A stretch of DNA of 64,000 nt from Labilibacter marinus. Lineage in GTDB: Bacteria; Bacteroidota; Bacteroidia; Bacteroidales; Marinilabiliaceae. Positions 1 to 64,000 of this stretch are shown here, in pieces. The translations under genes were made by a program, and so were the position numbers. The stretch spans positions 1-64,000 of the forward strand of contig NZ_LXYE02000006.1 in assembly GCF_001659685.2 (NCBI RefSeq), given 5' to 3'. Positions within the stretch are counted from its first letter, which is position 1; every line of letters begins with the position of its first letter. A model generated the notes under the pieces. The model saw only the letters and a program-made list of their open reading frames with translations, did no database searches and was not told the origin of the DNA.

Positions 1-624
1 ACCAGACCAAATGGTATCATTTTTTCTGAAAGCGATGCAAAGATAGAGCTTCTTTTTCATTATGCAATAGGTGAGCGTTTTTTTTGTATTCTTTTCGTTG
101 CGTACGAAAGGGTGTGCGTCAATACTAGTCTGCAATACAGTTGTTTATGGTGTGATAAAAAAGTGCATTTTTTTTATCTTTTTTTTAAGAGGATTAATGA
201 AGGAATCAATTGAGGTAAGAATAGGATAATTATTCTTGATTTTTTTTCTGTTAGTAAGGACACTTATTGGCGATTAAATAATCTTGAAAAGATCATATTT
301 TTAATATGAACGGTTTTCATTTTTCTCCTAGGTATAAGTTTTATTGCTGTAGAATAAAATAGGAAAGATTAGTGTTAGAAATACAGACCATTTGTTTAAA
401 ACAATTTTCAATTAAAAAAGAGATGAATTAAAATTCTAGTCGAAACCTTTTTGTTAATCGATCTGTCACTTTGTAATATGTCTTATATAAGTTATAGGTT
501 AGTTTATGATTGATGTTGTTTGAATATGTGCAATGCAATCAATAAGTTGTTTAAAGAGCTTTATTTTGCACTAAGTGAAAGAAGATAGCACTTGCATGCT
601 GGTTGCTGGTATTAGGGCACAAAA
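1..624. other. AT-rich intergenic region at left edge
   Basis: No convincing gene is visible in this stretch. It holds a leftward promoter near its left end (38-67) and a short AT hairpin at 293-309 (TCATATT / AATATGA). The rest is AT-rich with no recognisable coding or RNA structure. Confidence 0.6.
38..67 (-). promoter_or_regulatory. Leftward promoter for a gene beyond the left edge
   Basis: Read on the minus strand, TTG (67-65), a 19-nt spacer and TATCTTTG (45-38) match the Bacteroidota sigma-70-type promoter layout TTG-N19-TAnnTTTG. The expected start of transcription is near position 33. An ATG at 20-18 could begin a leftward gene of which only the first codons are in the window. The gene cannot be identified. 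Confidence 0.55.
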
Positions 625-657
625 AAAGGCTAAACCCAAATATTGAGTTTAGCCTTT
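625..657 (-). terminator. Intrinsic terminator of pyk
   Basis: An 11-bp stem (AAAGGCTAAAC / GTTTAGCCTTT) with an 11-nt loop lies just past the pyk stop codon. An A-run at 621-627 gives the U-tract on the minus strand. Confidence 0.8.
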
Positions 658-679
658 ATATAATTTTCTCTTGGGTAAA

Positions 680-2119
680 TTATTTACCTAGAGCTTCAGT
701 TGTTTTTTTAAGAAGATTTTCAACTGTTACAATCTCAAGGAAAGAAGTTCCGTTACCAATTCCAAAGCTACTACCTAAGTATGCAACTTGGTCTTGATCT
801 GTAAGAATATCTTTTTTCTTAAGTTTGTTCAAAGTTTTAATTAAAATCTCTTCTTTAGAACCACCTTTTTCCATAATACGTGGAGAAACACCATAAGAAA
901 GACTTAACTCTCTTGCTGTTCTAGCATTGTAAGATAATGCGTAAATAGGAGTTCTACCGCGGAAAGCAGCTAAATAGCGAGCAGTTCTTCCAGAAAAGCT
1001 ATCAGTAAGAATCGCTTTAATATTTAAATCATCAGAAGCTTTAACGGCAGTATCTGCTAAATAAGCAGTTCTACTTTTTGACATGTCTGATACTGGAATA
1101 TCGTTACGGTTATCTTTAGCATCTTCTACTTCACCAGCGATAGAAGCCATTGTTTGAACCGCTTCAACACCATAATCACCATAAGCAGTTTCACCACTTA
1201 ACATGATAGCATCAGTACGATAGTAAATTGCATTTGCAACATCAGTTACCTCAGCACGTGTTGGACGAGGATTCTTAATCATTGTGTGTAGCATTTGAGT
1301 AGCTACAATAACTGGCTTCTTGCGAACAACACACTTTCTGATTAATGAACGCTGGATTCCAGGAATTTTTTCCTGAGCAATTTCAATACCCATGTCACCA
1401 CGAGCAATCATTACACCATAAACACATTCGATAATCTCGTCGATATTATCAACACCTTCTTGGTTCTCAATTTTAGCAATGATTTTTGCAGGACACTCAA
1501 GACGATCTAATTCAGCTTGAACATCAGCAACATCACCTGCATGTCTTACAAATGAGTGAGCGATAAAGTCGATTCCTTGCTCTGCAGCGTATCCGATAAA
1601 TGTAATATCTTTCTCTGTAAGAGAAGGTAAGTTGATACGGACTCCAGGAACGTTAACACTTTTCTTACCACCGATTTCACCATCATTTTCAACAGTACAT
1701 AATAAGTGATCGTCATTTTTCTCAACCACTTTAAGCGCTGTCTCTCCATCATCAATTAAGATATCGCCACCTACTGACATATCTTTTACAAAGTCTTCGT
1801 ATGATACACAAATACACTCTGCTGTTGATTTTGTTTCTGGTGATCCTTTCACCATTAAAGTATCGCCTTTGGCTACTAAAATTTTGTTTCCATCTTCAGT
1901 AGCAGTAGTACGAATTTCAGGACCTTTAGTGTCTACTAAAAGTGCCACCTTTTCAGAGATAGAGCGAACTGTGCTAACTACTCTGCAAAGTCCTTCGTAA
2001 TCCATGTGAGCAGTGTTCAATCTCACTACGTTTACGCCTGACTTAATCAGCTTTCTTACGTACTCTTCGTCACACTTCATGTCTGACACGGTAGCGACAA
2101 TTTTTGTAAATTTTTTCAT
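680..2119 (-). CDS. pyk: Pyruvate kinase
   Basis: Glycolytic enzyme converting phosphoenolpyruvate and ADP to pyruvate and ATP in the cytoplasm. The 479-aa product has the usual family length. Visible motifs are DTKGPEIRT near residue 64, AKIENQEG near 216 with the catalytic Lys, ARGDMG near 240 with metal and substrate ligands, ATQML, the PTRAEVTDVANA helix near 287, and LSGETA. The C-terminal third is the alpha/beta domain that carries effector sites in some family members. I chose the ATG at 2119; a TTG directly upstream would add one Met-like codon but is less likely. The N-terminal motif reads RLNTAH where many family members have RxNFSH. aroQ lies 46 bp upstream, so the two are probably co-transcribed. 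Confidence 0.97.
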   Translation of the reverse strand: MKKFTKIVATVSDMKCDEEYVRKLIKSGVNVVRLNTAHMDYEGLCRVVSTVRSISEKVALLVDTKGPEIRTTATEDGNKILVAKGDTLMVKGSPETKSTAECICVSYEDFVKDMSVGGDILIDDGETALKVVEKNDDHLLCTVENDGEIGGKKSVNVPGVRINLPSLTEKDITFIGYAAEQGIDFIAHSFVRHAGDVADVQAELDRLECPAKIIAKIENQEGVDNIDEIIECVYGVMIARGDMGIEIAQEKIPGIQRSLIRKCVVRKKPVIVATQMLHTMIKNPRPTRAEVTDVANAIYYRTDAIMLSGETAYGDYGVEAVQTMASIAGEVEDAKDNRNDIPVSDMSKSRTAYLADTAVKASDDLNIKAILTDSFSGRTARYLAAFRGRTPIYALSYNARTARELSLSYGVSPRIMEKGGSKEEILIKTLNKLKKKDILTDQDQVAYLGSSFGIGNGTSFLEIVTVENLLKKTTEALGK

Positions 2120-2165
2120 CAACTAATTATTTATTTCAAATTTTCTTACTGGGCAAAAAATATCT

Positions 2166-2591
2166 TTATTTCTTTTTATTAATAAAAGCCTCAATTCCTA
2201 ATCGGTACGAATCCAAGCCAAAACCTGCAATAGTACCTATGCAAACAGGAGATAAAAAAGAATGATGTCTAAAAGACTCTCGTTTATGTGTATTAGAAAT
2301 ATGTACTTCGATAACGGGAGTATTAATGCCAGAAATGGCATCGGCAAGGGCAACTGAAGTATGCGTGTAAGCTCCAGCATTAAAAACAACGCCATCATAG
2401 CTAAATCCTACTTCATGAAGTTTGTCTACTAGTGCTCCTTCACTGTTAGATTGAAAATATAGTAGTTCTATATCACTAAATCTACTTACTAATTCAGAAA
2501 AATAACTTTCAAATGTTTGATCTCCGTAAATACTTATCTCTCTCTTGCCGAGAAGATTAAGGTTAGGACCATTTAAAACTAAAAGCTTCAT
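2166..2591 (-). CDS. aroQ: 3-dehydroquinate dehydratase, type II
   Basis: Third step of the shikimate pathway, converting 3-dehydroquinate to 3-dehydroshikimate. At 141 aa it has the length of the small dodecameric type II enzyme. Visible motifs are NGPNLNLLGKRE (residues 7-18), the catalytic Tyr22 in IYGDQT, NAGAYTH (71-77) and the catalytic His97 in EVHISN, followed by Arg104. It is the first gene of a likely aroQ-pyk operon, driven by a -7 box at 2661-2654. xerD is transcribed divergently across a 0.7-kb gap. Confidence 0.97.
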   Translation of the reverse strand: MKLLVLNGPNLNLLGKREISIYGDQTFESYFSELVSRFSDIELLYFQSNSEGALVDKLHEVGFSYDGVVFNAGAYTHTSVALADAISGINTPVIEVHISNTHKRESFRHHSFLSPVCIGTIAGFGLDSYRLGIEAFINKKK

Positions 2592-3305
2592 TATTTAAAT
2601 TAAATTGTACTGTTCGTACTTCTTCCCCTCTTGTCCTTGTTTTTAACAGGCAACAAAGGTATTGAAAACTTATTTGAAATTAAACTCAAATTAAGCCCAA
2701 ATATTAAAAACCATGACATTTATAATTATTTGTAGTTAGTCTAGATATGGTTCATGCTAATTATTTTAAGATATGCAGTGCTTAAGTGTTACATTATTAG
2801 AGGTATGTAGCTTTGGTGGCAGCTTTGTGTTAATAGAGGAATGTTTAGAAACATTCACATTTTTTAACTTAACATTTATGAGAATAGGAAATGTAGTAAT
2901 GATTAAACCTTGGTGGGAATGAAAACTATTTTTCATCATTAAATATATGCCTTAAGTAATGTTATTATTAAATAGAGCAAGTTGTGATAAGTGATAAATT
3001 GAAGTTTATGATTTGATAAAACAACTTGGAAAAGTCATAAAATGATAAGGTGGAATAGTGTTCACTATTTTTTTTATATGACAGGTAATGACTCTTGTTA
3101 AATGGCTTGTTTTGTTGTAAGGTTCATATATACAATTATATGGGTGTTATTCATAGTTAATTTAAACTATTGTTATGCATGGTTGAATTTTATTGTGAAT
3201 CATTGTTTTTTTTACATAAAAAACATGAAATTAAACTTGACTCTATAAATTTATATATCTATATTTACTAGATATTGCATTATACATTAATTTAATACTA
3301 TTAGT
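2592..3305. other. Divergent intergenic region between aroQ and xerD
   Basis: A 714-bp AT-rich spacer without a credible gene. It contains the leftward -7 box for aroQ. I see no full promoter consensus for xerD, no tRNA and no strong hairpin. The length is unusual for this otherwise compact window. Confidence 0.6.
2654..2661 (-). promoter_or_regulatory. -7 box of the aroQ-pyk promoter
   Basis: TACCTTTG on the minus strand matches TAnnTTTG. The implied leader before the aroQ ATG is about 55-60 nt. The nearest upstream TTTG is 24 nt away, longer than the usual spacer of about 19 nt, so the -33 part is uncertain. Confidence 0.5.
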
Positions 3306-4205
3306 ATGATTTGGGAATCAGAAATTGAAGAATTCAGAGGGTATCTGAAGGTTGAGAAAGGTCTGTCCGATAATTCGATACATGCCTATGTAACCGATTT
3401 AACCAAGTTGGTTCACTTCTTAAAGGAAAAGAATTATGAAGTAGGACCAGAAGGCGTAACTTTAGCTAACCTAAAGGAAATGATGGAGTGGGTGACTGAA
3501 AAGGGCATTAGTCCTCGTACTCAAGCTAGAATTATTAGCGGAATCAAATCTTTTTATAAGTTTTTATTGATTGAAGAAAAAATTGATAGAGACCCAACGG
3601 CTTTACTTGAGTCACCTAAAATTGGAAGAAAATTACCAGAAATTTTATCGGTAGAAGAAATTGATAGCATCATTAATGCTATTGATACTAAAAAACCAGA
3701 AGGGCAAAGAAATAAAGCCATTTTAGAAACTTTGTATAGTTGTGGTTTAAGAGTTTCTGAATTAATTGAGCTTAAGATTTCAAACTTATTTTTTGAGTCT
3801 GGTTTTATTAAAATTGAAGGAAAAGGAAATAAAGAGCGTTTGGTACCGATCAGTACTAAGGCTATTAAAGAGATTAACCTTTACTTGAGTGAGTACAGAA
3901 GAAATTTAAAAATTCATGTGGATAGTGAAGATATCTTATTCTTAAACAGAAGAGGTAAAAAATTATCTCGTGTAATGATCTTTACTATTATCAAAAATTT
4001 AGTTGCAAAGATTGGTATGGAGAAAAATGTGAGTCCACATACTTTCCGTCATTCGTTTGCTACGCATTTAATTGATGGTGGTGCTAACTTACGTGCTGTG
4101 CAAGAAATGTTAGGTCACGAATCTATTATTACAACTGAAATTTATACTCACTTAGATAAAGAGTATTTAAAAAATACAATGATTCAATTTCATCCAAGAT
4201 CGTAA
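3306..4205 (+). CDS. xerD: Site-specific tyrosine recombinase XerD
   Basis: Resolves chromosome dimers at dif together with a XerC-type partner. The 299-aa product has the family length: an N-terminal SAM-like core-binding domain (about 1-100) and a C-terminal catalytic domain. All six catalytic residues are visible: Arg149 (CGLRVSEL), Lys173 (GKGNKER), His245 and Arg248 (HTFRHSFATH), His271 (LGHES) and the nucleophile Tyr280 (IYTH). There are no phage or integron genes around it, which supports the housekeeping role. A convergent terminator separates it from rsmD. Confidence 0.93.
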   Translation: MIWESEIEEFRGYLKVEKGLSDNSIHAYVTDLTKLVHFLKEKNYEVGPEGVTLANLKEMMEWVTEKGISPRTQARIISGIKSFYKFLLIEEKIDRDPTALLESPKIGRKLPEILSVEEIDSIINAIDTKKPEGQRNKAILETLYSCGLRVSELIELKISNLFFESGFIKIEGKGNKERLVPISTKAIKEINLYLSEYRRNLKIHVDSEDILFLNRRGKKLSRVMIFTIIKNLVAKIGMEKNVSPHTFRHSFATHLIDGGANLRAVQEMLGHESIITTEIYTHLDKEYLKNTMIQFHPRS

Positions 4206-4223
4206 TTGAATTTTAATAAAAAT

Positions 4224-4260
4224 AAAAAGAGGAGATAGTTTAGCAACCACTCCTCTTTTT
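4224..4260. terminator. Bidirectional terminator between xerD and rsmD
   Basis: An 11-bp perfect stem (AAAAAGAGGAG / CTCCTCTTTTT) with a 15-nt loop. A T-run follows on the plus strand and an A-run precedes it, so it can serve both convergent genes. It abuts the rsmD stop codon. Confidence 0.85.
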
Positions 4261-4797
4261 TTATGCCTTAAAGAAAGTAAATATTACTTTTCCGTTTGCT
4301 CTATTCTCAATAAAGTTGGGGTGACTATTGAATGATTCTTTGCCTGAATGTTCAAAGATTAGAAGACCACCTTCATTTAATAATTCATTTTTGATAACCA
4401 GGTCTGGAATTTTTTCTGAACCAACAAGGTCGTATGGAGGATCTGCAAAAATGAGGTCAAACTTTTCGCCAGTTTTCTCTACAAATTTAAAAGCATCACC
4501 ACGTATTACTTTTACAGTATCTTCCAAGTCAAGCTCACTCACAGTTTTTTTTATAAACTTATAATGATTAAAGTTCATTTCAATGCAGGTGACATCAGGT
4601 ACACCTCTGGAAGCAAATTCGTAGCTAATACTACCTGTTCCTCCAAATATGTCCAAAATTTTTAAATCGTCGTAATCAATGGTATTGTTTAAAATGTTGA
4701 AAAGATTTTCTTTGGCAAAATCAGTTGTTGGTCGTGCCTTAAAGCTTTTGGGAGGAGAGAATCGTCTGCCTTTTAATGAGCCGCTTACTATACGCAT
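4261..4797 (-). CDS. rsmD: 16S rRNA (guanine966-N2)-methyltransferase RsmD
   Basis: Methylates G966 of 16S rRNA using S-adenosylmethionine. The 178-aa product shows the family start MRIVSGSLKGRRF, the SAM-binding motif LDIFGGTGSISYE (48-60) and the N6/N2-type catalytic motif DPPY at 119-122. The start codon overlaps the end of the upstream DUF3822 gene by 10 bp, so the two are translationally coupled. This rsmD-DUF3822 pairing recurs in Bacteroidota. Confidence 0.95.
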   Translation of the reverse strand: MRIVSGSLKGRRFSPPKSFKARPTTDFAKENLFNILNNTIDYDDLKILDIFGGTGSISYEFASRGVPDVTCIEMNFNHYKFIKKTVSELDLEDTVKVIRGDAFKFVEKTGEKFDLIFADPPYDLVGSEKIPDLVIKNELLNEGGLLIFEHSGKESFNSHPNFIENRANGKVIFTFFKA

Positions 4798-5636
4798 AAA
4801 GGTATATTAAATAAGTTTAAATGATTTTGAAATGGAATATTTTTAAAAACGCTTGCAAACTTAAAATGGTTCGACTCGTTTTTAATTTCTATTTGTTTGA
4901 TATATGTTTTAAGCAAAGAGTATAGTTCGCTCGATCGATTAATGTTGCCACTTACAAAAACTTTGGTTTGTCTCGTATCTAACTTTAGCTGCTCAAATAC
5001 AAATAAAGCAAAATATAAAAACTCTTTGCTGTTTTGATATTTAAATGAGTTGTGCATTCTTAAATTGTTGGCAGAAGTAACAATTATATCAAAGTAAGAT
5101 GGTTGAATATTAATATGTACGTGGTTTGCAGACTGATTGGCAGAAGTACTTAGTAAAGCTGTTTCGATAAATGAAGTAGCTTGACAAAAGTATTTTATGT
5201 TTTTATAGTACTTATCTAAAATTTGAGTTAGTTCAACAGGTGCAGAGAAACAACAAACCGAATCTGCCATCTTAACCTTATTGCTAAATACTTGTTGATT
5301 ATCTTCTTGTTTAGAAAAGCAAAATTGTAAGTACTCGCTTTTCATCTCTTCGTTATATAAAGCTTGTGGAATCAGCGAATACTCTAAAGTATTATATAAA
5401 ACAAATACCTTTTGGTAGGGGTAAACTAATAAGTCATTACTGGCAAGTTCGCTTTCTAAGACTGTTAATATATTTTCATTAAAGTTTAGCGGACGATGCT
5501 CAAATAGGATGTATTCATTACTGACAGGGTCGAGTACACAAAAAGAAAATCCATCCAGTTGCAACTGGATGGATAAAAAATATGATGTTGTAATATTTAT
5601 ATCGAAACTAGGGTCGATAACAGAAAGTTTGTTCAT
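4788..5636 (-). CDS. DUF3822 family protein
   Basis: A 282-aa protein without a signal peptide or membrane segment. The N-terminal pattern (an Asp-rich start, then SYFLSIQL and GFSFCVLD) and the link to rsmD match DUF3822, a Bacteroidota-specific family. From memory of the family, an actin-like ATPase/PilM-type fold has been proposed, but no clear nucleotide-binding motif can be read here. It overlaps rsmD by 10 bp and follows a 209-aa anchored protein by 12 bp, so the three form one operon. The function is unknown. Confidence 0.8.
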   Translation of the reverse strand: MNKLSVIDPSFDINITTSYFLSIQLQLDGFSFCVLDPVSNEYILFEHRPLNFNENILTVLESELASNDLLVYPYQKVFVLYNTLEYSLIPQALYNEEMKSEYLQFCFSKQEDNQQVFSNKVKMADSVCCFSAPVELTQILDKYYKNIKYFCQATSFIETALLSTSANQSANHVHINIQPSYFDIIVTSANNLRMHNSFKYQNSKEFLYFALFVFEQLKLDTRQTKVFVSGNINRSSELYSLLKTYIKQIEIKNESNHFKFASVFKNIPFQNHLNLFNIPLCV

Positions 5637-5648
5637 AAACTAAACAAA

Positions 5649-6278
5649 TTATTCCCAGTTACCACCATTGTTATTTGTTTCTGTAAGCGAACCAACTTTA
5701 ATTCCAGGATATCTTTCTAATTTTAAAGTTTTGTCACTTAGGTTGTCAATTTCTTGTTGCTCAAGACCGTTAAGGTAAACGTTGTTGTGAACTTTAGCTT
5801 CAAATACTTGTACTTTTACACCTGATCCAGTTTCAACAATACCAGCACCCATAGCAAAAACTTCATCCTCAGTATATGGGATATAACGTAATGAGTCGAT
5901 GTAATACTCTTTTCCGAATAATGAATCAAGTACGCTTACTAAAATAGTATCACGCTTAATTAATCCTACCTTTAGGGCTTTTTCTTCAGTCCAACCTTCT
6001 TCTAATAAACTATCAGAAAGACTACCTTCTTTTTTAACCAACTTTAATGAATCATGCTTAACGAAATCGATCAAAGTATCAAAACTACCAGTAAATTTGT
6101 CATAAAGTGATTTATAGGCAACCTGTGCAGTTCTAATGTCTTTTAAGTTTTCAATAACTGCATCGCTACGTAACTTATGTTCTTTGTTAAATTTAATAGG
6201 TCTTTGAATACTATCAACACATAGGTAACCAAGGCCGATTATTAGGATAACAAGTACAATTTGAATTACTGTTTTCAT
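5649..6278 (-). CDS. Membrane-anchored protein of unknown function
   Basis: A 209-aa protein with one N-terminal hydrophobic helix (about residues 5-22, VIQIVLVILIIGLGYLCV) and a polar, helical, probably periplasmic remainder rich in Lys, Asp and Ser. It contains the stretch IRTAQVAYKSLYDKFTGSFD near residue 48, which looks like the conserved core of this Bacteroidota family and resembles the post-helix region of type II pseudopilins. It lacks a prepilin peptidase cleavage motif. It heads the operon with DUF3822 and rsmD. A -7-like box TAAATTTG lies at 6318-6311 on the minus strand. No enzyme motif is visible. Confidence 0.75.
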   Translation of the reverse strand: MKTVIQIVLVILIIGLGYLCVDSIQRPIKFNKEHKLRSDAVIENLKDIRTAQVAYKSLYDKFTGSFDTLIDFVKHDSLKLVKKEGSLSDSLLEEGWTEEKALKVGLIKRDTILVSVLDSLFGKEYYIDSLRYIPYTEDEVFAMGAGIVETGSGVKVQVFEAKVHNNVYLNGLEQQEIDNLSDKTLKLERYPGIKVGSLTETNNNGGNWE

Positions 6279-6366
6279 TATTAATGGATTTTTGTATTAG
6301 TTTGAATGCACAAATTTAAAAAAAAAATCAAATTTTGGATTTTCATTTGCTTATTTTATAAAAATA

Positions 6367-7788
6367 ATGATAAATAAACATATAGTTGACATAATAAAAG
6401 GGAAGTTTGGGCACGTTCCAACCGCATCTCAGGAGCAGGCTATCGAAAAATTTTCTGAGTTTATATTGGATGAAAAAGATCAACCTGTGTTGTTGATAAA
6501 AGGATATGCAGGTACTGGTAAAACCTCGTTAGTGAGTTCTTTTGTTCAGGCCATAGCCGAGCTTAATTTTAAACAAATTTTAATGGCTCCAACGGGAAGG
6601 GCTGCTAAAGTATTCTCGGGTTATGCCAAACATCCTGCACATACCGTGCATAAAATTATTTATAGACAAAAATCGGCCAATGATGGCTTTGGTGCTTTTA
6701 ATATTAGTAAGAATCTTAAACCAGACACTATTTTCTTTGTGGATGAAGCTTCTATGATAGCTGGTTTCTCAGGAGAGTACTCTAGTTTTGGAACAGGAAA
6801 CTTATTGGAGGATTTATTAAATTTTGTTTTTGAAGGAAATAACTGTCGTTTGGTATTAATTGGCGACTCAGCTCAGCTTCCTCCAGTAGGCAATTCTGAA
6901 AGTCCTGCTTTAGATAAAGATACTTTAGCATATTATTCAACTACAGTAACGGAATGCTTCCTTTCTGATGTGGTTCGACAGTCTGATGAAAGTGGAATAC
7001 TATCTTGCTCGTCTGATTTAAGGTTTGATATTGAATCTAGCGATATTTTTGATGATTTACCTAAGTTGGATGTAGAGCATTATTCAGATGTGAATAGATT
7101 GACAGGAGAGGAGCTGATAGAAGCTATTAATGTATCGTATGATACCGTTGGTATGGATGAGACATTGATCGTTAATAGATCGAACAAAAGAACCAACTTA
7201 TATAATAAAGGCATTAGAGCTAGTGTTCTGTATAAAGAGGAGGAATTAACGGTTGGCGATATTTTATTGGTGGTAAAGAATAACTACCATTGGTTAAAGA
7301 ATAATAAAGAGGTTGATTTTATTGCCAATGGTGATATTGCTGAGGTAGTTAGGATTAGAGGTTATGAGGAGCTATATGGACGGAGATTTGTTAACTGTGT
7401 GATTAGGTTAGTGGACTATAGAGAGTTAGAGGTGGATGTTAAACTGATGATGGATGCTTTGAGTTTGGATACGCCTGGTTTGTCGCAAAAGGAGCAAGAA
7501 ACGTTTTTTTATGAGGTAATGGAAGACTATGCGGAATTATCTCCCAAAAGAAAGCAATATGAGGCGGTTAAAAATAATGAGTATTATAATGCCTTGCAGG
7601 TAAAGTTTGCTTATGCCATGACTTGTCATAAAGCGCAAGGTGGGCAATGGAAAAACGTTTTTGTAGATCCAGGCTTTGTTCCTGATGAAAATATTAACAG
7701 AGATTATTATAGATGGCTTTACACAGCTTTTACAAGGTGTACGGAAAAATTATATCTGGTAAATTTTAAAGATGAGTATTTTGAATGA
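6367..7788 (+). CDS. RecD-like superfamily 1 DNA helicase
   Basis: ATP-dependent helicase of the RecD/Pif1 group of SF1, probably acting in DNA repair. In its 473 aa I see Walker A GYAGTGKT (46-53), the motif Ia region APTGRAAK (74-81), Walker B FVDEASM (124-130), motif III GDSAQLPP (166-173), motif V CHKAQGGQW (about 420) and motif VI TAFTRC (about 453). It lacks RecBCD-specific domains and an N-terminal nuclease, so it is a stand-alone helicase. It is divergent from the rsmD cluster across 88 bp and seems monocistronic. Confidence 0.88.
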   Translation: MINKHIVDIIKGKFGHVPTASQEQAIEKFSEFILDEKDQPVLLIKGYAGTGKTSLVSSFVQAIAELNFKQILMAPTGRAAKVFSGYAKHPAHTVHKIIYRQKSANDGFGAFNISKNLKPDTIFFVDEASMIAGFSGEYSSFGTGNLLEDLLNFVFEGNNCRLVLIGDSAQLPPVGNSESPALDKDTLAYYSTTVTECFLSDVVRQSDESGILSCSSDLRFDIESSDIFDDLPKLDVEHYSDVNRLTGEELIEAINVSYDTVGMDETLIVNRSNKRTNLYNKGIRASVLYKEEELTVGDILLVVKNNYHWLKNNKEVDFIANGDIAEVVRIRGYEELYGRRFVNCVIRLVDYRELEVDVKLMMDALSLDTPGLSQKEQETFFYEVMEDYAELSPKRKQYEAVKNNEYYNALQVKFAYAMTCHKAQGGQWKNVFVDPGFVPDENINRDYYRWLYTAFTRCTEKLYLVNFKDEYFE

Positions 7789-7791
7789 AAA

Positions 7792-7820
7792 AGCCCACGA
7801 AAGGATAGTTTTCGCGGGCT
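7792..7820 (+). terminator. Probable terminator of the helicase gene
   Basis: A stem of 11 positions with one A/C mismatch (AGCCCACGAAA / TTTCGCGGGCT) and a 7-nt loop, 4 bp after the stop codon. The following tract (GTTGTTT) is only moderately T-rich. Confidence 0.5.
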
Positions 7821-7883
7821 GTTGTTTCAGATATAAATTCAAATTTCGAAGTTGTATGAAGTATTGACAACGTTCAGAAGGAA

Positions 7884-8777
7884 TTAGTTTTTAGTTATGG
7901 TTGTGGATATTGTGCTATTTAGTTTCATAGGTATGTTAATGTCTTCTCCATTTTGAGGGTTTTTCATACTCATAGTCATATCCATCAATTGTTTGATGCT
8001 CGAAGATGTTGCCATACCATCCTTTTTATTTATTTCAAAAGTACCATTTTGGTTACCAGTTGCTTTAATGTCCATTTTCATACCATTCTGAGTAATGGGT
8101 TCTTCAGGGGCAAAGCTAATATCAGAGGCCAGATTTAAGTTTACTACATTTCCATTAATTGCTGAAACCGTATACTTGCTGGCTATCTCCATATCAAACA
8201 TTTCGTTTAATTTTATAGAATTAGTATAGCTGTCACCTTTTGCTACTTTTTCTTTTGGAAGGTACGAGAAGGCTGCAGCCAATGTACTTTCGTTAGCCAT
8301 ATTTTTAATCATACCACCAACTTGAGGGTTATTACTAGAAATAGAATTCATCATTTCACTGAGTCCTGTAATGTTTGAAATAGTACCATTAGGAGAAACT
8401 TCAAAACGGATTTTAGCTTCTTTCATTTTGTTTAATGGTGCAAGTGCAGGGTTTGTGTTTTCTGTGTTCTCTGTATCAAAAGTTGTCTTTTGACCATTCA
8501 TATCCATATCCATTTTTACTTGCACGTAAGCTTGTTCTACTACAAAATTTCCTGTATTTAAAACATCAACAACGGTTAAGTTATGAATCATAGTCATTTT
8601 TTGATCCATATTAATACTTTGCCCCATCATTTGTTGGTTCATCGTATTGTTCATTTCAGTTTGTTGGGTGTATACATCTCCTTTTTTAAGCTTTAATTGA
8701 ATGCTGGTTTTTTGCGCGGTTAAAGCTGTTGCTCCTAAAATAAGAGCGATGCATGTTAGTTGAATTAATTTTCTCAT
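7884..8777 (-). CDS. Secreted DUF6263-like protein
   Basis: A 297-aa exported protein. The signal peptide covers about residues 1-21 (hydrophobic core, then LTAQ). The mature part starts with a Lys-rich strand (LKLKKGDVYTQQTEMNNTM) and is rich in Met, Asn and Thr, with many alternating beta strands. It fits the DUF6263 family of Bacteroidota secreted proteins of unknown function. The partial gene at the right edge of the window (63266) has the same architecture and shares LKKG followed by an aromatic residue and QET/QTEM. A -7 box lies at 8830-8823. No catalytic motif is visible. Confidence 0.7.
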   Translation of the reverse strand: MRKLIQLTCIALILGATALTAQKTSIQLKLKKGDVYTQQTEMNNTMNQQMMGQSINMDQKMTMIHNLTVVDVLNTGNFVVEQAYVQVKMDMDMNGQKTTFDTENTENTNPALAPLNKMKEAKIRFEVSPNGTISNITGLSEMMNSISSNNPQVGGMIKNMANESTLAAAFSYLPKEKVAKGDSYTNSIKLNEMFDMEIASKYTVSAINGNVVNLNLASDISFAPEEPITQNGMKMDIKATGNQNGTFEINKKDGMATSSSIKQLMDMTMSMKNPQNGEDINIPMKLNSTISTTITKN

Positions 8778-8822
8778 GTTATTAATTATTTAGTTATAGA
8801 AGTTGATAATCGTCTTTTGTAG

Positions 8823-8830
8823 CAAAAATA
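8823..8830 (-). promoter_or_regulatory. -7 box of the DUF6263 gene
   Basis: TATTTTTG on the minus strand matches TAnnTTTG, giving a leader of about 40-45 nt. A TTG lies 24 nt further upstream, longer than the ideal spacer. Confidence 0.45.
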
Positions 8831-8869
8831 ATTTATTAAATGTAATAGTTTTATCAAGGGAATAAAAAA

Positions 8870-8899
8870 AAGAGGCTAACCTGTATAGGAAAGCCTCTT
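8870..8899 (-). terminator. Terminator of the rfbD-mutase unit
   Basis: An 8-bp stem (AAGAGGCT / AGCCTCTT) with a 14-nt loop and an A-rich run at 8861-8871 that gives the U-tract on the minus strand. It lies 24 bp beyond the phospho-sugar mutase stop codon. Confidence 0.75.
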
Positions 8900-8922
8900 A
8901 ATATCATTAACAAATGTTATTA

Positions 8923-10674
8923 TTAGTCGATTTTTAAATCTTTAACGATAGCATTTATTTTTTCGTCAGCTTTTGCATCAGCAGCATAATACTCATCACG
9001 AGAGTTCATTTCTCCACGTACTTCAAAGTAGAATTTAATTTTAGGCTCAGTTCCAGAAGGACGAACACTAATTTTAGAACCATCTTCGGTAAAGAACTGT
9101 AGTACATTTGATGTTTCTGGTAAATCGATAACGCTATCAGTTCCCTCAAGTTTATTAAAGGCTTTTAATACAGCGTAATCTTTAACGATAGAAACTTTAG
9201 AACCCGCTAATTCAACTGGAGGATTCTCACGCATATCTTTCATGATTTGCTGAATTTCATCTGCTCCTGATTTACCCTTACGAACGATGTAAATCATCTT
9301 TTCTTTAGAGTATCCGTACTCTAGGTAAATATTTTGTAATTGCTCAAATAAAGTAACACCGTTATCTTTAGCCCATGCAGCAATTTCAGCAAACATAGCA
9401 CAAGAAGCAACCGCATCTTTATCTCTTACATAATCTCCTGGTAAGAAACCATAGCTTTCTTCGCCACCACAAATGTATTTTTTCTTGCCTTCGTAAGCTT
9501 TAATTTTGTCAGCAATCCATTTGAATCCAGTATATACATCAAAATATTCAATGTCGTTTTTAACGGCAATTTCTTTTAATAATTCACTGGTAACAATGGT
9601 TTTTACAATAAACTCTTTACCTGTAAGTAAATTGTTTTCTTTCCAACGCATTACCATGTACCAAGTTAATAATAACGCAGTTTGGTTACCGTTTAAAAGA
9701 ATAAACTCTCCTTTTTCGTTTTTGCATGCTATACCTAAACGGTCAGCATCTGGGTCAGAAGCCATCACTAAATCAGCATCAATTTCTGTAGCTTTATCTA
9801 CAGCCATTTGCAAAGCTGCTGGCTCTTCTGGGTTAGGAGATACCACTGTTGGGAAATCTCCACTTACCACATCTTGTTCAGGAATATTGATGATGTTAGT
9901 AAAACCATAAGCTTTAAGTGCATCAGGAATTAATTTTACACCTGTTCCGTGAATTGGAGTATATACAATTTTTAAATCCTTGTTTCTTTCAATAGCACCA
10001 GTATCTAAAGAAATAGATTTTACTTTTGCTAAATATTTATTGTCCATCTCCTCGCCAAGAACCTCAATTAAATCTTTGTTTCCTTCAAATTTAATTTCGT
10101 CGACAGAAGTGATTTTTTTAACCTCATTAATGGTATTGGTGTCGTGCGGTGCAATCATTTGACCACCATCGTTCCAATATGCTTTATAACCGTTGTATTC
10201 TTTTGGGTTGTGCGATGCAGTAATAATGATACCACTTTGGCAACCTAACTCACGAATTACAAAAGAAACTTCTGGTGTTGGACGAAGGGCATCAAATAAT
10301 AGCGCTTTAATGCCATTGGCAGAAAGAATATCAGCAGAAATTTGAGCAAACTCTACGCTGTTGTTTCTACAATCGTGACCAATACACACTTTTATCTCAT
10401 CTAAATCAGAAAATTGTTGATTTAGATAATTGGCTAAACCTTGTGTTGCAGCACCAACAGTATAAATGTTCATTCTGTTAGAACCTGGTCCCATGATACC
10501 TCTTAAGCCACCTGTTCCAAACTCTAAATCTTTATAAAAAGCATCAATTAAATCAGATTTATCTTCTTTGTTCAGAAGTTCTGTAATTTGCTTTTTTGTG
10601 TCTTCATCGTAATTTCCAGAAAGCCATTGGTTTGCTTTTTCAGTAACCAATGTTAAAACATCTTGGTTTTCCAT
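8923..10674 (-). CDS. Phospho-sugar mutase (phosphoglucomutase/phosphomannomutase family)
   Basis: Interconverts hexose 1- and 6-phosphates; the length and motif set are closest to the PgcA-type alpha-phosphoglucomutases of about 580 aa. Within 583 aa the four signature sites are present: the phosphoserine loop TASHNPK with Ser154, the Mg site DPDADR (307-312), the sugar loop GGEESYG (403-409) and the phosphate-binding RPSGTEPK (about 538). It follows rfbD by 20 bp, so both probably form one transcript. Glucose 1-phosphate from this enzyme would feed dTDP- and UDP-sugar synthesis by its neighbours. Glucose versus mannose specificity cannot be read from the sequence. Confidence 0.93.
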   Translation of the reverse strand: MENQDVLTLVTEKANQWLSGNYDEDTKKQITELLNKEDKSDLIDAFYKDLEFGTGGLRGIMGPGSNRMNIYTVGAATQGLANYLNQQFSDLDEIKVCIGHDCRNNSVEFAQISADILSANGIKALLFDALRPTPEVSFVIRELGCQSGIIITASHNPKEYNGYKAYWNDGGQMIAPHDTNTINEVKKITSVDEIKFEGNKDLIEVLGEEMDNKYLAKVKSISLDTGAIERNKDLKIVYTPIHGTGVKLIPDALKAYGFTNIINIPEQDVVSGDFPTVVSPNPEEPAALQMAVDKATEIDADLVMASDPDADRLGIACKNEKGEFILLNGNQTALLLTWYMVMRWKENNLLTGKEFIVKTIVTSELLKEIAVKNDIEYFDVYTGFKWIADKIKAYEGKKKYICGGEESYGFLPGDYVRDKDAVASCAMFAEIAAWAKDNGVTLFEQLQNIYLEYGYSKEKMIYIVRKGKSGADEIQQIMKDMRENPPVELAGSKVSIVKDYAVLKAFNKLEGTDSVIDLPETSNVLQFFTEDGSKISVRPSGTEPKIKFYFEVRGEMNSRDEYYAADAKADEKINAIVKDLKID

Positions 10675-10694
10675 TTTATTATATAATTAAGATT

Positions 10695-11573
10695 TTATTG
10701 TTTAGCCACTAGGACCTTAAGGCACTTTTCAAGGCTTGTTCTCCAGTAGGGTATATTAATTTTGTAATTTTCTTTAATTTTGTTTTTACCAAGCACGCTA
10801 TAATGTGGTCTTGGCGCAGCCGTAGGGTATTCTTTTGACTCGATAGGAGAGATGTTGCAATCGATGCCTGCCAACTCATGTATGTTTATAGTAAAATCGT
10901 ACCAGCTGCAAACTCCCTCGTTTGAGTAATGGTAAATACCTGGCTCAAATGGAAATGAATCCTTTTCAATTTTAGTAATAACTTCTAACACTACTTCCGC
11001 TAAATCTTTAGCATAGGTTGGAGACCCAATTTGGTCGGCAACAATTTTTAATTCCTCTCTTTCTTGCCCCAGTTTAAGCATGGTTTTTACAAAGTTATTG
11101 CCAAACTCAGAGTACAACCAAGCGGTTCTAATAACCATTGAATCGGGCTGTTCTTCTAAAAGGAACTTTTCTCCTAATAATTTAGATTGTCCGTAAAATG
11201 ATTCAGGAATGGTGACTGCATCTTCACTGTATGGTTTAAATGCTCTGCCATCAAAAACATAATCCGTTGAAATATGAATTACTTTAAAATTATTCAGCTT
11301 TGCAGCTACGCCAATATTTTTAACAGCATCAGCATTGATCTTTTTAGCTGCCACCTGTTCGTGTTCTGCCTTATCTACAGCTGTATAGGCAGCGCAATTT
11401 ATTAAATAGTCAAATTTACCCTCTTTAGTGAATTCAATTATCTCATCACCATTACAAATGTTTAAATCATCAACATCAGTAATGGTATAATCATGCTCTG
11501 GATATAGTGCTTGAAAAGAAGCCAAGCACTGACCAAGTTGACCGTTTCCACCAGTGATTAAAATATTAGCCAT
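10695..11573 (-). CDS. rfbD: dTDP-4-dehydrorhamnose reductase
   Basis: Last step of dTDP-L-rhamnose synthesis, an NAD(P)H-dependent reduction. The 292-aa extended SDR protein has the nucleotide loop TGGNGQLG (7-14), STDYVFDG (102-109) and the catalytic YGQSK with Tyr127 and Lys131. The rfbA, rfbB and rfbC genes are not in the window, so the rest of the pathway must be elsewhere. It heads a two-gene unit with the mutase and has a -7 box at 11619-11612. Confidence 0.92.
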   Translation of the reverse strand: MANILITGGNGQLGQCLASFQALYPEHDYTITDVDDLNICNGDEIIEFTKEGKFDYLINCAAYTAVDKAEHEQVAAKKINADAVKNIGVAAKLNNFKVIHISTDYVFDGRAFKPYSEDAVTIPESFYGQSKLLGEKFLLEEQPDSMVIRTAWLYSEFGNNFVKTMLKLGQEREELKIVADQIGSPTYAKDLAEVVLEVITKIEKDSFPFEPGIYHYSNEGVCSWYDFTINIHELAGIDCNISPIESKEYPTAAPRPHYSVLGKNKIKENYKINIPYWRTSLEKCLKVLVAKQ

Positions 11574-11611
11574 TTAATTATCTATAGAAAATGTTAGAAT
11601 TAAGTTTGCTG

Positions 11612-11619
11612 CAAAAGTA
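11612..11619 (-). promoter_or_regulatory. -7 box of the rfbD promoter
   Basis: TACTTTTG on the minus strand matches TAnnTTTG, with an implied leader of about 35 nt. No TTG is seen at the expected upstream distance. Confidence 0.5.
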
Positions 11620-11773
11620 ATAAACTATTTGGCATCTAAATTAATTTTAAACTTATTAACAAACTTTTGATGGTTTATTAAAGAATAGTTTAATTTTTTA
11701 AGCTGTTAGTATTGTTTTAAGCAAAATTACGGCCGAATGCCCTAGTTTTTTGCGAAGCAAACTCAAATACTCG

Positions 11774-12727
11774 CTATCTGTGATTTCCTGATTTAAGTAC
11801 GTTATCGAAATATTCAATGGTTTTTACTAAGCCTTCCTTCAATTGAACTTTAGGTTCCCAATTGTTTAATTCTTTTTTAGCTAATTCAATATTGGGTTGC
11901 CTTTGTGTTGGGTCATCTGCTGGTAAAGGCATAAACGTTAACTTAGATTTAGCACCTGTTAATTCTATTACTTGTTGAGCTAATTCGAGCATTGTAAATT
12001 CATTAGGGTTTCCAACGTTAACTGGTCCTAAAAAGTCATTTCTCGAATTCATCATTCTGATGGTACCCTCCACTAAATCATCAACGTATTGGAAGCTACG
12101 TGTTTGTTTTCCATCACCAAAAATAGTAATATCTTCTCCTTTTAAAGCTTGTACAATAAAGTTGGAAACCACCCTTCCATCATTCGGATTCATGCGTGGT
12201 CCGTAGGTGTTGAAAATCCTTATTACTTTAATGTCTACATTGTTTTGTTGATGATAATTAAAGAATAAGCTTTCTGCACATCTTTTACCTTCATCGTAAC
12301 AAGATCTAATACCAATTGGATTTACATTCCCCCAATAATCTTCTTTTTGAGGATGAACTTCTGGATCCCCGTACACCTCAGAAGTAGAGGCTTGTAAAAT
12401 TTTGGCGTGAATTCGTTTGGCGAGCCCTAACATATTAATGGCTCCCATAACGGATGTTTTTATGGTTTTAATAGAATTAAACTGGTAGTGAATAGGCGAA
12501 GCAGGGCATGCCATATTGTAAATTTCATCCACTTCAATAAAATATGGATGAGTAACATCGTGTCTAATCAATTCAAAGTATGGGTTGTCGAGTAAGTGTA
12601 CGATGTTTTGCTTACTTCCTGTAAAGTAATTATCTAAACAGATTACCTCATTTCCTTCGTTTAAAAGGCGTTCGCATAGGTGAGAACCAATAAATCCTGC
12701 ACCTCCAGTGATTAAAATTCTTTTCAT
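11774..12727 (-). CDS. UDP-glucuronate decarboxylase (UDP-xylose synthase)
   Basis: An extended SDR enzyme that oxidises and decarboxylates UDP-glucuronate to UDP-xylose. Starting from the ATG at 12727 it is 317 aa. The nucleotide loop GGAGFIG is at 8-14 and the catalytic YDEGK puts Tyr at 144 and Lys at 148. The UXS-specific motifs [12 protein letters not shown] (about 71), [11 protein letters not shown] (about 117) and [14 protein letters not shown] separate it from epimerases and dTDP-glucose dehydratases. A TTG 15 nt upstream keeps the frame open, but the ATG directly precedes the canonical KRILITGG start. Ugd, which makes its substrate, is the next gene upstream, though a terminator lies between them. 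Confidence 0.92.
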
Positions 12728-12767
12728 AAAACGATGTTTCAACTTTAACAGGCGAAATTAAAAAAAA

Positions 12768-12792
12768 AGCTCATCCATACAATGGGTGAGCT
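12768..12792 (-). terminator. Terminator of ugd
   Basis: A 9-position stem with one G-U pair (AGCTCATCC / GGGTGAGCT), a 7-nt loop and an A-run at 12760-12768 that gives the U-tract on the minus strand. It sits between ugd and the decarboxylase gene, so downstream transcription needs read-through or its own promoter. Confidence 0.8.
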
Positions 12793-12816
12793 CGTTGATA
12801 AAATAATTATTTTTCC

Positions 12817-14145
12817 TTATGGTTGCATAACTCCACGTCCAATGCTGTAATACGAAAAACCATTTTCCACAATTTCAGCAGGGTCATATATATTACGTCC
12901 ATCAAAAATAACCTTGTTTTTAAGCAGTTTCTCAATGACTTTAAAATTCGGAATTCGGAACTCAGGCCATTCTGTAATAACAACCAGTGCGTCAGCATCA
13001 ATAAGTACATCGTACGGATCGTCTCCATATTCGATAGTATCACCTATCATTCTTTGGGCTTCCTCCATGGCTACAGGATCGTACGCTTTAACTTTGGCAC
13101 CTAGTTTATTTAACTCTTCAATGAGAACCAATGCAGGCGCTTCGCGCATATCATCTGTTTTAGGCTTGAATGATAATCCCCAAAGCGCGAAAGTCATTCC
13201 GTTTAGATTAGTTCCGAAATGTTCTTTTATTTTAGCAACTAATACATGTTTTTGGTCGTTGTTTACATCTTCAACGGCTTGCAGTAGTCTTAGTTTATAT
13301 CCATGGTCATCGGCTGTTTTTATAACTGCTTTTACATCTTTAGGAAAACATGATCCTCCATAACCTGCACCAGCATAGATGAATTTATTTCCTATTCTGC
13401 CATCAGAGCCAATACCTTTTCTAACCGAGGTTATGTCGGCGCCAACAATCTCACAAAGGTTAGCCATATCGTTCATGAAACTAATTTTAGTAGCCAACAT
13501 TGAGTTAGCTGCATATTTAGTCATCTCAGACGAAGGAATATCCATAAATATAATTGGGTGGCCATTTAATAAGAAGGGCTTATACAATCGGCTCATCATT
13601 TTTTCGGCGCGTTCCGATTCAGTACCTACTACAATTCTATCTGGTTTTAAAAAGTCTTGAATGGCATTTCCTTCTTTTAAAAACTCAGGATTAGAGGCAA
13701 CATCGAAATCGATATTAACACCTCTTTTTTCAAGCTCATCAGTAACGGCAGCTTTTACTTTTTTAGCTGTACCAATAGGTACGGTGCTTTTTGTTACAAT
13801 CACGGTGTAGTGATCGATATAACGACCAATTTGTCGAGCAACTTCAAGTACATATTTCAAATCTGCACTTCCATCCTCGTCGGGAGGTGTTCCTACCGCT
13901 ATAAAAATAACATCTGTTTGCTCTAAAGAATCTTTTAAGTTAGATGTGAAAAATAATCGACCCTTCTCAATATTATTATGAACCATTGATTCTAATCCAG
14001 GCTCATATATTGGAATGACCCCATTCTTAAGGTTTTCTATTTTCTTTTCGTCAATGTCAACGCAAGTAACATTAACTCCAACATCGGCAAAGCAAGTTCC
14101 AGACACAAGTCCTACGTATCCTGTTCCAACAATAGAGATCTTCAT
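12817..14145 (-). CDS. ugd: UDP-glucose 6-dehydrogenase
   Basis: NAD-dependent four-electron oxidation of UDP-glucose to UDP-glucuronate, for capsule or exopolysaccharide precursors. The 442-aa product has the GTGYVGL dinucleotide loop (7-13), VGTPPDEDG (84-92), KSTVPIGT, NPEFLKEG and the catalytic Cys266 in GGSCFPKD, followed by the C-terminal UDP-binding domain. Together with the downstream decarboxylase it gives a UDP-glucose to UDP-xylose route. A -7 box lies at 14184-14177. Confidence 0.96.
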   Translation of the reverse strand: MKISIVGTGYVGLVSGTCFADVGVNVTCVDIDEKKIENLKNGVIPIYEPGLESMVHNNIEKGRLFFTSNLKDSLEQTDVIFIAVGTPPDEDGSADLKYVLEVARQIGRYIDHYTVIVTKSTVPIGTAKKVKAAVTDELEKRGVNIDFDVASNPEFLKEGNAIQDFLKPDRIVVGTESERAEKMMSRLYKPFLLNGHPIIFMDIPSSEMTKYAANSMLATKISFMNDMANLCEIVGADITSVRKGIGSDGRIGNKFIYAGAGYGGSCFPKDVKAVIKTADDHGYKLRLLQAVEDVNNDQKHVLVAKIKEHFGTNLNGMTFALWGLSFKPKTDDMREAPALVLIEELNKLGAKVKAYDPVAMEEAQRMIGDTIEYGDDPYDVLIDADALVVITEWPEFRIPNFKVIEKLLKNKVIFDGRNIYDPAEIVENGFSYYSIGRGVMQP

Positions 14146-14176
14146 TTTTTAGGCTTTAATAGTTCAAATTTCCAAA

Positions 14177-14184
14177 CAAACGTA
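14177..14184 (-). promoter_or_regulatory. -7 box of the ugd promoter
   Basis: TACGTTTG on the minus strand matches TAnnTTTG. The implied leader is about 27 nt. Confidence 0.5.
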
Positions 14185-14510
14185 TTTTCAATGTAGCTTA
14201 TACAGTTTGTATTAATTATATTATTTGATGTGAACGTATATTATTATATAAGTATATGATACGGAATAATGAAATACGTACTCAAATGTAAAGAATTTAA
14301 TTATTAACAAATATGAAAATAGACATATTATTTTAATGAAGGCGTTTTTTAATATACACCTTAAAGGTTTATCAATGGTGTAATTTTTGTAATAAATAGC
14401 TAGTTATGAGCGCGTGTTTTTGTAAATGACTATGTTAATAACGAACTACTAAAGCTATCATTCGGTTAAAAAATAATACTTTATCTAAAGATTTTCTGAT
14501 AAAATATTCG

Positions 14511-14518
14511 TACTTTTG
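14511..14518 (+). promoter_or_regulatory. -7 box of the rpsA promoter
   Basis: TACTTTTG matches TAnnTTTG. Transcription should start near 14523, leaving a leader of about 50 nt before the rpsA ATG. Confidence 0.55.
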
Positions 14519-14571
14519 CACGGAATTTTACAAATATAATGTCTAACTACTAGTAATTAATTGATTTTTAA

Positions 14572-16422
14572 ATGAGTGAAGTAAACGAAAATGCTCAGGA
14601 AGTAAACGAAACTCCTGAGGTAAAAAATGAAGCAGTAGTGTCAAACGCTAACACTTCGGATGCAAGTTTTGATTGGGATGAGTTTGAGCAAGGTGAAGTT
14701 TTTGGAAATACAGGTTCAAAACAAGATCTTGAAGAAATGTATGACAAAACTCTTTCTACTATTTCTGAAAAAGAAGTAATCGAAGGAGAAGTTATTGCTT
14801 TAACAAAAAGAGAAGTTGTAATTAATATTGGTTTCAAATCAGATGGTATCATCTCAAGAAACGAATTTCGTTACAACCCAGAACTAGCTATTGGTGATAC
14901 AGTAGAAGTTTATGTAGAGAGCCAAGAAGACAAAAAAGGTCAGTTGGTACTTTCTCACAAAAAAGCACGTGCATTACGTTCTTGGGATCGTGTAAATGCA
15001 GCTTTAGAAAATGACGAAGTTATCAAAGGATACATCAAGTGTCGTACTAAAGGTGGTATGATTGTAGACGTATTCGGTATTGAGGCTTTCCTTCCAGGTT
15101 CACAAATTGATGTGAAACCTATCCGTGACTACGATATGTATGTTGGAAAAACAATGGAATTTAAAGTGGTTAAAATCAACCCAGAATTTAAAAACGTTGT
15201 TGTTTCTCACAAAGCGCTTATCGAAGCTGAGCTTGAGCAACAGAAAAAAGATATTATTTCTAAGCTTGAAAAAGGACAAGTTCTTGAGGGAACTGTTAAA
15301 AACATTACTTCTTACGGTGTATTTATCGACCTTGGTGGTGTTGATGGACTTATCCACATCACAGACTTATCGTGGGGTCGCGTAACTCATCCAGAAGAAA
15401 TCGTACAATTAGATCAAAAATTAAATGTTGTAATTCTTGATTTTGATGACGAGAAAAAACGTATTGCTTTAGGTTTAAAACAATTAACGGCTCATCCTTG
15501 GGATTCGTTAGATGCAGAGCTTAAAGTAAGTGATACTGTTAAGGGTAAAGTAGTAGTGATGGCTGACTACGGTGCGTTTGTTGAAATCGCTCCAGGAGTA
15601 GAAGGTTTAATTCACGTTTCAGAAATGTCATGGTCGCAGCACTTAAGAAGCGCTCAAGACTTCTTAAAAGTGGGTGATGAAGTAGATGCTACTGTTCTTA
15701 CTTTAGACCGCGAAGAGCGTAAAATGTCTCTAGGTATTAAGCAATTAAAAGCTGATCCATGGGAGAAAATTGAAACAGCTTACGCTGTAGGTTCTAAGCA
15801 TAAAGCTAAAGTTAGAAACTTTACAAACTTTGGTGTATTTGTTGAAATCGAAGAAGGAATTGACGGACTTATCCATATTTCTGATCTTTCTTGGACTAAG
15901 AAAATCAAGCATCCAGCTGAATTCACTGCAATTGGTGAAGAGGTAGAGGTTGTTGTTCTTGAGATTGACAAAGAAAACAGAAGATTAAGCTTAGGACATA
16001 AGCAGTTAGAGGAGAACCCTTGGGATGTATTTGAAACTCTATTTACTGTAGATTCAGTACACGAAGGAACTATCGTTGAATTATTCGACAAAGGAGCTGT
16101 AATTGCACTTCCTTATGGTGTTGAAGGGTTCGCTACTCCACGTCATTTGACTAAAGAGGATAGCTCTAATGCTAAAGTAGATGAAAAATTAGATTTCAAA
16201 GTAATTGAGTTTAATAAAGCATCTAAGCGTATAATTCTTTCGCATTCAAGAACTTTCGAAGATGTGAAAAAAGCGGCTGAATCTTCAGAGAAAGCTGAAG
16301 TTGCAAAAACAACTAAAAAAGGTGTGAAGAAGTTGAAAGATAACTTAGAAAAGACTACATTGGGTGATATTTCAAGCTTACAAGCGTTGAAAGACCAAAT
16401 GGAAGCTGACGAAAAAAACTAA
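14572..16422 (+). CDS. rpsA: 30S ribosomal protein S1
   Basis: RNA-binding ribosomal protein that recruits mRNA to the 30S subunit. The 616-aa product carries six S1 (OB-fold) repeats between about residues 70 and 565. The repeats are recognisable by recurring GxVxxxxxYGxFV and GLIHxSxLSW patterns, each followed by a Gly-Leu-Lys-Gln-Leu-like segment. The N-terminal 50 residues are acidic and the C-terminal 60 are Lys/Glu-rich and probably disordered. The acidic N-terminal leader is longer than in Escherichia coli S1. A -7 box at 14511 drives it, and a STAS gene follows after 43 bp. Confidence 0.96.
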   Translation: MSEVNENAQEVNETPEVKNEAVVSNANTSDASFDWDEFEQGEVFGNTGSKQDLEEMYDKTLSTISEKEVIEGEVIALTKREVVINIGFKSDGIISRNEFRYNPELAIGDTVEVYVESQEDKKGQLVLSHKKARALRSWDRVNAALENDEVIKGYIKCRTKGGMIVDVFGIEAFLPGSQIDVKPIRDYDMYVGKTMEFKVVKINPEFKNVVVSHKALIEAELEQQKKDIISKLEKGQVLEGTVKNITSYGVFIDLGGVDGLIHITDLSWGRVTHPEEIVQLDQKLNVVILDFDDEKKRIALGLKQLTAHPWDSLDAELKVSDTVKGKVVVMADYGAFVEIAPGVEGLIHVSEMSWSQHLRSAQDFLKVGDEVDATVLTLDREERKMSLGIKQLKADPWEKIETAYAVGSKHKAKVRNFTNFGVFVEIEEGIDGLIHISDLSWTKKIKHPAEFTAIGEEVEVVVLEIDKENRRLSLGHKQLEENPWDVFETLFTVDSVHEGTIVELFDKGAVIALPYGVEGFATPRHLTKEDSSNAKVDEKLDFKVIEFNKASKRIILSHSRTFEDVKKAAESSEKAEVAKTTKKGVKKLKDNLEKTTLGDISSLQALKDQMEADEKN

Positions 16423-16465
16423 GTTAACTTTTAAGAATAGTATTCAATAAAAATCTTTTTAATCG

Positions 16466-16816
16466 ATGGACTTTAAAATAGATAAATTAGATGACTTTAC
16501 GCTAATTCAGATTTTGAAAGAGAAGTTGGACACGCACGTTGCGCCGTCATTAAAATCTGAGCTTGTTTTATTATCTGGAAATGGAGAAAAAAATATTCTC
16601 TTGGACTTGAGTAAGTCAAGTTATTGTGATTCATCTGGATTGAGTGCTATTCTGGTAGCTAATAGGTTATGCAAAAATGCGGATGGTGCATTTGTTTTAG
16701 CGGGATTACAGCCTGCGGTAGAACGATTAATTTCGGTATCGCAGCTAGATTCTGTTTTAACCATTGCACCAAATACCGATGATGGTGTTGAACTAATGAG
16801 GAAAGCTATTGAATAG
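16466..16816 (+). CDS. STAS-domain anti-sigma factor antagonist
   Basis: A 116-aa single STAS domain of the SpoIIAA/RsbV type, which bind a kinase-type anti-sigma factor when unphosphorylated. The phosphorylation motif CDSSGLSA is intact, with Ser57 as the expected phosphosite. No RsbW kinase or PP2C phosphatase gene is adjacent. The only related partner-switch genes in the window are SiaB and SiaC, 7 kb away. It lies 43 bp after rpsA and 2 bp before rnz, so it may be co-transcribed with rnz. Confidence 0.85.
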   Translation: MDFKIDKLDDFTLIQILKEKLDTHVAPSLKSELVLLSGNGEKNILLDLSKSSYCDSSGLSAILVANRLCKNADGAFVLAGLQPAVERLISVSQLDSVLTIAPNTDDGVELMRKAIE

Positions 16817-16818
16817 CA

Positions 16819-17739
16819 ATGTCTAAATTATTTTCAGTTACCATCTTAGGAAGTAGCTCTGCATTACCTACTTCAAAAAGATATCCAACCGCTCAGTTGC
16901 TCAATGTATCTGAGCGGTTTTTTTTAATCGATTGTGGTGAAGGAACTCAGCGCCAGTTAAGGAAGTACAAAATTAAATTCACCAAAATTGATCACATTTT
17001 TATTTCCCATTTGCATGGAGATCATTGTTTTGGATTAATAGGTCTTATTTCAACATTAGGCTTGTTAGGTAGAAATATTCCCTTATACATCCATGCACAT
17101 CCCGATTTAGAAAAAATACTTCGACCGCAGTTAGATTATTTCTGTAAAGATCTACCTTATCAAGTTATTTTTGAAGCCTTTAATCCTAAGGATCAGCAAG
17201 TCATTTATGCTGATAAAAACATGGAGGTTGAAACCATTCCATTAAGGCATCGAATTCCGACAGTTGGTTTTTTATTCAGGCAAAAACCAGAAGAAAGAAA
17301 GTTGAAGAAGGAGTTTGTTTTTGTACATAAACCATCCATAAAAGAAATGGTTTCTATTAAAAAAGGTGGCGACTTTGTTGATGAAGATGGAAAGAAGTTT
17401 TCGAATGAAGATATCACCTTAGATCCTCCACAAACCTTTTCTTATGCTTTTTGTACTGATACTAAGTATACAGAGCGTATAGTGGATCAGATTAAAAATG
17501 TGGATGTATTATATCACGAAGCTACCTTTGCTAAAGATAATACAAAATTGGCAAAAAAAACTTATCACTCTACTGCCGAACAGGCTGCTCTAATTGCTCA
17601 AAAAGCCAATGCAGGTAAGCTTTTAATTGGTCATTTTTCATCTCGTTATAAAGATGTTTCATTGCTATTAGATGAAGCAAAACAAGAGTTTTCAAATTCA
17701 TTTGTAGCAAATGAAGGCGATGTGGTCAGTATACCTTAA
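16819..17739 (+). CDS. rnz: Ribonuclease Z (tRNase Z)
   Basis: A metallo-beta-lactamase-fold endonuclease that removes 3' trailers from tRNA precursors. The 306-aa short-form enzyme has the zinc motif SHLHGDH (His64, His66, Asp68, His69), the N-terminal GSSSALPT, DCGEGTQRQL (38-47) and the late GHFSSRY with another zinc ligand His. It begins 2 bp after the STAS gene. Confidence 0.94.
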   Translation: MSKLFSVTILGSSSALPTSKRYPTAQLLNVSERFFLIDCGEGTQRQLRKYKIKFTKIDHIFISHLHGDHCFGLIGLISTLGLLGRNIPLYIHAHPDLEKILRPQLDYFCKDLPYQVIFEAFNPKDQQVIYADKNMEVETIPLRHRIPTVGFLFRQKPEERKLKKEFVFVHKPSIKEMVSIKKGGDFVDEDGKKFSNEDITLDPPQTFSYAFCTDTKYTERIVDQIKNVDVLYHEATFAKDNTKLAKKTYHSTAEQAALIAQKANAGKLLIGHFSSRYKDVSLLLDEAKQEFSNSFVANEGDVVSIP

Positions 17740-17769
17740 ATATTCTTCTTTATTATTAATTTTAATAAC

Positions 17770-17777
17770 TATCTTTG
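17770..17777 (+). promoter_or_regulatory. -7 box of the guaA promoter
   Basis: TATCTTTG matches TAnnTTTG exactly, with an implied leader of about 36 nt. No clear TTG is found 19 nt upstream. No purine riboswitch fold is apparent in so short a leader. Confidence 0.55.
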
Positions 17778-17817
17778 CGCAAATTTTATAGTTATAAACC
17801 CATTAAGCCTCTGTTTA

Positions 17818-19347
17818 ATGCAAGAGAAAATAATTATTCTTGATTTTGGGTCGCAGTATACCCAATTAATTGCCCGTAGGGTAAGAGAAATCAACGTGTA
17901 TTGTGAGATACACCCTTATCATTCTATTCCTGTAATGGATGAATCTGTTAAAGGTGTAATTCTTTCAGGAAGCCCTTATAGTGTAAGGGATGAAAAAGCA
18001 CCAAAGCCAAATTTAGATGCCATCAAAGGTAAATTACCTTTATTAGGTGTTTGTTTTGGTGCGCAATATCTTGCTCAAACATACGGAGGTGAAGTAAAAG
18101 CTTCTAATACTCGCGAATACGGTAGAGCTAACCTATGTTTTATCGACAAAGAGAATGAATTAATGACTGGTGTACCGGATGATTCACAAGTGTGGATGTC
18201 ACATGGTGATACCATTGTTAATTTACCAGATTCGTATAAAATTATTGCAAGTACGGAAGATGTAAAAGTTGCAGCTTATAAAATTGAAGGTGAAACTACG
18301 TTTGCGATGCAATTTCACCCAGAGGTTTATCATTCAACGGATGGAGCAACTATTCTGCATAACTTTATTGTTTCTATTTGTGGCTGTTCGCAAGATTGGA
18401 CACCTAGTTCGTTTGTAGAGTCAACAGTAGCAGGATTGAAAGCTAAGTTAGGAAATGATAAAGTAGTTTTAGGATTATCTGGAGGAGTTGATTCAACTGT
18501 AGCTGGTGTTTTATTGCACAAAGCTATTGGCGAAAATCTTACCTGTATTTTTGTTGATAATGGTTTGTTACGTAAAAATGAGTATGAAAATGTACTTGAC
18601 TCATACAAACATATGGGACTTAACGTAATTGGAGTTGATGCTAAAAAAGCATTCTTAGACGAATTAGCAGGTGTTTCAGAACCAGAAACTAAACGTAAGA
18701 TTATTGGTCGTGTTTTCATTGAAACTTTCGATAAAGAGGCGGGCAAAATTGATGGCGTTAAATGGTTAGGTCAAGGAACTATATATCCTGATGTTATTGA
18801 GTCTATTTCTGTTAATGGACCTTCAGCAACTATTAAATCTCATCATAATGTAGGTGGATTACCTGATGATATGGATCTTAAGGTAGTGGAGCCGTTAAAT
18901 CTATTGTTTAAAGATGAAGTACGTCGTGTAGGTAAAGCTATGGGTATTTCTCCATCTTTATTAGGACGTCACCCTTTTCCAGGGCCAGGTTTGGCTATTC
19001 GTATTTTAGGAGATATCACGCAAGAAAAAGTGGATATTCTTCAGGAGGTAGATCATATCTTTATCCAAGGATTAAAGGATAATGATTTATATGACGAAGT
19101 ATGGCAAGCTGGTGTGATGTTACTGCCAGTTAATTCTGTGGGTGTAATGGGAGATGAGCGTACTTACGAAAAAGTGGTAGCGCTTAGAGCTGTTTCTTCA
19201 ACGGATGGTATGACGGCTGACTGGGTACATTTACCATATGAGTTTTTAGCAAAAGTATCTAACGATATTATCAACAAGGTTAAGGGAGTTAACCGAGTTG
19301 TTTACGATATAAGTTCAAAACCACCTGCAACAATTGAGTGGGAATAA
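17818..19347 (+). CDS. guaA: GMP synthase (glutamine-hydrolysing)
   Basis: Amidates XMP to GMP using glutamine and ATP. In 509 aa the class I glutamine amidotransferase domain has the catalytic Cys79 (GVCFGAQ) and His167/Glu169 (FHPEV). The ATP pyrophosphatase domain has the P-loop SGGVDST (221-227), and the C-terminal dimerisation domain ends in the family-typical KPPATIEWE. It is flanked by its own promoter box and a strong terminator, so it is probably monocistronic. Confidence 0.97.
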
Positions 19348-19356
19348 TATAAACGA

Positions 19357-19382
19357 GGCTGGAACTTTTCCAGCCTTTTTTT
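19357..19382 (+). terminator. Intrinsic terminator of guaA
   Basis: An 8-bp perfect stem (GGCTGGAA / TTCCAGCC) with a 3-nt loop, followed directly by seven T residues. Confidence 0.92.
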
Positions 19383-19416
19383 GTTTTAAATAGTAAGCTA
19401 ATCATTGTTTTGTTTT

Positions 19417-19424
19417 TATATTTG
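19417..19424 (+). promoter_or_regulatory. -7 box upstream of the S41 protease operon
   Basis: TATATTTG matches TAnnTTTG. It would give a leader of about 110 nt before the protease ATG at 19540. No good -33 element is seen. Confidence 0.4.
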
Positions 19425-19539
19425 TTACTCACATAAATTTTCACACGTTACATTTTTAAATTTTAAGGTGAGCAAGTAAATTTAATGATCTGATTTACTT
19501 GATTACTTTTTGTGACTAATGATAGTAAATAATTAAAAC

Positions 19540-21150
19540 ATGAATAAAATAGAAGGTATGTTTCCTAAATATATATGGGCTGTTCTAATAATGATTTTTG
19601 TTGGTTCATTATCAATAAATGCGCAAAAGTTTGATAAGGACATGCAGAAGCTTCAGTTAGCTTATAAGCTGATTTCTACATTTTATGTAGATTCGATTGA
19701 TGACGAAAAGTTGGTTGAAGATGCCATTGTGGGGATGTTGAGTAAGCTAGATCCGCACTCACAATATATTACTAAGGAAGAAGTCGCTAAAATGAACGAA
19801 CCTTTAGACGGCAGTTTTGAGGGTATTGGTATTCAATTTAATATTTTTCAGGACACTTTAATGGTTGTTTCACCTATCTCGGGTGGACCTTCTGAGAAAG
19901 TAGGTATACAAGCAGGAGATAGAATATTAGAAATAGATGGTGAGAACGTGGCAGGAATCGGTTTGAAAAATACCGATGTATTTACTAAGCTTAAGGGAAA
20001 AAAAGGAACTAAGGTTGACATCGCTATTTTAAGAAGAAACGTAAAGGATTTAATCAACTTTACGGTAACACGAGATAAAATTCCAATTCATAGTGTAGAG
20101 GCATCTTACATGGCCACTCCTGAGATTGGTTATATTAAAATAAACCAATTTTCAGCTACCACACATACCGAAGTAGAGACTGCTTTAAAGAAACTAGGAA
20201 ATGAAGGAATGAGTAACTTGATTCTTGATTTGCGAGGTAATCCAGGAGGATATTTAAATGCTGCTATTGAAGTATCTGATCAACTATTGCCAGATGGTAA
20301 ACTAATCGTGTATACAGAAGGATTAACTAATCCGAGAAGAGAATATAAATCATCTAGTAAAGGATTATTTGAAGAAGGTAAGGTAATCGTATTAATAAAT
20401 GAAGGTTCTGCTTCGGCCAGCGAAATTGTTTCAGGTGCGGTGCAAGATTGGGATAGAGGTTTAGTATTAGGTAGGCGTAGTTTCGGGAAAGGCCTTGTGC
20501 AGCGTCCTTTAAACCTACAAGATGGCTCAATGATGAGATTAACAATTGCCAAATATTATACACCTTCCGGAAGATGTATTCAAAAGCCATACAGCGATGG
20601 GATAGAAGCATACCAAAAAGAGTTGCTTCAAAGGTATGATAATGGAGAGATTTTAAATAAAGACAGCATTCACTTAGATAAAGCGGATAAATATTACACC
20701 AAAACAAAGCAACGTTTGGTTTATGGAGGAGGAGGCGTAATGCCCGATTTATTTGTTCCTGCGGATACTAGTGGTTATTCCGATTATTATAGAGACTTGG
20801 TGGCATATGGTATTTTAAACCGTTACATACTCAGTTATGTGGATGATAATCGTAATAAGTTGGTAAAAAACTATCCTGATTATGATGCATACCAAAAGGG
20901 TTTTGTTGTGGATGATAACATTATCGAGAAGCTGATTAAAGAAGGAAAGAAGGCAGATATTAAATCTGATGTGGAGGATTTACATGAGAATTCAATGCCT
21001 TTGCTTAAAGCGCAAATAAAAGCTTTAATAGCGCGTAATTTATGGACGTCGAGTGAGTATTTTCAATCGATTAACTCAACAACCGAGGTTTATAATAAAG
21101 CTATTGAGTTATTATCGACGGAGAACGAATATTTTGATTTGATAAAATAA
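19540..21150 (+). CDS. Carboxy-terminal processing protease (S41 family, Ctp/Prc-like)
   Basis: A periplasmic serine protease of 536 aa. One N-terminal hydrophobic segment (about 11-29, ending SINAQ) acts as a signal peptide or anchor. A PDZ domain covers about 85-170 (GSFEGIGIQF and AGDRILEIDG). The catalytic core has LRGNPGGYL (231-239), the Ser-containing GSASASE (289-295) and the general-base Lys317 in FGKGLVQ. The C-terminal 180 residues are helical. Its stop codon overlaps the pnuC start (TAATG), so it heads a four-gene operon, although the other three genes concern NAD and cysteine precursors. Confidence 0.93.
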   Translation: MNKIEGMFPKYIWAVLIMIFVGSLSINAQKFDKDMQKLQLAYKLISTFYVDSIDDEKLVEDAIVGMLSKLDPHSQYITKEEVAKMNEPLDGSFEGIGIQFNIFQDTLMVVSPISGGPSEKVGIQAGDRILEIDGENVAGIGLKNTDVFTKLKGKKGTKVDIAILRRNVKDLINFTVTRDKIPIHSVEASYMATPEIGYIKINQFSATTHTEVETALKKLGNEGMSNLILDLRGNPGGYLNAAIEVSDQLLPDGKLIVYTEGLTNPRREYKSSSKGLFEEGKVIVLINEGSASASEIVSGAVQDWDRGLVLGRRSFGKGLVQRPLNLQDGSMMRLTIAKYYTPSGRCIQKPYSDGIEAYQKELLQRYDNGEILNKDSIHLDKADKYYTKTKQRLVYGGGGVMPDLFVPADTSGYSDYYRDLVAYGILNRYILSYVDDNRNKLVKNYPDYDAYQKGFVVDDNIIEKLIKEGKKADIKSDVEDLHENSMPLLKAQIKALIARNLWTSSEYFQSINSTTEVYNKAIELLSTENEYFDLIK

Positions 21151-21761
21151 TGTTTGATATACAGTTTTCATGGATAGAATGGGTGGGTTTTATTGCTGCC
21201 CTAGTTTATCTTTACTTTTCAGTAAATCAAAAAATATGGTTATGGCCGATGGGAATTATTACATCGGCTTTTTATATGGCTGTTTTTTATGATGCTAGAT
21301 TATATGCAGATATGGCTTTGCAAGTCTATTACTTGGTAGTAAGTATTTCAGGCTGGATAATGTGGAAAAGTAGGCAGGATGAAGAATGTCGGACTAAAAC
21401 TACCATTATAAAAGTAAATAATGTAATGGCAGGAAAATTGTTTTTTGCATTTGTTATTCTGTATGGAGTGTTGGCTTATTTGTTAATAAACATTCCTCCA
21501 TTGCTTAATGTTGAAGCTTCCGATTTGCCATATTGGGATGCGTTTACCACTGCCGCTAGTTTTGTGGCTACGTGGATGCTAGCTAAAAAAATGATTGATC
21601 AGTGGATTGTATGGGTAGTAGTTGACTTTGTGGCAATGGGAATGTATGTTTACAAAGGTTTATATGTAACTGCTATTCTATTTTTTATTTATACAATAAT
21701 TGCAGTCTGGGGCTATTTTAGTTGGTTGCAAGATTATAAAAAACAGACTTCTGTTGCTTAA
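21150..21761 (+). CDS. pnuC: Nicotinamide riboside transporter PnuC
   Basis: A 203-aa inner-membrane protein with about seven hydrophobic segments. The family pattern WPMGIITSAFYMAVFYDARL (about 30-49) followed by YADMALQVYY, and later DFVAMGMYVYKGLY, identifies PnuC, which takes up the NAD precursor nicotinamide riboside by facilitated diffusion. The next gene encodes the kinase that would trap the substrate. Its ATG overlaps the protease stop codon. Confidence 0.94.
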   Translation: MFDIQFSWIEWVGFIAALVYLYFSVNQKIWLWPMGIITSAFYMAVFYDARLYADMALQVYYLVVSISGWIMWKSRQDEECRTKTTIIKVNNVMAGKLFFAFVILYGVLAYLLINIPPLLNVEASDLPYWDAFTTAASFVATWMLAKKMIDQWIVWVVVDFVAMGMYVYKGLYVTAILFFIYTIIAVWGYFSWLQDYKKQTSVA

Positions 21762-21769
21762 GTATTTTT

Positions 21770-22285
21770 ATGAAGATTGTTTTAACCGGACCAGAATCTG
21801 TAGGGAAATCAACCTTAGCTAAACAGTTGGCTAAGGAATATAATGGCGAGTATGTTGAAGAAATTGCCCGTTCATATGTTGAGAAGCTGAACAGGCCTTA
21901 TAATTATGAGGATGTTGTAAATATCGTTCAGTACCAGCTTCAACAGTATGATCAGTGTGAAAAATTAGAAATGAATTATTTCTTCGATACGTATTTGATT
22001 GTATCTAAAGTTTGGTTTTTACATGTATATAAAAAAATGCCAAGTTGGTTCGAAGCAGCATATAAAAAGCGACCAGTTGATTTGTACTTGTTGTGTAAGG
22101 ATGATTTAGAATGGGAAGCAGATGGAGTAAGAGAAAATGAGAATATAAGAAGTTTGCTGTTTCATTCGTACCAACACGAATTAGATAATTATGGCTTTAA
22201 CTATCGTATCGTAGAAGGAAAAGGGGCGGAGCGTTTGATAAATGCCAAAGCATTAATAGAAGAATATAAAAAGATAAATATATGA
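21770..22285 (+). CDS. Nicotinamide riboside kinase (NadR C-terminal domain-like)
   Basis: A 171-aa P-loop kinase that phosphorylates nicotinamide riboside to NMN. Walker A is GPESVGKST (7-15). The segment EEIARSYVEKLNRPYNYED near residue 25 matches the ribosylnicotinamide kinase domain of NadR. The NadR helix-turn-helix and adenylyltransferase domains are absent, so this is the kinase module alone. It starts 8 bp after pnuC and overlaps the next gene by 4 bp (ATGA), which supports coupled transport and phosphorylation. Confidence 0.9.
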   Translation: MKIVLTGPESVGKSTLAKQLAKEYNGEYVEEIARSYVEKLNRPYNYEDVVNIVQYQLQQYDQCEKLEMNYFFDTYLIVSKVWFLHVYKKMPSWFEAAYKKRPVDLYLLCKDDLEWEADGVRENENIRSLLFHSYQHELDNYGFNYRIVEGKGAERLINAKALIEEYKKINI

Positions 22286-23208
22286 CCACTTTCAAATATC
22301 CAGAAGTACTGCAAGAAACCATTAAGCAGCTTTCTAGTGAAGAGTCATACAAGGCGGTATGTCACACTCATTTTTTTGAACATCCAATGCCATCGAGCGA
22401 TAAGTTGGCAGAAATAGTCAATTTAGCCCGAGAAATTATTTTTCCAGGTTATTTTGGAGATTCTCCTGTAAGAAAGGAAAGTATACATTATTATTTGGGC
22501 GTTAACACAGAACGTTTATTTGAGTTGTTGAATTTGCAGGTTTTAGCAGGCTTATGCTTTCAATGTGAAACTAACAATGCTGAGAAACTAAGTGAGCATA
22601 AAACAGCAGCCTTTGAATTGACCAAGAAGTTTATCTCATCATTGCCCGAGTTACGTAGGGTTTTGACTACTGATGTACAAGCGGCATTCCTTGGGGATCC
22701 AGCAGCGAAAAGTAATGGCGAGGTAATATTTTGTTATCCAGCTATTCGGGCAATTTCCAGTTATCGTTTTGCACATACACTATTTAAGTTAGGTATACCT
22801 ATTATTCCGCGAATGATTTCAGAAATGGCACATTCAGAGACAGGTATCGATATTAATCCTGAGGCTCAAATTGACGAGTCTTTTACTATAGATCACGGTA
22901 CTGGTGTAGTAATTGGTGCAACTTCAATCATTGGTAAAAATGTAAAAATATTTCAGGGAGTAACTTTAGGAGCTAAAAGTTTTCCCATTGATGAAGATGG
23001 TAATCCGATAAAAGGTATTCCTCGTCATCCCATTGTTGAAGATGATGTGGTAATTTACTCTCAGGCATCCATATTAGGTCGTGTTGTAATTGGCAAGGGC
23101 TCTGTTATTGGAGGTAATGTTTGGGTAACTAATAACGTGGCGCCAGGTTCAAAATTAGTACAGTTTAAACCTCGTGATGTCTTGTTTGTAGAAGGAGGAG
23201 GAATCTAA
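22282..23208 (+). CDS. cysE: Serine O-acetyltransferase (EpsC/CysE family)
   Basis: Acetylates serine to O-acetylserine, the first committed step of cysteine synthesis. It is 308 aa, longer than Escherichia coli CysE, as is usual for the EpsC subtype. The C-terminal left-handed beta-helix is visible as hexapeptide repeats from about 190 (IDINPEAQIDESFTIDHGTG, VVIGATSIIGKNVKIFQGVT), with the active-site DHGTG. No O-acetylserine sulfhydrylase lies nearby. It overlaps the riboside kinase by 4 bp and ends the operon. No clear terminator follows. Confidence 0.9.
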   Translation: MTTFKYPEVLQETIKQLSSEESYKAVCHTHFFEHPMPSSDKLAEIVNLAREIIFPGYFGDSPVRKESIHYYLGVNTERLFELLNLQVLAGLCFQCETNNAEKLSEHKTAAFELTKKFISSLPELRRVLTTDVQAAFLGDPAAKSNGEVIFCYPAIRAISSYRFAHTLFKLGIPIIPRMISEMAHSETGIDINPEAQIDESFTIDHGTGVVIGATSIIGKNVKIFQGVTLGAKSFPIDEDGNPIKGIPRHPIVEDDVVIYSQASILGRVVIGKGSVIGGNVWVTNNVAPGSKLVQFKPRDVLFVEGGGI

Positions 23209-23287
23209 GAAAGTACTGTGTTTTAAAATAAAATGCATATATTCATGTATTGAGTTTAATTATTATAAAAATTGATGTTTGAATAGG

Positions 23288-23317
23288 TTTGAAGAATAGT
23301 CAATTTTTATATATTTG
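23288..23317 (+). promoter_or_regulatory. Promoter of the siaB-siaC unit
   Basis: TTTG (23288-23291), an 18-nt spacer and TATATTTG (23310-23317) form a near-consensus Bacteroidota promoter. The leader before the siaB ATG would be about 20 nt. Confidence 0.6.
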
Positions 23318-23341
23318 TGTGAAGCAATTTTATAATAAGCA

Positions 23342-23890
23342 ATGGCATTTGATTTAAAGGAGTGGTATAACGAAAAATTGGAGGGAGAAGTTGTTCTAAA
23401 CTTCAATGGAAGTATTACTCCTGATCTGATAACAGAAGCATTGGGTACAATTGAGAAAAGTCTTAATCTTAAAAATGAAAAAAATAAGATTAGGAAAAAG
23501 GTGTATAACGTATTTGTTGAATGCCTTCAGAATTTGTACCATCATGTGGATAAACCACCAGCTGACCTCGATCTGGTTCAAAATCATAATTTTGGCGTAA
23601 TAATACTAAGTAAGGATGGTTCCTTTTACAGGATATCAACAGGAAACTTTGTTGATAAAAGCAAAATAAGTGTTATTAAAGACCGAATTGATCAAGTAAA
23701 CTCCCTTACCGATAAAGAGATTCGTATGTTGTATCTGGATATCATGAGTAATGGAGAATTTTCAGATAAAGGAGGTGGCGGATTAGGCATGCTTGATATT
23801 GTTAGAAAAACAGGGAATAAACTAGAGTATTACTTTTATAAGTATAACGACAGTCATATATTTTTTTCATTAGACGTTTATATTAGTTAA
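23342..23890 (+). CDS. siaB: SiaB-family protein kinase (DUF6272)
   Basis: A 182-aa cytoplasmic protein with a HATPase-like layout: an N-terminal FNGSITPDLI strand, a central ECLQNLYHHVDKP segment (N-box-like, about 60-72) and GGGGLGMLDIVRKTG near residue 140 (glycine-rich ATP-lid-like). This matches the SiaB/DUF6272 family. In Pseudomonas aeruginosa SiaB phosphorylates SiaC, opposing the SiaA phosphatase. The siaC gene follows after 23 bp. SiaA and the diguanylate cyclase SiaD are not present nearby. Confidence 0.85.
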   Translation: MAFDLKEWYNEKLEGEVVLNFNGSITPDLITEALGTIEKSLNLKNEKNKIRKKVYNVFVECLQNLYHHVDKPPADLDLVQNHNFGVIILSKDGSFYRISTGNFVDKSKISVIKDRIDQVNSLTDKEIRMLYLDIMSNGEFSDKGGGGLGMLDIVRKTGNKLEYYFYKYNDSHIFFSLDVYIS

Positions 23891-23913
23891 AAACACCATA
23901 TAGTATTACCAAT

Positions 23914-24294
23914 ATGGAAACAATAGTAAGAGAAGGAACTCCAAAAACACCATATGTTAGGTTTGATGGAGAAAAAGGAGTAATTGAAATTAAAGGTAGA
24001 TCAATACCAGAGAACTCAATAGAATTTTATAAGCCCTTAATCGATTGGTTAGAGGAGTATGATGGGGCTGGTAAAGATGAAACTGCTGTAAATGTTCAAT
24101 TGGAATACTTCAATACAAGTTCGTCCAAGTGTATACTCGATATTTTTAAAAAACTAGAATTGTTATTTAAAAAAGGGCATAAGGTGGAAGTGAATTGGTA
24201 TTATGAAGAGGATGACGAGGATATGTTTGAAGCTGGAGAGGATTACCAATCCATCATAAATATTCCTTTTAAAATGATTGAAATGGAAGAATAG
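23914..24294 (+). CDS. siaC: SiaC-family regulatory phosphoprotein (DUF1987)
   Basis: A 126-aa acidic protein. The core LEYFNTSSSKCILDIFKKLE (63-82) is the DUF1987 signature. Thr68 falls exactly where the P. aeruginosa SiaC phosphothreonine lies. By analogy, unphosphorylated SiaC would bind and activate a partner such as a diguanylate cyclase, and phosphorylation by SiaB would switch it off. That partner is unknown here. Transcription ends at the long hairpin beginning 27 bp after the stop codon. Confidence 0.88.
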   Translation: METIVREGTPKTPYVRFDGEKGVIEIKGRSIPENSIEFYKPLIDWLEEYDGAGKDETAVNVQLEYFNTSSSKCILDIFKKLELLFKKGHKVEVNWYYEEDDEDMFEAGEDYQSIINIPFKMIEMEE

Positions 24295-24320
24295 CTGAGC
24301 TGTTTTTTTAGACGATATTT

Positions 24321-24363
24321 AAAGAGTAATATATCAAGTGTAATGTTTGATGTATTACTCTTT
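24321..24363. terminator. Long bidirectional terminator between siaC and the ABC gene
   Basis: A 17-position stem (24321-24337 with 24347-24363, one G-U pair) and a 9-nt loop, with T-runs usable from both directions. It includes the stop codon of the leftward ABC transporter gene (24355-24357). Confidence 0.88.
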
Positions 24364-27300
24364 TTTTATGCGCTTATAAAACTCTGATAGTACGTTGGAT
24401 AACTTCTTCAGAAGTTCGCTTTGAAGTGATGCAAATAGTAATAGATTAAAGCTCCAGATAACGATTAGGTTAGCCCAGATGGTATCCATGTAAATAGAGC
24501 CAAACCGCTTATATGGACTTAAAAAATGAGCTTTAACCCAGCTCTTTTGTGGTTCTTTGAAAATAGGATCTACTTTCTGCACAAGAGCTCCATTGTATTC
24601 TATTATCTTCTCTTTTAAAATATTGTTGGTGTTTTTCATAAAACTCTCCAACTCTAAATTGTGATAATCTTGCTTAAGCTGATTGAAATTTTCCCGACTT
24701 TCAACGTCTGTTGTAAACTCCTTTTTCTTTAAGTCAAGCTTATCATCCGTATTGTTAAATAATTTTCTATAAGCCGTCTTTTTTGTCTGTAAATATGCTT
24801 TTACAACGGTATATATCTGTTCGTTAAAATCCTTAGTATTAAGATGAGTAATAAATGGGGTGTCAGTCTTTAACAAGCCACTATTCTCTTCTTTGCTGAT
24901 TTCAGAAGATAACAGGGAGAGTGCTTCTGCAAGTTTTCCAGGACTATCGTCATTTTGCCATCTTTTTTTACTGTAATCTAATTTAGCTTGAAGTGCTGGA
25001 ATCCAGTATTCCTTTTTAAAAAAAGCTTCACTTTTAATTTTATCATAAAGATAAAACTCCTTTTCGTATTTATTATTCTTAAACTGATGCACCGTAAGTG
25101 CCTCAAAAGCCCACCTGGCAGTTATAATTTCACCATACCAAGGAATCTTATTAGGACTTGAATATTTAGGGTTTAAATGATCGTAGCTAATAAAAACTCC
25201 TGATAAAATAATTTGCGGAATTATTAAAAATGGAATTAATATATAGATGTTAACCGCTTGTTTTGCACTATCCGAAATATTTAAACCTAGGAGGTTTGCA
25301 AAAACAGATACACTAAATAATATCAGCCAATATTCAAAAAATAAACCTTTAATTTCAATTATGCTATTACCTATAGCAACAAGTAATAAAGTTTGAATAG
25401 CACTAATTGCCGTGAGTATAAATACCTTAGATATTAAGTAACTAAACCTACTTAGGTTAAGGAATTCTTCACGTTTTAATATCTTTCTATCACTGATTAT
25501 TTCCTCTGCACTAACGGTTAAACCAACAAAGAGTGCAATGATTACGCTCATGATGATGTAAACCACAATATTAGGATTGTTCTGAAAAATATAACCTTGA
25601 TTGTTAACTGCATCAACATTATAATATTTTATAATAGAAGATAATAATAAGGCTAAAACAGGAGTCTCTAATAGGTTTATTAATAGATACTGACGATTAG
25701 ATAATTTCGAAAGAAAATCTCTCTTAATAAATACCATAAACTGTTTTAGTCGGTTAGGTATTTTAAAGTTGATTTTTGGTAAATCGCCATTTATCTTTTC
25801 TTGTGACGAATTCGTTTTTTCTTTGTTGTTAATAAATCGTTTGTTCCACTCTTTGGGATCAATCTTTCGGTTTTTGGTAAAAGAACCGTACTCGTCAATC
25901 ACCTGAGAGCTTACTATATTTAAAACTTGCTCAGGATTAACATTACCACATGTGTTACATTCGCTTTCTTCTCTATTGGCCTGTTTTATATTAGATTTAA
26001 AATAGTTGATACTTTCAACAGGATCTCCATCATAAATTAAATAACCTCCCGAATCTAACACAACTAGCTGATTAAACATTTTAAATATTTCGCTAGATGG
26101 CTGATGGATTACTACAAATACAAGCTTTCCTTTTTGCGCAAGCTCTTTTAGTAAGTCCATAATGTTAGCAGAATCCCTCGAAGATAATCCAGATGTTGGT
26201 TCATCCAAGAAAAGAATTGCAGGTTCTCTCATTAACTCAAGTGCAATGTTGAGTCTTTTTCTTTGACCTCCACTAATCTTTTTATTAAGTGGGGAGCCTA
26301 CTTTCATATCCTTAATGTCACCCAAGCCTAATGAGGACAAGAGGTCGAGGACACGTTTTTTTATTTTAAAGTCACTGTAATCACCAAAGCATAGTTTGGC
26401 ATTATATAATAAGTTTTGATATACCGTAAGGTTTTCCATCAAAAGGTCATCCTGAGAAACATAACCAATTAAACCTTCGGTTTTATCAGATTCTTCATGT
26501 ATATCAATACCGTTAACCAGTACTTTGCCAGTGTATGGTTTGTATATACCGCTTAATATGTTGGTTAAGGTAGTTTTACCAGCTCCACTTGAACCCATTA
26601 TTCCAACCAGTTTGCCAGATTCGCTATGAAAGCTTAATGGTTGTACACCATAGGCTTTATTTTTAAATTGATAGGAAATAGCTTCTACTGAAAATGAAAT
26701 TGGAGTGGAAATATTATCGCTGGCAAAGGTCCCAACAATGTCGGTATAGTAAATTGGGTTAATGCGGTTGTTCCGTATGGAGCAGCCAGGTGTTAATACA
26801 TGAATTCTATCTGAACTTAATAATTGACCATTAATGTTGATGTCAATATGGTTGCCTATTTTTAATAAATATAAGCTTCCTGATCGAATTCTAAGAATAG
26901 ATATTTCATCCTTAACATGCTCCCAATATAGGTGTCTGGTGTTCTTATAGGCATTCTTTTCCTGGTTATTGATGACCAAGACGTTAGTGTCATCTAGTTC
27001 AGAAGATGCATCACCAATAACGAAACTTTCCATTAAAGCATATTCGCTATCTTTAATATGAAACGTTTGGGCAATAGTGCTTACAAAGTCCTTTTCGAAA
27101 TGGCTTATTTCAACTCCTGATTTCAAAAATTCGATGAGCTGAATGATAACAATGAGCTTTTGGTAGTGGGTTAGCTCTTTGTTGATGGCATTAGATATGC
27201 GTAAAGCTTTAACTGAATTAGACGTTAAACTAGAACGAGTATTGTCGTGCTGTTGCAGTTTGGCTAACTTGGAGACGTGCTCTTGATAATACGATTCGTA

Positions 27301-27447
27301 TATACTAAGATATTCTTCAACCATCTGCTGATTAAGCTGCTGGTCCAGGAAGTCTCTTACTATTTTACGTCTGGATTCGTTGTCTTTTTGAGGAAAAGCT
27401 ATTAAAGCAAAAAGTTGTATTAAAGCTTTTAATATTCCCTCACTCAT
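24355..27447 (-). CDS. ABCG-like ABC transporter, ATPase fused to permease, with TerB-like N-terminus
   Basis: A 1030-aa half-transporter. Residues 1-140 are a helical region resembling TerB-type domains, and about 155-245 forms a short beta-rich, FHA-like segment. The ATPase domain has Walker A GSSGAGKTT (285-293), signature ISGGQRKR (391-398), Walker B ILFLDEPTSG (411-420) and the switch His in VVIHQPSS. An ABC2-type permease follows from about 580, with roughly six hydrophobic segments, a long extracytoplasmic loop and a last helix near residue 1000. A CNTC motif lies just after the ATPase domain (about 505). The arrangement (ATPase first) matches White/ABCG. The substrate is unknown. A small exported protein is encoded 53 bp upstream. 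Confidence 0.85.
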   Translation of the reverse strand: MSEGILKALIQLFALIAFPQKDNESRRKIVRDFLDQQLNQQMVEEYLSIYESYYQEHVSKLAKLQQHDNTRSSLTSNSVKALRISNAINKELTHYQKLIVIIQLIEFLKSGVEISHFEKDFVSTIAQTFHIKDSEYALMESFVIGDASSELDDTNVLVINNQEKNAYKNTRHLYWEHVKDEISILRIRSGSLYLLKIGNHIDININGQLLSSDRIHVLTPGCSIRNNRINPIYYTDIVGTFASDNISTPISFSVEAISYQFKNKAYGVQPLSFHSESGKLVGIMGSSGAGKTTLTNILSGIYKPYTGKVLVNGIDIHEESDKTEGLIGYVSQDDLLMENLTVYQNLLYNAKLCFGDYSDFKIKKRVLDLLSSLGLGDIKDMKVGSPLNKKISGGQRKRLNIALELMREPAILFLDEPTSGLSSRDSANIMDLLKELAQKGKLVFVVIHQPSSEIFKMFNQLVVLDSGGYLIYDGDPVESINYFKSNIKQANREESECNTCGNVNPEQVLNIVSSQVIDEYGSFTKNRKIDPKEWNKRFINNKEKTNSSQEKINGDLPKINFKIPNRLKQFMVFIKRDFLSKLSNRQYLLINLLETPVLALLLSSIIKYYNVDAVNNQGYIFQNNPNIVVYIIMSVIIALFVGLTVSAEEIISDRKILKREEFLNLSRFSYLISKVFILTAISAIQTLLLVAIGNSIIEIKGLFFEYWLILFSVSVFANLLGLNISDSAKQAVNIYILIPFLIIPQIILSGVFISYDHLNPKYSSPNKIPWYGEIITARWAFEALTVHQFKNNKYEKEFYLYDKIKSEAFFKKEYWIPALQAKLDYSKKRWQNDDSPGKLAEALSLLSSEISKEENSGLLKTDTPFITHLNTKDFNEQIYTVVKAYLQTKKTAYRKLFNNTDDKLDLKKKEFTTDVESRENFNQLKQDYHNLELESFMKNTNNILKEKIIEYNGALVQKVDPIFKEPQKSWVKAHFLSPYKRFGSIYMDTIWANLIVIWSFNLLLFASLQSELLKKLSNVLSEFYKRIKKE

Positions 27448-27500
27448 TTTGTTTTAGTTTAATTAAAAATAACCTATATCGCGTTATAACTTATGTAGGT

Positions 27501-27935
27501 TTAGTTCTCTTGCATGCTTTTGAATCCGATATACATCAATGCCATGCCTGAAGTAGCTTGTTTTGTATCTAATTTAGCTTCAATAATACACTCTACAGAA
27601 CCTGTTATTTTAAAATCCCAAGTATTAGTTTTATTATGCTCGTCGTTGGAGAACAATAGGTTTCTGTTGGTATCGTATACCGAAAAAATGATAGGCTCGT
27701 TTCTTCCAGAGCAAGCAGCTAATCTATACATGCTTCCATTTAAAAATGTAGTATGAAATTCGGCCACTTCGTCACCTGTTAAAAAAGCTCTAAGAGGTTG
27801 TCCATTAGGAATAAATGGTGAAGTAATCAAGCTTGAACAATCTTGTGTTTTTTCCTCTTGAGAATTAACCAATGAAGGTGTGAAAACATTTACTGCTAAA
27901 ATAATGATGAAGGTTAAAACAAGTCCTTTTTTCAT
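27501..27935 (-). CDS. Exported protein of unknown function
   Basis: A 144-aa protein with a signal peptide (about 1-25, ending VNSQ) and a small beta-rich mature domain. Two Cys (in QDCSSL and LAACSG) could form a disulfide, with a third in VECIIEAK. The segment RNEPIIFSVYDTNRNLLFSN suggests a beta-sandwich. It is co-oriented with and 53 bp upstream of the ABC transporter gene, so it may be a periplasmic accessory of that transporter; this is inference from position only. Confidence 0.65.
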   Translation of the reverse strand: MKKGLVLTFIIILAVNVFTPSLVNSQEEKTQDCSSLITSPFIPNGQPLRAFLTGDEVAEFHTTFLNGSMYRLAACSGRNEPIIFSVYDTNRNLLFSNDEHNKTNTWDFKITGSVECIIEAKLDTKQATSGMALMYIGFKSMQEN

Positions 27936-28186
27936 GAGTGGCGCGTTTATTTTTTTGAGTGTGCTAATATTATTTCGAAAATTACGGTCTGTTACTCTAA
28001 CGGTATAAAACTACAATATATTATTCTTTATACAGTAATTAAATGCCCTTAATTTGCTGTCTAAAATAGCTATTTTTATTAAAAAACACTACAAAATATG
28101 TGCAACCTGCCAATTATTATTCTTTTTCTTAAAAAAATCGTTCATATTTAGTGCCTAATCAATAATTACTAATATTAAATAAACTT

Positions 28187-30334
28187 ATGAAAAGAGTAAT
28201 CTTATCATTTATTCTGCTGCTGCATATTGTATCAGTTAGCGCACAAAGCAATAACAAATTAAGTCTGGAAGATGTCATTTCTGGGGGTAAAAATTATAGA
28301 AAATTTATTCCAAGTTACAAAAACATTAAGTTTTTAGGGAATTCGGATGATCTGGTTTTAAATACTTCAGATAGCTTATTTATAGTTACTGGTGAAGAGC
28401 AACGAGATCTTTTAATCACCATTCAGGATATTAATGAGAGTTTATCTAAAAAGGAATTAAAAACACTTACCTCGTTATGGAGTGTTAATTGGATTAATAG
28501 CGAAAAACTTTGGTTTAATAATGGCCAGGCTATTGTGGTTTATAATGTTTCAAGTAAAAAGATTGATTATACTTTGGAATTTCCGGAAGGAGCAAAACAT
28601 ATCGATTTCAACCTTGAATCTTCCGCAGCTATTTTTATTAAAGATGATAACCTTTACATATTAAGTAAAGATCAGCAAGCTGTTTTGATTGAGGAAGGAT
28701 CAGAAGATGGTATTGTTTTAGGACAGTCTGTTCATAGAAATGAATTTGGCATTCAAAAAGGCATATTCTGGTCGCCAGATGGCACTTCTGTTGCTTTTTA
28801 CAGAATGGATGAATCTATGGTGACAGATTATCCTTTGGTGAACGTAAATAAAAGAGTTGCTGAAGTGGAAAATACTAAATACCCAATGGCTGGTATGAAG
28901 AGTCATGAGGTAACGCTGGGTGTTTATAATATTACAGACCAATCTTTGGTTTATATGAATACGGGCGAACCCAAAGAAAAGTACTTGACAAATATCGCCT
29001 GGAGTGCGGATAATCAAAATATCTTAATAGCCGAATTGAATAGAGGTCAGGATCATATGCAATTAAAAATGTATGATTCAAAAAAGGGAACTTTTGTAAA
29101 AGAGTTATTCGAAGAAAAAAGCGATAGATGGGTTGAACCTGAAAACCCCGCTTTATTTATTCCAAATAAAAGTGCTCAGTTTATTTGGCAGAGCGAAAGA
29201 GATGGCTTTAATCATTTATATATTTATGATATAAATAAAGGATTGCTTAAACAGCTAACCAAAGGGGAATGGGTGGTTACATCGGTACATGGTTTTGATA
29301 CGACAGGTAAAAATATCTTTATTACTGCCACAAAAGACGAAGGTGTATTAAACCGAAACTTATATAAAGTATCGTTAAGTAGTGGTAAGATGAAAAGATT
29401 AACATCAGAGGAAGGTGTGCACACGATTACTGTTAGTAAGTCAGGCAATAAAGTGATTGATATGTACTCAAATGTATCTACTCCACGTGTAATTCAGGTG
29501 TTGGATGTAAAAAAGAAAGATACACGTTTATTGCATGTGGCTGAAAATCCATTTAAGGGTTACGAAGTAGGTAAGATAGTTATGGATACAATAAAATCAG
29601 TTGATGGAGAAACTGATTTATATAGTCGTATGATTTTACCTCCAAATTTTGATGCTTCTAAAAAATACCCTGTGGTTGTTTATGTTTACGGTGGACCACA
29701 TGCTCAAATGGTAAAAAATAGTTGGTTAGGATCTGCTCGTATGTGGCAGTTGTATATGGCACAGCAAGGATATATTGCCTTTACCATGGATAATCGCGGT
29801 ACACCCGATAGAGGTTGTGATTTCGAGAAAGTGATTCATCGTCAGTTAGGTGAAGCGGAAACTGCGGATCAAATGGAAGGTGTGAAGTATTTAAAGTCTT
29901 TGCCATATGTTGATGCGGATAGGATAGGAGTGCATGGTTGGAGTTTTGGTGGTTTTATGACTATTAATCTTATGGAAAAGTATCCTGAAGTATTTAAAGT
30001 TGGCGTTTCAGGAGGACCAGTTACCGATTGGAAATACTACGAAATAATGTATGGTGAGCGTTATATGGATTCTCCCGAAGAAAATAAAGAAGGTTATGCC
30101 ATGACCAACCTAAATGATCGTACGCAGACTATTGAAGGTCGTCTGTTAGTGATTCATGGTGCTATTGATCCTACTGTAGTTTGGCAGCATAGCATGGTTT
30201 TTATTGAGCAATGTATAAAAAACAGAAAGCAAGTCGATTATTTTGTATATCCTCGACACGAGCATAATGTAAGAGGTGCAGATCGTGTTCATTTAATGCA
30301 AAAAGTGACTACTTACTTTAACGATTTTTTATAA
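28187..30334 (+). CDS. Dipeptidyl peptidase IV-like S9 family peptidase
   Basis: An exported prolyl-type exopeptidase of 715 aa. The signal peptide is about 1-19 (ending VSAQ). A seven- or eight-bladed beta-propeller (about 40-470) precedes the alpha/beta hydrolase domain. The nucleophile is Ser586 in GWSFGG, the acid is Asp661 in HGAIDPT and the base is a His in PRHEHN (691-693). YVYGGPHAQ marks the oxyanion region. It probably cleaves Xaa-Pro or Xaa-Ala dipeptides from peptides in the periplasm or at the outer membrane. It is divergent from the ABC unit and ends at a bidirectional terminator. Confidence 0.92.
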   Translation: MKRVILSFILLLHIVSVSAQSNNKLSLEDVISGGKNYRKFIPSYKNIKFLGNSDDLVLNTSDSLFIVTGEEQRDLLITIQDINESLSKKELKTLTSLWSVNWINSEKLWFNNGQAIVVYNVSSKKIDYTLEFPEGAKHIDFNLESSAAIFIKDDNLYILSKDQQAVLIEEGSEDGIVLGQSVHRNEFGIQKGIFWSPDGTSVAFYRMDESMVTDYPLVNVNKRVAEVENTKYPMAGMKSHEVTLGVYNITDQSLVYMNTGEPKEKYLTNIAWSADNQNILIAELNRGQDHMQLKMYDSKKGTFVKELFEEKSDRWVEPENPALFIPNKSAQFIWQSERDGFNHLYIYDINKGLLKQLTKGEWVVTSVHGFDTTGKNIFITATKDEGVLNRNLYKVSLSSGKMKRLTSEEGVHTITVSKSGNKVIDMYSNVSTPRVIQVLDVKKKDTRLLHVAENPFKGYEVGKIVMDTIKSVDGETDLYSRMILPPNFDASKKYPVVVYVYGGPHAQMVKNSWLGSARMWQLYMAQQGYIAFTMDNRGTPDRGCDFEKVIHRQLGEAETADQMEGVKYLKSLPYVDADRIGVHGWSFGGFMTINLMEKYPEVFKVGVSGGPVTDWKYYEIMYGERYMDSPEENKEGYAMTNLNDRTQTIEGRLLVIHGAIDPTVVWQHSMVFIEQCIKNRKQVDYFVYPRHEHNVRGADRVHLMQKVTTYFNDFL

Positions 30335-30352
30335 GGGTTAAATAGATTATTT

Positions 30353-30382
30353 GAAAGGGCTGCCATGATTGGTAGCCCTTTC
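30353..30382. terminator. Bidirectional terminator after the S9 peptidase
   Basis: A 13-position stem with one G-U pair (GAAAGGGCTGCCA / TGGTAGCCCTTTC) and a 4-nt loop. It abuts the stop codon of the leftward barrel gene at 30382-30384. Confidence 0.85.
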
Positions 30383-32241
30383 TATTTGTAAATATCTACA
30401 TATGGTTTACGAGGACCAAATTGATTAAACTGACCAATTTTTTCTCCAGAAAGATTAAAATCAGTAGGGCTTCCTTCTGGTGGTATTCTTGGAAAGAACG
30501 CCAATTGTAGCTGTATAGTGTTAAATACTAGATGGTCGTTTCTGATTCTGATTCCACCTCCCAAAGAAAAATAGGGTTTGCTTTCTAATAATTGATCATT
30601 GGTGGATAGCCAAGCCATATCATAAAAAGTGAAAAATGCCATTTTAAACCCCAACAATTCTTTACTTGAAAACAGAATATTCTCAGAGTTGAAAACCAGT
30701 TTCGTTGTTCCTCTTAAATTAAAATTCCTTAAGGCTCTGATACCTTCATTAGCTTCATTGATAAATAGATAGTTTGGTCTGCTATGGTGCATGCCAATTA
30801 CATAGTTCAATGATACAAACGACCTCCATCGGTGCCTACCCACATTTTTTAAGGACGAAATGTACTTGGTTTGTAATTTTATTCTAGAATCTTCAGGATG
30901 CCCATTATATAAGTATGTCTGGTATTCACCACCAAAGTACAGAAAGCCTTTATTTGGAATAAGCGCCTTTCCTAATGAAAAATGAGCACCTAAATACGGT
31001 CTGTTTTTTGCGTTATTGTGATTATATCCAAAACTCAATGCGCCATTAAATCCATAAGGAACATCCTCGGTTCTTCCATAATTATATATCAGCTCGTTTT
31101 TATAGAAATCTCTTTTAGAAAAGGATACAGAGCCAAATACATACAAATTAGGTTTGTAATGTGGCATTTGCATCATTGAATCGCTCAGGTTATTATAATT
31201 GGAGATCATGGTCTGCCCCATAAATGTTAGATTCGATCTATCAAAAAAGTTTTCAGCATTGATGAGTATCGATTTACCAAGCCAAAAATCCTGAATTAGA
31301 TAATCGTAATTATCATCATAAACATCTTCAAATTCAGGATCGTGAATTTTATGGTTCTTTTTGACATGAAAACCTCCGGCATATTTTATTTCAGGGATAA
31401 AAAAATCCTTGTGCGCCCCTACATTTATATAATGTGCCCTATTTAAATCACTCCATTCTGCATCTAGGGTGATAAATGAACCATATATATTTTCCCACCG
31501 GATATGTTCATAAAATCCAAAATCTCGGTTATCGGTAGGTACTGTACTCAAACTGTGTTCAAGTTCTAATCCAAAACCTAGTACGTTCGTACTGTATATT
31601 CCTAATCTTGCATTAGTTGCAGATAAAGATGTATTTACACCATATGGATAGCTATCCTGAGTAATTACCAAAATATCTACTAAAGTAGAATCTGTTTTAT
31701 CTGGTTCAGCAATGATTAAAGCATCGGTAATAAAATTCAACGAACGTAAAATACGTTCACTATCTCTAATTTTTTGATATTTAGAAAACTCTCCATTTTT
31801 AAAGGTTAGGTTGTTTTTAATGATACTGGTTTGGGTTTCGAATCGGAGCTTATTTAGGTTCTTTTCTAAGTTGTTGGTCGTAACTCCAACAGTATCAAGT
31901 ATATTTTTAGCAAAGGGCGAAACCTGTTTAATTTTCACCTCCCGAATAATTTTATTGTTCTGCTGTTGGTTAGCTCTATCAAAAGCTAAGGTTAAATCAT
32001 GTTTTGAAACATTGGAACTTTTAGAAGTAACAAGCCATTCGTATAGTTTTTTGTATACGTAACTACTATCGGCCTGTTGCTTTAAATATTTTTGAATAGA
32101 TGCAGGACTACTTAAGGTATCAGTTGGGTTTGTAATGTTTTGTGCAGAAGCAGCCGAACATAGCAGGAATAGTTGTATTGTTATTATCAATGGTATTACA
32201 TGATAACGACTATAACTAAAGTATGTAGGTTGTTTTCTCAA
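30382..32241 (-). CDS. Outer-membrane beta-barrel protein with POTRA-like N-terminus
   Basis: A 619-aa exported protein. The signal peptide ends near residue 34 (LCSAASAQ). A POTRA-like region at about 90-190 (REVKIKQVSPF, a segment resembling YQKIRDSERILRSLNFITDA, then VDILVITQD) precedes about 400 residues of alternating strands with many aromatic residues and Gly, ending in a C-terminal strand. This resembles the two-part plan of BamA/TamA-type proteins, although the family itself is uncharacterised. No ATG occurs before or within the signal peptide and an in-frame TAG lies 2 codons upstream, so translation must begin at TTG (32241). Confidence 0.75.
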   Translation of the reverse strand: MRKQPTYFSYSRYHVIPLIITIQLFLLCSAASAQNITNPTDTLSSPASIQKYLKQQADSSYVYKKLYEWLVTSKSSNVSKHDLTLAFDRANQQQNNKIIREVKIKQVSPFAKNILDTVGVTTNNLEKNLNKLRFETQTSIIKNNLTFKNGEFSKYQKIRDSERILRSLNFITDALIIAEPDKTDSTLVDILVITQDSYPYGVNTSLSATNARLGIYSTNVLGFGLELEHSLSTVPTDNRDFGFYEHIRWENIYGSFITLDAEWSDLNRAHYINVGAHKDFFIPEIKYAGGFHVKKNHKIHDPEFEDVYDDNYDYLIQDFWLGKSILINAENFFDRSNLTFMGQTMISNYNNLSDSMMQMPHYKPNLYVFGSVSFSKRDFYKNELIYNYGRTEDVPYGFNGALSFGYNHNNAKNRPYLGAHFSLGKALIPNKGFLYFGGEYQTYLYNGHPEDSRIKLQTKYISSLKNVGRHRWRSFVSLNYVIGMHHSRPNYLFINEANEGIRALRNFNLRGTTKLVFNSENILFSSKELLGFKMAFFTFYDMAWLSTNDQLLESKPYFSLGGGIRIRNDHLVFNTIQLQLAFFPRIPPEGSPTDFNLSGEKIGQFNQFGPRKPYVDIYK

Positions 32242-32381
32242 AAGCTAAACATTGTAAAACTCTAATATATGAAGAAATTGAACTAAGGAAGTTGTAATTT
32301 CAGTTAAAATAAACTAATTCGATACAGGAACTATGGCTTAAAGACTTTAATGTAATTGAATTGAGATTGTCTATAAACAAA

Positions 32382-32405
32382 GAAACCGGCTGTAAGGCCG
32401 GTTTC
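32382..32405 (-). terminator. Terminator of the Cys-rich lipoprotein gene
   Basis: A 9-bp perfect stem (GAAACCGGC / GCCGGTTTC) with a 6-nt loop, 23 bp past the stop codon of the leftward lipoprotein gene. The U-tract on the minus strand is interrupted (TTTGTTTATAG). Confidence 0.7.
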
Positions 32406-32427
32406 AAAATATTGTATTGCTAATTTC

Positions 32428-32934
32428 TTACAGTGTTTTAAAATTCTGACACGTAAGGGTGTAGTCGTTTTTCTGCTCTGCAGTACAAGGTTCACCTTCA
32501 GCATGCATGTGTGGCTCCTTTTTAGCAAGGGTTACAATTCCTGTAGCAGCAATTTTATTTCCTTCTAAACTTGGCTCAAAAGTACTTATTTCTTCGCTTG
32601 CCTCTATTCTAATGTAAATTGAATCGTTGCTTCCTGCAATAAACATTTTTTTACCAGTTTGTTTACAGGTGTGCATTACAAGTCCTGTTAACTCTACTTT
32701 TTTGTCTATATACTTTTCAGGGCTAGCCAAAAGATCATCTACCGAAATCGCTAACGCTGTAGTATCCGATGGATCGGAACAACAAGATTCTGTTGTTTTC
32801 TTTTCTTCGCAACAAGTGCTTTTCTCAGAAGTTTCGCAACAAGCTGCTTTTTCTTTCTTTTTATCCTTCGCTTCTTTTGCAACACAGGCTACAATTAAAA
32901 TGGCAAAGAATACACTTAATAATACGTTTTTCAT
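32428..32934 (-). CDS. Cysteine-rich lipoprotein of unknown function
   Basis: A 168-aa lipoprotein. I take the ATG at 32934, because the preceding 40 residues of the open frame lack a signal sequence whereas this Met begins MKNVLLSVFFAILIVAC with lipobox Cys17. A low-complexity Lys/Glu/Ser linker carries three CC pairs (AACCET, STCCEE, ESCCSD), a possible soft-metal site. The C-terminal half (VDDLLASPEKYIDKKVELTG, then VMHTCKQTGKKMFIAG) resembles an OB-fold. A HMHAEG segment adds His residues, and single Cys residues follow near the end. A metal or redox role is only a guess. Confidence 0.7.
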   Translation of the reverse strand: MKNVLLSVFFAILIVACVAKEAKDKKKEKAACCETSEKSTCCEEKKTTESCCSDPSDTTALAISVDDLLASPEKYIDKKVELTGLVMHTCKQTGKKMFIAGSNDSIYIRIEASEEISTFEPSLEGNKIAATGIVTLAKKEPHMHAEGEPCTAEQKNDYTLTCQNFKTL

Positions 32935-33196
32935 TTTGTCAAATCTGTTTTTAATGCCTTTGTTATTGGATTCAAGGGCAAATAGTGTTGTTTTGGAATT
33001 ACCTCTTTTTTCGATAAGCGGATAACAAATATAATTAATGCTTTCTTTTATCAAAGCTTATACCCTAAAAAACTACTGGATTACTAGGTGAAAAAATGGC
33101 ATATATTATTTTCAAAACAAGGTCAAAATGGCGTGGTTTACGGGCTGGCAAATGTTTTGTTACGTTTATAATGAATTTTTCAAAAAGAAAATAAAA

Positions 33197-35779
33197 ATGA
33201 ATTTAAAGGAATATACAATTAAATCGCAGGAGGCCATTCAAAAGGCGATTGAAATTGCCACGGGTCTCAATCATCAAGCCATTGAACCTGGACATATTTT
33301 AATGGGAATTCTTCAGGTAGATAAAAATGTGATACCACATTTATTAAATAAGTTATCTGCACAAAATATAGAAGTTCCACTTAAAGCTATTGTTGAAGGT
33401 TATCCCAAAGTTTCTGGTGGTGAGCCATACTTGTCAAAAAGTGCTAATGAGCTATTAATGAAGGCTAAGGACTATTTGAGAGAATTTAACGATGAGTTTG
33501 TTAGTGTTGAGCATTTGATGCTTGGAATACTTAAAGTGAAAGATGCTGTATCTAATTTATTAAAAGATGCAGGCGTGACAGAACAGGCTTTAAAAGCGGC
33601 CATTCAGGAATTAAGAAAAGGAGCTAAGGTAGACTCTCCATCAGCGGAGGATAATTACAATGCCTTAAACAGATATGCGGTTAATCTGAATGAAAGAGCG
33701 CGCTCGGGCAAGCTAGATCCTGTGATTGGAAGAGACGAAGAAATAAGGAGGGTACTTCAAATATTATCGAGACGTACTAAAAATAATCCGATACTAATTG
33801 GAGAGCCAGGTGTTGGAAAAACCGCTATTGGGGAAGGAATAGCCATTCGAATTGTAAATGGAGATGTACCAGAGAACTTAAAATCTAAATTGATTTACTC
33901 TTTAGATATGGGTGCATTGATAGCTGGAGCTAAATATAAAGGAGAGTTTGAAGAACGCTTAAAAGCTGTGGTAAAAGAGGTGACTTCAAGCGATGGCGAT
34001 ATCGTCATGTTTATTGATGAGATACATACCTTAGTTGGTGCAGGAAAAGGAGAAGGTGCCATGGATGCAGCCAATATATTAAAGCCTGCTTTAGCACGTG
34101 GTGAATTGAGAGCCGTGGGTGCTACAACCTTAAGTGAATATCAAAAATATTTTGAGAAGGATAAAGCTTTAGAAAGACGCTTTCAACAGGTGATGGTGAA
34201 TGAACCAGATACCATTAGTGCCATATCTATATTACGCGGATTAAAAGAACGTTACGAAAATCACCATAAGGTTAGAATTAAAGATGATGCCATCATTGCA
34301 GCGGTTAATTTATCCACTAAATATATTTCTGATAGGTTTTTACCAGACAAGGCTATTGACCTCATTGATGAAGCAGCAGCTAAGTTACGATTGGAGATGA
34401 ATTCAGTTCCTGAGGAGTTGGATGAGTTAGACCGTAAGGTGAAGCAGTTGGAGATTGAACGCGAAGCTATCAAAAGAGAAGGTGACGGGTTGAAGCTTCA
34501 AAATTTGGTGAAAGAATTATCGGAATTGAAGGATTTACAAAGTGATTTTCGTGCAAAGTGGCAAGAGGAGAAATCTATTGTGGATGATATTCAAAAACAG
34601 AAGACAGATATTGAGCACTATAAATTTGAAGCGGAAAAAGCGGAACGCGAAGGTTTATTCGATTTGGTGGCTGAGTTACGTTACGGTAAAATAAAGGTAG
34701 CTGAAGAGCGCATCGAAGAACTCAAGCAGGAACTAAAAGATCGTCAACTAGAGAATGCTTTAATTAAAGAGGAGGTAGATTCAGAAGATGTTGCTGGGGT
34801 AGTCAGTCGATGGACAGGCATTCCAATTACTAAAATGCTCAAAAGCGAGAAGGAAAAATTGTTGAATCTAGAAAGTGAATTACATAAAAGAGTAGTTGGT
34901 CAGGAAGAAGCCATTGAAGCCGTTTCGGATGCGATAAGAAGGAGTAGAGCTGGTTTACAAGATGAAAAGCGACCTGTGGGTTCGTTTATATTTTTGGGTA
35001 TGTCGGGTGTTGGTAAAACGGAACTGGCCAAGGCTTTAGCTACCTATTTATTTGATGATGAGAATAAGATGACGCGTATTGATATGTCTGAATTTCAGGA
35101 AAGACATTCAGTTTCAAGATTGATAGGAGCACCTCCAGGGTATGTGGGTTATGATGAAGGAGGTCAGTTGACTGAGGCGGTGCGTCGCAAACCATATTCG
35201 GTGGTGTTATTGGATGAAATAGAAAAGGCGCATCCTGATGTTTTTAACGTATTGTTGCAAGTGCTCGATGATGGGCGTTTAACTGATAACAAAGGTAGAG
35301 TAGTGGATTTTAAAAATACTATCATTATCATGACCTCAAATGCGGGTAGTCACTTGATACAAAAGAATTTTGATGCTGTATCAGAAAGTAATTCGGAAGA
35401 AGTAATAGAGAAAACCAAGAAAGAAGTATTTGAGCTTTTACGAAGTACCATAAGGCCAGAGTTTTTGAATAGGATAGATGATATCATCATGTTTACACCA
35501 CTTAGTAGAAAAGAGATTGAAGAAATTGTAGCCCTTCAGTTTAACGGCATTAAGAAAACGCTTGCCTCAAAACAAGTACAAATAGATATCAGTACCGAAG
35601 CTATTTCATTTATTGCCAGCGCTGGTTTCGACCCATTGTTTGGAGCTCGACCTATCAAACGAGTGCTTCAAAAGCAAGTATTAAATGAGTTATCAAAAAG
35701 AATATTAGCAGATGCAGTTGATAAAAATAAAAAGATAATGATTGACCATGAGGATAATAGCCTAGTTTTTAGTAACTAG
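33197..35779 (+). CDS. clpB: ATP-dependent disaggregase ClpB
   Basis: A Hsp100 chaperone that resolves protein aggregates with DnaK. I take the ATG at 33197 (MNLKEYTIKSQE), giving 860 aa, the usual ClpB length; the open frame extends 69 bp further upstream without family similarity. In order: Clp N-domain repeats (about 1-145), AAA domain 1 with GEPGVGKTA, a coiled-coil middle domain (about 400-520) that distinguishes ClpB from ClpA/ClpC, and AAA domain 2 with GMSGVGKTE and LLDEIEKAH. The C-terminal domain is complete. I see no CIRCE element. Confidence 0.96.
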   Translation: MNLKEYTIKSQEAIQKAIEIATGLNHQAIEPGHILMGILQVDKNVIPHLLNKLSAQNIEVPLKAIVEGYPKVSGGEPYLSKSANELLMKAKDYLREFNDEFVSVEHLMLGILKVKDAVSNLLKDAGVTEQALKAAIQELRKGAKVDSPSAEDNYNALNRYAVNLNERARSGKLDPVIGRDEEIRRVLQILSRRTKNNPILIGEPGVGKTAIGEGIAIRIVNGDVPENLKSKLIYSLDMGALIAGAKYKGEFEERLKAVVKEVTSSDGDIVMFIDEIHTLVGAGKGEGAMDAANILKPALARGELRAVGATTLSEYQKYFEKDKALERRFQQVMVNEPDTISAISILRGLKERYENHHKVRIKDDAIIAAVNLSTKYISDRFLPDKAIDLIDEAAAKLRLEMNSVPEELDELDRKVKQLEIEREAIKREGDGLKLQNLVKELSELKDLQSDFRAKWQEEKSIVDDIQKQKTDIEHYKFEAEKAEREGLFDLVAELRYGKIKVAEERIEELKQELKDRQLENALIKEEVDSEDVAGVVSRWTGIPITKMLKSEKEKLLNLESELHKRVVGQEEAIEAVSDAIRRSRAGLQDEKRPVGSFIFLGMSGVGKTELAKALATYLFDDENKMTRIDMSEFQERHSVSRLIGAPPGYVGYDEGGQLTEAVRRKPYSVVLLDEIEKAHPDVFNVLLQVLDDGRLTDNKGRVVDFKNTIIIMTSNAGSHLIQKNFDAVSESNSEEVIEKTKKEVFELLRSTIRPEFLNRIDDIIMFTPLSRKEIEEIVALQFNGIKKTLASKQVQIDISTEAISFIASAGFDPLFGARPIKRVLQKQVLNELSKRILADAVDKNKKIMIDHEDNSLVFSN

Positions 35780-35815
35780 AGCTGAGTATTTATAGAATAG
35801 GATGAATAAAATGAT

Positions 35816-35851
35816 AAAACCTATTGAGGATGATAATTCTTGATAGGTTTT
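35816..35851 (+). terminator. Probable terminator of clpB
   Basis: A 9-bp perfect stem (AAAACCTAT / ATAGGTTTT) with an 18-nt loop, followed by TTATTGG. It begins 37 bp after the clpB stop codon. Confidence 0.65.
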
Positions 35852-35876
35852 TATTGGTGCAGCCAAAAGGTTTAAT

Positions 35877-35897
35877 ACCTCGAGGCTTGCCCGAGGT
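35877..35897. repeat. REP-like GC-rich hairpin
   Basis: The arms ACCTCG (35877-35882) and CGAGGT (35892-35897) pair around a GC-rich inner part with one A/C mismatch. The high GC content stands out in AT-rich surroundings, and the hairpin is followed by GGTTCAC. The shape resembles REP elements mobilised by RAYT transposases. Only one copy is in the window, so repetition is not shown. Confidence 0.4.
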
Positions 35898-36107
35898 GGT
35901 TCACTTATAAAGCGTTATTTACTATTTTTAGTTTCTTCAAATTTCAAAGGAGTCTGGTTATGAATGCTTTCTTTGTATCTGAATTACAATTACATTCGCA
36001 ATCTTAATTATTCTGCATTCGAATAGACGTGATATCTAGGTCAACTATTATTCTATGACTAGAATTGTTTTCTTTTTGCATGCCCATTATTCATCATCAA
36101 TGAGAAT

Positions 36108-36419
36108 CTAAATACTCATTCTTGTTATCATGATAAAAAACTGTTGTATAAAAAATAAACCTAGCGGAACTCCAATGAGGATGGATAAAGTAAATGAAAC
36201 GTATCTGTGCACATAAATTGAAAACAATCTGAAAATAAGATAACATAGTAATACAGTACTTAAAGAGTACATAAGTGCTGGTAACAAATATTCAAATTGA
36301 AATAGTTCTTTAATTGGCTGTGTTTCGTCATTTGCTTTAAATACAAAAAGAGTGAGTAGTACTGCCAAGATAAGATAAACTGAAAATCCTACTTTTTTTA
36401 AAGTTTGAGTTGTTGCCAT
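36108..36419 (-). CDS. Small membrane protein of unknown function
   Basis: A 103-aa protein with three predicted transmembrane helices at about 10-28, 45-68 and 74-97. Polar residues are confined to the ends and one loop (KANDETQPIKE). I recognise no family. It stands alone, with leftward neighbours more than 100 bp away on both sides, so there is no useful context. Confidence 0.6.
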   Translation of the reverse strand: MATTQTLKKVGFSVYLILAVLLTLFVFKANDETQPIKELFQFEYLLPALMYSLSTVLLCYLIFRLFSIYVHRYVSFTLSILIGVPLGLFFIQQFFIMITRMSI

Positions 36420-36549
36420 GTTATTGTCTTCTATATTAATACTGCTTGGTGTAAAATAGAAATTTAGAGGATAAACTTATTGTTATGTTGTATCCTCCGT
36501 TTAAATATATGCAGAAATCGCATATAAATCAATCCTACTTTCGGGCTCA

Positions 36550-37557
36550 TTAAATACCTTTTATTCGATTGATAAAATCAGTAAAGGCAGAAGCTTCCAT
36601 TTTTTTAGCTTTTTTACTTTGTAATATGAGCAGATTTCCATCCATATTTTTTATATAGAATTTAAAGATAAAGTCGGCATTTTCGCTTATGCCCATTTTT
36701 CCAAATCGTAAGTCGGCTAAATAAAGTCCATTTTCATCTTCATTTATATGATAGAAACCCTTCGTAAATCGAATTAACTTCTTTATATCCTTTTCGTTTT
36801 CAAAAGATTGCAGTTTGTGTTTGTTTTTAGGAATATAAATAAACTTCTGCGGTATTTGAGCATCAAAATTTGAATACAAAGCTACATGATATCCAGTATC
36901 AATTTCTGCGATTCCCATCCATAAAAAATTACTCAATGGTAATGGAGATGTTTTAAAGCTTTTTACATCAAACTGTTGCTGAACAAAGGCCTTTTTAAAG
37001 ATGGTATTTATATGCAGTTTATTCACCACTGTACCTGCCAAATAAAAGGTAGTAAGGTAAAGTACGGATATTATCATATTGCGTCTAAAAAGAGAAGTTC
37101 GCTTAAAAAAAGGAATAACCATTAATGCTATTATAAAAGGAATAGTATAAAATATATCTACTATACCAATAGTACCTAATTCAACGCGATAACCTGAAAA
37201 AGGAAGGAAAGCGCCCGTGCCATACGTGGTAAAATAATCTAGTAATGGATGTGTGAAGGCGGCCCAAAATATTAACCAGCTCCAATCTTTTCTGCTAGCA
37301 TTTACACTTTTATGATGAAGTCGATAAATCAACCAACCCAATATGGGTGCTAACAAAAAAGCAAATAGGATAGAGTGCGTAAAACCACGATGAACAAACA
37401 GAGCATCTACTTCACTAAAAAGAGGGGTAATCAATACATCTAAATCTGGAATTAGTCCTCCAACAGCGCCCCATACAATGGCTTTGTTACCTGCCTTTTT
37501 GCCTAAAACAGCTTCGCCTACTGCTGCTCCTAAAACGGTTTGTGTTACTAAATCCAT
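36550..37557 (-). CDS. Membrane-bound metal-dependent hydrolase (YdjM/DUF457 family)
   Basis: A 335-aa inner-membrane protein. Its N-terminal half is the YdjM-like module: LGAAVGEAVLG, IPDLD (36-40), the metal-ligand motif HRGFTHS (56-62) and FTHPLLDYFTTYGT (about 101). Four to five hydrophobic helices lie between about 30 and 170. The C-terminal 150 residues are soluble, with alternating strands and no known motif. The family is annotated as a metal-dependent hydrolase, but its substrate is not established. Confidence 0.85.
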   Translation of the reverse strand: MDLVTQTVLGAAVGEAVLGKKAGNKAIVWGAVGGLIPDLDVLITPLFSEVDALFVHRGFTHSILFAFLLAPILGWLIYRLHHKSVNASRKDWSWLIFWAAFTHPLLDYFTTYGTGAFLPFSGYRVELGTIGIVDIFYTIPFIIALMVIPFFKRTSLFRRNMIISVLYLTTFYLAGTVVNKLHINTIFKKAFVQQQFDVKSFKTSPLPLSNFLWMGIAEIDTGYHVALYSNFDAQIPQKFIYIPKNKHKLQSFENEKDIKKLIRFTKGFYHINEDENGLYLADLRFGKMGISENADFIFKFYIKNMDGNLLILQSKKAKKMEASAFTDFINRIKGI

Positions 37558-37713
37558 ATTGTTCTTATTAAAAAAATTATAAATCCATCGTACTTAGTAA
37601 ACCTTTTGCTAGAATAAATGTTTAATTATATATATGAAAAGATAAACAAAGTGTAATATTAATAACACAAGTATAGTAATCAGTAAATTAATAATCTTTT
37701 AAAATAAAGTAAC

Positions 37714-37884
37714 ATGTTTAAATTTTTTAAAAAGAAAACGAAAGTCGAGCAGCTACACAATCAGTATCAAAAGTTAACCAAGGAAGCATTTAGATTATCT
37801 CGAATTAATAGAAGAGCTAGTGATGAAATGGCTGCAGAGGCTAATATGGTTATGAAAAAAATCCAGGTGTTACAAGAAGGATAA
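37714..37884 (+). CDS. Lacal_2735-like small protein
   Basis: A 56-aa product starting MFKFFKKKTKVEQL and continuing as one basic amphipathic helix with the KLTKEAFRLS and INRR segments. This pattern (MFxxFKKK, then LxxxYxKLxKEAFxLS) matches the Lacal_2735 family of tiny Bacteroidota proteins of unknown function. The frame is closed by TAA and preceded by an AT-rich leader. It lies between two unrelated genes and seems monocistronic. Confidence 0.75.
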   Translation: MFKFFKKKTKVEQLHNQYQKLTKEAFRLSRINRRASDEMAAEANMVMKKIQVLQEG

Positions 37885-37999
37885 ACTAGATTTTAATACA
37901 TGAAAGTGGCATGCAAATCTGATTAGCCTATTTATAATTAGGTAGATGATTAATTTTATTCGGGAGTAACATCGGATAGTTGAATATAAATTTATAAGG

Positions 38000-38545
38000 A
38001 TGAAAACGACAATTTTAATATTTATGGCACTCTTAACTTTTAACGATCAATACACGGTTTACGACTTTGAGTCGGAAAATAAATCAGGGCAATGGCGAGT
38101 GATTAATGATGGTGTAATGGGCGGATTGTCGGAAAGTAGTATTCAATTGAATAGTGATGGATCTGCCACTTTTAAGGGTTTTGTTTCACTCGAGAATAAT
38201 GGTGGTTTTGCATCGGTTCGTAGTAATATTGATTCTATAAAACAAGGCGATTTTAAAGGAGTATCTATTCGCTTAAAAGGAGATGGTAGTATGTATAGCT
38301 TGCGTTTTAGAACTAACAAAAACTTTGATGGCTATGCATATCAGGCAAAAATAAAAACCGAAAAAGATAAATGGAAGGAGTATAATATTTCATTTAACGA
38401 CTTTAAGCCTACTTTTAGAGGTTATACCTTAGATGATAAACCAGTTCTTAAGTCGGATGATATTGCACAAATAGGTTTGCTGATTTCAGATAGGCAATCA
38501 GGTTATTTTGAGCTTTCTATAGATTGGATTAAACTATATAAGTAA
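38000..38545 (+). CDS. CIA30 family protein
   Basis: A 181-aa protein. A short hydrophobic N-terminus (about 1-14) may be an uncleaved or weak signal. The rest is a galactose-binding-like beta-sandwich typical of CIA30: WRVINDGVMGGLSESS near residue 33, FKGFVSLENNGGFASVRS near 57, and SFNDFKPTFRGY near 130. Mitochondrial CIA30 proteins assist complex I assembly, but bacterial homologues are not firmly assigned a role. There are no complex I genes nearby. Confidence 0.8.
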   Translation: MKTTILIFMALLTFNDQYTVYDFESENKSGQWRVINDGVMGGLSESSIQLNSDGSATFKGFVSLENNGGFASVRSNIDSIKQGDFKGVSIRLKGDGSMYSLRFRTNKNFDGYAYQAKIKTEKDKWKEYNISFNDFKPTFRGYTLDDKPVLKSDDIAQIGLLISDRQSGYFELSIDWIKLYK

Positions 38546-38572
38546 AAGTTTTAATAAAGTATATAAATCGTC

Positions 38573-38890
38573 TTAAGCATTCATTACTATTAAAAAGTGA
38601 TTTTTACCTTTAGCTTTGAGTAATTCTTGATTTTTATATAAATCCTGCCCGTGTTTTAACCAAGTATTTGCGAATTTTTTAAATCTACTACAAGGATAAG
38701 TTTTGCATTGATAACAGTAATCAAGCTTCTTTTTATCAATGCAGCATACATAAATGCTTTTACACTTTTTTGTTTTGCAACTGGTTTCAGCACCTAAACA
38801 AAGGTTTTTATCGCGGACAAAAACTGGGCATACTCCACAATAAATGCCACAAGGGGGAACAAATCCATTATATAAAAAGAGTTGATTCAT
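38573..38890 (-). CDS. DUF3795 cysteine-rich protein
   Basis: A 105-aa protein beginning at ATG 38890 (a TTG codon directly upstream is less likely). It contains CGIYCGVCPVF near residue 15, CKTKKC, VCC and YCYQCKTYPC, the Cys pattern of DUF3795, presumably binding zinc or an Fe-S cluster. Family members usually have two CxxC-type clusters as here. The function is unknown. It faces the CIA30 gene convergently with a 27-bp gap and no clear hairpin between them. Confidence 0.82.
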   Translation of the reverse strand: MNQLFLYNGFVPPCGIYCGVCPVFVRDKNLCLGAETSCKTKKCKSIYVCCIDKKKLDYCYQCKTYPCSRFKKFANTWLKHGQDLYKNQELLKAKGKNHFLIVMNA

Positions 38891-39119
38891 CAAGTATTAT
38901 TTCTGATTGAAACTTATATTTCTTTTCACCCTGCTATCCTTATAAGTATACGTTCACAGCTACTATAAGTGCAAGGCTACGGCCAACGGATAAGCAAATT
39001 CATTACAATTTAGAAATATTTCTGTATCGAAAAAAATGATAATGGAGAAGTAGGAAATACTCACTTCTATACTATAGATGCTTAGTGAATGTAGCTAAGG
39101 TTTAATTCATAGATTCGTT

Positions 39120-39127
39120 TATATTTG
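39120..39127 (+). promoter_or_regulatory. -7 box placing transcription start at the ATG of 39134
   Basis: TATATTTG matches TAnnTTTG. The box ends 6 bp before the ATG at 39134, so transcription should start at or within a few bases of that codon, giving a leaderless or nearly leaderless mRNA. No clear -33 TTG is seen. Confidence 0.5.
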
Positions 39128-39133
39128 CAATTA

Positions 39134-39904
39134 ATGAAAGAGCAGTGTTTTATTCCTTTTATAGATAATATCCATTCAGAGTTAGTTCCGCACACGTTAA
39201 ATAACCCTTTTGAACTTGTTACTCCTGATATATGCAAGATTGCAGCTTTACAAATTCAAGCTTACTTGTTGAAGCATCAATCCATATGGAAACATAATTT
39301 TGGTTTTTGTGAGCATAAAGAAGGAAATGCCAAAGGTAAAATGTTTGGTGTTTTAGTTGTGAAAAACAAATATGGAGATCTTGGTTTTCTGTCTACTTTT
39401 TCAGGAAAAATTCAGGATGAATCTCACCCTAATATCTTTGTTCCTTCGGTTTTCGATGTGGCATCAAATGATTTTTTCATCAATAAAGGGATGAGCAAAC
39501 TATCTGAAATGGGTTTAGAGATTAAGGACCTAATAAATATAAATACGGAAGAATCAATTCTTAAGGCCAATAAAATAAAGGAGTTACGTAAACATAAATC
39601 TGTAAAATTACAGGAAGAATTATTTGATAATTATAGATTTCAGAATAAGGACGGGGAAGTGAAAAAAATGCGTGATATTTTTAAAGTCTATGCCAATAGA
39701 AATCCTGCAGCAGGAGCAGGTGAGTGCGCAGCACCAAAATTATTACAATACGCATTCGAAAACGATATGAAGCCTTTGGCCATAGCAGAATTCTGGTGGG
39801 GTAAATCAACCAAGTCAGAAGATAAAGTAAATAAAGAATTTTACCCAGCCTGTAATGATAAATGTCGACCTATTCTGTCGTTTATGTTAGGTAAAGAATT
39901 CTAA
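39134..39904 (+). CDS. Stand-alone N-terminal domain of the long RluA-type pseudouridine synthase
   Basis: A 256-aa protein that resembles, end to end, only the N-terminal extension of the long RluA-family enzymes of Bacteroidota and Vibrionaceae. Matching parts are GKMFGVLVVKNKYGDLGFLS (about 62-81), the VPSVFDV segment, NPAAGAGECAAPKLLQYAFE (about 193-212), AEFWWGKS and FYPACNDKCRPILSFML. It stops where the catalytic RluA domain would normally begin, and none is found in the 190 bp downstream. It is either a natural single-domain protein or a 3'-truncated gene. The frame is intact. The ATG at 39134 is preferred over TTG at 39125, which lies inside the promoter box. Confidence 0.75.
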   Translation: MKEQCFIPFIDNIHSELVPHTLNNPFELVTPDICKIAALQIQAYLLKHQSIWKHNFGFCEHKEGNAKGKMFGVLVVKNKYGDLGFLSTFSGKIQDESHPNIFVPSVFDVASNDFFINKGMSKLSEMGLEIKDLININTEESILKANKIKELRKHKSVKLQEELFDNYRFQNKDGEVKKMRDIFKVYANRNPAAGAGECAAPKLLQYAFENDMKPLAIAEFWWGKSTKSEDKVNKEFYPACNDKCRPILSFMLGKEF

Positions 39905-39973
39905 TTTTGGTGAGTCAATCTGCTCGGCATATCCCTTAGGTAGTTCTCTGCATTTGAGTTTGATGATGACTTT

Positions 39974-39999
39974 TATGAAGGGAGTTTAACCCCTTCATA
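39974..39999 (+). terminator. Hairpin after the RluA-like N-domain gene
   Basis: A 9-bp perfect stem (TATGAAGGG / CCCTTCATA) with an 8-nt loop, 70 bp past the stop codon. No strong T-run follows, so it may be a weak terminator or a transcript-stabilising end. Confidence 0.5.
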
Positions 40000-40090
40000 T
40001 CTTATAAAAATAAACCTTAGTACCTGGTTTTATCAATAATGTGTCATCATTAAGGGAAGTGCTTTCTAATAATCAATCCCCAATAACGAT

Positions 40091-40432
40091 CTACTTATCT
40101 GACCAAACTCCAAGTTCATTACCTGCAGGGTCTATAAAGTGAAACCTGCGACCTCCAGGAAATGAAATAATATCTTGCGAAATGATTCCTTTGCAGGCCA
40201 TTATTTTGTCCTTAATTTCTTCAAGTTTGCTATGGAACAGAACCACTAAAGCGCCATTGTTTATTTTATCATCGCTTTGGGCAAAGCCACCTTCTAAGCC
40301 ACTTTCGGAAAAAGCTATGTAGGATGGACCATAATCGGTAAAATTCCAGTTAAATGCTGCGCTGTAAAAGGTTTTTATACTTTCTAGGTCTTGAGCTTTA
40401 AACTCTACATAGTTAATTTGATTGTCTTTCAT
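40091..40432 (-). CDS. VOC family (glyoxalase-like) protein
   Basis: A 113-aa single-domain protein of two beta-alpha-beta-beta-beta modules. The start (INYVEFKAQDLESIKTFYSA) and end (FHFIDPAGNELGVWS) are typical of the glyoxalase/bleomycin-resistance superfamily. Ligands at the usual metal positions are not all evident: Glu10 and Glu107 are candidates, the middle one is unclear. The substrate cannot be inferred. Confidence 0.85.
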   Translation of the reverse strand: MKDNQINYVEFKAQDLESIKTFYSAAFNWNFTDYGPSYIAFSESGLEGGFAQSDDKINNGALVVLFHSKLEEIKDKIMACKGIISQDIISFPGGRRFHFIDPAGNELGVWSDK

Positions 40433-40765
40433 TTTAGTTTGTTTTATGTTTCAATTCAAAAATAGGGTAGTAGAGTGACAACTGTATGTCAACAGAGGAA
40501 GGTTTTTGTTTAAATATAAATATTATTGGGTAGTAAGTGAGCTATTCTGATTCATTTTATTATCCTGATTTAATACATACTTACTGGTTTAATTAGACTA
40601 TCTTTATACTGGTTTTTACCGCTTTTGATTTCAATCAATCAGGACTTCATTTTTGTAGCTTAGTTGTCATAAGCAAACACCTAGAGAATAGTTTTTTATT
40701 GGATTACAGGTTGTTTGGCCATTACTAGTATTGTTTAATATCACTATTAACAAGAGGGCTTAGTT
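40433..40765. other. Divergent intergenic region between the VOC and dehydrogenase genes
   Basis: A 333-bp AT-rich spacer serving two divergent genes. Imperfect -7-like boxes occur (for example TATCTTTA near 40600), but none fits the full consensus. Nothing else is supported. Confidence 0.5.
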
Positions 40766-41917
40766 ATGAAAAAACTGATTTTAGGAGTTGTTGGAACGTC
40801 AAGAAAAGAGGATGAAAGAAGAGTACCTATTCACCCCGAACATTTTGAGCGATTATCTGAAGATATTCGAAAACAATTAATTTTTGAAGAAGGGTATGGT
40901 AAACCGTTTGGCTTAAGCGATCAATATTTTGAATCGCAATCTGGTGGGGTGGCAACACGTCAAGAGTTATTAAGAGATGTTGGTTCGGTGATTATGGCTA
41001 AACCCGTTTTGTCGGATTTAGAAGAATTACGCGCAGGAGGATTGATTTGGGGCTACCCACATTGTGCACAGCAAACTGATATTACTCAAACAGCTATAGA
41101 TAGGAAGTTAACGCTTATTGCCTTTGAAGATATGTTTGTATGGGCACCAAGTGGACAAATAGGAAGGCATACTTTTTATAAGAATAATGAGATGGCGGGT
41201 TATTGTGGAGTAATACATGCATTGCAGTTAAAGGGTATTGATGGGCATTACGGTAATCAGCGCAAGGTTATTATTTTTAGTTTTGGAGCAGTGAGTAGAG
41301 GAGCCATTTATGCACTTAAAGCACATGGATTTAGAGATATAACCATCTGTGTTCAGCGACCTGATCATGAAGTAAGAGAAGAGATATTAGATGTTCATTA
41401 TGTACGCTTGCGCGAAGGTAAAGAAAAAGAAGCCAGGCTGGTTATTGAAGAACATGATGGAACGGTACGTCCTTTAGCAAATTTAATGAGTGAATCTGAA
41501 ATTATTATAAATGGCGTTTTTCAGGATACAGATCATCCATTGAACTTTGTTACGGAAGAGGAAAAAGACGTATTAAAACCTGGATGCTTGATTATAGATG
41601 TGAGTTGCGATGAAGGTATGGGATTTTATTTTGCAAAGCCAACTACCTTTAAAGAACCTATGATTCAGATTGATAATATAGACTATTATGCCGTAGATCA
41701 TACGCCAAGTTATTTATGGGAAAGTGCTTCAAGATCAATTTCGGCAGCATTAATTGTTCATTTGCCATCGGTACTGGAAGGGAAAGAAGGATGGATGAAA
41801 AATAATACCATTCAACAGGCCATTAATATAGAAAATGGAGTGATAAAAAAAGAGTCTGTTTTATCGTATCAGAAACGTTTATCGGATTATCCGCATAATT
41901 TTATAAGCAGCATGTAA
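40766..41917 (+). CDS. Alanine dehydrogenase/PNT-family enzyme, N5-(carboxyethyl)ornithine synthase-like
   Basis: A 383-aa cytoplasmic NAD(P)-dependent oxidoreductase. The N-terminal part has the family start GVVGTSRKEDERRVPIHPEH (about 7-26), equivalent to the alanine dehydrogenase KExxxxExRVxxxP pattern. A Rossmann segment occurs near residue 170 (VIIFSFGAVSRGAI), with Phe in place of the first Gly of a canonical GxGxxG loop. The catalytic-pocket segments IAFEDMFVW and YAVDHTPSYLWESASRSIS are closest to N5-(carboxyethyl)ornithine synthase, which condenses pyruvate with ornithine. That specific reaction is an inference. Confidence 0.75.
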   Translation: MKKLILGVVGTSRKEDERRVPIHPEHFERLSEDIRKQLIFEEGYGKPFGLSDQYFESQSGGVATRQELLRDVGSVIMAKPVLSDLEELRAGGLIWGYPHCAQQTDITQTAIDRKLTLIAFEDMFVWAPSGQIGRHTFYKNNEMAGYCGVIHALQLKGIDGHYGNQRKVIIFSFGAVSRGAIYALKAHGFRDITICVQRPDHEVREEILDVHYVRLREGKEKEARLVIEEHDGTVRPLANLMSESEIIINGVFQDTDHPLNFVTEEEKDVLKPGCLIIDVSCDEGMGFYFAKPTTFKEPMIQIDNIDYYAVDHTPSYLWESASRSISAALIVHLPSVLEGKEGWMKNNTIQQAINIENGVIKKESVLSYQKRLSDYPHNFISSM

Positions 41918-42138
41918 TATGAAAAAAGGAATAAGACACTAGAGATATAGCGCAAAGGCCATAGAGCAAGGCCCGACACCCTAGTGCATCACTTACATTT
42001 TATATACACAACCGGTTTGCGTCGGAATTTACACCCAAAAGAGAATGCAGAAGACAATTCTCAACTAACACTAACATTTTTAATTTGGGGCTTAGCAATG
42101 ATTCTTTGTAAGAATCTATTAAGCGTCAATATATTAAA

Positions 42139-43275
42139 CTACTTTCTTACAAAATTTACAGGAATGGTTAATTTAGATTCCACAGGTTCTCCGTTGGTAA
42201 TTTTAGGTAGCCAATCCTTGGTTAGCTTAACTACTCTTAATGCCTCTTTATCTAATGATTCTTCTACTCCTCGTATGACAACATAGTCTTTAGTTTGTCC
42301 ATTTGAATCTATTGTGAAGGAGACGTAAACTTTACCTGATATGCCTTTGGAAAGTGCGCCAATTGGATAATTGAGATTCTGACCGATAAAGGACATTAAC
42401 TGGTAATCGCCATATTTGAAGCCAGCAGGGCGATTCTTTATTTCAACTTTTACCCCTGTTACAGTACTGAATATCGTTTCAACATCATTTTCGACTAAGG
42501 TCGTGGGAAAAGCTATTTCATCTAAAATAAATTTTTCCGCTTTTGTAAAATGACTATGGTTATTAAATGGTGACTTTGGTAAAAGGGCACTGGTTGGGAC
42601 TCCATAATCATTAGAAAACCCTGAATTATTTATTCCGCTTATGTATTTTCCTTTTCTGTATTGTTCACTATGAATAAGCTTTCCATCACTAATTCTAACA
42701 GCTTTCCATGTACCATGCATTACACTGTCTTTAAATGTACCATGTAATCTGCAGATACAATCATGGCTAAACAGGTTATACTTAACTGAATCAACCATCC
42801 ACTTTCCTGTTCCATTGCTTATTAATGGTTCTCCCGATTTGTCATAAAAATCAGTTACTACAAAATTATTATTAATATTTCCTTTTTTTATTAAGATAAC
42901 TTGCTTAAGCTGCCCAGACCAATAATAATACCGCCAAGTTCCAGTCATCCTATTATTTACAATTTCACCTTCTTTTTTTACTTGTCCGTTTTTATAATAC
43001 CATTTAAAATAACCGTTACGTTTGCCCTTAGTATATTCTCCTTCTCCTATTATGTTACCTTGAGTATCGGAATCTATTACCTTACCATCTAGTTTAAAGT
43101 TATTAAGGTCGTAACTTGCTTTACGTATGTAGCTTGCGAATTCGGGATTTGTAATTTCCCATTGGGCATTATAAAAAAGTTTAACTTCTTGTTGGCTAAA
43201 ACTCTTAATTGAAATAGCGATTAAGAAAAATAATAACAAGGTGTTTTTTGATTTAATAGGCGATAGGATAGTCAT
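42139..43275 (-). CDS. MORN-repeat protein with TonB C-terminal domain
   Basis: A 378-aa exported protein. The signal peptide is about 1-27 (ending KSFSQ). Residues 55-215 hold MORN/YwqK-like repeats of the form GxxKxYYxxGQxKxEG. The last 90 residues (about 285-378) are a TonB-type domain: YPIGALSKGISGKVYVSFTI, then KDYVVIRGVEESLDKEALRVV and PVNF. A cleavable signal replaces the usual membrane anchor of TonB, so it is unlikely to be a classic energy transducer. It lies beside a lipoprotein gene and the LytTR region. Confidence 0.85.
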   Translation of the reverse strand: MTILSPIKSKNTLLLFFLIAISIKSFSQQEVKLFYNAQWEITNPEFASYIRKASYDLNNFKLDGKVIDSDTQGNIIGEGEYTKGKRNGYFKWYYKNGQVKKEGEIVNNRMTGTWRYYYWSGQLKQVILIKKGNINNNFVVTDFYDKSGEPLISNGTGKWMVDSVKYNLFSHDCICRLHGTFKDSVMHGTWKAVRISDGKLIHSEQYRKGKYISGINNSGFSNDYGVPTSALLPKSPFNNHSHFTKAEKFILDEIAFPTTLVENDVETIFSTVTGVKVEIKNRPAGFKYGDYQLMSFIGQNLNYPIGALSKGISGKVYVSFTIDSNGQTKDYVVIRGVEESLDKEALRVVKLTKDWLPKITNGEPVESKLTIPVNFVRK

Positions 43276-43475
43276 GGTTGGATTAAATGATTTAGTTTAT
43301 GTCAATTTCAAATATAATTAAATATTTATAAGTTCCCTAGATAATTGGCTGGATGATGGTTGAAGTTCTCTGCCCGCTGTTTTTTAAAGTTTTTGATAGG
43401 TGCCTACTCATTTCAGCATATTATACTGAAATGATGAATAGTGGGCGAATTTAGGACAGAGAACTGTAGCTCATT

Positions 43476-44129
43476 TTAAAAATTAAAAAACGATATTTTC
43501 ACATCATCATTGATGGCTTCAAACTGCATACGGAACAAATTCAGTTTTTTGCTTTTGGTCCAGATTCCTCCATGAATTTCATAACCCAATCTCCCAACTG
43601 AATAATTCAAAATTCTTGTATCAATATATCCTTCATCCAATCCTTCAGATACTTTACTCATCAATTCATGAAACTCTTCATCTTTAGTTTCAAAGTTGGT
43701 TAGCGTTTTACATACAGAGTAGTTTTTAGCATACATATTACTAACAAACTCATTTATTAAGGCTTCTATCTGAAAATACTTAGTAGATTTTTCTTCAATC
43801 TCTTTTGAGGTAAACGAGTATTCAAAAGTCTTCTTTTTTCCTTCTTTATCGTTTATTAAGCTAATTTTAATTACCGAGGTAGAATCAATTTCGTATTCGT
43901 TATTAATTAAAATGGCTGAACTGAGGGCAAATCCTTGTTTATCAATTCCGTGATTAAATAACGGACTATTAGTAAACGAAAACTCTTTAATATTATCGTC
44001 CTTCTCATCTGTACTCGACACAGAATGCTCCGAAACCCTGCAAATACAATTTATAGATAACTTACTTAGTTTGTCTGATGAGCACGAAGTAAAGGCAATT
44101 AAAAGAAATCCAATGATTAGTTTATTCAT
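43476..44129 (-). CDS. Lipoprotein of unknown function
   Basis: A 217-aa protein. The start MNKLIIGFLLIAFTSC carries a lipobox with Cys16, followed by a Ser/Lys linker. The C-terminal half (about 110-217) is alpha+beta with helix-rich FQIEALINEFVSNMYAKNYS followed by strands ending ISFFNF, a layout reminiscent of DUF4019/NTF2-like folds, but I cannot assign a family. It is in the same orientation as, and 200 bp from, the MORN/TonB gene. Confidence 0.65.
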   Translation of the reverse strand: MNKLIIGFLLIAFTSCSSDKLSKLSINCICRVSEHSVSSTDEKDDNIKEFSFTNSPLFNHGIDKQGFALSSAILINNEYEIDSTSVIKISLINDKEGKKKTFEYSFTSKEIEEKSTKYFQIEALINEFVSNMYAKNYSVCKTLTNFETKDEEFHELMSKVSEGLDEGYIDTRILNYSVGRLGYEIHGGIWTKSKKLNLFRMQFEAINDDVKISFFNF

Positions 44130-44301
44130 CTGTTTATATTTTATGGTTAAATGAAACTCTCTGAATACTTATCTTGTTGTGTAAGAGTAGTTTTTAGAGG
44201 TGTTTCATGTTTTTTTAATAAATGCCAGTTTAGTTTAATTTTCGGCATTATTCAAGTTTTAAACTTATTAATTTGTGTTGGTATTTTCTTCTATTAACTA
44301 A

Positions 44302-45093
44302 TCACTTAACTGATGCACTTGTTAAGATTGATCCATTTAAACTCTCCTTCACACTTTTTTTATAGCTCCGTCCAATGTTTAACCTAACCGTATCAACAAC
44401 AATGCTGTCGGAAGAACATTCTTTAATTCTTTCAGTATTGATGATAAAAGAGCGGTGTATTCTTAAAAACATATCGGGTAAGCGGTTGGCCAGAGTGCTA
44501 ATTTTTTCCTTACTTTCTATAGTATCATTAACTGTAACAACCTTAATGTAATTGGAGGCACTTTCAATGTAAATAATGTCGTTGTAGGCTATTTTGGTCA
44601 TTTTACGCTTGCTCATTATTTCAAGAAACGATTTTTTCATTTTTTCTTTTTCCTCCAAAAGTTGTTGAATGACTTGTCGGTTTTCAGATATTTGACTCAT
44701 CATTAAGAGAAACGAACCTATTAATACTAGTAAATACAATACAACTGGCAAAAGCCCTATTTTAGCAGCATTAGGGTTTAGGTCGTTATAATTAAGGTTT
44801 ACCAGAAATATATACGAAAAAGTCAATACTAATACTTCGAGGTATACCGATACAACAGCCGTAGAAAAAGTATATAAAGCAAAACGTTTGTATCTTTTAG
44901 TGAGGTAATATTTTGGAACAAGGAAATAATTAAAAAAATAGGAGGTTCCTAAAACAATTGGGAGTAGCATACACACAAAGTAAAATGCTGCAGAACTATT
45001 TCCCCATGATAATGCAAATGCTCGACTTAAAACAAGTACGACAAAAATCCAATAAGCAATATGGTAAGCAGGTTTTTTTAAATATTTATTCAT
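44302..45093 (-). CDS. Membrane-tethered LytTR transcription factor
   Basis: A 263-aa protein with four N-terminal transmembrane helices (about 10-28, 34-56, 72-96 and 108-130), a short coiled coil (about 133-158, rich in Glu/Lys) and a LytTR DNA-binding domain from about 162 to 255. Signature segments are IIYIESASNYIKV, RIHRSFIIN and the final IGRSYKKSV. There is no receiver or kinase domain: the membrane part looks like that of LytS kinases joined directly to the DNA-binding domain. It is divergent from the ExbB-like gene at 45246, across 152 bp, and may control it. Confidence 0.88.
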   Translation of the reverse strand: MNKYLKKPAYHIAYWIFVVLVLSRAFALSWGNSSAAFYFVCMLLPIVLGTSYFFNYFLVPKYYLTKRYKRFALYTFSTAVVSVYLEVLVLTFSYIFLVNLNYNDLNPNAAKIGLLPVVLYLLVLIGSFLLMMSQISENRQVIQQLLEEKEKMKKSFLEIMSKRKMTKIAYNDIIYIESASNYIKVVTVNDTIESKEKISTLANRLPDMFLRIHRSFIINTERIKECSSDSIVVDTVRLNIGRSYKKSVKESLNGSILTSASVK

Positions 45094-45245
45094 TCTTTTC
45101 TACTATTTCTGTCTAATTTGGGCAAATATATTAAAATTACTAGCTAGAGGTGATAAATAACCATTTTAGAAGCGGATTCAACCTTGGTTTTTTCCCTCGT
45201 CACGCATACTTTGGCAGTAGTTTTAAACCATGAAAAAATGAATAT

Positions 45246-45647
45246 ATGCAAGAGCTATTTATCAAGGGAGGACTAGAGTTTATGGGCTTATTAACAATTT
45301 TGTTAGTAATAACGACTGCCTGGCTTATTTACTATTTTGTTGTTGCTTACATCTCTAAAAAAATAGATAAGGAAGTATGCCTACGTAAGCTTAGATATGG
45401 GAAAGACATAGGTTTATTCACTTTAACAATGGGAGTTTTTGGCAGTTTAATTGGGTTCATGTCCATGTTTGATATTATTGAAGATATAACTGCAAAAGGT
45501 ATAGAGATTACAGCTCAAAATGTATTTGGGGGAATAAAAGCTACTATGATCGTTATCATATACGGAATACTGATTTATTTATTCTCGCTCTTATTATGGT
45601 TTATATTCTCGCTATTGATAGAAAAAAAGATAGAGAAGCAGACTTAA
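45246..45647 (+). CDS. Small MotA/TolQ/ExbB-like membrane protein (copy A)
   Basis: A 133-aa protein with three transmembrane helices (about 12-38, 54-75 and 97-124). GVFGSLIGFMSMFDII (59-74) and VFGGIKATMIVIIYG (about 92-106) follow the MotA/TolQ/ExbB pattern of a Gly-rich third helix and a final helix with Thr. It is half the length of ExbB and lacks an adjacent ExbD. The protein at 49744 is a paralogue with shared LFxxGGxxFM, FDII and GGxK motifs. It is flanked by a divergent LytTR gene and a downstream S41 lipoprotein gene. Confidence 0.75.
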   Translation: MQELFIKGGLEFMGLLTILLVITTAWLIYYFVVAYISKKIDKEVCLRKLRYGKDIGLFTLTMGVFGSLIGFMSMFDIIEDITAKGIEITAQNVFGGIKATMIVIIYGILIYLFSLLLWFIFSLLIEKKIEKQT

Positions 45648-45691
45648 TACTTATCTATAATTCTTAAGACATTTTATTACAAATTTTGTCT

Positions 45692-45717
45692 TGACTGAAG
45701 CTATGGTTCATCAGTCA
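45692..45717. repeat. Inverted repeat TGACTGA / TCAGTCA
   Basis: A perfect 7-bp inverted repeat with a 12-nt loop, 45 bp after the ExbB-like gene, within a locally GC-richer patch (45697-45740). It could be a weak terminator or an operator. No T-run follows. Confidence 0.4.
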
Positions 45718-45929
45718 GCGTGGCGTAGCTATGTCTAATAATTTATTAAATAATTTTCTTTTAAACAGATATTTAATATCACTCCTCTAAAATTTAGGTT
45801 GCTTGCACTTGGCAAGAAGGGAAAGTGCAATTATACTCTTTTAAAGAATGAGAAGAAGGAAGTTTGATACCATCAATTACACGTATCGAAAGATAACAAG
45901 AACTTAATTTTAAAATCAAATTATACATT

Positions 45930-47273
45930 ATGAAACTCTTACTTATTACATTTCTAGGCGTATTTACACTACTATCTTGCTCTAAAAAAGCAAATGATTT
46001 TAGTTCAACGGCAACTATTACCACGGTTTTTCCCTTGCAGGCTTACCAGGAAGATTACAAACAAATGGTTGAGCTTTTGGTAGAGAAACATCCTAAACCT
46101 TATGCTTTTATTAGCGAAGATTCTTTAAGTATACTGATTGAGGATCAATACAATAAAATTAATGATTCAATAAGTTTAGGGCGTTTTATATGGATTTGCG
46201 AAAAAGTAGTAGCAGCCGTTCAATGTGGGCACTCTGCTGTTTGGACTGGTCAACTACAAAACCTTCCAAAAGCAATGCGTTTTCCGATGAATGTACGGTT
46301 CCATAAGGAAAAATTGTACATCATGGATGCTAAAACTAACGCGGATAAGCTGGAGGCTGGTGATGAAATACTAAGCATAAATGGTGTTGATATAGCTACA
46401 CTACAAAAGGCAATATTTACGCATCTGCCAAGTGAAGGATGCAATAGAGCCATTCAAGCAGAAATTGCCAATGATTTTTTCACGCAGTTTTGTGCCATGT
46501 ATTTTAATTTCCCCACCTCATTCACCGTTAAGGTAAAACATAAAGAAGAAATGGGAGAAATACATCTGGCACAGGCAACGGAATTTCATCCAACAAAAAC
46601 CTTTTTAGATAAGGGTGACAAGCCTCTTTGTTTTGATACCGATTTGGAAAACAGTACTACTACACTAACCATTCGTTCTTTTGAGTATTATAAAAAACAG
46701 CTTCCTATTTTTAAATCGTTTGTGGATAGTTGTTTTCAGAACATCCATGAAAATCAAATTCAAAACTTAATAATTGATGTAAGAGATAATGGTGGGGGCG
46801 ATCCTTTTTGTAGTTCTTATCTGCTGGGGTATATTGCCGATAAGCCTTATACTTATTTTGATAAGGATATAGCTTGGTGGTACCGTAAATTAAAAAAGCC
46901 TATTCAATCCAAGGCCAATAGATTTAAAAATAAACCATACATATTGGTAAATGGAAAGTGTTTGTCAACCACTGGTCATTTTTGCTCTTTGGTTAAAGAA
47001 AACGATTGGGGAATTATTGTGGGCGAAGAAACGGGAGCTACGTATACTTGTAACGATTTTAGTAAATTCTATAACTTCGACAATACAAACGCATTTTTAC
47101 GAGTTGCCACACGAGAGGTTAAAACCACTGTTACTAGTTTAAGCAACAAAAAAGGCATTATTCCCGATCATCATGTGACAACTAATATCCAACATTATTT
47201 AAGTAACATAGATACCGTATTAAATTACACGCTAAACCTAATAGAAGAAAAGCAACTGATATCTAAAAATTAG
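45930..47273 (+). CDS. S41-family peptidase, lipid-anchored
   Basis: A 447-aa lipoprotein (MKLLLITFLGVFTLLSC, lipobox Cys17). A helical segment with QCGHSAVW near residue 95 and a short PDZ-like stretch (AGDEILSINGVDI, near 145) precede the tail-specific-protease core. The core has LIIDVRDNGGGDPF near 290 and the Ser-containing CLSTTGHF at 344-351 with Ser346 as candidate nucleophile, then GEETGATYT. The usual GxxSAS reads CLSTTG here, as in other S41 lipoproteins. It follows the ExbB-like gene of copy A by 282 bp in the same orientation. Confidence 0.85.
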   Translation: MKLLLITFLGVFTLLSCSKKANDFSSTATITTVFPLQAYQEDYKQMVELLVEKHPKPYAFISEDSLSILIEDQYNKINDSISLGRFIWICEKVVAAVQCGHSAVWTGQLQNLPKAMRFPMNVRFHKEKLYIMDAKTNADKLEAGDEILSINGVDIATLQKAIFTHLPSEGCNRAIQAEIANDFFTQFCAMYFNFPTSFTVKVKHKEEMGEIHLAQATEFHPTKTFLDKGDKPLCFDTDLENSTTTLTIRSFEYYKKQLPIFKSFVDSCFQNIHENQIQNLIIDVRDNGGGDPFCSSYLLGYIADKPYTYFDKDIAWWYRKLKKPIQSKANRFKNKPYILVNGKCLSTTGHFCSLVKENDWGIIVGEETGATYTCNDFSKFYNFDNTNAFLRVATREVKTTVTSLSNKKGIIPDHHVTTNIQHYLSNIDTVLNYTLNLIEEKQLISKN

Positions 47274-47300
47274 CTTTAGTGTAGAGTTAAAACGAAATTT

Positions 47301-47349
47301 AAAAGAGGCTTTTGTAAAGTTAAAAATGCCTTCTTCAGTAGCCTCTTTT
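47301..47349. terminator. Terminator of the S41 lipoprotein gene
   Basis: A 10-bp perfect stem (AAAAGAGGCT / AGCCTCTTTT) with a 29-nt loop and a T-run on the plus strand. It may also stop the leftward LytTR transcript ending at 47444. Confidence 0.75.
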
Positions 47350-47443
47350 TTATTACTGCTAAAGCCAACTCAACCAATAAATAGCACTTGTTTGCCTATT
47401 TAGAACCACCATTTGTTTTAAATTATACGATACTATAAAGTGT

Positions 47444-48145
47444 TTATGGTTTATCCAGATGGTTTAATACATGCTCTTTGTAATTTCTACCAATAGTAAA
47501 TTGCCGGTCATCCAGCATAATATACGATGATGTGTAATGGTCAATTTTGTTGATATTAATAATGAAAGAACGGTGGATACGTTGAAATAACTGTGGTGGT
47601 AATTCTTTTTCAATGCTCGATAAGGAATCGTAACAAATAAGGCTATTTGTCGTCGTTTTAATTTTAATGTAGTTATCCAGACCTTCAATATAAAGTATGG
47701 TTTCTGTGGCAATTTTATAATTCTTTTTATCCGCCTTAATATGAATAAACTCTTTTGGTTTTTGAAACTGAGTCTGTTTCATTGCCAGAAATTTATTTAT
47801 CGTTTTTAAAAATCTGCCGGTAGAAATAGGCTTTACAAGATAATCGAGGGCGTCCAGTTCAAAAGCTTCAACAGCAAACTCTCTGTAGGCAGTTGTAAAA
47901 ATTACGTAAGGCTTAACTGCCAATGCTTTTAAAAATTCAATTCCATCTATAGAAGGCATATTGATATCTAAAAATAAAATATCGACACTTCCATTATTTA
48001 AAGTCGTTATTGCCTCCATTGGCTTGGTATATGATCCTATACATTCTAACTGATTAGCGAAATTTTCCAGGTGTTCCTGAATCACTTTTATCGCTAACGG
48101 TTCATCGTCAATTATGATGCATTTATATTTTACTTTTCCGGACAT
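47444..48145 (-). CDS. LytTR-family response regulator
   Basis: A 233-aa two-component regulator. The receiver domain (about 7-125) has IIDDEP (11-16), the phospho-acceptor Asp60 in LFLDINMP and the conserved Lys in DYLVKPI. The LytTR DNA-binding domain (about 140-230) shows ILYIEGLDNYIKI, QRIHRSFIINI and FTIGRNYKE. Its start codon shares a base with the stop codon of the sensor kinase (TAATG), so the two are co-translated. Confidence 0.94.
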   Translation of the reverse strand: MSGKVKYKCIIIDDEPLAIKVIQEHLENFANQLECIGSYTKPMEAITTLNNGSVDILFLDINMPSIDGIEFLKALAVKPYVIFTTAYREFAVEAFELDALDYLVKPISTGRFLKTINKFLAMKQTQFQKPKEFIHIKADKKNYKIATETILYIEGLDNYIKIKTTTNSLICYDSLSSIEKELPPQLFQRIHRSFIININKIDHYTSSYIMLDDRQFTIGRNYKEHVLNHLDKP

Positions 48146-49212
48146 TACCTTAAAATTTTTAGTTTGGCTTCAAAAAACTTATCGCCTGATGATATTTGTA
48201 ATTCCTGATGATTTTGGTACACTAATTCTAATCTTTCACGAACGTTTTTTAAGCCCAGGCCTTTACTTTTCTTGATTTCAATTCCATTAATAATACTGTG
48301 AACACTGTTTTTTACACTGAATATAATTAAGGATGTGGTAATCTCTAATTCTATATTAATAAAATCATTGTCAGCTTGTTTTAACCCGTGCTTAAAGGCA
48401 TTTTCAACAAAAGGGAATAATACCAAAGGAGCAATTTTTATCTCGTCCTTATCTTCAGGGAAATCAAAGCTGACATTAAAACTTTCGTCGTGTCTAATTC
48501 TTTCCAGTTCAATGTAATTATTGATGAATTGTATTTCATTTTTTAATTCTACCCGTTCTGTATTGCATTCGTAAAGCATATACTCCAGTAATTCGGATAA
48601 ACGAACAATTACCTCCCTCGAAAGCGCAGTGCTCTCATTAACTAAGGCATAAAGGTTGTTCATCATATTAAAAATAAAATGTGGATGAATTTGCTCTTTA
48701 AGCAATTGTAGTTGAACTTCTTTGAATTTTAATTCGAGTATATTTTTTTCTTTCTCAATAATTAATTTTTCCTCTTTCGATTGAAAAGATTCTTTCGTAA
48801 AATAAAAAACAGAGGACAGCAGCGCTATTAAATAGGTGCCTGTCAGGAGAATAATAACATCTTCGAAAGAAGGTAAAATGATATTTGTAAAGGCTACATT
48901 GCTGTAAAAAGTGATTAAAAAGAGCGCAATGCTAATAAGCCATAAGGATATAATAAATAGAGTAAAGAGTAGGTACATAAACAACACTCTTTTGCCCTTA
49001 AATAAAAACCTAGGAATTAAAACTTTATTGGTAATCCTTGCATTGGCAAAACTAATCAGCAAGAGTAAAATAGATACATTAGTACGAATTTGAATATCGT
49101 AATGCCTGTTACTGAAAACAAAAAACATGAATAATGATGCTAGCGACCAATAAATGATTTCCCAATATGGAAATTCTTTTATATTAGATTTTATGTTTTT
49201 GTTGATAGTCAT
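48145..49212 (-). CDS. LytS-type sensor histidine kinase
   Basis: A 355-aa inner-membrane kinase. I use the ATG at 49212; the frame also begins at a TTG 9 bp earlier. Four transmembrane helices fall at about 18-34, 44-60, 76-104 and 118-138, then a coiled coil, then the His_kinase domain with KEQIHPHFIFNMMNNLYAL (His178 is the likely phosphosite). The N-box is FVENAFKHGLK and the G-box GLGLKNVRERL. There is no large sensory domain, so the signal is probably membrane-borne. Confidence 0.93.
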   Translation of the reverse strand: MTINKNIKSNIKEFPYWEIIYWSLASLFMFFVFSNRHYDIQIRTNVSILLLLISFANARITNKVLIPRFLFKGKRVLFMYLLFTLFIISLWLISIALFLITFYSNVAFTNIILPSFEDVIILLTGTYLIALLSSVFYFTKESFQSKEEKLIIEKEKNILELKFKEVQLQLLKEQIHPHFIFNMMNNLYALVNESTALSREVIVRLSELLEYMLYECNTERVELKNEIQFINNYIELERIRHDESFNVSFDFPEDKDEIKIAPLVLFPFVENAFKHGLKQADNDFINIELEITTSLIIFSVKNSVHSIINGIEIKKSKGLGLKNVRERLELVYQNHQELQISSGDKFFEAKLKILR

Positions 49213-49261
49213 AAGAAACAAATTCCAATCAAGGGGGTGAACTACTTTTGTAAATGCCTAA

Positions 49262-49433
49262 TACTTCAGGGATTTCATCCCTAAAACCCTGACTTCATTT
49301 TTTGTCTTGATACAAAAAACGCAAGCAAAAAAAATCAAGACTGCGCCTAGCTCACTATTAAAACTACGCTTCTTTAGTCTAAATCGCTAAAACTCGAACC
49401 TTCCTATGTCAGGCTCTCAAACAAATCGCAATT
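49262..49433 (-). repeat. Interspersed intergenic repeat, copy 1
   Basis: About 170 bp with a second, inverted copy at 53611-53773. On the minus strand it runs from AATTGCGATTTGTTTGAG to GATGAAATCCCTGA. Internal structures are an 8-bp inverted repeat GTCTTGAT (49304-49311) / ATCAAGAC (49334-49341) with a 22-nt loop, and a hairpin AGGGAT-TTC-ATCCCT (49268-49282). The last 33 bp agree with copy 2 at 31 positions. There is no transposase and no coding potential. Confidence 0.7.
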
Positions 49434-49743
49434 TTACGACTAAACAATCTTGTTTTAATGCTCACCAGACGATGTCATGGCGGTGACAAACCGGCAATAC
49501 GAAATATTTAATAGCTTACACTTTGAATCGATTAACAAATATAGAACGAAATTAGCTTTGTTATTACATCGGCAGTCTATTTTATGTCAACAACACGAAA
49601 CACACCCTGAATAACTAAAATGCTATTTATTGTTTTAAATTTGTTGTTGAGGATGCCATTTGCGTTGTTTCCATAATTCATTCTTATAGCTTGTCATGAA
49701 TCTTTACTATTGTTCTATCGTTAATTTCTAAAAACTTAATATT
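49434..49743. other. Intergenic region upstream of ExbB-like copy B
   Basis: About 310 bp between the repeat and the gene at 49744. GGCAGT followed within a few bases by TTTTA occurs near 49570, as it also does near 45208 upstream of copy A, which might reflect a shared regulatory site. No TAnnTTTG box is evident. Nothing else is supported. Confidence 0.4.
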
Positions 49744-50172
49744 ATGAATATGTTTCATGACGGTATAGCCAGTTTAACTAGACTTTTTTATGAAGGTGGC
49801 CCAGCTTTTATGGCCCTTGTTTACCTTTTGTGGTTAACAGTCATTGTCTTAGCTGTACGCTTTGTTATTTTGTACCGCTCTAATAAAAATCCTCAAAAAC
49901 TTAAAAAGACAAACGAAAGCATTCTGTTTTTTGGCAGTCTGGCATTTTTGATTGGTATAAGCGGACAAATGGTTGGCCTTATAGCCGCTTTTGACATTAT
50001 TCAAAGTAAGGGAAGTGAAAGCATTAATCCGAACTATCTCGCTGGTGGTTTAAAAGTTAGTTTTATAGTACCATTCTTCGGCATGGTACTTCTTATCCTA
50101 TCAGCCATCCTTTGGTTTGTATTCCGAAATATGAAAAAATACCCTTCTCAAAACGGAGCTATAAATCAGTAA
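49744..50172 (+). CDS. Small MotA/TolQ/ExbB-like membrane protein (copy B)
   Basis: A 142-aa protein with three transmembrane helices (about 20-44, 60-83 and 104-128). FLIGISGQMVGLIAAFDII (about 67-85) and LAGGLKVSFIVPFFG (about 97-111) follow the MotA/TolQ/ExbB pattern. It is a paralogue of the 133-aa protein at 45246, with the same helix spacing and shared LFxxGGxxFM, FDII, GGxK and LWFxF. No ExbD-like partner is adjacent. It is divergent from the LytS/LytTR pair and followed by a lipid-anchored amidohydrolase. Confidence 0.75.
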   Translation: MNMFHDGIASLTRLFYEGGPAFMALVYLLWLTVIVLAVRFVILYRSNKNPQKLKKTNESILFFGSLAFLIGISGQMVGLIAAFDIIQSKGSESINPNYLAGGLKVSFIVPFFGMVLLILSAILWFVFRNMKKYPSQNGAINQ

Positions 50173-50457
50173 GATTACTGACTATAATAAATCAGTTGTA
50201 ACTATTCAGTAGTAAGACAAAAGTATAAAGACAAAAGACAAGAGTTTATTCATTGATACTTATAATTATTAAGTTCTGAATTATTCTTATTGTTAAACTA
50301 GTTTAAAGAATATAGCACCTTTTTTTATCATTGTTTACCATAAACTAGAATGTATGAAAATTGTAAAATGCTCACATTTTTATGCTTGTGTCTTTATTCT
50401 TTATGCTGAACAGTAACAATCAGTTTACTTTTACACTCCTCACTAACTACACTAATT

Positions 50458-52209
50458 ATGAATATAATATTTAGAATAATAAAAGCTGCTGAACTATCTT
50501 GTTTGGCCATTATGCTCCTCTTTTCATCCTGCAATAAATCTGCAGAAAATGTCACCACCGTTTTTAAGGATGTAAATGTTATAACTATGTTTAATGATTC
50601 CATTTTACATGGTCATTCCGTATTAGTAAAGGATGGCAAAATTGCAGCTATTGGGATTTTTGAGGAAATGACCATTCCAGAAAATACCCATATAATAGAA
50701 GGAAAAGAACAATATCTGATACCTGGATTATGCGATATGCATGTGCACTATAACAACGAAAATGATAGGATATTGTATGTGGCTAACGGAGTAACTTTTG
50801 TTAGAAATATGTTTGGAGCTCCAAGTCATTTGAAACTTCGAAAAAAAATAAAGGAAAAGCGTTTAATTGGACCTGAGTTGTATACTACCAGCCCAATTAT
50901 TGATGGTGTAAAGCCTTACTGGCCCGGATCATATGTTATCGGAGATAAAGCCCAGGTATTTGATGCTTTATCTCAAATGAAAAAGGATGGTTATGATGCT
51001 ATTAAAGTGTATTGGAAACTGTCAAAGGAAGTATATGATGAAATTATCAGGGTAGCCAATGAGCTCGACATGTCAGTTGTGGGGCATGTTCCTAAAGCTA
51101 TTGATATCAAGCATGTATTATCTTCAGGGCAAAGCTCCATTGAGCACTTGGATGGGTATGAAAAGTATTATGCTGATGAGCAGATTATAACACAAACACT
51201 AAAAAGTGGTACTTGGAACTGTCCTACCTTAGTGGTGCTGAAAAATTTAGGAATGATGGATTCCTTAAAACACAATCCTCCCAGTGAGATTAAATATGCC
51301 TCTCCGGATGCAGTTGCATGGTGGAAAAGTGGTAGACCTTATGATGCACATTTTGTACAAAAAACCAAATTACTTAAAACTTTAGCAGATAACAATGCCA
51401 ATATTGTTGTAGGAACAGATGCCAGTAATCCATATATCATTGCAGGTTTTAGTCTGCACGAAGAATTGGTAATTTGGCAAGATGCTGGTATAACACCGTA
51501 TCAAATTCTTTTGTCTGCAACAAGAAAGTGTGCTGAAATGGTAGGCTATGAATCAAGGTTAGGAACTGTTGAAAAAGGAAAGGATGCTGATTTGTTATTA
51601 CTGAAGAAGAACCCTCTTGAAGATATTAATAACACCAAATCTATAGCTGGCGTAATGACAAAAGGGACTTGGTACCCTAAGGCAGAGTTAAAGTTAATGT
51701 TAGATGAAGTGGCTGCTAAAAATGCCAAAGGCATGCAGAGGTTAACTATTCGCAATAGTCATTTCATAAAAGTACTGGTACTATTTATGTTTTTGTCTTT
51801 CTTAAGTACTTTTATAATACGACCCGTATTATTTGCTTTCAATAAGGGCAAATTAGCGTCTTTAAAAAGTGCTGACAGTAGCATTAAAAAGTACCGTATC
51901 CGCTTGTTGGTAATTTTAGTAAGTACAATAAGTTTAGTTCTTGTGCTGTTGTTGTTTACCTTGCCCGAATCCGTATTTCAAAGTGGTATTTCAACCTTAT
52001 TTATAACTGATTTATTGACGCAGACTAAAGTATTAATGCCGTTTGTCATTTTAATAATCTTGATAGCACTATCGATCATCTTTTCCATTTTATGGGTAAG
52101 AAATAATTTATCGTCGTTTAGAAAATGGCATACCTTATCAGTTATTATTGCATCAATAATCTTACTCGTTTTATTAAAATATTGGGGATTATTAAAATTG
52201 TATTATTAG
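50458..52209 (+). CDS. Lipid-anchored amidohydrolase with C-terminal membrane domain
   Basis: A 583-aa lipoprotein (lipobox LLFSSC, Cys25). Residues 32-430 are an imidazolonepropionase-like amidohydrolase. The metal site is HVH (95-97) in PGLCDMHVHY. Other candidate ligands are Lys in DAIKVYWK (about 178), His in VVGHVPK (about 205), His in SIEHLDG (about 228) and Asp in VVGTDAS (about 320). The tail GTVEKGKDADLLLLKKNP is typical. The last 140 residues contain four transmembrane helices, which is not usual for this family. It lies 285 bp after ExbB-like copy B. The substrate is unknown; relatives act on dipeptides, prolidase-type substrates or cyclic amides. Confidence 0.85.
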   Translation: MNIIFRIIKAAELSCLAIMLLFSSCNKSAENVTTVFKDVNVITMFNDSILHGHSVLVKDGKIAAIGIFEEMTIPENTHIIEGKEQYLIPGLCDMHVHYNNENDRILYVANGVTFVRNMFGAPSHLKLRKKIKEKRLIGPELYTTSPIIDGVKPYWPGSYVIGDKAQVFDALSQMKKDGYDAIKVYWKLSKEVYDEIIRVANELDMSVVGHVPKAIDIKHVLSSGQSSIEHLDGYEKYYADEQIITQTLKSGTWNCPTLVVLKNLGMMDSLKHNPPSEIKYASPDAVAWWKSGRPYDAHFVQKTKLLKTLADNNANIVVGTDASNPYIIAGFSLHEELVIWQDAGITPYQILLSATRKCAEMVGYESRLGTVEKGKDADLLLLKKNPLEDINNTKSIAGVMTKGTWYPKAELKLMLDEVAAKNAKGMQRLTIRNSHFIKVLVLFMFLSFLSTFIIRPVLFAFNKGKLASLKSADSSIKKYRIRLLVILVSTISLVLVLLLFTLPESVFQSGISTLFITDLLTQTKVLMPFVILIILIALSIIFSILWVRNNLSSFRKWHTLSVIIASIILLVLLKYWGLLKLYY

Positions 52210-52251
52210 TATAGTCCATGTAGAAACATGTCATTGTAGTCTTCGTGATAG

Positions 52252-52518
52252 GTGAGGGCTATATTAACCTACAATCCCAAAACTAATCGTTTATATGTTC
52301 ATGTATTGGAGTGGCCTTTTAAAACGATTTACTTACCCGGTTTAGCAGGGAAAATTGAATATGCTCAATTGTTAAACGATGCTTCGGAATTAAAAGTAAC
52401 AGCTAAAGAGGGTGCTTGGCTGGATGAAGCTAAAGAAGGAGATACCGGGGTTAAAATTAAACTTCCGGTTCGTAAACCCAATGTTGAGGTACCTGTAATT
52501 GAGCTATTTTTAAAATAA
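52252..52518 (+). pseudogene. C-terminal remnant of a GH29 alpha-L-fucosidase
   Basis: Eighty-eight codons are open from a GTG directly after an in-frame TAG. The product resembles the C-terminal beta-sandwich of GH29 alpha-L-fucosidases: TYNPKTNRLYVHVLEWPFK, LAGKIEYAQLLNDASE and a conserved end PVIELFLK, closed by TAA. The catalytic barrel (about 350 residues) is missing, and only 42 bp separate the remnant from the amidohydrolase stop codon. It is therefore most likely a decayed gene whose 5' part was deleted. Confidence 0.7.
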
Positions 52519-52636
52519 AATATTTTAGTAAATGTATGCTTCAATATTCTGTTTATACTTTGTTTCATCAAGGTATAAACAGAATACAAATATTACATAA
52601 AAGAGATTTTGATCATAAACATATTGTAAAGAGAGT

Positions 52637-52668
52637 AAAAACAGCTCTTTTGCAAATGTGCTGTTTTT
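52637..52668 (+). terminator. Terminator-like hairpin after the fucosidase remnant
   Basis: A 9-bp perfect stem (AAAAACAGC / GCTGTTTTT) with a 14-nt loop and terminal T residues. It may be the original terminator of the decayed fucosidase gene. Confidence 0.65.
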
Positions 52669-52690
52669 GGGGTGGAGTATAAAATGTTGC

Positions 52691-52703
52691 GCGCCTTTGG
52701 CGC
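52691..52703. repeat. GC-rich mini-hairpin
   Basis: A perfect palindrome GCGCC-TTT-GGCGC in AT-rich surroundings. It is too short to assign a role; it could be a remnant of a repeat. Confidence 0.3.
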
Positions 52704-52831
52704 TTGATCGACATCTTTATGTTTCTGCAGTTTTGCTCTATGTCACGACTTCATGCTCTATTGCTTATAGTAAATTGTTAACTGTTCATTGAAAAATGCC
52801 CTTTTGTTCCCTTCTTCGGTTTCTCCTTTTT

Positions 52832-53446
52832 TCACTCCTGCGCATTAGTGATTTTAGGCAGACTTAAATTGTATTTAATAGCTAGTAATCGGATGATGAT
52901 GATAGAAGAAATAGTGGCTATCTGCGAAAAGTGAGTTTCTACATTAAAATGTTGAAGCACTAGGTACACCGAGCCACCAATAATACAAGCCGTGGCATAA
53001 ATCTCTTTATGGAATATAAGCGGAACATCATTGCATAGGGTGTCTCTAATTACACCACCAATAACCGCCGACGAAAGACCCATCACCATAGAAATAGGCG
53101 CATTAATACCAAAGAATAAAGCCTTTTCAATACCAATGATGGTGAATACGCCAATACCAATAGTATCAAACAAAAATAAGGTTTGCTTCAGTTTAAGTAT
53201 GTATTTATAAAAGACCAGTGTAAATAGGATAGAGGCCAGAATGAGTATAAAATACTTGCTGTCCAAAATCCAGGTAACAGGAGTGTTACCGAGCATTAAA
53301 TCACGAATGGTTCCGCCACCTATGGCTGTTACAAAGCCAATAAAAGTAGCGCCAAATAAGTCTAATTTTTTTTGGGTGGCCGATATGGTGCCACTAATAG
53401 CAAAAGCGCATGTTCCTGCGTAATCTGCAAAGCTTAGTAAATCCAT
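52832..53446 (-). CDS. TRIC/UPF0126-type cation channel protein
   Basis: A 204-aa inner-membrane protein of the UPF0126 (YicG) family, homologous to trimeric intracellular cation channels. It has six to seven helices in two tandem repeats. Each repeat has a glycine-rich kink: GGGTIRDLMLG (43-53) and GGVIRDTLCN (about 129-138). A potassium or counter-ion role is inferred from the family. A -7 box lies at 53470-53463. Confidence 0.92.
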   Translation of the reverse strand: MDLLSFADYAGTCAFAISGTISATQKKLDLFGATFIGFVTAIGGGTIRDLMLGNTPVTWILDSKYFILILASILFTLVFYKYILKLKQTLFLFDTIGIGVFTIIGIEKALFFGINAPISMVMGLSSAVIGGVIRDTLCNDVPLIFHKEIYATACIIGGSVYLVLQHFNVETHFSQIATISSIIIIRLLAIKYNLSLPKITNAQE

Positions 53447-53462
53447 CAGAATTAATTTGCGG

Positions 53463-53470
53463 CAAAAGTA
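53463..53470 (-). promoter_or_regulatory. -7 box of the TRIC gene
   Basis: TACTTTTG on the minus strand matches TAnnTTTG, giving a leader of about 12 nt. No clear -33 element is seen. Confidence 0.5.
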
Positions 53471-53610
53471 AATATTTTTAGCGCAAATAAATAGCTGATT
53501 TATTACATGTATGCTATAAAAAAGTTAAAACAGGTATTTGTTAAAAGTTTGAATGGCGTTACTGCGGCATTAGCCAATGAGTCAGAAAAACAACTTAAAA
53601 TGAAGATAAA

Positions 53611-53773
53611 GAATTGTTTTTTGTTTGAGGCTTTTGAGGAACGATAAGAGTGAGTTAAAACATTTTCAGTCGTGAAAGATAGTACAGCCTTGATTATATT
53701 TGCTTCGGTTTTTGGCATCAAGGCAAGAAGATGAAGTCAGTGTTTTAGAGATGAAATCCCTGATCCAATATTC
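53611..53773 (+). repeat. Interspersed intergenic repeat, copy 2
   Basis: Diverged copy of the element at 49262-49433, on the opposite strand. The inverted repeat is GCCTTGAT (53687-53694) / ATCAAGGC (53717-53724) with a 22-nt loop. Against copy 1, one T-A pair of the stem has become C-G on both sides. The second hairpin reads AGAGAT-GAA-ATCCCT (53747-53761), with one mismatch. A minus-strand open frame of 72 codons overlaps it but looks like a by-product of the repeat. Confidence 0.7.
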
Positions 53774-53829
53774 ATAAGAAAACGTCAAACACATATTTAC
53801 GCAGCATTTGGCGTTTTCTTAAAGGCTAC

Positions 53830-54258
53830 TTATGCGGGTACAGCCTTGTTTATATTTTGGTCACAGAAACCTTCAATTATTCCGATATAATCAACGATTT
53901 TTTCTAGTTCAGAATCGTTAGGGGGTGTAAACGGAATAACTTCTAAAGAACAAAAGGTTTGAAACTTATTTAAAAACCGTGCTCCTTGTAAAATCTCTGC
54001 GTCGAGTTTGTAATGCTCTTCTCCTTCTCTTAGCATTCCCGATAATGAAGTGGCAGCGGGTATATAGTCGTAGCTTAGTAACATTCCCAAGGCTAATCGT
54101 TCGCCAGCTAAAACCGAAAGGTTATAGATAAACTCATTGTCGAAACTACCACGCTTTTTAATTAATTTTTGACATGTGTTGAAATACGATTTACCTTCAT
54201 CGTAATAAAACTTCCAATCTTTGTCTACGTCCTGCCAATACTTTGGTTTTTCATCCAT
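53830..54258 (-). CDS. Helical protein of unknown function
   Basis: A 142-aa soluble, almost wholly helical protein starting MDEKPKYWQDVDKDWKFYYD. The pattern of two long helices with aromatic and Glu/Arg residues (FIYNLSVLAGERLALGMLLS near residue 44) resembles HEPN-like bundles, but the RxxxxH motif of HEPN nucleases is not evident. There is no signal peptide. It is isolated between a repeat and the DUF493 gene, and I do not recognise the family. Confidence 0.6.
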   Translation of the reverse strand: MDEKPKYWQDVDKDWKFYYDEGKSYFNTCQKLIKKRGSFDNEFIYNLSVLAGERLALGMLLSYDYIPAATSLSGMLREGEEHYKLDAEILQGARFLNKFQTFCSLEVIPFTPPNDSELEKIVDYIGIIEGFCDQNINKAVPA

Positions 54259-54519
54259 AGTTAAAACATTTACATCATTCTAGTATTAGAATCCTTTGTA
54301 AAAAGCTTCTCGCTTTAAATGTGTTTGCGAGTAAAAATTATTCAAAGTATTCTTTTAATTAATAACGGGGTGTGATGTAAAAGTATTAATTAATTATTAA
54401 AAACCGCACTTTGTATTGTGAATTGTAACTAAATAAGGTGAATAAATGTCAAAATGTAATTCGCTGAATCTATTTTAGGATGTATATATTATTGGATAAA
54501 CTAAAAAATACCTAGTACT

Positions 54520-54792
54520 CTATAAGGACATAATGCCTTCAATATTGTTTACTGCAGCCGTAACATCAATAATACTTTGCGCGCTTTTCATGCTGACTTT
54601 ACAGGTGATAGAAACAAACTTTAAATTTTTGGTGTGTTTATACGAAACCTTGCCATGCTTAGGAAGTAAAGCAACTACCTCTTTTACTTTCCCCTCTTCG
54701 TTAGGAGCAATAAACTTAAACATATATAACAAAGGCCACTTTTTGTTTTCTTGTAGTTTTTCTAATAGCTGAGTATAATCTTGAGATGCCAT
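54520..54792 (-). CDS. DUF493 (YbeD-like) family protein
   Basis: A 90-aa ferredoxin-like alpha+beta protein. The pattern WPLLYMFKFIAPN, then VSYKHTKNLKFVSITCKVSM and a helix ending NIEGIMSL, matches DUF493/UPF0250. A regulatory ACT-like role is suspected for the family, but the function is not established. A -7 box lies 15-22 bp upstream, leaving only about 10 nt of leader. Confidence 0.85.
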   Translation of the reverse strand: MASQDYTQLLEKLQENKKWPLLYMFKFIAPNEEGKVKEVVALLPKHGKVSYKHTKNLKFVSITCKVSMKSAQSIIDVTAAVNNIEGIMSL

Positions 54793-54806
54793 AATTTAAT
54801 TTTTGG

Positions 54807-54814
54807 CAAAAGTA
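54807..54814 (-). promoter_or_regulatory. -7 box of the DUF493 gene
   Basis: TACTTTTG on the minus strand matches TAnnTTTG. A TTTG sits 16 nt upstream (54834-54831), slightly closer than usual. Confidence 0.5.
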
Positions 54815-55192
54815 TACTTTTAAAAGGATACAAACTATTTTTTTTATACGGTGTTGTGTATTGTAGGTTAACCGGATTATGTTTTCGAATATCGTAATGA
54901 TCATTGAAAGGGCAAAAAAACAAGGTTTTATTGAAACGAGGCATCGCATCGTTCTGGCGAGTTGAGGTAAAGCAACGAGGTGACTTGTTTTGAAGCGATT
55001 TAAATGTGTAATAGGTTTTCGAATGCATATTGTGGGTTTAAAAATGAATGAAGGCATTTTTTTTTAGGAAATACCCCGATTTTTTCAATTGTTTTTTAAT
55101 TTCGTGGAATATTTCAAAAATGAATAATCATTTACGTTATCTAGCGTTTATTATTTAAATTGTAATTTGATTTTAAAATAATCACAAAAACT
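54815..55192. other. Intergenic region between DUF493 and the small barrel gene
   Basis: About 380 bp. Overlapping minus-strand frames of 88 and 113 codons occur here without a plausible promoter or start context and with no recognisable protein features. A patch at 54860-55030 is richer in GC than the flanks and might be decayed sequence. No RNA gene is recognisable. Confidence 0.45.
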
Positions 55193-55657
55193 ATGAATAT
55201 GAAAAAAGTAAAAGTATTGGTTGTACTTGCATTTGTATGCGGTATGGTTAGCGCTCAAGGTTTTGGAGCTCCATTATCTAAGGGTGACAAGCAATTAAAT
55301 ATGGGATTAGGTTTTAATTCGCATGGTATACCTTTGTATGCAGGTGTTGACTTTGCTGTGCATGATGATGTAACTATAGGTCCTGAAGTCAATTTTGTAC
55401 TAGACGAATACTCGTATATTACATTTAATTTTAGAGGAGATTATCATTTTAACCGTTTATTAGAGATTACACCAGATTGGGATGTGTATGCAGGAGCTAA
55501 TGCTGGTTTAGGCGTTGGCGATTACGGTGGTAGCGCATTACAATTAGGTATTCAAATTGGAGGTAGATATTACTGGAGCAACAAATGGGGTGTTAACCTT
55601 GAGTTTGGTGGCGGTAATACTTTTGGAACCAAGTTAGGTGTTTCAATGAAGTTTTAA
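55193..55657 (+). CDS. Small outer-membrane beta-barrel protein
   Basis: A 154-aa exported protein. The signal peptide ends near residue 22 (GMVSAQ). The mature 130 residues form about eight amphipathic strands with Gly/aromatic alternation (LNMGLGFNS, DVYAGANAGLGVG, GIQIGGRYYWS) and end in the strand KLGVSMKF with terminal Phe, typical of outer-membrane insertion. Start codons at 55193 and 55199 are both possible. It looks like the OmpA/OmpX-sized barrel families, and no specific role can be assigned. Confidence 0.8.
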   Translation: MNMKKVKVLVVLAFVCGMVSAQGFGAPLSKGDKQLNMGLGFNSHGIPLYAGVDFAVHDDVTIGPEVNFVLDEYSYITFNFRGDYHFNRLLEITPDWDVYAGANAGLGVGDYGGSALQLGIQIGGRYYWSNKWGVNLEFGGGNTFGTKLGVSMKF

Positions 55658-55676
55658 GATTACGAAACAACATAAA

Positions 55677-55709
55677 AAAGCCCGCTGCAATTAATTTGTA
55701 GCGGGCTTT
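55677..55709 (+). terminator. Intrinsic terminator of the small barrel gene
   Basis: A 14-position stem with one G-U pair (AAAGCCCGCTGCAA / TTGTAGCGGGCTTT) and a 5-nt loop, 20 bp past the stop codon. Confidence 0.88.
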
Positions 55710-55830
55710 CTGTTATTACCTAAAGCCTGTATAAAAAGTAAACTACTTCGTAAGCCTTGTATTCGAACCTATTATTAAATCGAATCAGACAGAGTTTAAT
55801 TTACACTCCCGTCGGTTTTATAAATAGATA

Positions 55831-56985
55831 CTATCTAATCATCAGTTTTTGTGTTTTACTTATATTTTCGTTTTTAATGACGATAAAGTAAAGTCCTTTG
55901 CTCAGTGAGCTAACATCAACATACTCACCTGATGAATAATTATATTTCTGCATCACTACTTTACCAGTGGCATCATAAATATTAAAGTTTATCATATCAA
56001 TGTATGATGAGTTAAACGTCACCTGAGTTGTTGTTGAAGCAGGGTTTGGAGCAACTGTAAATTGAGTTTGTGCAAAACCATTGTCTACCGATGTGTTTAC
56101 AGGAGGAAGGATTACCGCATCAATCACATGAACCACCCCATTATCAGTAACGATGTCTTTCATTACAACTTCAGCACCGTTGATGGTTACTTTTCCTTTA
56201 AAAATACCCACTTCAACTTCCTGACCTTGCAGTGTTTCCACCATCTGACCATCACTTAGGTCTGTGCTTAAGGCTTTTGAACCTACCACATGGTAAAGAA
56301 GAATTTGCGCTAAATCACCTGTTGGGTCTTCCAATAGAGCTTCTACTGTTCCTGCTGGCAATGCGCTAAAAGCATCATCGGTAGGAGCAAACACAGTAAA
56401 CATACCTTCGCCCATTAAAGCACCATCTAGTTCGGCTGCATTGATAGCTGTCTCTAAAGTGTTATGCGCTTCACTATCTTTAATGATATCGTAAACTGTA
56501 GTTGTTGGAAGGATGACTTGGTCGATAAAGTGAATTATTGAACGTCCTAAATAAACATTAGCTCTAACCACTTTTGAATCGTTCACATAAATGTTATGAT
56601 CTTCATGTGAAATGGTGAGTGGATTTTCGTTGATCGCATTTAAACTCGTGCCATCAGTTAAATTATTCGAGTTATATACACCTGAAACCATATGTCCTTT
56701 GAGTAGGTCGATGAGTTCGGTATAGGGATGTTGAAAGTACAAGTCTTTTTGATCTTGACTTAGGTTTTCGAATGCATCTTTAGTAGGCAAGAATACGGTA
56801 AGTGGGCCTTCTTGTAATATTTCCTGAAAAAGAGTATTCAAGAATTGGTAGTGTGGATCGGTATAAAAACCAAAAGAACTGGCTGATTTTGTATTTTGGT
56901 TTTCTTGTGCAAATATAGGGCTTGTAAATACGGCTAATATGGTTATGATAATAAATCTGTTAAAAAAAGAGTATGCGTTTTTCAT
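55831..56985 (-). CDS. Two-domain fasciclin protein with T9SS sorting domain
   Basis: A 384-aa secreted adhesion-type protein. The signal peptide is about 1-26 (ending IFAQ). FAS1 domain 1 spans about 43-160 (GPLTVFLPTKDAFENL, then SIIHFIDQVILP). FAS1 domain 2 spans about 165-300 (GMFTVFAPTDDAFSALP, YHVVGS, then NGVVHVIDAVILPP). Both have the paired H1/H2 motifs. The last 75 residues are a type A T9SS C-terminal domain (APNPASTTTQVTF, IYDATGKVV, LSKGLYFIVI, QKLMIR), so it should be exported across the outer membrane by the PorSS machinery and then processed. Confidence 0.92.
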   Translation of the reverse strand: MKNAYSFFNRFIIITILAVFTSPIFAQENQNTKSASSFGFYTDPHYQFLNTLFQEILQEGPLTVFLPTKDAFENLSQDQKDLYFQHPYTELIDLLKGHMVSGVYNSNNLTDGTSLNAINENPLTISHEDHNIYVNDSKVVRANVYLGRSIIHFIDQVILPTTTVYDIIKDSEAHNTLETAINAAELDGALMGEGMFTVFAPTDDAFSALPAGTVEALLEDPTGDLAQILLYHVVGSKALSTDLSDGQMVETLQGQEVEVGIFKGKVTINGAEVVMKDIVTDNGVVHVIDAVILPPVNTSVDNGFAQTQFTVAPNPASTTTQVTFNSSYIDMINFNIYDATGKVVMQKYNYSSGEYVDVSSLSKGLYFIVIKNENISKTQKLMIR

Positions 56986-57291
56986 GACATAAGATTAAAA
57001 GTATTTGGAAATTTCAGTTGTTATAAATAATTATTGAGAGAGAAGGGATCTTAATCTAATTAAATTCAGCTGCGACAACTTTGCATTTAATAGTAACCTG
57101 GATGAGAATGATATAAAATCATGACGAATATTTTAATGTTTAATTATTAGTTCTAAAAGTTAAACGCTAAATGTTTAATAAATGTTCACAAAGAGTGAAC
57201 AAATAATATGAAATAATATTAAAATGATTTAAAATTTCATGAAAAATAAAGGAAATGAGTCTTGTATTTATTTTTGTATAGCGCAAAAAAA
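56986..57291. other. Intergenic region upstream of the fasciclin gene
   Basis: About 305 bp of AT-rich sequence. A near-consensus -7 box TACTTTTA lies on the minus strand about 20-30 bp upstream of the fasciclin ATG. Nothing else is visible before the chemoreceptor terminator. Confidence 0.45.
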
Positions 57292-57320
57292 AGCTCGTTT
57301 CATATAAAATGAAACGAGCT
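57292..57320 (-). terminator. Intrinsic terminator of the chemoreceptor gene
   Basis: A 12-bp perfect stem (AGCTCGTTTCAT / ATGAAACGAGCT) with a 5-nt loop. An A-run at 57285-57292 gives the U-tract on the minus strand. Confidence 0.9.
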
Positions 57321-57342
57321 CTAAAGAGAATATAAGACTATC

Positions 57343-59436
57343 TTAAAACTGTTCGTAGTTTTCTAATTCTTCTACTTCAAGGTCAATAGTAGGTGTTTGT
57401 GATTTACTAGTTTTAGTAGTCATAACTTCTTGATTCATTACCTTTTCATCTAAATTAATGAGGTCCTCAGCTGACACTTCTTTTTTAGCTGTACTCATCT
57501 TTTCATCAACTTTAAAGTAGGACATGAGTTTCATGAGGTGCGTAGATTGGCTTGATAGCTCTTTGGCACCTGCGGCTAGTTGCTCGCTTCCCGCTGCATT
57601 TTGGGTGGTGGACACATTAATCTGTTGTAAGGCTGAATTCACTTGTTGCACACCAGAGCTTAACTCGATACCCGCAGATGTGATGTTATGTACTAACTCA
57701 CTGGTTTTTTCAATAGAAGGAATGAGGTTTCGAATGTTTTCTCCAGCACTGTTAGTCATTTCTACACTATCGCTTACTAGGTTTACAATATCATCGGCCA
57801 GCAATTTACTGCTTTCGGCTAGCTTACGTACCTGGTCGGCCACTACGCTAAATCCTCTGCCATGTTCACCTGCCTTAGATGCTTCGATAGCCGCATTTAA
57901 GGCAAGGATATTGGTTTGGAAAGAAATGTCGTTGATAGCCGCAATTTTCTTCACAATCATTTTATTAAATTCTTGTGCCTTTTGCGCTTTTATATCCACT
58001 GTTTTGATCTCTTCAACCACTTCTTGCGATATTTTTTCGGTTGCGGTAGAATTAGCTGTATTTGTGTCTATGTTAGAGGATATTTCTTCCATAGTAGAAG
58101 AAACTTCTTCCACCGAAGAGGCCTGTTCAGCTGCGCCTTGCGATAGATCTTGGGAAGTACTATTAAACTGTGTACCTGAGCTATTAAGCTGATGTGCTCC
58201 AGAAACTATTTCATTTACAACATCCCTCAGTTTATTAATCATACGATTGAGCGCATTAGATAATTGCCCCAATTCATCTGTTCGTTTAGTTGATACCTGA
58301 ACGGTTAAATCACCAGCTGCAATCAACTCGGCCTTTTTAGCCATGGTTTTCATTTGATCAATAATAGGATTGAGGAATTGGCTGAGGACAACAAAAATTA
58401 AAATACCACCTAGAATAATTACACCAATAATGGTAGTTAATAAGGCATACAAATTACCAAACATATCATCTTTATAAACAGAAACAGATATGTAGCTCTT
58501 GTATGGTTCAAAGTAAGTGAAGTACTGGATTTTTTCTTTCCCTTCGTTATTTTCCGGCCAAACATATTCGCCTACATTAACCTCGGAACCTTCGTGTTGA
58601 AGCTGTTTATAAAAGGTTTTATCACTCACGTTTTGTCCTTCAATACTTGGGTGTAATAAAATAATACCATCTTCTTCTACCAAAAAGGGGTATCCGTTTT
58701 CAAAGTATTTCTTTTGCGCAAAAACATCCTTCATTAGAGGGTAGTTCATTTGTTTTACACCTACATACAAAATTCCACTGATCGCATTATTTACAATAAG
58801 TGGTTTGTAGGCCGTTAGGTACCAGCTGTCCACAACAAAAGCCCGTCCGTAATAAGTTTCGCCTTGCTCAATGGTTTTAATCACTTCCGAACTATTAGGA
58901 ATAAAAGTTCCCACAGCACGAGTACCATCTTTTTTTATCACGTTGGTTGATATACGCAAATACCCGTCATTAATTTTCTGAAAGATAGTAGCTGTTTCAA
59001 CCGATCGTGATTTTATATTATCTACAATATCGGTGCTGTTGTAAAGCTGCTTTTTGTTTAAAGTCCATACAGGGATGGTGTATTCTTTAGTTTCCTGACT
59101 AATTTGATTCGTAGCTATTATATTCATTGTGGATCCAGTTTCTTGAATCTTACCACATTGGTTGAAGAATGCATCAGCTAATTTAATGGCTAAATTCACG
59201 TTTTTCTGGCGTGCTTCAACATGGTTGTTCATAATGGTAGTTAAATCATTTAAATGGCTCACCATATTGTTATGGGTATCCTGCTCAATACGCTTATGTA
59301 CCGATTTATAAACCAGAATTGAGAGAGAGGTAAATACCACGAGAAGAACAAAGGTAAGTGTAAGGTTGGTTTTCAATTTAATGGAAGAAGAAATTTTAAA
59401 TCGATTTTTTTTGTTTAAAATGCTTGACTGTTTCAT
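57343..59436 (-). CDS. Methyl-accepting chemotaxis protein with Cache sensor
   Basis: A 697-aa transmembrane chemoreceptor. Helix 1 is at about 24-46, followed by a large extracytoplasmic Cache-type sensor domain (about 50-325, with [19 protein letters not shown] and GILYVGVKQ). Helix 2 is at about 330-355, then HAMP (about 355-410) and the coiled-coil signalling domain. The signalling tip [20 protein letters not shown] lies near 515-535, followed by [13 protein letters not shown]. No CheB/CheR-type pentapeptide is evident at the acidic C-terminus (ELENYEQF). No che or flagellar genes lie in the window, so it may feed another output. Confidence 0.93.
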
Positions 59437-59801
59437 TACTTGGGATTTAGTTAGAAGATATCACAGCACAAAAAGAATGTGTTGATTGGATTAAAAAATA
59501 TGTCAGTTACTGGAAATTGGAAGTGGGGAATTGTCCAATAAAAATATGTGCGGTATTAGAATCTGAAGAAGATTTTAACTGTAAAGAAAAATGCAGTTTA
59601 GTTATTTGATGATACATTTTTATAGAAGTTAGATTTGTAATGCCTTCTATAAATATAGCATTATATTTTGATTATCAATGATATACTTGGTTTATTTACG
59701 GTGTGTTTTTAGTTAAATAGCACACCTTATTTGTCAGGATAAAAAATAAAGGAGCCTAAATAGTTGATAAACGCATTCGTTTTGTTGATGAAAAATAAGC
59801 G
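59437..59801. other. Intergenic region between the chemoreceptor and ychJ
   Basis: 365 bp without a supported gene. A weak inverted repeat (AACGC at about 59772 and GCGTT at about 59800) lies near the ychJ stop codon and might be part of its terminator. No promoter consensus is evident for the chemoreceptor. Confidence 0.45.
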
Positions 59802-60203
59802 TTAAGGTAGTTGCTTACCACTTTTATATACCCATTTTTTGTTCTCTAAGCAGAAAAAAGATTTCTCGTGTATATGATTTAATTGCCCATTTTCGATAAA
59901 TAAGGCTTTAAACTCTACTGTTCCAGTATCATCACCTAGCTGTCCTTTTTCTGTATTGATGATGGTAAGCCCCATCCACTTTACCGACTTTGCCCATTGT
60001 TTAATATCTTTTTTATCCTTGATGTTTCTGGTTTTACTATGATGGCTTTTCATTAAATATTCTGCGTGGGCTAGTGTAAAAGCTGTATACCTCGAACGCA
60101 TTAAAGCTTCTGCCGTTTCAGCCTCAAGCTTTCCTTCAAGAATAGCTACGCAGCAATTATTTTTATCTTTTTTTGAACCGCAAGGGCAAAGTGAGTTTAG
60201 CAT
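59802..60203 (-). CDS. YchJ family SEC-C motif protein
   Basis: A 133-aa protein with an N-terminal SEC-C-like zinc motif CPCGSKKDKNNCC (6-18) and a downstream NTF2-like domain: LMRSRYTAFTLAHAEYLMKS near 33, then KWMGLTI and FFCLENKKWVYKSG. This is the YchJ/UPF0225 pattern. The function is not established beyond metal binding. It lies 8 bp after the DUF2293 gene and is probably co-transcribed with it. Confidence 0.9.
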   Translation of the reverse strand: MLNSLCPCGSKKDKNNCCVAILEGKLEAETAEALMRSRYTAFTLAHAEYLMKSHHSKTRNIKDKKDIKQWAKSVKWMGLTIINTEKGQLGDDTGTVEFKALFIENGQLNHIHEKSFFCLENKKWVYKSGKQLP

Positions 60204-60211
60204 GGTTACTT

Positions 60212-60901
60212 CTATTTTTGTTGTAAGATATTCTTTTCTAAGGCCTTTTTTAAAGGACAGGTTACCGGGATTGGGTTGCCTTTTCTATAATGATTTAAAA
60301 GCTTAGTAGATTGTTCGGCCAGCATTCTTCTTACCGCCCTTCGTTCGCCTTTTATATGGGCTATTTTCATATGGTCGTAGCCTGTTGTTTGATGGCGCAT
60401 CCAGGCGATAACGGCTTTGGCAGCTCTCTGCTCAATGGGTATCATGGCGGTTCTTGCAACCGTTCCACTGCCAACAGGTATGGCATGTTTGGTAACTAAT
60501 ATAGATAAAGCTTTAGCAATGGATTGATAAGTGGCATGAAAATGAAGATACTTTTCTACCTCCTGGCAAAATTCAACCTCATACGATTGCTGCTTTTCTT
60601 CTCTTCGCTTTTTGTTGTATACCTTTTGTTTCTGATAGGTTTCTGTCGAGCGGGTAGCTTCCATTTCCTGCTGGGCTCTTTGAATGCTTACGGTAGGTGC
60701 CCAAATACCTTTTGACATGGTCCTTCTGCCTTTTTTAAAAACAACACGCCAGCATTCGCTTCGGGCAGTTACCTTGCGAGTAACACCCGCATCGCCTGCT
60801 GCTAAAAAACTCCAATGAGATGGAGGCGTAATAGGATATCCTTCTTCGTCCTTTAATTTTCCAGCTTTATCACTGGTAACAATTTTTACGTTAGTGGGCA
60901 T
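60212..60901 (-). CDS. DUF2293 family protein
   Basis: A 229-aa basic, soluble protein. The C-terminal half has the DUF2293 signature VIAWMRHQTTGYDHMKI followed by GERRAVRRMLAEQS (about 165-205). The N-terminal part has WSFLAAGDAGVTRKV (about 30-44) and a Lys/Arg-rich helix (KVYNKKRREEKQQSYE). A nucleic-acid role is possible from the charge but not shown. A -7 box lies about 25 bp upstream, and ychJ follows after 8 bp. Confidence 0.82.
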   Translation of the reverse strand: MPTNVKIVTSDKAGKLKDEEGYPITPPSHWSFLAAGDAGVTRKVTARSECWRVVFKKGRRTMSKGIWAPTVSIQRAQQEMEATRSTETYQKQKVYNKKRREEKQQSYEVEFCQEVEKYLHFHATYQSIAKALSILVTKHAIPVGSGTVARTAMIPIEQRAAKAVIAWMRHQTTGYDHMKIAHIKGERRAVRRMLAEQSTKLLNHYRKGNPIPVTCPLKKALEKNILQQK

Positions 60902-60923
60902 GTATGCTAAAATATATTTGCCG

Positions 60924-60931
60924 CAAAAATA
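60924..60931 (-). promoter_or_regulatory. -7 box of the DUF2293-ychJ unit
   Basis: TATTTTTG on the minus strand matches TAnnTTTG, with an implied leader of about 18 nt. Confidence 0.5.
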
Positions 60932-60967
60932 TTTAAATTGTGCTAATTCATCTAACTAAACGGATTT

Positions 60968-62203
60968 TTATTCCTCCAATAAATCACCAATTACCTGAAC
61001 ATACATAGGCATTACACCTGTGCCATGGTTGTGACCAGTTAATGGAGTAAAACTTACTTGGTTTTCGGTTACACCAATCGCTCTAAAGTCTTGCATTAAT
61101 TTTTCGGATATGATAAAAGGAACCTGTTCGTCTTCATTGCCATGAAATAACGAAATGGGGCGTTTATTATCCCAAGCTAACTGGCTGTTATTCGTCAGCA
61201 CTTGTCTTAATTCTGTCCATCCAGTATGGGCGTCGTTATAAAAGTCGTTGATAAAACCATCGCTTAGCAATTCACTCATATCATGCGATAGCTCCGCATT
61301 TACTTGTCCCGAAGAGTGTTTTCCATCTATGAGCTCAGGTATTTTTGAGGCATAGGGTTCATTCACATAAAAGGATAAATCTTCATTCAGGTCGCCAGTT
61401 GATTTATAACCCATCAACATATTAGGAATATAAAAGGGCTGGGCATAATCACTTTGTTCAACTAGGTAATCTCTCATATTAACCAAGTTATAGGCTCCAG
61501 CACCACAAGCCGAACCTACTAAGTTGATGCCGTCAATGGGCTTGTCCTCAAGGTATTTATGAGTGACTAGGCTAGCCCATCCACCTAAAGAATATCCAGA
61601 CAAAAACAAATCGCCATTTAATTTAAAATTGTAATTATTGGATAGGCTCATATCCTGAGCAGCTATAATTAAATTTACGATGGAGTGCTGAAAAAGTGTT
61701 TTATGATGATAAGGATGCTGTAATTGTTCTGAAGTGCCAAAGCCAACGTAGTCGCTGATGGTAACCACGAAGCCTAATCCTGCAAGCGATTGTAGTATCA
61801 AGAATTCAGGATGAGATAATTGCTTAGTTGGAGCACTTGAATGCAAGGACATGGTGCCATTCTGAAAGCTAACAATTTTATTTTCGGTATTGGGATTATC
61901 AGGAATACAGACTAATCCGGAAAGCGTAATTTCTTGTTCGTTTATGTATTCTGATTTATACTCTACCTCATACACTTTTATACCGCTAGTATTACGACCA
62001 GTTAGTTGTAGCTCACCTCCCAATTGAGTTTCTGCGGCTAATAACAGAAACTCTACTTGTTGCGATGTATAGGATGAAACGAGTTTTGCACTGATTAAAG
62101 TTTTTGCCTCGTATTCTTCCTTAACGGGATTTTCATTGTCCTTACTACAACTCCAAACAATTAGCGATAGGGCTATAAGTAACCACCCATTTGTATTTTT
62201 CAT
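60968..62203 (-). CDS. Lipid-anchored alpha/beta hydrolase (lipase/esterase-like)
   Basis: A 411-aa lipoprotein (lipobox VWSC, Cys19). The following KDNEN resembles the acidic export signals of surface lipoproteins in Bacteroidota, so surface exposure is possible. The alpha/beta hydrolase fold has the nucleophile Ser205 in GYSLGG (203-208), an acid in HGNEDEQVP (about 356) and a His in GHNHGTG (about 388). VVTISDYVGFGTS near 146 is typical of secretory lipases. It is probably an esterase or lipase of unknown substrate. Confidence 0.87.
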   Translation of the reverse strand: MKNTNGWLLIALSLIVWSCSKDNENPVKEEYEAKTLISAKLVSSYTSQQVEFLLLAAETQLGGELQLTGRNTSGIKVYEVEYKSEYINEQEITLSGLVCIPDNPNTENKIVSFQNGTMSLHSSAPTKQLSHPEFLILQSLAGLGFVVTISDYVGFGTSEQLQHPYHHKTLFQHSIVNLIIAAQDMSLSNNYNFKLNGDLFLSGYSLGGWASLVTHKYLEDKPIDGINLVGSACGAGAYNLVNMRDYLVEQSDYAQPFYIPNMLMGYKSTGDLNEDLSFYVNEPYASKIPELIDGKHSSGQVNAELSHDMSELLSDGFINDFYNDAHTGWTELRQVLTNNSQLAWDNKRPISLFHGNEDEQVPFIISEKLMQDFRAIGVTENQVSFTPLTGHNHGTGVMPMYVQVIGDLLEE

Positions 62204-62382
62204 GCGTTTTAAATTTTAATTGTCGCATGGAACTCCCACGAAAATTCAATCATCCTACTATGAATAGATTAGATAATTGAATTTTTATGCTCGTTTCATA
62301 TCCTTATAGTTAATTTACTCTGGTCAAGCCAGTTTTATAAGGATATAACAAGGATATTGCTAAAAAGGTTTGGCCTAAAGTT

Positions 62383-63087
62383 TTATCCTTGAATTAAAAA
62401 GATAGTCGGTTTTTTATGAAGTTCAGGTAAATTACCAGTCCATTGAGCTACCGTTTTTGTTTTAATAAATTCGGTTTCTAATGTTATGTCACAGGCCACG
62501 CAAACTTTAGTCTTAGCATTACAATTGGCTAATATGTCTTTAAATAAATGATTGTTTCGATACGGTGTTTCAATGAATATTTGTGTTTGTTTTTCTCTAA
62601 CCGATAAACTCTCAAGGCGCTTAATAGCTTGGGCTCTATCTCCCGATTTAATGGGAATATAACCGTGGAAGGCAAAGCTTTGTCCATTCATTCCTGAAGC
62701 CATTATGGATAGTAGGATAGAAGAAGGACCCACTAAAGGAACTACTTTAATGTTTTGCTGATGAGCTGCAGCAACAATATCAGCCCCCGGGTCAGCCACT
62801 CCAGGACAACCTGCTTCTGATATTACACCTACGTTATGTCCTTTTTTGCATGCGTTTAAATAATTGCTTTTTTGTTGAGGTGTGGTGTGTTTATTTAATT
62901 CAAAAAAAGTAAGCTCATCAATATTAATAGATTTATCAACCTTTTTAAGATACCTACGTGTGGTTCTAATATCTTCTACAATAAAGTGTTTAATCTGTTT
63001 TAGCAAAATAGCAATGTCAGCAGGTATTACGCTCGAAATGCTAGAGTCGCCTAGGGTAGTTGGAATTAAATATAAGGTGCCGTTCAT
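62383..63087 (-). CDS. RsmI-like tetrapyrrole methylase-family methyltransferase
   Basis: A 234-aa SAM-dependent methyltransferase. The motifs GTLYLIPTTLGD (3-14), VEDIRTTRRYLKK, VGVISEAGCPGVADPGADIV (about 87-106) and LVGPSSILLSIMASG (about 118-132) are those of the RsmI family, which makes 2'-O-methylcytidine 1402 in 16S rRNA. Bacteroidota often carry both a true RsmI and this shorter paralogue, so the target is uncertain. A -7 box lies 17-24 bp upstream. Confidence 0.88.
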   Translation of the reverse strand: MNGTLYLIPTTLGDSSISSVIPADIAILLKQIKHFIVEDIRTTRRYLKKVDKSINIDELTFFELNKHTTPQQKSNYLNACKKGHNVGVISEAGCPGVADPGADIVAAAHQQNIKVVPLVGPSSILLSIMASGMNGQSFAFHGYIPIKSGDRAQAIKRLESLSVREKQTQIFIETPYRNNHLFKDILANCNAKTKVCVACDITLETEFIKTKTVAQWTGNLPELHKKPTIFLIQG

Positions 63088-63103
63088 AAGTTCAAATTTT
63101 GCA

Positions 63104-63111
63104 CAAAAGTA
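63104..63111 (-). promoter_or_regulatory. -7 box of the RsmI-like gene
   Basis: TACTTTTG on the minus strand matches TAnnTTTG, giving a leader of about 12 nt. Confidence 0.5.
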
Positions 63112-63265
63112 GTAAAAATGAATTCGCTACATGAGCTTGGCATGGTATTAGTTCAATCTAGATTAATTATACACTAAGGAAATATTTAATTAACAGGCTT
63201 TCATCTCTTAAAATAAGATGTATTTTTAGGCGATTTTTTAAAAGCCCCATAATATCAGGATACCT

Positions 63266-64000
63266 ATGAAAAAGAAGAGCTTTGCAGCATTTGTAGTGCT
63301 GATTGTTTGTGTTGTTGGATTAAATGCGCAGACCCATGACCTTAAATATAAACTTAAAAAGGGTCAGGATTATAAATTTTATCAGGAAACAAAAATGAAT
63401 ATTACCCAATCGTTGGGTATTATTGAGCAGGAAATTAAAAATGAGTTTAAAGGTATTACTCGTTTTACGCCTGTATCTAACGAAGGAAGTAATATTGTAT
63501 TGAGTACTGCCTTTGAAACGATGATTATTAATATTGAAAGCATGATGTTTAATATTAATTACGACTCGTCGAAACCCATAAAACCAGAGGATAAAATAGC
63601 CAATATCTATAATGGAATAATTGGTAAAGATTTTACTGTAGTAATAACACCTCAAGGCAGAGTGGTGCGCATTGATGGTATAGACGAAATGATTGATGAT
63701 GCTGTTAGAGCGCTAGGCAGCACAGATTCGAAGGTAGCCATGCAAATGAAGAAGACTTTAAGTAGTCATTTTGGTAAAGAAGCTTTAACAGGTAATATGG
63801 AAATGTTATTATCTATTTATCCTGCAAAAGCCAAAAGAGTAGGGGAATCGTGGAGTACCGATACCAAGTTAACTTCAGCTTTAAAAGCTAACTTAAGTAA
63901 CAATTGGACCTTGGTAAATGCTAGCAACAAGCAGTGGAGAATGCATGGAAAAGGCAATATTACCACTTTAGGTGAAGAGGCCATTATGAATGGGATGAAA
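63266..64000 (+). CDS. Secreted DUF6263-like protein, 3' part beyond the right edge
   Basis: 245 codons are open from ATG 63266 to the window end without a stop. The signal peptide is about 1-22 (AAFVVLIVCVVGLNAQ). The mature part starts HDLKYKLKKGQDYKFYQETK and continues with beta-rich segments: TRFTPVSNEGSNIVLST, DFTVVITPQGRVVRIDG and GESWSTDTKL. The design matches the DUF6263-like protein at 7884-8777, including LKKG-x-x-Y, a helix-rich middle with MKKTLSSHFG, and GxSWxxxxKL against GDSYTNSIKL. The two are probably paralogues. Confidence 0.75.
   Translation, partial: MKKKSFAAFVVLIVCVVGLNAQTHDLKYKLKKGQDYKFYQETKMNITQSLGIIEQEIKNEFKGITRFTPVSNEGSNIVLSTAFETMIINIESMMFNINYDSSKPIKPEDKIANIYNGIIGKDFTVVITPQGRVVRIDGIDEMIDDAVRALGSTDSKVAMQMKKTLSSHFGKEALTGNMEMLLSIYPAKAKRVGESWSTDTKLTSALKANLSNNWTLVNASNKQWRMHGKGNITTLGEEAIMNGMK

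Follow-up and report, generated by a model that had tools for sequence, protein, structure and literature searches.

The window analysed here, 64,000 nucleotides of Labilibacter marinus, contains two consecutive gene groups in which a LytTR-type regulator gene is transcribed away from the gene of a short MotA/TolQ/ExbB-like membrane protein, with an enzyme gene behind the latter. These groups raise the question of which of the genes belong together, and of what an ExbB-type protein of minimal size does beside a transcriptional regulator. We use the label sExb for this divergent 105-145-aa protein with an ExbB/TolQ core.

Two neighbouring loci and their short ExbB-like proteins

In copy A, the regulator (44302-45093, minus strand; LytTR 1.5e-18) is a one-component protein in which a four-transmembrane (4-TM) sensor (about residues 8-153) is fused to a LytTR DNA-binding domain (164-252). 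Its AF2 model shows four helices followed by an AgrA-like LytTR fold; the sensor helices (8-30, 33-63, 68-99, and 109-153) are joined by very short loops, and there is no extracellular domain. Very short inter-helix loops are also a trait of those intramembrane-sensing kinases that act together with a membrane partner (PMC7191749). The divergent sExb A gene (45246-45647, plus strand) encodes 133 amino acids and is followed by the gene of an S41 peptidase lipoprotein (45930-47273, plus strand; Peptidase_S41 5.7e-15), which we regard as optional cargo. In copy B, the regulatory part consists of a REC-LytTR response regulator (47444-48145, minus strand; Response_reg 3e-20, LytTR 1.8e-18) and a LytS-type histidine kinase (48145-49221, minus strand; His_kinase 1.2e-20), whose sensor is of the same 4-TM type (sensor-model match 7.5e-40, against 9.5e-51 for the copy A regulator). 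The divergent sExb B gene (49744-50172, plus strand; 142 aa) precedes an amidohydrolase gene (50458-52209, plus strand; Amidohydro_1 6.9e-23), likewise optional cargo, whose product combines a lipoprotein-like N-terminal start with a multi-TM C-terminal tail. A relationship of this tail to that of the PF00144 protein at the C1 locus was unsupported (BLASTP E 0.36).

The sequence-only reading had placed all of its genes correctly and had recognised that the two regulators differ in type, but it had overlooked the copy B kinase. Its view that the two small membrane proteins are paralogous is borne out by their homology (32% identity, BLASTP 6e-15). A recent tandem duplication of the two copies is ruled out by the strong divergence in sExb, sensor, and regulator type.

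The sExb proteins are homologous in sequence to the MotA/TolQ/ExbB proton-channel core. With the Pfam MotA/TolQ/ExbB model, sExb B scores 27.7 bits, above the cut-off of 22.9, and sExb A 22.8, just below it, while an sExb profile matched TolQ (4e-6), MotA (2e-4), and ExbB (8e-4) in the PDB. The AF2 monomer consists of three long helices (pLDDT 88), and TolQ/ExbB chains head the Foldseek list obtained with it, yet with E values of at least 0.24. An N-terminal GGxxFM segment is common to sExb and the ExbB of the same genome. The pore threonine of TM2 is kept in only 3 of 159 sExb proteins and is mostly replaced by Gln (124) or Arg (18), and that of TM3 is kept in 96, with Pro in 44. As a family, sExb does not carry the TM2 and TM3 threonine pair of 5:2 ion-driven motors such as ExbB/TolQ; a loss of both threonines was nevertheless rejected as a description, because consistent replacement is confined to TM2. 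No ExbD-like gene was found in any fetched sExb locus, in agreement with the earlier remark that an ExbD/TolR partner is absent. Since 142 of 159 proteins carry Gln or Arg instead of the TM2 threonine and ExbD is missing, a motor-like proton path through sExb is doubtful.

Linkage of sExb with a sensor-LytTR pair

The conserved core of these loci consists of sExb and of a LytTR DNA-binding domain linked to a 4-TM sensor, and across Bacteroidota the sExb and regulator genes almost always stand back to back. The regulator takes one of two forms: the sensor is fused to LytTR, as in copy A, or belongs to a LytS-type kinase paired with a LytTR response regulator, as in copy B. Among sExb genes away from contig edges, to which the counts were restricted, a divergent regulator of either form lay within three genes in 76 of 85 cases and was adjacent in 69; a separate scan found such a divergent regulator at 64 of 66 new loci. 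Two loci from the first search of relatives (L074 and L075) were excluded because, by eye, their small membrane protein belongs to a different family. These counts uphold the earlier proposal of a recurring unit that combines a LytTR factor with a short ExbB-like protein and lacks ExbD. The L. marinus genome has six sExb copies in total, four beyond A and B, and a divergent LytTR/HK regulator accompanies five of them; since there are just 26 LytTR matches genome-wide, this adjacency exceeds what chance would give.

The linkage also holds when it is read from the sensor. In the L. marinus genome only five sensor matches fall below 1e-30, all of them beside sExb, and the sensor model matched none of 20 unlinked LytTR loci in one genome. 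Order-wide, in 393 genomes, 40 of 42 sensor matches above 110 bits adjoin sExb, and both remaining matches begin at the end of a contig, on the side where sExb would be expected. The close sensor subfamily is restricted to sExb loci. Tree distances of sExb track those of the sensor (rho 0.59) more than those of the DNA-binding domain (0.42), both values including shared ancestry. The 4-TM sensor is not always the partner of sExb, because a few sExb genes stand under other regulators, beside GntR with SPFH (L176, L182, and L197) or beside PadR (L156). Carriers of sExb loci include the cultivable environmental species Carboxylicivirga linearis and Reichenbachiella faecimaris (L222 and L289). No description of the sensor-LytTR/sExb pairing was found in the literature on LytTR with ExbB.

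A predicted operator at the sExb promoter

In the fused subtype, a 37-bp putative operator adjoins the sExb promoter. It comprises two half-sites 21 bp apart, a spacing that fits LytTR direct repeats (PMC6193735), followed by a TTG -33 element; a TAnnTTTG box, which fits the -7 box of Bacteroidota sigma-A promoters (PMC9723704), follows 20-21 bp after the TTG. The putative operator of copy A (45150-45186, plus strand; 38.1 bits with the position weight matrix) has half-sites whose central AAC triplets, 21 bp apart, occupy 45159-45161 and 45180-45182, and its 3' end is the -33 TTG itself (45184-45186); the -7 element TACTTTG (45207-45213, plus strand) lies 20 bp past this TTG. With no mismatch to the pattern, the site is the best match genome-wide. 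When up to two mismatches were allowed over 6 Mb, the pattern occurred only at the A promoter, at the C1 locus, at the C7 sExb gene, and at one coding-region site (C10, read as mreC), which was taken as a chance match.

This operator-promoter layout is conserved. Of about 250,000 other sequence windows in the hold-out tests, 0-3 matched or exceeded the scores of 10 of 12 and 11 of 13 loci. At 63 loci outside the matrix, two cytosines 21 bp apart were invariant, and 60 of the 63 had a TAnnTTTG-like box, counted at five or more of six positions, 20-21 bp after the TTG. The operator is less uniform in HK-type loci than in the fused subtype; for copy B, a tentative operator read from the sequence (49592-49615, plus strand) has AAC at 49592-49594 and 49613-49615, 21 bp apart, with TAAATTTG at 49636-49643, and resembles the intergenic regions of relatives. 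A LytTR-type operator in front of the short ExbB gene argues strongly for control of sExb by the LytTR regulator, as the sequence-only reading had supposed.

A proposed membrane-sensing switch and its alternatives

We propose that these loci encode a LytTR switch that senses within the membrane and acts mainly on its own membrane partner, sExb, with a hydrolase as an optional extra output, and give this reading a probability of roughly 0.6. The regulator would be a four-helix membrane sensor with almost no periplasmic part that ends in, or signals through, a LytTR domain. Once triggered, it would bind the two direct half-sites 21 bp apart, next to the -33 element, and activate sExb; activation, as opposed to repression, is our inference. 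sExb, an ExbB/TolQ membrane core that lacks both the large cytoplasmic domain and an ExbD partner, would serve as the dedicated membrane partner of the sensor, probably oligomerising beside it and presumably touching it. It may either set the off state of the sensor or report the state of the membrane or ion gradient, so that a feedback loop would be closed in the manner of LiaF acting on LiaS, or of the membrane proteins of LytTR regulatory systems (LRS) acting on their regulators; the stimulus and the sign of the feedback are suggested here by inference. Some lineages would have added an exported hydrolase, mostly of PF00144, behind sExb as a further output.

The sequence-only reading had instead seen a modular envelope system, with a LytTR factor in control of a truncated ExbB-like protein and an anchored hydrolase; in such a module, the short ExbB-like protein would energise or anchor the membrane-bound enzyme. 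All six sExb copies of the L. marinus genome are indeed followed by a co-directional enzyme gene, PF00144 serine hydrolases are enriched directly behind sExb, and at one paralogous locus the sExb and hydrolase genes are separated by a second operator. However, one of the six enzymes is a phosphatidylserine decarboxylase, whose gene is likely an unrelated neighbour, and the operator scan found no second operator in the 282-bp gap between sExb A and the S41 gene. Behind 159 distinct sExb genes, the next gene was co-directional in 69, convergent in 81 (of 150 that could be scored), and off the contig in 9, and the co-directional neighbours were mostly unrelated or housekeeping genes, most of them not hydrolases. 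PF00144, the only hydrolase family recurring behind sExb, was found on the same strand at +1 in 11 of 69 and at +2 in 2 of 62 cases, and three times at all other positions. A strict cassette of LytTR, sExb, and hydrolase is thus rejected as universal, and the hydrolase is an optional extra of the sExb locus, not a constant part. Random neighbours had been named beforehand as evidence against a module; when tabulated, LytTR neighbours were non-random, whereas hydrolases in general were largely random. What survives of the anchored hydrolase is a secondary association with PF00144, and we consider the hydrolase-centred reading improbable.

It is somewhat less unlikely that sExb acts purely as an effector, conducting ions or stabilising the membrane when the LytTR system detects membrane or gradient damage, with no action back on the sensor. 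The operator layout marks sExb as a target, and its ExbB/TolQ homology and the TM3 threonine kept in many members would suit such a role; against it stand the exchanged TM2 threonine and the missing ExbD, which make a motor-like proton path doubtful, and the tie to one sensor subfamily, which a pure effector would not need. A reduced anti-phage system akin to Zorya, in which ZorA is built on a MotA-type core, was rejected as very improbable: PADLOC ZorA matches were weak (best 1.5e-5) and confined to the common MotA core, sExb lacks the long ZorA tail, PADLOC matched no ZorB or Zorya effector among the cassette genes, and the conserved partner of sExb is a regulator. Even less credible is coincidence arising from a large LytTR family and a gene-rich strand pattern. 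LytTR genes are common in the genome, but linkage in hundreds of genomes, seen in both directions and accompanied by a common operator, has already refuted this explanation.

The switch reading bears on annotation and function. The LytTR regulator and the MotA/TolQ/ExbB protein are annotated separately, which conceals that they form a single unit. With the pairing, a target and a binding site can be predicted for many uncharacterised Bacteroidota LytTR systems. An orphan ExbB-type family gains a likely role outside motors, and an exact operator with a single neighbouring target makes the switch readily testable. A bolder extension, which we offer only tentatively, is that the ExbB/TolQ/MotA fold has been reused phylum-wide as a minimal stand-alone signalling ring that senses the ion gradient or membrane state and directly gates the four-helix LytTR sensor. 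If sExb gates the sensor, the ExbB/TolQ fold would have been put to a new use, and there would be a tractable route to what such membrane sensors detect.

Among known systems, BtsSR-btsT and YpdAB-yhjX of E. coli are LytS/LytTR systems that seemingly control essentially one membrane protein; the single membrane target is shared, but their targets are transporters and their sensors are different. To date, the ExbB/TolQ/MotA membrane fold is known from the rings of ion-driven motors. The outer subunits of the 5:2 rotary motors (ExbB, TolQ, MotA, and GldL; PMC9389320) share a homologous TM core with sExb, which differs in its lack of a cytoplasmic domain, its replaced TM2 pore threonine, and the absence of an ExbD-like inner-partner gene nearby. 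LiaFSR likewise combines a membrane sensor with very short extracellular loops and a membrane protein that is dedicated to it and encoded in its genomic neighbourhood (PMC7191749), whereas LiaF is not of the ExbB type, LiaS/LiaR are not LytS/LytTR, and inhibition by the membrane partner, shown for LiaF, is only supposed for sExb. The LRS comprise HdrRM and BrsRM of Streptococcus mutans, with LRS-like operons in Bacteroides (PMC6193735). Known LRS are co-directional operons whose repeats precede the regulator's own operon, whereas the linked sExb loci counted here are divergent, and so fall outside the operon definition, and their operator serves the sExb promoter; the membrane protein of the Bacteroides examples is of the NfeD/DUF2154 type in place of an ExbB/TolQ core, and many sExb loci use a kinase and response regulator. 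In both, a LytTR-family regulator is accompanied by a distinct small membrane protein, and direct repeats with a spacing of about two helical turns lie just upstream of a promoter; in the Bacteroides examples, as here, LytTR regulators are embedded in the membrane.

Two neighbouring cassettes and further copies in the genome

The genes of two consecutive cassettes (copies A and B, 44302-52209), as the sequence-only reading had described them, are present. In copy A, a 263-aa regulator in which a four-TM sensor is fused to LytTR (44302-45093, minus strand) is divergent from a 133-aa membrane protein with a short ExbB/TolQ core (sExb; 45246-45647), and an S41 lipoprotein is encoded at 45930-47273. 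Copy B comprises a LytTR response regulator (47444-48145), a LytS-type histidine kinase (48145-49221) that the earlier reading had overlooked, a divergent 142-aa sExb (49744-50172) and an amidohydrolase (50458-52209) that carries a multi-TM tail. The proposed paralogy of the two small membrane proteins was confirmed by sequence homology between them, and TolQ, MotA and ExbB are homologues of both. In both sExb and the genome's own long ExbB the first helix begins with GGxxFM and a TM2-TM3 core is present, but the large cytoplasmic part of the long protein is absent from sExb. Upstream of cassette A, the minus strand encodes at 42139-43275 a protein that combines a MORN_2-like repeat with a C-terminal TonB domain; an ORF near another sExb cassette of this genome, C1, looks similar to it (L024:162-617).

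Four further sExb genes were found in the same genome. Three of them show the divergent arrangement of A and B, with fused sensor-LytTR regulators at C1 and C7 and a kinase plus LytTR regulator at C40, and the fourth, C28, has no LytTR neighbour. Since LytTR matches number only 26 genome-wide, the linkage of five of the six sExb genes to a regulator is far beyond chance. In contrast to sExb, an ordinary long ExbB gene of this genome has a small membrane protein gene and two ExbD-like genes, in this order, behind it (L028:3519-5857, at C1).

Reciprocal linkage of sExb and its sensor

Searches with the sExb profile covered 61 relatives as well as 395 genomes from the phylum and 393 from the order, and flanking DNA was retrieved. 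After six of 91 sExb genes had been set aside at contig edges, a divergent regulator of the sensor-LytTR or kinase kind lay within three genes of 76 of the 85 scored, and immediately adjacent to 69. Named genomes were scanned separately; 69 of the 80 loci recovered were new, and a divergent LytTR gene is present in 64/66 new non-edge loci. This linkage was not built in, because the queries carried no LytTR sequence; most seed sExb sequences were taken from linked loci. At L145, L160, L194 and L065, sExb was missed by ORF calling or broken, and a LytTR or histidine kinase gene adjoins each; in L065, from a relative, a stop codon breaks sExb (5124-5357) beside an intact kinase and LytTR regulator.

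The link also holds from the side of the sensor, an N-terminal four-TM domain common to fused and kinase regulators and without a Pfam family. The predicted structure of the regulator consists of four TM helices with short loops and an AgrA-like LytTR domain. Exactly five sensor matches below 1e-30 were detected in the genome, all beside sExb (next best, 0.009), and the fused-type sensor model had no match in 20 unlinked LytTR loci of this genome. Among the 393 order genomes, 40 of 42 sensor matches above 110 bits adjoin sExb, and the remaining two begin close to a contig end, on the flank expected to carry sExb. At 92-100 bits, G480 and G469 face a divergent sExb, G621 and G522 do not, and the others lie at contig ends; those retrieved among the weaker matches are kinases with no sExb beside them. 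Tree distances of sExb agree better with those of the sensor (0.59) than with those of the DNA-binding domain (0.42). A sensor-sExb relation is thereby supported but not proven, because common descent was not removed.

Some loci depart from this layout. Two tandem sExb genes (L070:4823-5581), or two with a 795-aa permease-like gene between them (L150:4189-7366), lie behind one kinase-regulator pair. At L330:4915-5298 and L331:3688-4071, sExb genes of a highly divergent subfamily (43-48 bits) face kinases with the same sensor type; the family is probably wider than the profile finds. Co-directional sets without LytTR, in the order GntR-type regulator, SPFH/Band_7 protein and sExb, occur at L176:3715-5407, L182:4983-6708 and L197:4960-6702; Pfam backs the GntR and Band_7 assignments for L176, and the L197 set directly follows a LytTR-linked sExb. 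At L156:4940-6458, a PadR regulator and a 257-aa membrane protein that belongs to no Pfam family are encoded upstream of sExb, which suggests that sExb also partners other envelope-type regulators.

Operator, promoter and downstream hydrolases

A long conserved element was found in intergenic regions of fused-type loci. When a matrix trained on half of the loci was applied to the other half, between 0 and 3 of some 250,000 other windows reached the scores of the element, and four loci failed; in a second locus set, no match above 18 bits occurred elsewhere in the loci. In 63 loci kept out of the final matrix, the element has two invariant cytosines at a distance of 21 bp and ends in TTG, and a TAnnTTTG box (at least five of six positions) follows the TTG by 20-21 bp in 60. 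The element usually ends about 60 bp ahead of the sExb start. Known binding sites of LytTR proteins are direct repeats of 9-11 bp with 11-13 bp between, upstream of -35 (PMC6193735), and TAnnTTTG is the flavobacterial sigma-A -7 box (PMC9723704). The predicted operator of copy A lies at 45150-45186 and its -7 element at 45207-45213. HK-type loci carry a related intergenic element; in copy B, two AAC 21 bp apart, read by eye, may tentatively be taken as the operator.

With up to two mismatches, the pattern matches A, the C7 sExb, C1 and one coding-region site in the 6-Mb genome. The C1 match (L024:5951-5987; 49.1 bits, the top score of the first set) is placed between sExb and a PF00144 gene, and a weaker site precedes sExb; a separate promoter under LytTR control is therefore probable for the hydrolase there. 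Behind this second operator comes a leader roughly 200 bases long, in which a ACACATGAAACGA-like element is repeated.

The anchored hydrolase, proposed earlier as a cassette part, proved real but optional and lineage-dependent. Of 159 distinct loci, 69 have a co-directional gene after sExb and 81 a convergent one; in nine, the next gene falls off the contig. Co-directional neighbour families are diverse, and only PF00144 is prominent (11 of 60 scanned), being enriched at position +1 (11/69, against 2/62 at +2 and three at all other positions). Two of the six PF00144 genes of this genome (seven matches) lie directly behind sExb.

Predicted fold, proposed mechanism and known systems

sExb is predicted to form three long helices (pLDDT 88); TolQ and ExbB chains were among the first Foldseek entries, with E-values that were not significant. 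Among 159 sExb, the pore threonine position is occupied in TM2 by Gln (124) or Arg (18) and in TM3 by Thr (96) or Pro (44). As the sequence-only reading had held for A and B, nothing ExbD-like was found near sExb in the fetched loci. In the model we favour, the intramembrane four-TM sensor would activate its own membrane partner, sExb, and the two would close a feedback loop; we infer the activation, the sensor-sExb contact and the sign of the feedback.

A literature search of open-licence papers found no description of the LytTR-sExb pairing. Among known systems, the LytTR Regulatory System (LRS) comes closest. Because the sExb/regulator layout is divergent, outside the operon definition of the LRS, and the membrane partner belongs to a different family, we do not count the sExb unit as an LRS member. 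The favoured model of an intramembrane sensor in a feedback loop with its membrane partner is likened to LiaFSR (PMC7191749) and to the LRS.
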